From IMG/VR virus record IMGVR_UViG_3300005289_000090, positions 1-21,481 of that record: DNA of 21,481 nt; one strand, given 5' to 3'. This document shows positions 1 through 21,481 of this stretch, piece by piece. The notes beneath the pieces were generated by a model, which saw only the letters and a program-made list of their open reading frames with translations, was not told the origin of the DNA and made no database searches. The position numbers and the translations under genes are program-made. The first letter of the stretch is position 1. Each line of letters opens with the position of its first letter. The stretch is from a virus.

Positions 1-38
1 CTTTTCGCCGATTCGACTAAATACCGCCCTATGCTGAG
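1..38 (-). pseudogene. Fragment of a second ribbon-helix-helix-like C-terminus (runs off left edge)
   Basis: Read on the minus strand from position 38 to the edge, one frame encodes LSIGRYLVESAK. This closely matches LSIGRYLVGLAE in the intact small DNA-binding-type protein at 205-390. At the DNA level, 19-38 and 239-258 agree in 19 of 20 bases. The frame has a stop (TGA) just upstream and no ATG, GTG or TTG start between that stop and the matching segment, so it looks like a remnant or recombined copy. The stop codon of the 59-aa gene (29-208) lies inside the repeat in another frame. Because the window ends here, a real gene with an unusual start further along cannot be excluded. Confidence 0.35.
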
Positions 39-54
39 GCAAGATATAATTCAT
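1..54 (-). CDS. Possible start of a further small gene (partial)
   Basis: An ATG at 52-54 opens a frame MNYILPQHRAVFSRIGEK that stays open to the edge of the window. It would overlap the 3' end of the 59-aa gene by 26 nt. The only purine-rich element, GTGAGG, sits directly against the ATG, which is too close for a good ribosome-binding site. The same bases in another frame encode the ribbon-helix-helix remnant, so at most one of the two is likely to be coding. Low confidence; only the sequence to the left of this window can decide. Confidence 0.2.
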   Translation of the reverse strand, partial: MNYILPQHRAVFSRIGEK

Positions 55-208
55 CCTCACTTATTTCTTTGAATTTACTTCCAATCTTAACAAGGCAAAT
101 CGTTTCTTTGCCCCACCACATAAAAGCCGTTGTTGTCTTGGTTGCAACTATTTCGCCTTTAACAGCATCGTTCCACATGTAATAGTAAACTTTATCGCCA
201 ACCTTCAT
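29..208 (-). CDS. Small protein of unknown function (59 aa)
   Basis: This is a 59-residue protein beginning MKVGDKVYYYMWNDAVKGEI and ending DELYLASA. The start ATG (206-208) overlaps the stop of the upstream ribbon-helix-helix gene as ATGA and has a good GGGAGG ribosome-binding site about nine bases ahead. The short beta-rich opening (KVGDKVYYY) followed by an alternating KGEIVATKTT segment resembles the small 'nucleic-acid modulation' beta proteins found in many phage accessory operons, but I cannot assign a family. It is the third gene of the small operon started by the promoter at 712-740. Its last codons lie in a sequence repeated from the 3' end of the upstream gene, suggesting that its C-terminus was reshaped by recombination. 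Confidence 0.7.
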   Translation of the reverse strand: MKVGDKVYYYMWNDAVKGEIVATKTTTAFMWWGKETICLVKIGSKFKEISEDELYLASA

Positions 209-390
209 TCTTCATCCTCCCTCTCTGCCAGCCCAACCAAATACCTCCCTATGCTGAGTTTGTGGCGAGTGGCTTTAGTCTTAATCATGGCTTTCTCTGA
301 TGCTGTCACCCTGATTGCTAGTGTTTCTGTGATAGGCTCATCACCTTTCGGCTTTAGTCCTGCGCCTTGACGCTTGCCACCTCTAGGCAT
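205..390 (-). CDS. Small ribbon-helix-helix-like DNA-binding protein (61 aa)
   Basis: This 61-residue protein has a basic, glycine-rich start (MPRGGKRQGAG) followed by a segment reading TLAIRVTASEKAMIKTKATR and then LSIGRYLVGLAE. A beta-strand ending in RVT, a helix starting SEKA and a second helix with SIGRYL match the usual layout of MetJ/Arc-type ribbon-helix-helix proteins, which dimerise and bind short direct repeats in DNA. The ATG lies eight bases inside the 3' end of the 102-aa gene and has only a weak ribosome-binding site, so translational coupling is likely. It is in the operon driven from 712-740, where two 11-bp direct repeats flank the -35 box, so autoregulation is a reasonable inference. 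It could instead be a small mobilisation- or antitoxin-type protein of the same fold. Confidence 0.6.
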   Translation of the reverse strand: MPRGGKRQGAGLKPKGDEPITETLAIRVTASEKAMIKTKATRHKLSIGRYLVGLAEREDEE

Positions 391-691
391 TATTAATTAT
401 CTGCCTTATATCAACAAAATTGCCACCGCTAGAACCGTTAAGACTAATGATAAAACCATGCTTATCTGCAAATTCTATTTCCTCTTTGTTTCCAGTTTCA
501 CACGCCCAATTAGTTCTAAATACATTTTTACCAAAGCCTAGTTTTTCAGATATTCTGTTAGCTTCTGCCATAGATTTAGCTTTGCAAACAATTCGGAATT
601 GGTTGTGACTCCCAATATACCCTAGACTTACCGCATTTCTCCAACAGTCGCCGCCTAAACTGGTTAATGTTCCGTAGTATTTTATCGCCAT
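383..691 (-). CDS. Hypothetical protein (102 aa), first gene of the left operon
   Basis: I do not recognise this 102-residue protein. It begins MAIKYYGTLTSLGGDCWRNA and has an alternating strand/helix character with no signal peptide or membrane segment; the segments NQFRIVCKAKSMAEANRISEKLG and FADKHGFIISLN look like strand-helix units of a small alpha/beta fold. A GTG lies nine bases upstream in frame, but the GGAGG motif sits eight bases before the ATG at 689-691, so that ATG is the better start. It is the first gene after the strong promoter at 712-740, and its 3' end overlaps the ribbon-helix-helix gene by eight bases. Being outside the late operon, it is probably an accessory or early-type gene, but its function is unknown. 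Confidence 0.7.
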   Translation of the reverse strand: MAIKYYGTLTSLGGDCWRNAVSLGYIGSHNQFRIVCKAKSMAEANRISEKLGFGKNVFRTNWACETGNKEEIEFADKHGFIISLNGSSGGNFVDIRQIINNA

Positions 692-711
692 GAATATCAC
701 CTCCTACCATT

Positions 712-740
712 ATTATACACCTATTGTTTTGATTAAGCAA
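712..740 (-). promoter_or_regulatory. Sigma-70/sigma-A-type promoter for the left operon
   Basis: On the minus strand a TTGCTT -35 box (735-740) is followed after exactly 17 bases by a perfect TATAAT -10 box (712-717). The expected start of transcription falls only a few bases before the GGAGG of the 102-aa gene, giving a very short leader. The promoter lies right after the strong terminator at 755-785, so it starts a separate transcription unit. Confidence 0.75.
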
Positions 741-754
741 TACATTGTTTTGAT
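723..754 (-). promoter_or_regulatory. Two 11-bp direct repeats around the promoter (putative operator)
   Basis: The sequence ATCAAAACAAT (minus strand) occurs twice without mismatch, at 744-754 and 723-733, with starts 21 bp apart, which is two helical turns. One copy lies just upstream of the -35 box and the other in the spacer between -35 and -10, a typical position for a repressor site. The ribbon-helix-helix-like protein at 205-390, encoded in the same operon, is the obvious candidate ligand because that fold binds tandem repeats. The ligand is an inference. Confidence 0.5.
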
Positions 755-785
755 AAAAAAAGCCTCCTACCTTTCGGCAAGAGGC
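755..785 (-). terminator. Strong rho-independent terminator of the late operon
   Basis: On the minus strand a 10-pair stem (arms 776-785 and 762-771, with two G-U type pairs) closes a GAAA tetraloop and is followed directly by seven T residues (755-761). It lies about 50 bases after the stop of the phosphoesterase gene and just before the next promoter, so it ends the late transcription unit. Confidence 0.9.
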
Positions 786-832
786 GAGTGGAGGGTAGGC
801 AAACTATAGTCAACCTGTTTCCAGGCTATGAG

Positions 833-1918
833 CTAATAATCTTTTTCTATCATCGTATAGAAAGGAACAAACTCACCCTTGATGCGCTTGATAGTTCCAT
901 CATTGTCAACTTTAGCTTCTATAATCCAGCCGCCAACATGGGCAGACAAACGTTTCCCCTGCATCCATTTAGTCTGGCGCTGGAATGTACCTGATTCAAA
1001 AGCAGCTATATTGCGGTAAACTGGTAGCATAAATGCTTTATGATGGTGACCGATAAACAAAATGCGGCTTTTCTCTCCACCACTAAGCGAGTCTATATAT
1101 TTTTGTGTTGCATAGCTGATTGCATAACTAGCACCATCCAGAGGATGAACTAAATCCATTGAGCAATTAGGCGTAATCATAACCCTTGCTGATTGCTTGC
1201 CAAGGTATATAAGATCATCCCTGCTATTGCTGATGATCTTGCCAATGTCAACGCCAGCCGACTTTATGCCTGAATGGTCATGATTGCCTGTTATGTAGTA
1301 GGTTTTCAGCCCTTCTCTACGTGGATACTTGTCTATGATGTATTCAGCCTGAGAATCAACGCCATGCCTAAATACTTCATACTCATGCCCTGTACGCATA
1401 TTCACGCCCTCTGACAGATCGCCAGCGTGATAACATTCGGTTATACCATCATCAATAAGCATATCGTAAAATGTGTTTAGGTGCGTTAGTTGCTGATCTT
1501 TAGAGCAAAGGTGAGTATCAGAAATAACGCCGAACTTGACAGTTGTGTTTCCTGTCCAGTCAGCGTTGTGTGTGTTATCTTCTGGAATCAATATTTTAGT
1601 GAGTAAGTAATTACCGTTAACCTCTGTTATCTGATATCCTGCTTCTCGATAATCGTCAATCTGTGCCAACACCATCCTTGCAGACATGCCCGACTTGTCC
1701 GACAGTTCAGCAAGTGAGTTCTCTTTCTGCAACAAGTCAAGCAATGGTTTATGCTCGACTTTCTTCTCTGGCTTTTCAATGTTTGGATTATATCTTAAAT
1801 ATCCTCTGACCTGAGTATCCTTTATTTCTTCGCCAAATTCTTTGCTTAACATTTTTGACATTGTAGACCATTGATTAGGGTAATCCTTTTGCAATTCAAT
1901 CGCTCGATTGTGCCAGAT
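833..1918 (-). CDS. Calcineurin-like metallophosphoesterase with N-terminal helix-turn-helix region
   Basis: The C-terminal two thirds carry the full metal-binding set of calcineurin-type phosphoesterases. Counting from the TTG at 1894, these are GVISDTHL (D126, H128), HAGDLSEG (D159), TGNHDHSG (N204, H205), LVHP (H250) and GHHHK (H283, H285). The roughly 100-residue N-terminal part looks like helix-turn-helix DNA-binding segments (SDKSGMSARMVLAQIDDY). The substrate is unknown; related phage enzymes act on nucleic acid ends or nucleotides. The start is unusual: the first usual start codon in frame is a TTG at 1894 with no ribosome-binding site. A GGGGAGGG motif at 1925-1932 instead points to an ATC codon at 1916-1918, and the frame from there (IWHNRAIELQ) looks coding. 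I place the start at that ATC; the family call is firm, the exact start is not. Confidence 0.85.
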   Translation of the reverse strand: MWHNRAIELQKDYPNQWSTMSKMLSKEFGEEIKDTQVRGYLRYNPNIEKPEKKVEHKPLLDLLQKENSLAELSDKSGMSARMVLAQIDDYREAGYQITEVNGNYLLTKILIPEDNTHNADWTGNTTVKFGVISDTHLCSKDQQLTHLNTFYDMLIDDGITECYHAGDLSEGVNMRTGHEYEVFRHGVDSQAEYIIDKYPRREGLKTYYITGNHDHSGIKSAGVDIGKIISNSRDDLIYLGKQSARVMITPNCSMDLVHPLDGASYAISYATQKYIDSLSGGEKSRILFIGHHHKAFMLPVYRNIAAFESGTFQRQTKWMQGKRLSAHVGGWIIEAKVDNDGTIKRIKGEFVPFYTMIEKDY

Positions 1919-1933
1919 ATAAAACCCTCCCCT

Positions 1934-2317
1934 CTATCTAACCAATAAATAGCCAATTCCAAGCAAAAGTAGGTTTCTTTCAAACTTCAGTTTATTTCTC
2001 TCTGCCTTCACTTCTTTTTCGTACTTGTTTAAGGATTCGTTTGCTATCAGCAAGGACTTCTGCGCTTGATTTACCGATTGCTCGGCTATCGTCAACTTCT
2101 CTAATAATATCGCTATTTGTTTGTCTGACCGAATCAGCAAGTCGCTTACTTTCGCCAACCGCTTCTCCTGCTCTTGATTGTTCAGTTCTAACTGTGTCAA
2201 GTTGGCTTCTAATCTGGCCAGTTCTTCCTCCGTTATCTCGTGAGCCATACCAATACACGGCAACGAGAGCAAGAATAACAGCAAAAGCAATATAAATATA
2301 CTTTTTGCTTTGGTCAC
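1934..2317 (-). CDS. Secreted coiled-coil protein, putative spanin partner (127 aa)
   Basis: A GTG at 2315-2317 starts a protein with a strongly hydrophobic N-terminus (FILLLLLFLLSLPCIGMA), probably a signal peptide cleaved after GMA. It is followed by about 80 residues of charged heptad-like coiled coil (TEEELARLEANLTQLELNNQ and onward) and a short hydrophobic C-terminus (NLLLLGIGYLLVR). It sits in the late operon after the lysis genes, and all but its last 58 bases overlap another membrane/coiled-coil protein (1992-2321) in the other frame. This is the Rz/Rz1 spanin arrangement, in which two envelope proteins bridge inner and outer membrane and fuse them in the last lysis step. A cysteine at residue 21 is not in a canonical lipobox, so a lipoprotein o-spanin is not proven. 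Alternatively only this frame is translated. Confidence 0.65.
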   Translation of the reverse strand: MTKAKSIFILLLLLFLLSLPCIGMAHEITEEELARLEANLTQLELNNQEQEKRLAKVSDLLIRSDKQIAILLEKLTIAEQSVNQAQKSLLIANESLNKYEKEVKAERNKLKFERNLLLLGIGYLLVR

Positions 2318-2321
2318 TCAA
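1992..2321 (-). CDS. Membrane-anchored helical protein, putative i-spanin (109 aa)
   Basis: The frame opens with TTG at 2319-2321, seven bases after an AGGAGG motif; a GTG at 2325-2327 is too close to that motif, and more distant upstream starts lack one. The protein begins MSDQSKKYIYIAFAVILA, with one membrane helix at residues 8-25, then about 80 polar residues with a regular hydrophobic pattern (RTEQSRAGEAVGESKRLADS) predicted to be helical. A short N-terminal tail, one membrane helix and a long periplasmic helix is the layout of the inner-membrane spanin Rz. It starts four bases before, and shares 326 bases with, the secreted coiled-coil protein at 1934-2317, which lies in the +1 frame relative to it, the same relation as lambda Rz1 to Rz. 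Both frames look protein-like; which is expressed is inference. Confidence 0.55.
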   Translation of the reverse strand: MSDQSKKYIYIAFAVILALVAVYWYGSRDNGGRTGQIRSQLDTVRTEQSRAGEAVGESKRLADSVRQTNSDIIREVDDSRAIGKSSAEVLADSKRILKQVRKRSEGREK

Positions 2322-2343
2322 AATCACCCCTCCTAAAAAGTTA

Positions 2344-2748
2344 CTATTTAGCGAAAGTTTGCAAGCAATTATTAATTGCTCGTTTAACACATTTATATAT
2401 TGCCTTTTCAACGTTTCCGCTTTCTACGCTTCTGTGACAGCTACCACATAAAGTCACAAGGTTTTCTAGAGTGTGTTTTCCGCCATCTTTGCGAGGAATA
2501 ATATGATGAACGTGCAAATTGGTTCTTTTGCCGCATATGTAACATTGATAACCGTCACGCGATACAACCATATCTTTAATCGTTTGGTTAAATCCTGTTA
2601 GGTTCCAAGTATTAGGCGTTTTGTCAAAAATGCTATTATGTTTTTTATATCTACTAAAAGAATCTCTGCAATCTTCGCAACAGAACTTAGAAAAAGGCGA
2701 CTCGTTTTGGTACGAATCGCCACAGAACTTACATTTTTTCTTATTCAT
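2344..2748 (-). CDS. HNH endonuclease with N-terminal zinc-finger-like region (134 aa)
   Basis: The C-terminal half is a classic HNH nuclease: CYIC at 69-72, HVHHIIPRKDGGKH with H81-H82 as catalytic core, LENLVTLC with N96, and CGSCHRSVE with H105. The paired cysteines (69/72 and 101/104) bind a structural zinc. Residues 6-27 hold a second Cys cluster (CKFC, FCCEDC) resembling a small zinc finger for DNA contact. Length and isolated position are those of a free-standing homing-type endonuclease, although small HNH proteins also assist DNA packaging near terminase in many phages. Here it is far from the terminase genes and sits between a long hairpin (2783-2867) and the spanin-like genes, which favours a mobile gene. 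It is AT-rich and has a weak AAAGG ribosome-binding site. Confidence 0.9.
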   Translation of the reverse strand: MNKKKCKFCGDSYQNESPFSKFCCEDCRDSFSRYKKHNSIFDKTPNTWNLTGFNQTIKDMVVSRDGYQCYICGKRTNLHVHHIIPRKDGGKHTLENLVTLCGSCHRSVESGNVEKAIYKCVKRAINNCLQTFAK

Positions 2749-2782
2749 TTGCTATACGCCTTTCTGCTAAGAATTTTCCCCT

Positions 2783-2867
2783 TCTAAAATGCCGCAGATT
2801 GAGAGAAATAAAGTTCAGCTTACGTTTTTACATTCGCTTTATTCCTCTCAACCTAGGGCATTTTAGA
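2783..2867 (-). other. Long imperfect hairpin in the late transcript
   Basis: Two outer arms of 11 bases (2783-2793 and 2857-2867) pair perfectly, and two inner arms of 15 bases (2799-2813 and 2837-2851) pair with one irregular position, around a 23-base loop. Read as minus-strand RNA, the irregular position and two in the 5x5 middle segment become G-U pairs, giving about 30 paired positions with one C-C mismatch. On the plus strand these are A-C mismatches. The bias suggests that the structure functions in the late mRNA. There is no T tract after it, so it is not a simple terminator; an RNase III-type processing or stability element is possible. Confidence 0.6.
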
Positions 2868-2882
2868 CGCATTAGAAGCGAT

Positions 2883-3044
2883 CTACCGAAAAACCGTGTA
2901 TACGATTCCTAAAACAGCAACGACAATCACGCCAATAAGGATTAAACCGCCCGATATGATGGTTTTTTTATCAGTTTCAAGAAAATCTGCAACGGCTCCT
3001 AAATCTTCACTTGCTTTATTGACTTCTTTTTTTATGTCAGCCAT
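2883..3044 (-). CDS. Small single-TM protein in the lysis block (53 aa)
   Basis: This is a 53-residue protein, MADIKKEVNKASEDLG at the N-terminus and a single membrane helix at about residues 29-49 (ISGGLILIGVIVVAVLG), ending VYTVFR. The start ATG (3042-3044) lies eight bases inside the amidase gene and has a GGAGG nine bases upstream, so it is well supported although short. Position immediately after the amidase and a soluble charged N-terminus with one C-terminal helix suggest a second holin, antiholin or pinholin-like protein working with the BhlA-type holin. No family is recognised, and a structural or exclusion role is possible. Confidence 0.8.
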   Translation of the reverse strand: MADIKKEVNKASEDLGAVADFLETDKKTIISGGLILIGVIVVAVLGIVYTVFR

Positions 3045-3534
3045 TTTTACATTCCTCCAATACGTTGTTAATTATCTCTGGAAGTTTGGCATACAGGTTT
3101 TTACCCGGGCAAGCTGTGGCAAGTTTATCGCGATGCCCAACAATTGTTTCGGCCGTTACATCAAGGCCGTATGTTTCGCATAAGTCAGCAAGCAATAAAG
3201 TTAATGAATCGACTTGTGCGGCCGCAGGTTCTTCTTCTTCAAAATTACCGCCTACGTGGAGTCCAAGGCTTCGCCAATTATAACCCGGGCAATGTGCGCC
3301 CTGTACGGTTCGCGGCCGACCACGCTCTATACTGCCATCTTTACGAATAACATAGTGATAGCCAATACCTGCCCACCCTTGATTAAGGTGCATCTGATGA
3401 ATCTCTGCGGCCGAATAATCATCACCGGCCGAACCGCCTGTATGATGAATGATTAAGCACTCAACTTCTGATGCACTTAACCTGCTACCGCTATTGGCAA
3501 AGGTTAAATCTGTTTCAATTATGGTTGTCCTCAT
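3037..3534 (-). CDS. Endolysin: N-acetylmuramoyl-L-alanine amidase (Amidase_2/PGRP type)
   Basis: This 165-residue single-domain enzyme cuts the amide bond between N-acetylmuramic acid and L-alanine in peptidoglycan, releasing phage at the end of infection. The zinc site of the T7-lysozyme/PGRP family is visible: LIIHHTGG (H30), GHRDKLATACPG with H134 and C142, and the aromatic GYHYVI (Y59) near the active site. LGLHVGGNFE at 90-99 is the usual family strand. There is no signal peptide and no separate wall-binding domain, so it needs a holin to reach the wall. The ATG overlaps the holin stop as TAATG with AGGTGA just upstream, indicating coupled translation. A single catalytic domain without wall-binding repeats is typical of endolysins that work on thin, outer-membrane-covered walls. 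Confidence 0.93.
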   Translation of the reverse strand: MRTTIIETDLTFANSGSRLSASEVECLIIHHTGGSAGDDYSAAEIHQMHLNQGWAGIGYHYVIRKDGSIERGRPRTVQGAHCPGYNWRSLGLHVGGNFEEEEPAAAQVDSLTLLLADLCETYGLDVTAETIVGHRDKLATACPGKNLYAKLPEIINNVLEECKNG

Positions 3535-3770
3535 TATTCACCTCGCCTCAGTTCGTCAATGTCCTTTTTTACCTCTCCAACATCAGAACGCACACTAGCC
3601 AGCGTTTCCGTCATGTCCCGGAGAGTCCCTTCGATAATTCCTGTTAACCGTTCTTCTCGCTTGCCATTCTGATACATGACATAGATTAGTAAGAGGATAA
3701 ATACTAAAGCCCAAGCTGAATTTGGGTTTGAGAGGATTTCTTTCCAGGGAATGAGTTGTACTATTTCCAA
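3534..3770 (-). CDS. Holin, BhlA/UviB-like (78 aa)
   Basis: This is a 78-residue protein with a short N-terminus (MEIVQLIPWKEILSN), one strong membrane helix (AWALVFILLLIYVMYQ, about 19-34) followed directly by NGKREERL and a charged amphipathic tail. This is the layout of the BhlA/UviB bacteriocin-holin family, which forms inner-membrane lesions to release the endolysin. It uses a TTG start (3768-3770), the only start consistent with the family N-terminus, with AAAGG about ten bases ahead. Its stop overlaps the amidase start. It is the first gene of the lysis block and is divergent from the plus-strand gene at 3850, so a separate promoter for lysis genes would have to lie in the 79-base gap, where I see no convincing minus-strand boxes. 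Confidence 0.85.
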   Translation of the reverse strand: MEIVQLIPWKEILSNPNSAWALVFILLLIYVMYQNGKREERLTGIIEGTLRDMTETLASVRSDVGEVKKDIDELRRGE

Positions 3771-3797
3771 TGTGCCACGACCTTTCTCGTTCTGTTG

Positions 3798-3826
3798 TTG
3801 AAAAATTCTGGATTTTGCTGTATGGT
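3798..3826 (+). promoter_or_regulatory. Plus-strand promoter for the moron gene
   Basis: TTGAAA (3798-3803) and TATGGT (3821-3826) are separated by exactly 17 bases and lie just ahead of an AAGGAG ribosome-binding site (3834-3839). This is the only plus-strand gene in the window, and it needs its own promoter because all surrounding transcription runs the other way. Confidence 0.6.
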
Positions 3827-3849
3827 ATAGACAAAAGGAGTGATGGGAT

Positions 3850-4038
3850 TTGACTGATAAAGATAAGTGGTATATTAAGCTAGGTTGGTGGATTGCAGGT
3901 CTGTTAGCAATGGCAGTTTATTGCTTCTTGGTCGACTTTGACAAAGTGCCAATGCCTGATTGGTTGTTCTTAGCTATGATGACATACGGCATAGGCGGTT
4001 TTATTGGACTAATACTATGGGGAGCATACAAAACGTAA
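3850..4038 (+). CDS. Two-TM membrane protein, plus-strand moron (62 aa)
   Basis: This 62-residue protein has two membrane helices (about 10-29 and 38-58) separated by a short loop DFDKVPMPDW; the N-terminal MTDKDKWYIK and the C-terminal AYKT probably face the cytoplasm. The start is TTG (3850-3852) after AAGGAG. It is the only gene on the plus strand and is flanked by its own promoter (3798-3826) and terminator (4037-4070), placed between the internal virion gene and the lysis block. That is the definition of a moron, a gene acquired separately and often expressed from a prophage. Many such small membrane proteins block superinfection or alter the cell surface, but its specific job cannot be read from the sequence. 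A five-codon ATG frame overlaps the start and may tune translation. Confidence 0.75.
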   Translation: MTDKDKWYIKLGWWIAGLLAMAVYCFLVDFDKVPMPDWLFLAMMTYGIGGFIGLILWGAYKT

Positions 4039-4070
4039 GAGAGGCTATTAAATAGCCCCTCTTTTCTTTT
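4037..4070 (+). terminator. Terminator at the convergent gene ends
   Basis: AAGAG/CTCTT (4037-4041 and 4059-4063) and GGCTATT/AATAGCC (43-49 and 51-57 of the same block) form a stem with one A-C mismatch, followed on the plus strand by TTTTCTTTT. It overlaps both the stop of the plus-strand gene (4036-4038) and the stop of the 931-aa minus-strand gene (4048-4050). Read as minus-strand RNA the mismatch is a G-U pair, but the T tract there is poor (ACGTTTTG), so it serves mainly the plus strand and may weakly stop the minus transcript. Confidence 0.75.
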
Positions 4071-6843
4071 CCCTCGCGTATGCTTCTTGTGTTTCCTTCA
4101 TTGTCTTGCCAAGTTCTTTCAACTGACCAACATGCTCTTTTATTCGTTCCTTCTTCTGCTCCTTGCTGATACTTTGATCTTTACCGATTTGACTCATGAT
4201 AATTTGGATATTGCGCTGCTGCATCTGCATGGTAGTCATTTTCTGTTTAAACTGCTCTGCTGTGTTGATTGGCGTATTTTTTATGCCTAACAGCGTTTGT
4301 GCAACCGCATCTTTCAAATCATACTGTCTGCCCTTGCTATCGACATTGCCCTGCCAACCATCGACCAGTTTGTCGCCGGCATAGTTGCCGGGAAGCGGAA
4401 TTGATGGCCCTGCAGCGTTCCATAAATGCTTTGTCCATACGCCAGCCTTCTCCTTGTCTGTCATGCCTGGTTTAATAACCTCCTGGCCTAATCCGTTCCT
4501 TCCTGTTCTGTAAAGCATAGCTGCATCAATGACAGGATTGCCAAAATTAACGTCAGATGCAAACGGCAGGATATATGACAGGTCAATGTTTCGCTGGACT
4601 TTCTGCTCTTTGCCATTGACTATGCGAGTGCCAGAGCCTACAGGTAAAAGCGTTCTTGACTTTTGATAGTCAGGCATGATCTTTTCTCGATCATCAGTAT
4701 TGACTTGATTTTGTGGCTTCACAAATTTTGTTACTTGTGTAGGATTGTTATAGAGTGCTTTAGCGGTTTCTTTCGATGCCATGAATGGAAACTTGGCGAA
4801 CGGAACAATACCGTTTTTGCTAATGGTGTTAATCCAATCAGGAGCAGCCGAATAGTCAAGCAATGCCTTTCTAGCTATCTTGCCAGCTTCTGCAACGCTT
4901 TTCCCCTGTCTGCGGTGATAGGAGTACACAACAGCACGCCAAAACTTATCAGGTGTTCCAAACGCTTGCATGCCTATATCTGCCATTCGCTTAATGCCTG
5001 TTGGCTTGCCGCCTAGAATGTTTTTTAACTCATTGCCAACCCATTCGCCTTCAAGCGCACCACTAGCGCGAAACTCTCGAATAAAGGCGTTATTCTTGCC
5101 GCCTTTTGAATATGCGCTTAACACTCTTGCCATATCTAGCGGAATCGCTTGCATTGGAACTTTGCCAAACGCATTAGCCATTGGCAATCCTGAGTATAGA
5201 TTCCGCATGATTGGCGCAGGGGCCGAGAGCTTTGCTACCTTAAACCACGAAACTGCTTTTTGTAGGCTTTTCACCAAGTCGCTAGGCTGTGCGCCTGTTC
5301 CGGTCAATTTTAGCACTTCATTAGCAATATCTCTAGGAACCCACTTGCCAGCCAGTGCGCCATATGCCTTGCTATCAGGGATTGGTATGTATTCACGTCT
5401 TTTAGGAAGTCCACGAGACAGAGCAGCCGCCTCTTGTTCGGACTTGCCAAACAGACCGTCAATCTTAGTCAGGAATTCATCTTCTCGCAGAGTCTTTGAT
5501 GCACGATTAAAGGTATCAGCAACCCTGTATTCTGTGTCTGTGATAATACCCATCTTCTTCATGGTTTCATCTGACAGGGTTTGGCGCTTCATAAAGTCGC
5601 GCTGATCTATCTTGTGCTTAGCGCTCGGTCCTACGCCTGTTTTGTTCTCCTGAAAAGCCGTATACGCTTTCTGCCATTCCTCCGGCGTACCATTCTTCCT
5701 AACGCCTTTCAGAAAGTCCTCTGCTGATTCAAACTGTTCATAAGATCGGCGAAGGTGTGAACCTCCAATAAACTCAACATATTCAGCATCACCAATACGC
5801 CCAATATCATAAATCTGATCGCTGAATTGCTTGTTTTTGTCTATGACTAAATCGCCGATAGTCTGAATTGCTTTTCTTGCTTTTTCGTCAGGGACAGCAG
5901 ATAGGATTTGATCTCGGTAAACATAGTCAGGAATTGTTTCTCCTGCTATTTTTGCTTGTCGTTGGTGAGTCTGTAAAAGTTGGTCAGGGATTTCTTCCCC
6001 TGCATTTCTGAGCGCGTCAAAGGCTTCTGTACGGCTTATCTGACCGTCTTTTATTGCCTTGAATATGCTGCCATCTTTTGTAGCCGTAACAACATCAAAT
6101 GCGGTGTTTCCTATTGCGGCTTCTCTAGGCAATGCTTCGATATAGTCAGTTGCTTTATCCGCTTGGTCAGGGAACTCTTTTTTAAGCTTGCCTAATGGAT
6201 CTGTGAAGTCTTGCCTGATAACATCATCTGCCGCCCTGTTCATATTGAAATCATCAAGCACGCCTGTTTTGTCAATGCGCCTAACGCCTAGCAAGTCCTC
6301 AAAAGTAGCGGCAACTTTCTGCCCTCTCTCTGATTGCTTGATAGCATTAACAGCAGGGGCAACGTAGTCGGTTAATCCAATAGCTTTAGAGCCTTTAGCC
6401 GCCATTCTGACAGCTTTAGCAGGGGTAGCAATAAGCAATGGGTCTGCAACAACATCGGCAGCAAAGCCAGCAATAGCGGCAGTAGTTGGATTCTCTTTTA
6501 CCCACTCATGATTAAAAGTCTCTTTCCAAGAGGTGTTTTCATCCCATCCCTTTTTAGCACCTTCAAGCAATGGAGTATCATCCTGATATGCCTTGACCGT
6601 TCCTGCCAATGCGCCACGCGGTTTATCAAGATAACTAATAACCTCTAGCGCAGTAGCGGCAGGGGCTATAAGCGGTTGCATGATCGCTTTACCTGTTGAA
6701 GTTAGGTAGCCTGTTAACCCTGTATCTTCTTCTTGAATAGGTGTATGGGTAGGAGCAGGAGAAGGCGCGGAATCGCCCAATAGGGCTTCAAATGTCGCGC
6801 CTTGCGGTTTTGGCTTTAATAAATCATCGAATGTTACCGCCAT
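4048..6843 (-). CDS. Large internal virion/ejection protein, LPD38-like (931 aa)
   Basis: The N-terminal 40 residues are proline-rich and disordered (FDDLLKPKPQGATFEALLG), then comes an Ala-rich helical segment (IAGFAADVVADPLLIATPAK). The C-terminal half has a region around MRNLYSGLPMANAFGK, followed by DKFWRAVVYSYHRRQGKS, EAGKIARKALLDYSAAP and NGIVPFAKFPFMASK. This pattern is typical of LPD38-type large polyvalent/internal phage proteins, which are packed in the virion and ejected with DNA. The last 60 residues are a charged helix. No lytic transglycosylase or protease motif is visible. It is the last of three large internal-protein genes, four bases after its neighbour, with a clear GGAGG before the ATG. 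Its length fits gp16-like pilot proteins of podoviruses. The exact role is inferred. Confidence 0.75.
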   Translation of the reverse strand: MAVTFDDLLKPKPQGATFEALLGDSAPSPAPTHTPIQEEDTGLTGYLTSTGKAIMQPLIAPAATALEVISYLDKPRGALAGTVKAYQDDTPLLEGAKKGWDENTSWKETFNHEWVKENPTTAAIAGFAADVVADPLLIATPAKAVRMAAKGSKAIGLTDYVAPAVNAIKQSERGQKVAATFEDLLGVRRIDKTGVLDDFNMNRAADDVIRQDFTDPLGKLKKEFPDQADKATDYIEALPREAAIGNTAFDVVTATKDGSIFKAIKDGQISRTEAFDALRNAGEEIPDQLLQTHQRQAKIAGETIPDYVYRDQILSAVPDEKARKAIQTIGDLVIDKNKQFSDQIYDIGRIGDAEYVEFIGGSHLRRSYEQFESAEDFLKGVRKNGTPEEWQKAYTAFQENKTGVGPSAKHKIDQRDFMKRQTLSDETMKKMGIITDTEYRVADTFNRASKTLREDEFLTKIDGLFGKSEQEAAALSRGLPKRREYIPIPDSKAYGALAGKWVPRDIANEVLKLTGTGAQPSDLVKSLQKAVSWFKVAKLSAPAPIMRNLYSGLPMANAFGKVPMQAIPLDMARVLSAYSKGGKNNAFIREFRASGALEGEWVGNELKNILGGKPTGIKRMADIGMQAFGTPDKFWRAVVYSYHRRQGKSVAEAGKIARKALLDYSAAPDWINTISKNGIVPFAKFPFMASKETAKALYNNPTQVTKFVKPQNQVNTDDREKIMPDYQKSRTLLPVGSGTRIVNGKEQKVQRNIDLSYILPFASDVNFGNPVIDAAMLYRTGRNGLGQEVIKPGMTDKEKAGVWTKHLWNAAGPSIPLPGNYAGDKLVDGWQGNVDSKGRQYDLKDAVAQTLLGIKNTPINTAEQFKQKMTTMQMQQRNIQIIMSQIGKDQSISKEQKKERIKEHVGQLKELGKTMKETQEAYAREKKRGAI

Positions 6844-6847
6844 CCTG

Positions 6848-8272
6848 TTACCTCCTTAACGTGTTAAGCCATGCGCCTCTTGCAGTATCTTCGTCAGCAG
6901 GAACTATCTGCTGCGGTAATTGGACTTGATAGCCATATGGAGCGTCTTGAACTTCTTCACCCATAAAGTTAGCGGTCATTGTTCGCGGTTGTTGTGCAGG
7001 TTGAGCCTGTCTTTTCGCTTGCTCTGCCTGTACCGCTTGCGCTATTTGATTTTCGCTTGCGCCCCTTGCCCTTGCCGCATCAATTAGAGAATCAATGCTA
7101 GAATCTCCTGTATATGGCGTTTGCGCTTGTGATTGCTGCTCGCCGCCAATGCCATAATAACCGTCTAGCGTTTGTTGAGCAGCGCCAAGGTATTTATAGT
7201 ATGGTGATTTTGTTTCGTCAGGCAATTCGCCGGTTAGCTTATTGGTATTTTTATCAACCCATGCAGTATGTTTATCAACCACATATTTAGCATTGGTCAT
7301 TTGCTTGCTGTCTGCCTGAGTGCCGCCAGTACGACTATAATTCGTAGCACGAATCGCTTGGCCTTCCCTAGTTATTTGTCTGCCTTCTGCTGCACCATCA
7401 AGCGTGGCTTGCTGATACTGAGTAATCCCCGGCTTGCTTCTATGAACCTCTGTCATTTGTCCGTCAGGCGTTCTCGCATAGGTGACATTCTCACCATTCT
7501 CTTGCTGAGTAACAAACTCTTTCGCGCCCATCTTAATCGCCTGTGCAACTAACTGCATGTCTGCACCTTGGAACCCATACCGATTAGCTAGGCTCTTATG
7601 CTTTGCTGCCGCTTTCAAAATTGTTCGCGGATCGCTCGAGCCAAACGCTTGCATCAGTTCATCGTCAGCCTGTGAAGCGTATTTATCCTGAGTTTCCTTG
7701 ACTCGTATTCCTGCAAGTTCATTCGCCTTCTGACTAGCAATCTGAAAAGCATCTTTAGCCGAATACCCTGCTTTGACAAGATTCATTACCGCAATACGCA
7801 TCTGAGGCTGAAAGTCGCGCATAGCTTCTTGTGTAGTGCGGTATTCTCTCGGCTGTTGGACTGTAGGCGATACGGTTGCAGGTTGTGGCTGTCTTGCGTT
7901 GAGAGCCTTCTGGAAGGGCGATATTTCAGGTCGTTGGTTAGTCTGCATAAGGCTAGGTTGAGGGGCTTGTTGGGGCATTAAGGAAGGCGTGAAGGGCATT
8001 TGCTGTGCAGGTTGTTTGCCAGATAGCAAGCCTGCTTGGTCAATGCCGTATTGTTGAGGTGCAGAGTTGAACTGTTGACCTGCTGTCAGCAAACCCTGTC
8101 CCACCCCTGCTGTGTTAAGGCGAGTGTCGGTAGGAGTGTCAAAATTCATGTTGGTTAGCGCATCGGCTTGTGCTTTCTCTTGATTCCTCTGGCTGATTGC
8201 GCCGACTATCTGCGCCAATGCATCCCATCCTGTAGTTTGCTGTTGTGGCCTATAATAACCTCTGCCCCACAT
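6848..8272 (-). CDS. Gln/Ala-rich internal virion protein (474 aa)
   Basis: I do not recognise a named domain. The N-terminal 150 residues are Gln/Pro-rich and low-complexity (YRPQQQTTGWDALAQIVGAI, and repeated PQQAPQPSL-type stretches). The middle part (about 150-240) is helical (MRIAVMNLVKAGYSAKDAFQ), and the C-terminus is again Gln/Ala-rich with a final conserved-looking ARGAWLNTLRR. Such proteins, encoded between the fibre region and the large pilot protein, are the internal or ejection proteins of podoviruses. The ATG at 8270-8272 is two bases after the stop of the Hint gene and fits spacing better than an in-frame GTG twelve bases upstream, which would sit right on the purine-rich site. 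Coupled translation of the three internal genes is likely. Confidence 0.7.
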   Translation of the reverse strand: MWGRGYYRPQQQTTGWDALAQIVGAISQRNQEKAQADALTNMNFDTPTDTRLNTAGVGQGLLTAGQQFNSAPQQYGIDQAGLLSGKQPAQQMPFTPSLMPQQAPQPSLMQTNQRPEISPFQKALNARQPQPATVSPTVQQPREYRTTQEAMRDFQPQMRIAVMNLVKAGYSAKDAFQIASQKANELAGIRVKETQDKYASQADDELMQAFGSSDPRTILKAAAKHKSLANRYGFQGADMQLVAQAIKMGAKEFVTQQENGENVTYARTPDGQMTEVHRSKPGITQYQQATLDGAAEGRQITREGQAIRATNYSRTGGTQADSKQMTNAKYVVDKHTAWVDKNTNKLTGELPDETKSPYYKYLGAAQQTLDGYYGIGGEQQSQAQTPYTGDSSIDSLIDAARARGASENQIAQAVQAEQAKRQAQPAQQPRTMTANFMGEEVQDAPYGYQVQLPQQIVPADEDTARGAWLNTLRR

Positions 8273-8274
8273 AA

Positions 8275-9408
8275 TCAGTCCCACCCTTCTGCGGCTAGTC
8301 CATTTGCAAAGAAGATGTTTCTGCCTGATACCGTGAAGTCATAGACCATTTCAGCAGGTTTTAACTCCATGCCTTTTATTTGAGCGTAACCATCAATAGC
8401 AACAATCTCGTCTTGAATATCCTCGACATACTCAAAGCCATTGTTAGTCAAGAATCGTTGTGATTCTGTCGGCTTGATTATGCCTTTATCTGTCAAGACT
8501 TCCCACACAGGACTTTCATGCGGAGGATTGACAAACTCAACCGTTTCGACACAAATATCACCGTTTCTATCAAGCGAATAAACCTTCATTCCTTCTTGAA
8601 TATCTTCAATCAATCTGTCGCCGTCAGGAGTAGCAATCTTTGTACCGCCAGCAAAGCAGATAAGAGCAGAGCCGATAGAACCGACAGCACTCCACACACC
8701 AGAACCGCCATCGCTCTGTGAAGTCGTTGTACTGCCGGTTCCCATCCTGCCATTATAAAAAGTATTAAACAGGTTGGCGGCAGGACTGTAAGCGCTCTGC
8801 GCGTAGCTGTTAAGCTGTGTCGGTTGGAAATATGAAGCCTGTTGTGCAGCAGCATTGTTATTCAGCGTGTTCCCTGCCTGAGTCGCTTGATTGTTAAGTA
8901 GTCCAGCCTGATTATTGATGTAGTTTAGCAGATTGTCAGACGCAGTATTAGCAACAGCTTGCGAAGCATCTTTTATTCCTGCTGTTGAAACCGAACTGTT
9001 GATAACGCCACTATTTGCCCATCTGTTTAGGTTTTTCCCCATCGTGTCATCTAGCGTTCTGCCTATTTTTGAAGTCATGCTGTCCATATACGATTGAGGA
9101 ACTTCGCCGTTAAGCAAACCAGTAAAGCCGCTATTGACATTGCCCATCGTTGTATTGTAGTTACCTGCAAGATCGGTGTAATTTGGATTGTAAGTGTTGC
9201 CTATTGCCGTATTAGCTTGATTTTGCAGGTTGGCAGATTGTTTGATGCCAGGAAGGACATAGCCCATCAAACCAGATTGCAAACTGGCTTCATCCGCTGA
9301 TTGTGCAGGGATATTGCGTTTAGTTGTTTGGCTGCCACCCTTGAAGTCAACAAAATCCATATGCAAACGCTTGATTGTATCCTTTGGGACGATTGTCCAT
9401 ATTCTCAC
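8275..9408 (-). CDS. Virion-associated protein with C-terminal Hint (intein-like) domain (377 aa)
   Basis: Residues 1-250 are Asn/Gln/Gly-rich with repeated AGLLNNQATQAGNTL-like helices, typical of podoviral ejection proteins. From C251 to the end the protein is a Hint domain: CFAGGTKIATPDG (block A), an EDIQEGMKVYSLD strand pair, and VYDFTVSGRNIFFANG (block F). Two key residues are changed: the block B motif normally reading TxxH is TESQ (Q317), and the terminal His-Asn expected after ANG is replaced by LAAEGWD, the end of the protein. Splicing is therefore impossible and cleavage is doubtful; the domain may be a structural relic or cleave by N-to-S shift at C251. The GTG start (9406-9408) follows the previous stop by four bases with AAGGGG upstream. 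Confidence 0.85.
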   Translation of the reverse strand: MRIWTIVPKDTIKRLHMDFVDFKGGSQTTKRNIPAQSADEASLQSGLMGYVLPGIKQSANLQNQANTAIGNTYNPNYTDLAGNYNTTMGNVNSGFTGLLNGEVPQSYMDSMTSKIGRTLDDTMGKNLNRWANSGVINSSVSTAGIKDASQAVANTASDNLLNYINNQAGLLNNQATQAGNTLNNNAAAQQASYFQPTQLNSYAQSAYSPAANLFNTFYNGRMGTGSTTTSQSDGGSGVWSAVGSIGSALICFAGGTKIATPDGDRLIEDIQEGMKVYSLDRNGDICVETVEFVNPPHESPVWEVLTDKGIIKPTESQRFLTNNGFEYVEDIQDEIVAIDGYAQIKGMELKPAEMVYDFTVSGRNIFFANGLAAEGWD

Positions 9409-9412
9409 TAAA

Positions 9413-9757
9413 TCACCCCTTTACTTGTTTCTCGAATATATAGTAGAATTTTCCGTTCGGCCTAAAACCGCTTAACGACCAATTGACAGTTGCCTTTGTC
9501 AGACGCTTATAAGCAACCCAATTTCGGTAAGTTGCCGTTCGGAGGATTTTACAACATGTTGCCACCGCCATATCCATACATTTGTTATGCGCCCACATAA
9601 CATCATCTGTGCAGGTGTGGTCAATCTCGAACACATCGCCAAATTTATGCCAATAAAAAAAGCCCTTATCAGGCTCAAAGTAAAGAGAAAAGCCGGGAAG
9701 AGGGATTAAAGGCTCGGCTTTCTGCTCATATTTAACTTTCCATTCATCAAGGGTCAT
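9413..9757 (-). CDS. Conserved-looking phage protein next to tail fibre (114 aa)
   Basis: This 114-residue protein begins MTLDEWKVKYEQKAEPLIPL; the middle has DVFEIDHTCTDDVMWAHNK and the end LSGFRPNGKFYYIFEKQ. Alternating strands and helices and the segment ILRTATYRNWVAYKRL suggest a small alpha/beta fold perhaps like a GNAT acyltransferase, but I see no clear cofactor loop and do not assign an activity. The gene start overlaps the stop of the upstream gene by four bases (ATGA), so the two are translated together. Position two genes after the fibre suggests a fibre-linked or receptor-modifying role. A run of seven T residues after a short GC stem at about 9650-9672 is coding, not a terminator. 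Confidence 0.7.
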   Translation of the reverse strand: MTLDEWKVKYEQKAEPLIPLPGFSLYFEPDKGFFYWHKFGDVFEIDHTCTDDVMWAHNKCMDMAVATCCKILRTATYRNWVAYKRLTKATVNWSLSGFRPNGKFYYIFEKQVKG

Positions 9758-10182
9758 GGCAGGACAAGGGAAGGAAGTTCGGATATGAGTTGTTCGACTG
9801 TTGGTACTTCTTTAATTCCGTTCGTTACATCGTCAAGATAGGCATAGCAAAAGTCCCATACCTCGCTACGCCACTTGCGAAATGCAATGCCTTCTGCTTG
9901 GAATTTTGGAATTGATGGCTCTTCGGCATAGGTTGCTGCAGAAAAGATATTATCATATCCTTTAGACTGTGCAACGGAATCCATGTGCAATTGTACCGAA
10001 TCTGTAAGTTTTTTCTGTATAGCAGATTGTTGTTTATTAAACAAGATTGTCAAATATCCCGGAAATGCAATATCTAATTCTGCATTTGTGGCATAATCGG
10101 AAAATAATACTTCGCCTTCCTGCGCCACATAATCATTATCAACAGCACGCATTGAAAACCCATTATTACTATAACAAAGCAT
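9754..10182 (-). CDS. Tail-fibre-associated small protein (142 aa)
   Basis: The protein begins MLCYSNNGFSMRAVDNDYV and its C-terminal half reads LHMDSVAQSKGYDNIFSAAT, FQAEGIAFRKWRSEVWDFCY and VEQLISELP. This motif order (a helix with DxxAxxxGYDN, then Y-A-EE, then a W-rich helix, then a PTVEQLI tail) is common in small phage proteins encoded next to tail fibres and tail-fibre assembly proteins. It is probably a fibre-assembly or fibre-tip accessory protein; no enzymatic motif is seen. An in-frame GTG nine bases upstream abuts the AGGAGG motif, while the ATG at 10180-10182 has ideal spacing of eight, so that ATG is used. It is separated from the fibre by an inserted HNH gene. Confidence 0.75.
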   Translation of the reverse strand: MLCYSNNGFSMRAVDNDYVAQEGEVLFSDYATNAELDIAFPGYLTILFNKQQSAIQKKLTDSVQLHMDSVAQSKGYDNIFSAATYAEEPSIPKFQAEGIAFRKWRSEVWDFCYAYLDDVTNGIKEVPTVEQLISELPSLVLP

Positions 10183-10194
10183 TATAAACACCTC

Positions 10195-10671
10195 CTAATT
10201 TACACAAGCAAAGCCGCCATACATTTGTAAGGCGGCTTCACAATATGTTTTATGTGCTTCTTCTGGTGTGTTAAAGTATCCTAAATGTTTTCTTTGTTTT
10301 CTTGGCCCAATTTCCGCACGCCACTTTTTATGATATTTACAATAAGCAATTCCTTTTAATCCAGATTTGCAACTTGCTTTGTGTCGTTTATTTTGGGCGT
10401 TTTTAATTTGATTAGCCACGCGAAGATTACTTAAACTGTTGTTTGATGGATTCCCATCTTTGTGGTCAATTTGATCTGGAAGATAATTATACATATATAG
10501 CCACGCTAGTCGATGTGCGCCAATTAATCTTCCTTTAAACCAAATATAACGATAACCACTATCATATTCACATCCAACTATCTTACCTTGTCTAGAACCA
10601 TATTTCCAATAAAATAACCCTGTTTCTTGGTCATACTCTATTTTTTGATGCAAGTTTTCATGTGTTAACAT
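10195..10671 (-). CDS. HNH homing endonuclease with AP2-type DNA-binding domain (158 aa)
   Basis: An N-terminal beta domain (TGLFYWKYGSRQGKIVG) leads into the HNH_3 nuclease core: GAHRLAWLYM with H53, DQIDHKDGNPSNN with D69-H70, and SLSNLRVA with N82. From about residue 103 an AP2-like DNA-binding domain follows (GLKGIAYCKYHKKWRAEI, then GYFNTPEEAHKTYCEAA). HNH plus AP2 is the standard make-up of free-standing phage homing endonucleases, which cut phage genomes lacking the gene and spread by repair. It is wedged between the tail fibre and its accessory gene, is visibly richer in AT than its neighbours, and the only ribosome-binding motif (GGGAGG) is about 15 bases from the ATG. It is a likely mobile insertion unrelated to virion function. 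Confidence 0.93.
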   Translation of the reverse strand: MLTHENLHQKIEYDQETGLFYWKYGSRQGKIVGCEYDSGYRYIWFKGRLIGAHRLAWLYMYNYLPDQIDHKDGNPSNNSLSNLRVANQIKNAQNKRHKASCKSGLKGIAYCKYHKKWRAEIGPRKQRKHLGYFNTPEEAHKTYCEAALQMYGGFACVN

Positions 10672-10675
10672 AATT

Positions 10676-11995
10676 CTATAAATTATCCTCCCACCCTAAA
10701 CAAAATACTTTGCCAGTTGTTGATGTTGATATTAAATAGATGTTTGTCGATTCTAGCATCATGTCGCCAGAACAGGTATTAAAACCCCAACCTGCGTCAT
10801 TATCCATACTCAAAATAAATGGTGGAGGGTTTGAAGTTGTGTTGTATGCTCCATAATTGCCGTTTGGAGCTATCGCCAATACTGCACCCTGCGCTGTAGC
10901 AACCGCGCTTATTGATATTCTACAAGCAGTAGGAGGAACTGCTGATGTTGTACTCGCTGTTACATAAGTTGATGGCGACGTGCCTTGTGTGCCAGAAGCT
11001 ATTAGCGGTAACGAACCAGAGTTAATATATTGAATATTTCTGCCATATTGCAACGTCCGCAACAATGTCCCGTCTGAATGTGTTTTAATTGCCCCAATTC
11101 TAGCTTTAAATGTATACCCACTAGGCATCGTTGGAGCAGTTGCCGATAGGGACATTAAAACGCCTTTTGTTCCGTCAGGTTTAGCGATTGCCCAAACATA
11201 ATACCAAGTGGAGTTGGCTATTGTCCCTGTGTCTAGTCCGGTTACTGCGCCTAGTATTGTTTTGTCAAGCGTTGCCGACACTGCAGAGATTAGTTTTGCA
11301 TTATTGAAATCATCAAATAAGACAATCTGATCTGCTGTTATTGTTGCCTGTGTGTTTGATATCACTTGGATTTTAAGATTCTTAAATGAGCCTTGTATGC
11401 TTACCTTTTCAGATATAGCAGTACCATCAGCCCTCTGATACTTCGTGCAATAAACCGTTGTTCCATCAGAATAATAACTCGCCCTATCTCCTGCTGCCGT
11501 TATGATGTTAGCAGCACCGGGAAGATTATTGTTTGTCGCGTGATGGGTCAAGGTTAATATCTCATCAAATATAACTTCTCTTCTCATCCCTGCGCCTAGC
11601 GTTACTGCTGTAATTGCCGTTGTTCCTGTGATGTGTAGGAAGTTACCTGTAGCAGTTGTCAGGTTGATGGTTGATGCAGAGGCTATCGCTGTTCCTAATG
11701 CTTCATTTAATACGCCTGTCATTGTGTCTCCAGTTTTACTAAGAGGTGAAGCTATAAACGTTTCCCAAATACTACCATTCCACTCTTTAATGACACTCGG
11801 CGTTACGCTATCATCTTTCCACTCATCACCGACATTAGGCGAAGATGGAGGGACGGGGCCTTTGTACCGTTTGCGTATTTTTGTTATGTCCTGATACATT
11901 TTTTTTATATCTGCATCGTCATTGTTCAATGCCTGTTCAACATTTGTACCACCAAGGACAAAGTTTTGCGGATTAATTCTTGTTAAATCTGCCAC
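10676..11995 (-). CDS. Tail fibre / receptor-binding protein (439 aa)
   Basis: The protein is a 439-residue, Thr/Ala/Ser-rich beta protein. An N-terminal segment to about residue 45 (NPQNFVLGGTNVEQALNN) would attach to the tail, followed by a short helix and GPVPPSSPNVGDEWKDDS and EWNGSIWETFI, modules seen in many phage fibres. The middle part (NLTTATGNFLHITGTTAITA and AAGDRASYYSDGTTVYCTK) is the repeat-like beta layer of fibre shafts, and the C-terminal 120 residues probably form the receptor tip. The GTG start lies six bases after GGAGG and overlaps the end of the nozzle region closely. The protein determines host binding; the receptor cannot be predicted. Confidence 0.85.
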   Translation of the reverse strand: MADLTRINPQNFVLGGTNVEQALNNDDADIKKMYQDITKIRKRYKGPVPPSSPNVGDEWKDDSVTPSVIKEWNGSIWETFIASPLSKTGDTMTGVLNEALGTAIASASTINLTTATGNFLHITGTTAITAVTLGAGMRREVIFDEILTLTHHATNNNLPGAANIITAAGDRASYYSDGTTVYCTKYQRADGTAISEKVSIQGSFKNLKIQVISNTQATITADQIVLFDDFNNAKLISAVSATLDKTILGAVTGLDTGTIANSTWYYVWAIAKPDGTKGVLMSLSATAPTMPSGYTFKARIGAIKTHSDGTLLRTLQYGRNIQYINSGSLPLIASGTQGTSPSTYVTASTTSAVPPTACRISISAVATAQGAVLAIAPNGNYGAYNTTSNPPPFILSMDNDAGWGFNTCSGDMMLESTNIYLISTSTTGKVFCLGWEDNL

Positions 11996-11996
11996 T

Positions 11997-13418
11997 TTAC
12001 ACCTCCGCTACATCAAGATTCAAGGCGCGGATTTCAACAGCACCTTCACTAATCTTGAATACAATTTGCATATTCTCATTTGAGCCACCGCCATACTCAA
12101 CATGCTCTGAGTAATCGCTTGACACTACAGACGTTGTGTTGCCAAAAACATCTGCGGTATTGCCGAAAACGTCTTGCCCTGTTGAGTTGAATATCAAAGG
12201 AATTGCATCACCTTGACCGACTGTGATTGTTCCATTTCCAGGCAGAACAGTGAATGCAGTAAGTTTCATGTATTTGACGATAATAAATAAACGCTCCGGC
12301 ATGAAGCGTTTAGAGGCTATTTCTGTTACTATCTGCTGTCCATCGTCTTTGTCGGTTTCGCTGTCAAGTATGCCAATTTTGTTCCCATAGGCAACGAAAA
12401 CCTGGTCTCCATCAGTCCATACATCGCTAATTTGATGCGTAAATGCCCTATGTGTGAAAGCCCCTCTACCGTCTGGATACCTTGGCAAGTAGTGATAAAT
12501 GTAAACGCCTTTGTCATTCTGCGTTTTAATCAACATCTGTTTCCGGTTGGGAATATGGTAGATTTCAGCGTTAGCATCGATGTTCTGAACAAGCCATGCG
12601 TTAACGTTTAGACCTTCTTCAAACGGCGCAACATCATCGTATCCGTCAGTCGGACGGACTTTCAAAAATCCATTGTAGCCAATAAAAAAGGAGTCATTAC
12701 CTACCGAGGTAACACTCCTATATGACATGCAATGTGATGCTTTGGGGCCGGGGAGAACTTGCCAATTCGGATAAATACCTTTCATCCTTTTTGTTGAGTT
12801 CTCTTTGTAGATAACGAGGTCTGAGGCCGCGGTGTCGACAGCAATTATTTTCGCGCCATCACCAATCTCATTAAACACAGCATCCATTTCTGTGTTCTCA
12901 GTCCAGTTTCTTGCATCACGGATGCCAGACATATCAATTCTGTTTGTATAACCAAATACCATTGCCCTTGATTCACGTTCCGCAACAAAAACACAGTCAG
13001 GAGATGTCAAGACGGTTTCTAATGCTAACCCTGTCCAAATTTGAAGCTTCCCACCTGATGCAATGAGTATTTCATCATCAAATGGGCAATATACAGGTTT
13101 GCTTGCTCCTGATAAGTCACCTATTTCAGTTGTCGTTATAAAGTCAGTTTTGTATAGTTTCTGACCACTACTAAACAGGTGAACGCCATTGACAGCATCC
13201 TTGAATCCACTTGCTACCGTTGCGCCATGATCTAGCTTTATTGTCACGCCGGGACAAGTTCTGAGTGCGCCTGTAGCATGATTGTATTCGCAGTTTTCGG
13301 CTTGTACTAATGCACCATCAGGGATGCTCTCAGGATTCTGTGACCAATCAATGCCTAGAGGAAAGGAAGGCAAAGGGATTTTGCGCTGATTGAAATGCTT
13401 TGTTGATGCCTTGCCCAT
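11997..13418 (-). CDS. Tail nozzle / stabilisation-type beta-propeller protein (473 aa)
   Basis: The protein is built almost entirely of beta-strands. It starts with LPSFPLGIDWSQNPESIPDG, followed by ENCEYNHATGALRTCPGV, the typical opening of phage nozzle (P22 gp10-like) proteins: a conserved loop that lists 'what is inside', then a series of blades (AVNGVHLFSSGQKLYKTD, DEILIASGGKLQIW, DLVIYKENSTKRM, SFFIGYNGFLKVR). The C-terminal domain (TVLPGNGTITVGQG and onward) is a separate beta domain with a short repeat, DVFGNTADVFGNTT. In podoviruses this protein forms the tail tube end below the adaptor. Its start overlaps the stop of the preceding neck gene by one base (TAATG), so the products are likely made in balanced amounts. 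Confidence 0.8.
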   Translation of the reverse strand: MGKASTKHFNQRKIPLPSFPLGIDWSQNPESIPDGALVQAENCEYNHATGALRTCPGVTIKLDHGATVASGFKDAVNGVHLFSSGQKLYKTDFITTTEIGDLSGASKPVYCPFDDEILIASGGKLQIWTGLALETVLTSPDCVFVAERESRAMVFGYTNRIDMSGIRDARNWTENTEMDAVFNEIGDGAKIIAVDTAASDLVIYKENSTKRMKGIYPNWQVLPGPKASHCMSYRSVTSVGNDSFFIGYNGFLKVRPTDGYDDVAPFEEGLNVNAWLVQNIDANAEIYHIPNRKQMLIKTQNDKGVYIYHYLPRYPDGRGAFTHRAFTHQISDVWTDGDQVFVAYGNKIGILDSETDKDDGQQIVTEIASKRFMPERLFIIVKYMKLTAFTVLPGNGTITVGQGDAIPLIFNSTGQDVFGNTADVFGNTTSVVSSDYSEHVEYGGGSNENMQIVFKISEGAVEIRALNLDVAEV

Positions 13419-13885
13419 TATGCACCCCTCGCGGCCTTAAGCTGTTCTAACCTATTCTGTAATATTCGTTCATCGTTTGCCGTGTCACCCTCCGCTCGGT
13501 TAATAGCGCAGATGGAAGCAATCAAAGGCAATATTATAGCTGTATGGTCATCAAACTGTATTGTATCGCTCATACTGTTTATCATAGGTTTTCTAGCAAA
13601 ATATTTTATCGTTGAAGTTGAACTAAACGGCTTTGTGACTATAAATATACCCGCTTCATCCGTGACAGGGAATTGCCCCGCATACTTCCCGCTCCAGTCG
13701 TACGGAACAAGTTGGCCTGTAGCAACAGCAAGCGTTTTTGTCATTCCCTTATCACCTATGCCAATCAAAAAGTCGTTCATATATCCAATGGCATAGTTAA
13801 TCATTTCAAGGCCTTCCTGTTCCTTCAGCGAGCCAAAATTTCTGACTAACGTATTTGTTTTCGCCCATATTTCAGATGCAAGCAT
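13418..13885 (-). CDS. Neck / head-completion protein (155 aa)
   Basis: The 155-residue protein begins MLASEIWAKTNTLVRNFGSL, then a helix EGLEMINYAIGYMNDFLIGI, beta-strands (VPYDWSGKYAGQFPV, GIFIVTKPFSSTSTIKYFAR) and C-terminal helices ending LQNRLEQLKAARGA. It shares its helix-strand-helix layout with the preceding 195-aa protein, suggesting paralogous adaptor and closure proteins between portal and nozzle. Location immediately upstream of the nozzle gene supports this. It has a clear GGAGG before the ATG and a one-base overlap with the nozzle start. No exact family is recognised. Confidence 0.7.
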   Translation of the reverse strand: MLASEIWAKTNTLVRNFGSLKEQEGLEMINYAIGYMNDFLIGIGDKGMTKTLAVATGQLVPYDWSGKYAGQFPVTDEAGIFIVTKPFSSTSTIKYFARKPMINSMSDTIQFDDHTAIILPLIASICAINRAEGDTANDERILQNRLEQLKAARGA

Positions 13886-13896
13886 TGTGTTACCTC

Positions 13897-14484
13897 CTAC
13901 ACCTTAAATGTCGGTGTGAAGTCTATTGCGCTATATTCACGCCCTGCGGTTAATTTATAAACATCATCGCTAATTTGTTGTACTATCGGCGTTTCCGTCT
14001 TGCTGATACCGCCTTGCATGATGATAACTGTATACTTTTTCAGCAATTCGCTAAAGTAGTCAGGAATTGGCAACAATACAGTTAAATCGTCTGCATCAAG
14101 CGGTAAGAATGTTTTTTTATAGTGAATAGTCAATGTTTCGTTGGTTGAATAAATTTTGTTGCCGCGAATGCGGTATGTATTACTGCTGCTGTCGCTTGAT
14201 TTTGATTGATACGACAACAATTTTGTTCCAGCAAACACGTTAACCATCGACTGAAAGTCAGCAGGAAGATCAATAGATCCATTTACAAGCGTCAAGTCTG
14301 TTTCTTCTGTGATAAGTTCACTATTTGACTTGGCTAATGCGTTATTGATAATTGACAAAACAGAATTAACTGACTCTGTAAGTTGATAGTCAGAAAACCG
14401 ACTACGCTCCATATCGTTAAGAATAAAGCGAAGTGATAAAAATAATTGTTGTGCTGTCATATCTTGCTGTAGCTGCACCTCCAT
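13897..14484 (-). CDS. Head-to-tail adaptor-like protein (195 aa)
   Basis: The sequence has a helical N-terminus (AQQLFLSLRFILNDMER and DYQLTESVNSVLSIINNALA), then ETDLTLVNGSIDLPADFQSM, beta-strands through the middle and LLPIPDYFSELLKKYTVIIM near the end. This is the layout of podoviral adaptor proteins that join portal to tail; SU10-type phages have one at the same place. The ATG at 14482-14484 overlaps the upstream gene by 28 bases and lacks a strong ribosome-binding site. A second in-frame ATG eight codons later (at 14458-14460) lies about 17 bases after GGAGG, so either start is possible. I keep the longer form. Confidence 0.7.
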   Translation of the reverse strand: MEVQLQQDMTAQQLFLSLRFILNDMERSRFSDYQLTESVNSVLSIINNALAKSNSELITEETDLTLVNGSIDLPADFQSMVNVFAGTKLLSYQSKSSDSSSNTYRIRGNKIYSTNETLTIHYKKTFLPLDADDLTVLLPIPDYFSELLKKYTVIIMQGGISKTETPIVQQISDDVYKLTAGREYSAIDFTPTFKV

Positions 14485-14738
14485 CGCGGAAACCGCTTAA
14501 ATAGCCTGTCCTGTGCTGCTCGATCATTTTTAATAAAACCATCGATTGCATCTTGATCGTTTTTAACCATCAATGCCATTATTTCAACAATCGGCACTCG
14601 CGCAACATGCCTATGTTGTCTGTCAGCAGAAAACCCGCTTTCAGTCATGCGCTGTTGATGATTTAATTGTTCAATGTCATCTGTATTACAAACATGCCTA
14701 ACACGCAAATTATCGCCATCAGGTATGAGAATTTCCAT
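14457..14738 (-). CDS. Small phage protein after the capsid gene (93 aa)
   Basis: This is a 93-residue protein starting MEILIPDGDNLRVRHV, with a central RQHRHVARVPIVEIMALMV and a C-terminal RLFKRFPRWRCSYSKI. An earlier in-frame start would add ten residues but lies within the terminator hairpin and lacks a ribosome-binding site; GGAGG seven bases before the ATG at 14736-14738 decides the start. The pattern HVAxxP followed by a helix and an Arg/Trp-rich tail recurs in small proteins encoded between capsid and neck genes of podoviruses, but I do not assign a function. The 3' end overlaps the adaptor gene by 28 bases. Confidence 0.7.
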   Translation of the reverse strand: MEILIPDGDNLRVRHVCNTDDIEQLNHQQRMTESGFSADRQHRHVARVPIVEIMALMVKNDQDAIDGFIKNDRAAQDRLFKRFPRWRCSYSKI

Positions 14739-14750
14739 CGTTAAACCTCC

Positions 14751-14784
14751 AAAATAAAGGCAGGGCAACCGTAGTCACCCTGCC
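14751..14784 (-). terminator. Terminator-like hairpin after the capsid gene
   Basis: On the minus strand, GGCAGGG and CCCTGCC (14778-14784 and 14759-14765) close a stem that three further weak pairs extend to about ten, followed by TTTATTTT. It lies between the stop of the major capsid gene and the ribosome-binding site of the next gene, so it probably lowers read-through and keeps capsid in excess over the neck proteins. Confidence 0.6.
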
Positions 14785-14793
14785 GCATTAAAA

Positions 14794-15675
14794 CTAGGCT
14801 AATTTCAGATCAGAAATAATCGCTTGTCCTTTTTCACCCTTGATTTCCAATGTCATTTCGCCCTTAATTACACCTTTCAAAGCATCGTCAGTAGACGGAA
14901 GGTCTTTCTTCTTGAAACGGCGATACCAAGCAATAGACATATACTGCGGATCGAGAACAAAAATCTTGTCATCAGGCATGAAGCGAGAAGCGATAATTTG
15001 AACGCGACCAAAGTCGGTGTCAATAACGTCAATCGCTTCGACCATTTCTTTTTGCTTGGCGTTGATATTCTTCGTGTTGGATGTGGTCAGCTTAGAGATA
15101 TTAACCTTATTGCCGCCAGATACGAGCAGTTTATTCGGTTCGCCGCCAGCATCCCACGCATCCTGTAACGCTTGAGTAATCAGGTCGCGAGTGATAACGC
15201 GAGTAGTGCCGCCGTTCGCCAGTACGTTAGTCGTTACAAGGCCAGTAATGCCTGCCATTTTGCGTGCTACAGAAGTAGATCCAGCTACAGCAGCACCTTG
15301 TTCAGTAACCGCTTTTTCTAAGTCTTTAGCGATTTCCTTCATCGACTTCAACATGTTGTAACCGTATTCATCGTCAACGCCAGCAGGATCAGCGGCCTGT
15401 TGCGATTCGGTGACTTCATAACCACGCTTCATGATTTGGGTGTAATTGCCTTTACGAGTCCGGGCAGGAGCCGCAACGGTAGTATCTGCCGAACCTTCAA
15501 CAAAAGCGTTAGTTGCAGCATCAGACAGTGCATCTTCCGGCCATTCATGATAAGTAGCCGTTGCTTTTGTCGAGCCAATCATAGTGACAATCGGAGTTTG
15601 AGTCGGGGAAATATTGGTGATTACATTAGTCAGATCTTCTCTATTAGTCGTTTCATCATAAGTAAATTTTGCCAT
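14794..15675 (-). CDS. Major capsid protein, DUF5309 / SU10-type (293 aa)
   Basis: The N-terminus MAKFTYDETTNREDLTNVIT leads to ISPTQTPIVTMIGSTKATAT, then HEWPEDALSDA and RTRKGNYTQIMKRGYEVT. This series is characteristic of the DUF5309 capsid family (SU10-type, HK97 fold). The middle helix (MLKSMKEIAKDLEKAVTEQG) is the spine helix, and the C-terminal part (DTDFGRVQIIASRFMPDDKI, DPQYMSIAWYRRF, GQAIISDLKLA) forms the P-domain and tail strands. The 293-residue length fits a capsid protein without its own scaffold domain, consistent with the separate scaffold gene just upstream. Translation starts two bases after the scaffold stop. A terminator-like hairpin follows the gene. Confidence 0.92.
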   Translation of the reverse strand: MAKFTYDETTNREDLTNVITNISPTQTPIVTMIGSTKATATYHEWPEDALSDAATNAFVEGSADTTVAAPARTRKGNYTQIMKRGYEVTESQQAADPAGVDDEYGYNMLKSMKEIAKDLEKAVTEQGAAVAGSTSVARKMAGITGLVTTNVLANGGTTRVITRDLITQALQDAWDAGGEPNKLLVSGGNKVNISKLTTSNTKNINAKQKEMVEAIDVIDTDFGRVQIIASRFMPDDKIFVLDPQYMSIAWYRRFKKKDLPSTDDALKGVIKGEMTLEIKGEKGQAIISDLKLA

Positions 15676-15677
15676 TA

Positions 15678-16697
15678 TTAAGTGTCACTCCTTCGTAAAT
15701 ACCCTGCTTCACGCAAGGTTTGTAATTGATCTTGTGGTTTCAGCTTGCCAATTTGCTTAAAATTAACTGTTGGCTGTTTTGTTTCCGTTGTCGCTCCAGG
15801 TGATTCAGTTTTAAGTGGCTGTTTCTTAGGCTGTTGTACTACTTGCGGTTTTGGCGCATTTTTAGCAGTCATAGCCTGATTAAAATGTTCTTCCACTAAC
15901 TGAATGTCTTGGACTGTCGGATTCCCTGCCAGCAGCCTTGATCTTGATTCAAATACCTGAGCAAATCGTTGTCGATTGTCAGCTTTTAGCAATCCATACA
16001 TGGCATCGTCAAAAGTTGTCATAATGTCGGGGTTTTGTTCAATCTGCGCCTTTGTGTTCTGCACATAGTTTTGAATCGCTTGACGTTGATAATTGTCTTG
16101 ACTGACCATGTTGAAGCACTTCATGTATACGGCATGATGTAGAGGATCGCCGACAATTCCAGCAGGATCAGGAACAAACTCATTAGGATCTGTAATTCCT
16201 AATTCTTGCATCGCTGCCGTTAATGCTTGCTTATGGATAGCCTCATATTCTGCCGCTTTATTGGTCTGCTGTTGTGGTTGCGCCTTGAGTTGTTGCAGTT
16301 CATATTTGATTTGCTCTAACTCCTTGCGCTCACTTGACAATGCCTGAGTCTTTTTCGTATAGTCATCGCCCTTTTGGGCAAGTTCAATCAACTTAGACAA
16401 AGGTAGTTTCCTTGATTCGCCTTCAACCTTGATCTCATACTCAGGTTCCTGCTCCCGCGAATCCGTTCCCGGTTGTTCGCTTGCATTTGCCGTTTCTGAT
16501 ATCTCAGTTTGAGGTTGTTCAGTCTCTTTTTGTTCTGACTCGCCATAGAATCCGTGTTTCTTTAACAGGTCTAGCTGTTCGCTTGGATGTGCATCGGAAT
16601 AGGCTGAATAGTCTATATTGCTGTCCGCTTCGGTTGCAGCAGGAACATCGTTGAATCTCTGTAGGTCAAAATTGAACTGTCTTTCGACTTGGTTCAT
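15678..16697 (-). CDS. Capsid scaffold-type protein (339 aa)
   Basis: The protein is highly charged and Gln/Glu-rich. After NFDLQRFND comes an acidic, low-complexity section (SEQKETEQPQTEISETANAS), then a coiled coil at about residues 118-145 (ALSSERKELEQIKYELQQLK), followed by helical segments and a Lys/Pro-rich tail that includes TVNFKQIGKLKPQDQLQTLR. Position immediately before the capsid gene, size, charge and coiled-coil content are those of podoviral scaffold proteins, which direct capsid assembly and leave the shell. No serine-protease motif is visible. The start ATG has GGAGAG seven bases ahead. A terminator-like hairpin lies just upstream, so its expression may be set separately from the packaging genes. 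Confidence 0.8.
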   Translation of the reverse strand: MNQVERQFNFDLQRFNDVPAATEADSNIDYSAYSDAHPSEQLDLLKKHGFYGESEQKETEQPQTEISETANASEQPGTDSREQEPEYEIKVEGESRKLPLSKLIELAQKGDDYTKKTQALSSERKELEQIKYELQQLKAQPQQQTNKAAEYEAIHKQALTAAMQELGITDPNEFVPDPAGIVGDPLHHAVYMKCFNMVSQDNYQRQAIQNYVQNTKAQIEQNPDIMTTFDDAMYGLLKADNRQRFAQVFESRSRLLAGNPTVQDIQLVEEHFNQAMTAKNAPKPQVVQQPKKQPLKTESPGATTETKQPTVNFKQIGKLKPQDQLQTLREAGYLRRSDT

Positions 16698-16724
16698 GGT
16701 ACACTCTCCTTTTTATTTGGCAAT

Positions 16725-16754
16725 ATAAAAGGCGACTAGCTTTATCTAATCGCC
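16725..16754 (-). terminator. Terminator between the HExxH gene and the scaffold gene
   Basis: On the minus strand a 9-pair stem (GGCGATTAG with CTAGTCGCC, arms 16746-16754 and 16731-16739, one G-T pair) with a six-base loop is followed by TTTTATATT. The stop codon of the HExxH gene lies in the stem. It is oriented with the operon, so it should reduce read-through between packaging and scaffold/capsid genes. Confidence 0.75.
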
Positions 16755-17042
16755 AAAGATTAGCTTATTGTCTTTTAGGACTTGATGAAGCATGTTTCCA
16801 AACGCAGATACAAGAACTTCATCTGCTCTTAAATCCGATCTGCCGATTGCATCAAATATTCCATGCGTTATTTCATGACAAAGACACTGTGTTTTATAGT
16901 CCGGTCCTAAATAGTCACGCATCCATATTTCTTGCGGTAAATAACGGATACAAGCATCATTACCAGCTTGTTCTAAAGTTTCATTTTTATCTTGCCGAAC
17001 AGTATAGACGATGCCGCCTATTTTGATTTTGTCAGGTATCAT
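16746..17042 (-). CDS. HExxH zinc-metallopeptidase-like protein (98 aa)
   Basis: This is a 98-residue protein with beta-strands IKIGGIVYTVRQDK at the start and a helix carrying CHEITHGIFDAIGR, in which H56-E57-x-x-H60 is a canonical zinc-protease motif. A downstream glutamate (E75, in RADEVLVSAFGNMLHQVL) is placed as the third zinc ligand, as in gluzincin-type small phage proteases. The family is common in phage genomes, but its substrate is unknown. Position between portal and scaffold genes makes head-protein maturation an attractive guess. GGGGAGG precedes the ATG at good distance. Its stop codon lies in a terminator stem. Confidence 0.8.
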   Translation of the reverse strand: MIPDKIKIGGIVYTVRQDKNETLEQAGNDACIRYLPQEIWMRDYLGPDYKTQCLCHEITHGIFDAIGRSDLRADEVLVSAFGNMLHQVLKDNKLIFGD

Positions 17043-17050
17043 TGTTCCTC

Positions 17051-17083
17051 CCCTAAAATAAAATTAGCAGGTTGTTACCCTGC
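17051..17083 (-). terminator. Weak terminator-like hairpin after the 83-aa gene
   Basis: On the minus strand GCAGG and CCTGC (arms 17079-17083 and 17067-17071) form a short five-pair stem with a seven-base loop, followed by TAATTTTATTTT. The stem is short and may only attenuate. Confidence 0.4.
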
Positions 17084-17096
17084 CGCAGATTTGGGA

Positions 17097-17348
17097 TCAC
17101 CTCCCTTCTGACCGCACCTCTTTAATAACAGCTTTAGCCATATCAGCATTGGCAATCTTGCCTTCCAGCTCGTTCTGTATCTCTCTGAGTGCCATTAAAC
17201 GCTGTTTAATACTTTCTGAGTCCTCACATTCCAGCCTGCGATAAAGCTGCTCCCTGTACTGGTTGAATAGCGGAAGGATCAACTCCAATGTTTCCTTGGC
17301 CTCCTGCCCCTCCTGGTATTGCCGGGACAATTCCTCCAACTTGTCCAT
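17097..17348 (-). CDS. Coiled-coil protein overlapping the portal 3' end (83 aa)
   Basis: This 83-residue, charged and probably all-helical protein begins MDKLEELSRQYQEGQEAKET and ends ADMAKAVIKEVRSEGR, with a regular leucine/isoleucine spacing (LELILPLFNQYREQLYRRLE and LMALREIQNELEGKI). The ATG lies eight bases after CGGAGG, a strong ribosome-binding site, and the first 125 bases overlap the 3' end of portal in another frame. Because the peptide has a balanced, protein-like composition, unlike the Gly/Gln-rich portal tail it overlaps, I consider both frames real. Small coiled-coil proteins next to portal occur in several podoviruses, but the function is unknown. Confidence 0.75.
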   Translation of the reverse strand: MDKLEELSRQYQEGQEAKETLELILPLFNQYREQLYRRLECEDSESIKQRLMALREIQNELEGKIANADMAKAVIKEVRSEGR

Positions 17349-19104
17349 TCATCATGCCTCCGTTTTGTTGATTCATCACAAAATCGTCTGTGTTCTTGTA
17401 ACCGATTTCTTCAATGATTTTCTTTGCAACATTATAGAATTGTGGCGGGCCAGCCATGCCTACCTGCGCTAACTCAGTCACAATCTGTTTGAGCATCATT
17501 AGATTTTGCAGATTGGTCTGTTTAGCACCACTACCCATGCCAGCATTGACAACTAGATCAAATTCTCCGTTTAGATCATCAGGGTAAATCGTCATTGGGC
17601 CGTTAGTGAGTCGAATAATGGTTTCTTGGTCAATAAACTTTTGATTCAATTCAATGAGGAAACGGAACAGGTCAGACAAGCCACTTTCTGCAAATATACG
17701 AGCGATTAGCTCTAAGCGTTGGTTGGCTTGCTCTGTGATAATTGAAATGCCTGTAGCTGTTTTGTTAAGAGAGTTGGAGTCTAACCCCTGATTGTACTTG
17801 GTTATGCCTGTTCTGTTCTCTTTCTGCGTATCAATGTATTCAAGCATATTGAAAGTCCAACTCTGTAACTGCGGAGCCGGAACAGGCTGCATAGCTTGGC
17901 GTATGTCATCGGTATTTAACCTGATAACTTGTCTTCCTTCAATGACATCGTTTATATCGACTAACTTCTGCATGTTTAAGGCTATCTGCGGATTGTTTGA
18001 TAGAGAAATATTATGTGTTATCTGACGCATGATAGCTGTTTTCAAGTGCTGTAGCTGTGCGATAAGGTCAACAAAGCCCTTCTCAGGCCAAATCTGATGA
18101 GGGTCAAGTCTAGGCGACAGCGTGAAGAATGGATGTCTGCCGTAGGTGTTTTCTTCAATGCGAAGGATAACGCCGTTTGACACTGTGACAATCAAAGGGG
18201 TTAATTCTCCGTCTGGATCATCGCTGACATTCATTGAGACATAGCACTCATACAGCTCGACTTTCTTTCTACCTGAGTCTGTCTGATTCGATTTATCACG
18301 AATATTTTCATTGTTCTGCTCATCAAGAATGGTATACTCAGGCTCTTTCGCCTTTTCAGCCAATCGCTCAACATTCTTATATAGCCCTGCTTCTTCTTGC
18401 TTGCGGAGATAGTCAATGTTTCTAATTAGCCGATGAGCAACAAAATCACAATCATTTAAGCTTGTAGCATCAGGACTAAATCTAAACTCACTAGCTAACA
18501 CATTCCTAATTCTTGGCTGATTCTTGGCAATTTGTTCAGCCTCAAAGACAACTAAAAAAGATCCGATATTCACATCAGGCTCTACACTAACAACCTTTAT
18601 ATTTGGATCGCTGATAAACATTTCTAGAGCATCAGGAGATAGGGCAATCTGCTGTTGGACTGTTTTATACTCTCGTTCCCAATCAACCTTGATAATGCCC
18701 ATGTTGGTTATGAGAGCGTCCTTTGCCCATTGATAAAACACCATGAAGAACTTGTTTTTCTCTAGCTGATAATTGATTAAGTCCTGCATCTTCTGCGCTC
18801 GTTCATCGTCACCATCTGAACCGTCAGCACCTTGTATAGTCACCACATCAGTAGAGCCAAAGAAGATTTTCTGTATGCTAGGCATGGTTGATTCAATGGT
18901 ATCGGCAACATCTGTAGAAACAAGGTCAGAGAACTTACTGAGTCTAGGGAATTTCTTCTTGTAATACTCTGGCTTAGCATGATAAATGTCATAACGCTCA
19001 ATTACAGCAGGCTCGATTGTATCTTGATAGTGAGTGTTAGAAGCGTCAATGTCCTGTTGTAGCTTGCCGATAATTAACTCTTCCTGTGTCTTACTTAGCT
19101 TCAT
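17224..19104 (-). CDS. Portal protein (626 aa)
   Basis: The protein has the podoviral portal layout. The N-terminus (TQEELIIGKLQQDIDASNTH) is helical, followed by FPRLSKFSDLVSTDVADTIE and STMPSIQKIFFGSTDVVTIQ, then the mid-domain (DWEREYKTVQQQIALSPDAL, VLASEFRFSPDATSLNDC and onward), the long barrel helix region (TGITKYNQGLDSNSLNKTAT, GISIITEQANQRLELIARIF) and a Gly/Gln/Met-rich tail (MNQQNGGMMNGQVGGIV). It forms the dodecameric ring at the head vertex through which terminase pumps DNA. It follows the large terminase gene by ten bases, with GGAGGTGA before the ATG. The Gly-rich tail overlaps the next gene by 125 bases. Confidence 0.9.
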   Translation of the reverse strand: MKLSKTQEELIIGKLQQDIDASNTHYQDTIEPAVIERYDIYHAKPEYYKKKFPRLSKFSDLVSTDVADTIESTMPSIQKIFFGSTDVVTIQGADGSDGDDERAQKMQDLINYQLEKNKFFMVFYQWAKDALITNMGIIKVDWEREYKTVQQQIALSPDALEMFISDPNIKVVSVEPDVNIGSFLVVFEAEQIAKNQPRIRNVLASEFRFSPDATSLNDCDFVAHRLIRNIDYLRKQEEAGLYKNVERLAEKAKEPEYTILDEQNNENIRDKSNQTDSGRKKVELYECYVSMNVSDDPDGELTPLIVTVSNGVILRIEENTYGRHPFFTLSPRLDPHQIWPEKGFVDLIAQLQHLKTAIMRQITHNISLSNNPQIALNMQKLVDINDVIEGRQVIRLNTDDIRQAMQPVPAPQLQSWTFNMLEYIDTQKENRTGITKYNQGLDSNSLNKTATGISIITEQANQRLELIARIFAESGLSDLFRFLIELNQKFIDQETIIRLTNGPMTIYPDDLNGEFDLVVNAGMGSGAKQTNLQNLMMLKQIVTELAQVGMAGPPQFYNVAKKIIEEIGYKNTDDFVMNQQNGGMMNGQVGGIVPAIPGGAGGQGNIGVDPSAIQPVQGAALSQAGM

Positions 19105-19114
19105 GTGTCACCTC

Positions 19115-20383
19115 CTACATAGCACCAGCTATTGGTATTTTAACGTTGCTTCTCGCTGGCTCGACATACTGCGATTCGTTTTCCATTGCATACCGTACAG
19201 AGTCTATGATGTGGTTGTCCCTATCCACTGGTTCCGGCAATATGTTTCCGTCTTTATCCTCTCGCCAACGATAAGTAGTAAACTCATTGATAGCATCTTT
19301 TAGCTCTTTATGAATGACTATCTGTAGCTTTTGAAGCCATTGAATACCAAAATTAACAGAGTCCTTGCCCTTCTTAGCTGCTGTGGCATTAACACCGTAA
19401 TTCCTAAGTTCTTGTATACTCTTAGGCTCTGAGGAATCGCAAGTGATTATCTGATTATCTATCATATTTTTGATCTCAGCAGACAGAAGGTCATTGGTGT
19501 ATCCATAGCAATACTTAGCATCTAAGATGTAGAGAGTTTGGCGTTTGCGGTCATAATGCAAGTTAGTGAGCGCAGCAGGATCGTTAGCGAAGCCAAAATC
19601 ACAGCCATTCTGAAATGTTGAACAGGTTCGCTTAAACTCTGTCAAATCTTCCACTCGCCAGTTCTGGAATATGGCCTTTCCAAGCACACCCCATGAGCCA
19701 TTGAGGTATACATCGCGATAATACTTGTCAGTCGTATTCTCTAACCGTTGAATATCATCCTCAGTCAAGAATCTGTTATCTCTGTAGGTTGTCTTTAGGA
19801 TAGATATGCGCTCATCTTTGTACTGTGTGCTGTCATCCTGCCAATGGCCTTGAAAATAGTTAACGTATATCCAATGTGTCATATAGATAGGGTTGAAGGA
19901 TAGGACAATGCGCTTCTTAACCTTGCTCTGCCCTCTAAGGCGTTTGTCTAACTGTTGTATGTCCTCGTATTCTGATTCTGTTGCTTCTTCAAACCAAATA
20001 TCAGTTATAACACCTTGTGATGGAGTGATTGACTTTACTTTCTCAGGATCATCAAGTCCACAGAAAACAATCTGATAACCATTAGAACAGGTGATAATCA
20101 AGTCTGTCATGTTAACCGTGAACAGCTTGCCAACCTTGAAGAAGGATATAGCTTTCTGTATCTCATTGAACACTGACCGCTTTAATGTATTGGCTACCTT
20201 ACGAATGACTAAGTAATTATGACCGCCTTTGAGCATATCCAGGACACATCTTTGAGCTAGGAAATATGACTTACCAGAGGATGAACCGCCGTAATATATT
20301 TCTAGCGGTGCAATCCAGCCAAGATAAGGCTTATAGACAGGATTGAACACTTTGGGGTCTATGGTTAGATTGACTTTTTGCAT
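19115..20383 (-). CDS. terL: Terminase large subunit
   Basis: This is the ATPase and nuclease that cuts concatemeric DNA and drives it into the head. The ATPase domain has Walker A GGSSSGKS (residues 32-39), a hydrophobic strand ending in D128 followed by E132-E133 (ITDIWFEEATE, Walker B and catalytic Glu) and a coupling motif LSFNPIYMTHW at 161-171. The C-terminal RNase H-like nuclease shows D262 (GCDFGF), D316 (IITCDSSEP) and D394 (HIIDSVRYA). This order and the 422-residue length fit the Terminase_3 (PBSX/T7-like) family. The ATG has a weak GGAAG site and lies inside the 3' end of the 68-aa gene (19 bases overlap), so translation may be coupled. Portal follows. Confidence 0.96.
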   Translation of the reverse strand: MQKVNLTIDPKVFNPVYKPYLGWIAPLEIYYGGSSSGKSYFLAQRCVLDMLKGGHNYLVIRKVANTLKRSVFNEIQKAISFFKVGKLFTVNMTDLIITCSNGYQIVFCGLDDPEKVKSITPSQGVITDIWFEEATESEYEDIQQLDKRLRGQSKVKKRIVLSFNPIYMTHWIYVNYFQGHWQDDSTQYKDERISILKTTYRDNRFLTEDDIQRLENTTDKYYRDVYLNGSWGVLGKAIFQNWRVEDLTEFKRTCSTFQNGCDFGFANDPAALTNLHYDRKRQTLYILDAKYCYGYTNDLLSAEIKNMIDNQIITCDSSEPKSIQELRNYGVNATAAKKGKDSVNFGIQWLQKLQIVIHKELKDAINEFTTYRWREDKDGNILPEPVDRDNHIIDSVRYAMENESQYVEPARSNVKIPIAGAM

Positions 20384-20571
20384 TCTTTATCCACTTCCCA
20401 AGCTGTCACAGAAAGGCAATCAAATCTGCAAAAATTAAGCTTCTCCCATCTGTCATCTTCATCCACAGCCTTGATTGCGTCACGATATGCGTTAGCTTTA
20501 TCCTCGCTAGAGAACACCGCTATAACATCATCACCCTCATAATCAATGTGCCGCATTAAGACATATACCAT
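20365..20571 (-). CDS. Small DUF7336-like protein upstream of terL (68 aa)
   Basis: This 68-residue protein, MVYVLMRHIDYEGDDVIAVF then SSEDKANAYRDAIKAVDEDD and a Trp-rich end, has the strand-acidic loop-strand-SSxxxA-helix order of small DUF7336-like proteins (YVL...Y.G...I.VFSS...A). The function of the family is not known. A GGAGGGG site lies about 12 bases ahead of the ATG. The last 19 bases overlap the start of terL, so it may promote coupled translation of the large terminase. A terminator-like hairpin lies just upstream (20594-20627). Confidence 0.7.
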   Translation of the reverse strand: MVYVLMRHIDYEGDDVIAVFSSEDKANAYRDAIKAVDEDDRWEKLNFCRFDCLSVTAWEVDKECKKSI

Positions 20572-20593
20572 CTAATCTCACCCCTCCAAATCA

Positions 20594-20627
20594 AAATAAA
20601 AAGCCAACAGGCATTTACCTGCTGGCT
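20594..20627 (-). terminator. Rho-independent terminator upstream of the 68-aa/terL genes
   Basis: On the minus strand a 10-pair stem (AGCCAGCAGG with CCTGTTGGCT, arms 20618-20627 and 20602-20611, one G-T pair) and a six-base loop are followed by TTTTTATTTTG. It separates the small-terminase/zinc-protein/tRNA-like section from terL and the head genes. No promoter is seen between it and terL, so the head genes would depend on read-through or antitermination. Confidence 0.8.
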
Positions 20628-20657
20628 GAGTCATATATTTAATTAGCCGAAATTCTA

Positions 20658-20697
20658 ACCTGCTCTGATTGTCGAGTCAGAAGCAGGTATTTTTTTG
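20658..20697 (+). terminator. Plus-strand terminator beside the tRNA-like RNA
   Basis: On the plus strand ACCTGCT pairs with AGCAGGT, with CTGA/TCAG stacked inside (arms 20658-20668 and 20677-20688, one bulged A) and an eight-base loop, then A followed by seven T residues. The orientation is opposite to all nearby genes; it would stop antisense transcripts coming from the terL side. Confidence 0.6.
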
Positions 20698-20814
20698 TTT
20701 GTGGGCTAGGATTTGCACCTAGCATGATAAGCATGGACTAATAGGCATTGCTGCCGCCCATCATTTGTGCGCGCTATTTATTGCAAATGCGTCTACCCAT
20801 TCCGCCACCACAAA
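20698..20814 (-). tRNA. tRNA-like RNA, class II (Leu/Ser-type), atypical or pseudo
   Basis: On the minus strand, 20814 to 20698 shows a 7-pair acceptor stem (TTTGTGG with CCACAAA; a G-C and a T-A extend it outward), TG, a Leu-like D arm GCGGAATGGGTAGACGC, and a T arm with a 6-pair stem and seven-base loop (CTAGG-TGCAAAT-CCTAG). Three features are abnormal. The anticodon arm is CATTTG/CAAATG with a 16-base loop instead of seven. The variable arm is about 41 bases with its own long stem (ATGATGGGC/GCTTATCAT). The T loop has G in place of the usual second T. Total length is 117, against about 85-90 for normal class II tRNAs. No CCA is encoded and no anticodon can be assigned. It is a real tRNA-like fold but may not decode. 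Confidence 0.45.
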
Positions 20815-20825
20815 CATCAACATCT

Positions 20826-20969
20826 TTATTTAGGCTTTTCTACCGCCCAACAAGCTGTGTTTTCAAAAGTTGATTCCCTACCACATAAACAAGTTATCTT
20901 GCTTGTGCCACAAGGCAATTTGTCGGTATTTATTTCCTTTTTACAATCAGGGCAATGCCATGCGAACAC
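20826..20969 (-). CDS. Tiny zinc-ribbon-like protein (47 aa)
   Basis: A GTG start (20967-20969) follows a strong GGAGG by about ten bases. The 47-residue product MFAWHCPDCKKEINTDKLPC has CPDC (C6, C9), C20, then CLC (C27, C29) and C40, a zinc-ribbon-like spacing with lysine-rich linkers. Such proteins are usually small nucleic-acid or protein adaptors. It is the gene just before the tRNA-like RNA. Its short length and Cys pairs separate it from background frames. No specific function. Confidence 0.65.
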   Translation of the reverse strand: MFAWHCPDCKKEINTDKLPCGTSKITCLCGRESTFENTACWAVEKPK

Positions 20970-21091
20970 GTTAATTATCCCTCCAAGAACAAATGTTTGA
21001 GTCCGATAATAAGTAAGTATGTAAATAATAGAATCCAGTTAAATCAAGGCTTGCAGGGTTTTGACTATTTCATGTTAACAATAATTAAGGG

Positions 21092-21250
21092 TTAGTTTAC
21101 TATAACAGGAAAATCTGGTTTGTTTGCACCATATAATCTAGAGCATGTATTGCATTCCCATTGCCCATCAAAAACCTGTTTGTCTTCGTACCATGTCATT
21201 ATTCCTTTGCAATTTAAATGACTATCACAAGGCTTTGTATATATCTCCAT
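21092..21250 (-). CDS. Tiny Cys-rich protein (52 aa)
   Basis: This 52-residue product starts MEIYTKPCDSHLNCKGIMTW and continues to WECNTCSRLYGANK, with C8, C14, C33 and C36 positioned like a small zinc-binding knuckle. GGGAG lies about nine bases ahead of the ATG (21248-21250). The gene sits between the small terminase and the 47-aa zinc-ribbon-like gene, so two tiny metal-binding proteins separate terS from terL. No function is recognised. Confidence 0.7.
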   Translation of the reverse strand: MEIYTKPCDSHLNCKGIMTWYEDKQVFDGQWECNTCSRLYGANKPDFPVIVN

Positions 21251-21274
21251 TATACTACTCTCCCTCGCTGATTG

Positions 21275-21481
21275 CTATTCATCACCAACACTAACATTGA
21301 TCTCTATTGCTCCACCGTTTGCACCTGTCAGCTCTGTTTCTGTTTTGTCTTTCCAGCCAAAGTTATTCTTGAGGTTGAACATGCTAACTTGTGGGTTGGT
21401 TTGACCAACAAGAGACATTTCTTCTAGCCATGATTCGATGCGATGCTTTGCGCGCGTAACCGTCGCGGAAAACTTATCAAT
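21275..21481 (-). CDS. terS: Terminase small subunit (C-terminal part, runs off right edge)
   Basis: The last 68 residues of this protein are present. A helix RAKHRIESWLEEMSLVG is followed by PQVSMFNLKNNFGWKDKTE and an acidic tail TELTGANGGAIEINVSVGDE. The motif F-x-LKNNFGWKDK-E is a hallmark of small terminase subunits (GP3_package-type), which recognise phage DNA and load the large subunit. The position, a few genes upstream of terL, agrees. The N-terminal DNA-binding part is outside the window. Confidence 0.85.
   Translation of the reverse strand: MDKFSATVTRAKHRIESWLEEMSLVGQTNPQVSMFNLKNNFGWKDKTETELTGANGGAIEINVSVGDE

Follow-up and report, generated by a model that had tools for sequence, protein, structure and literature searches.

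An overlapping gene pair with staggered starts in Negativicutes phages, a likely lipoprotein-independent analogue of two-component spanins

In this study, we analyzed a viral DNA stretch of 21,481 nucleotides (the window; IMG/VR record IMGVR_UViG_3300005289_000090) and identified an overlapping gene pair that probably represents a dual-coding outer-membrane lysis module of Negativicutes phages, that is, a lipoprotein-independent, dual-start analogue of two-component spanins. The two frames, the selection acting on them, their start codons, the surrounding cassette and the host group are backed by comparative sequence data; expression, topology, pairing of the products and membrane disruption are inferred. 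The word spanin is used here by functional analogy and does not imply family membership, because the exported product fails the lipoprotein criterion of classical spanins and any membrane fusion or outer-membrane disruption by the pair is itself an inference.

Two overlapping genes and their start codons

Both genes lie on the minus strand. The TTG frame, here named the i-frame (1992..2321), starts at 2321 with its stop ending at 1992 and encodes 109 aa; the GTG frame, named the o-frame (1934..2317), starts at 2317 with its stop ending at 1934 and encodes 127 aa. The former is annotated on a phrog_1026 match and the conservation tests below, the latter on its signal peptide, helix and hydrophobic C-terminus together with the same tests. 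The frames share 326 bases, their start codons are separated by 4 nt (+1 register), and an AGGAGG Shine-Dalgarno (SD) sequence (minus strand, 2334..2329) is common to both starts, 7 nt from TTG and 11 nt from GTG; the same layout was found in a close relative (L002) and in loci with ATGAATG. Coordinates, starts, common AGGAGG and overlap length, when re-read from the sequence, all agreed with the original prediction, which had also likened the +1 register to that of lambda Rz1 and Rz. The register is correct, but it is not diagnostic of spanins, since 116 o-spanins have been reported in the -1 frame (PMC6139136).

Several lines of comparative evidence showed that both frames are real genes. 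First, both occurred in 104 of 105 related loci: the i-frame was open throughout the DNA common to the two genes, and in 104 it was matched in the expected frame by an i-frame profile built independently of the o-frame. Both were likewise present in all 20 more diverged loci, and the +1 register was always the same. No intact locus keeping only one frame was present among these 105 related and 20 more diverged loci; the few with a damaged or truncated frame (L142, L191, L194 and L201 among them) are likely to be decaying prophages or contig ends. Second, when the synonymous codons of the o-frame were permuted, the i-frame stayed open in 3.3% of permutations of the window, or in 0.7% when family codon usage was applied; across 96 loci it was open in every one, against a permutation mean of 5.6% (1.4% with family codon usage), and the third frame was open in none of the 96. 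Finally, we used a conditional simulation, in which one protein was held fixed, its codons were redrawn and the conservation of the other frame was compared with expectation. In all 28 disjoint pairs, whichever protein was held, the other frame was more conserved than expected (mean z 4.0 and 5.2); the pairs, although disjoint, are not phylogenetically independent. In the third-frame control, the mean z was 0.5 with the o-protein held and rose to 2.5 with the i-protein held, as would be expected if the o-frame constrains the same sites.

These results give good support, from comparative sequence and with expression only inferred, for purifying selection on both frames and for a real overlapping gene pair. 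The original prediction was to be refuted if homologues lost one frame or if one frame showed no selection; both possibilities were tested and neither was fulfilled. The rival explanation, that one frame is open merely by accident, as a by-product of the codons used in the other, draws some support from the fact that helical proteins with repeated codons can keep another frame open over long stretches, as the 5.6% of permutations illustrates. Against it stand the open i-frame in all 96 loci versus none for the third frame, the reciprocal excess conservation and the lack of any intact one-frame locus. A single-frame accident is thus all but excluded, having been ruled out by codon permutation, third-frame control and conditional simulation.

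The arrangement of the starts was examined in a non-redundant set of 73 loci (70% identity), where start choice per locus is an inference from conservation. Canonical starts lay exactly 4 nt apart in 31 of the 73, which was the commonest offset (ATGAATG, TTGAGTG and similar), followed by +10 in 22, -2 in 14 and +7 in 12. When ATG was required for both starts, the +4 offset was seen in 20 loci and any other in at most 6. Within the 4-nt class, the SD core was located 4-12 nt upstream of the i start, mostly 5-7. A canonical start could not be assigned in one frame for about 10 of 99 loci, and four non-redundant loci had no canonical i start but an ATTG, readable as ATT (i) plus TTG (o). Near-simultaneous initiation of two full-length partners had been put forward as a new arrangement; as a sequence layout it is a recurrent feature of the family, and the actual use of both starts remains inferred. 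Such dual initiation is plausible because E. coli ribosomes initiate both overlapping frames at AUGUG sites (PMC9841429).

Alternatively, only one start might be used and the second protein produced by programmed -1 frameshifting near the start. An A-rich lysine region after the start in many loci and the four ATTG loci would be in favor of this possibility. On the other hand, slippery heptamers in the needed phase occurred in only 19 of the 73 loci and at scattered positions, whereas staggered starts downstream of a single SD recur. We consider this explanation very unlikely, and frameshifting was rejected as a general route because the heptamers are not conserved.

Host group and lysis cassette

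Searching viral contigs with the o-frame yielded four close relatives of the window, plus distant ones, all of which keep both frames open in +1 register. A narrow o-frame alignment profile gave no match in genome contigs, and the host group was reached via the terminase large subunit (TerL) instead. The closest copy of the window TerL in a bacterial genome was that of Sporomusa silvacetica (66%), and this genome carries the pair. A nine-sequence o-frame profile then matched 90 of 380 genomes of this class (at least about 90), the class being called Negativicutes by inference from Sporomusa and an Anaerovibrio MAG that falls in the same class. Outside it, the profile matched 2 of 291 Clostridia genomes; in the classes to which a Desulfobacterium MAG and a Bacteroidetes MAG belong, it matched 4 of 192 and 1 of 198, respectively. 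None of these off-class matches was accompanied by the i-frame, and they therefore look like chance coiled coils. The pair is thus widespread in Negativicutes, with no confirmed case elsewhere among the classes searched; related terminases in Clostridia come without it. A search of a phage collection returned only one distant relative, and a plasmid collection none.

Some genomes contain several copies of the pair, for example L181, L182 and L183 together in one genome, and L152 has two copies on one stretch of about 2 kb (1489-1917 and 3168-3404). The broader profiles A9 and A10 also gave weak matches (E above about 1e-11) to proteins of ~380-395 aa in Negativicutes and in the class of G048, which were left out of the counts as coiled-coil background with their i-frames unchecked; those in Negativicutes might possibly be EnvC-like peptidases.

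From the terminase and the distribution of the pair, the phage represented by the window is inferred to infect Negativicutes. The original prediction had called for a diderm host in spite of a Bacillota-type holin. This was supported: Negativicutes are Bacillota with an outer membrane, and the occurrence of the pair in phages of diderm Bacillota reconciles the two observations.

The pair is also linked to a lysis cassette, as spanin genes are required to be, in both the window and its relatives. In the window, the minus-strand order is a BhlA-type holin-like gene (3534..3770; PF10960, 1.4e-6), an Amidase_2 endolysin (3037..3534; PF01510, 1.2e-22), a small single-span membrane ORF that is putatively a second holin or an antiholin (2883..3044), an HNH endonuclease (2344-2748) and then the pair. 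ORFs resembling the small membrane ORF also lie upstream of the pair in L001-L004. Among 86 large ORFs upstream of the pair, about 63 matched peptidoglycan-hydrolase or endolysin-type families (Amidase_3 28, Amidase_2 18, GH25 12 and a few other hydrolases) and 6 matched a holin family. The HNH endonuclease is missing at this position in the close relatives L002 and L004, and is for this reason likely to be a mobile insertion into the cassette.

Elsewhere on the minus strand, the window encodes a metallophosphoesterase (833-1894), whose sole phage match was Halorubrum tailed virus BLv36 (31.6%); a virion-type protein (8275-9408; CFAGGTKIATPDGDRLIEDI...) ending in an intein-like Hint domain (PF13403 7e-6, just below the curated cutoff); an HNH and AP2 endonuclease (10195-10671), likely a homing enzyme; and, at 14794-20383, SU10-like capsid and portal proteins with a Terminase_3-type large subunit. 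The portal protein had no close relative among sequenced phages (best about 30%).

Predicted topology of the two products

In the window and its relatives, the i-frame protein begins with K/R, followed by ~20 hydrophobic residues and a polar helix, which corresponds to an N-terminal membrane helix (N-in) and a periplasmic helix. It therefore satisfies the i-spanin criterion of PMC6139136 (short, with an N-terminal transmembrane domain and a periplasmic C-terminus). AF2 predicted helices at residues 3-28 and 33-108 with low confidence (67). The window protein matched phrog_1026, an Rz-like spanin family (1.3e-5), and weakly the holin family phrog_1296 (0.011). More specifically, phrog_18860 was matched by 28 of 69 i-frame proteins (best 3e-52) and is the i-frame family itself, listed in PHROGs as of unknown function. 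The spanin assignment should be read with caution here, as the matches to spanin PHROGs are weak and coiled-coil sequences are prone to chance matches.

The o-frame protein, which is the better conserved of the two, carries in the window a signal peptide with an SPase I-like site (GMA/HE, judged by eye without a predictor). AF2 predicted a helix at residues 30-126 (mean pLDDT 88), which is long (~97 residues, about 14.5 nm), and the central region is proline-free in 71 of 73 o-frame proteins. The hydrophobic C-terminus ends in K/R in 71 of 73 (in R in the window). In the 67 proteins scored, the uncharged C-terminal run spans 11-17 residues, preceded by a median net charge of +3 and followed by one K/R; because of this preceding positive charge and short length, the tail appears, from sequence alone, to fit a normal C-in inner-membrane span poorly. 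The o-frame also matched phrog_89, 739 and 214, none of the PHROGs fitting it specifically, and Pfam and NCBIfam scans gave only generic coiled-coil matches, which were left out of the evidence.

A conserved lipobox was sought in the 73 o-frame proteins and was absent: a loose pattern was met by 16, several of them within the hydrophobic core, and by 24 when T was allowed at -1; the window protein (SLPCIGMA) has P at -1. The o-spanin lipoprotein criterion (PMC6139136) is thus failed, and a canonical lipoprotein o-spanin was rejected. Cysteines were present after residue 40 in 24 of 73 o-frame proteins and after residue 35 in 38 of 73 i-frame proteins; the window pair has none in its periplasmic parts and fails the intermolecular-disulphide criterion of known spanins. 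At the o-frame cleavage site, [AG][TI]CSA recurs in many loci; it may be fixed by the overlapping i-frame codons or may be a relaxed lipobox with T at -1, both being possible.

With respect to the individual products, the original prediction fared well: an N-terminal membrane helix and long helix of i-spanin layout held for the TTG product (with low AF2 confidence), a signal peptide and hydrophobic C-terminus held for the GTG product (its helix being supported by AF2), and the lack of a classical lipobox held for the o-frame product. The candidate spanin pair as a whole is supported as conserved, selected, cassette-linked, present in phages of diderm Bacillota and with one partner of i-spanin layout; outer-membrane disruption is inferred only.

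Another possibility is that the o-frame product alone acts like a unimolecular spanin, with its N-terminus towards the outer membrane and its C-terminal segment in the inner membrane, the i-frame being accessory. Its export signal, long helix and C-terminal hydrophobic segment reproduce the layout of T1 gp11 minus the lipobox, and its stronger conservation would point the same way. However, it has no conserved N-terminal anchor, its C-terminal run is short and flanked by positive charge on the side opposite to that expected for C-in insertion, and the i-frame is likewise under purifying selection, which makes this reading very unlikely.

In the two-component model that we prefer, one mRNA with one SD would present two staggered start codons in different frames, and ribosomes would translate the same ~330 bases into two full-length partners (that both starts are used is inferred from conservation). 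The i-frame product would be anchored by its N-terminus in the inner membrane with its helix reaching into the periplasm; the o-frame product would be exported by a type I signal peptide, form a long rigid helix and insert its short hydrophobic tail into the outer membrane. Once holin and endolysin have acted, the two products would span the envelope and fuse or disrupt its membranes like Rz/Rz1, a protein anchor replacing the lipid anchor of the o-spanin. Such a replacement would be expected in hosts without LolA and LolB. Negativicutes have no homologues of either (PMC5007114), and the outer-membrane proteome of Veillonella parvula provided no evidence of outer-membrane lipoproteins, although not conclusively (PMC5491611). 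In Halanaerobiia, which are likewise diderm Bacillota, the presence of Lol homologues has been proposed. For Negativicutes, our inference is that phages infecting hosts of this kind could not depend on an o-spanin that is a lipoprotein, and that the o-frame tail is the expected substitute.

Both genes could also be real but have a non-spanin role, for example as a lysis timer or antiholin, or as a factor in envelope stress or superinfection whose place in the cassette is coincidental. In favor of this, the functional assignment is based on layout and position, a lipid anchor is lacking in the o-frame partner, the i-frame family is of unknown function and the window protein has its weak holin match. 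On the other hand, the pair is confirmed only in a diderm class and is absent beside related Clostridia terminases, separate holin genes are present, and an envelope bridge would require just such a pair of long periplasmic helices carrying their membrane segments at opposite ends. A non-spanin role is therefore considered unlikely.

Relation to known systems and significance

Like Rz/Rz1 of lambda, T7 18.5/18.7 and P2 LysB/LysC, the pair consists of two small envelope proteins encoded in overlapping frames in a lysis cassette, one with an N-terminal inner-membrane anchor and a periplasmic helix, the other exported. In contrast with the Rz/Rz1 type, the exported partner is not a lipoprotein and has an almost proline-free helix and a C-terminal hydrophobic tail. 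Most embedded o-spanins begin about 0.4-0.5 of the way along the i-spanin (PMC6139136), whereas the starts of the Negativicutes pair are as a rule 2-16 nt apart with near-complete overlap, which fits poorly with all three two-component classes of that study (embedded, overlapped and separated). The unimolecular spanin T1 gp11 shares with the o-frame product the N-terminal export signal, long periplasmic part and C-terminal hydrophobic segment; the o-frame product differs in that it lacks a conserved lipobox and that a second frame is conserved with it, and fails the unimolecular-spanin criterion. Finally, E. coli AUGUG and GUGUG sites likewise place two different-frame starts behind one SD and yield two proteins (PMC9841429), with the same 2-nt offset as in the -2 class of the pair; those sites are scattered, whereas the stagger described here is class-wide in one gene pair and mostly 4 nt.

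No earlier description of the pair, and nothing relevant on spanins in Negativicutes or diderm Firmicutes, was found in the open-access literature searched (subscription-only papers were outside its scope). Previous surveys filtered o-spanins by lipobox, and spanins were reported absent from Gram-positive phages (PMC12596118). With spanins described as limited to phages of classical Gram-negatives (PMC12596118, PMC6139136), phages of diderm Bacillota appear spanin-less. In a host class lacking the lipoprotein export that an o-spanin needs, the pair provides a concrete answer, and it is a candidate for the other anchors that PMC6139136 considered possible but outside its criteria. A bolder reading, towards which we lean only slightly, is that near-congruent genes behind one ribosome-binding site form a class-wide, lipoprotein-independent, two-component spanin system, and that phages of Lol-less diderm Bacillota use it to break the outer membrane. 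The pair is also an unusually clean case in bacterial viruses of two long genes overlapping almost end to end with a class-wide start layout, through which the evolution of overlapping genes, dual initiation and membrane disruption without a lipoprotein can all be tested directly.
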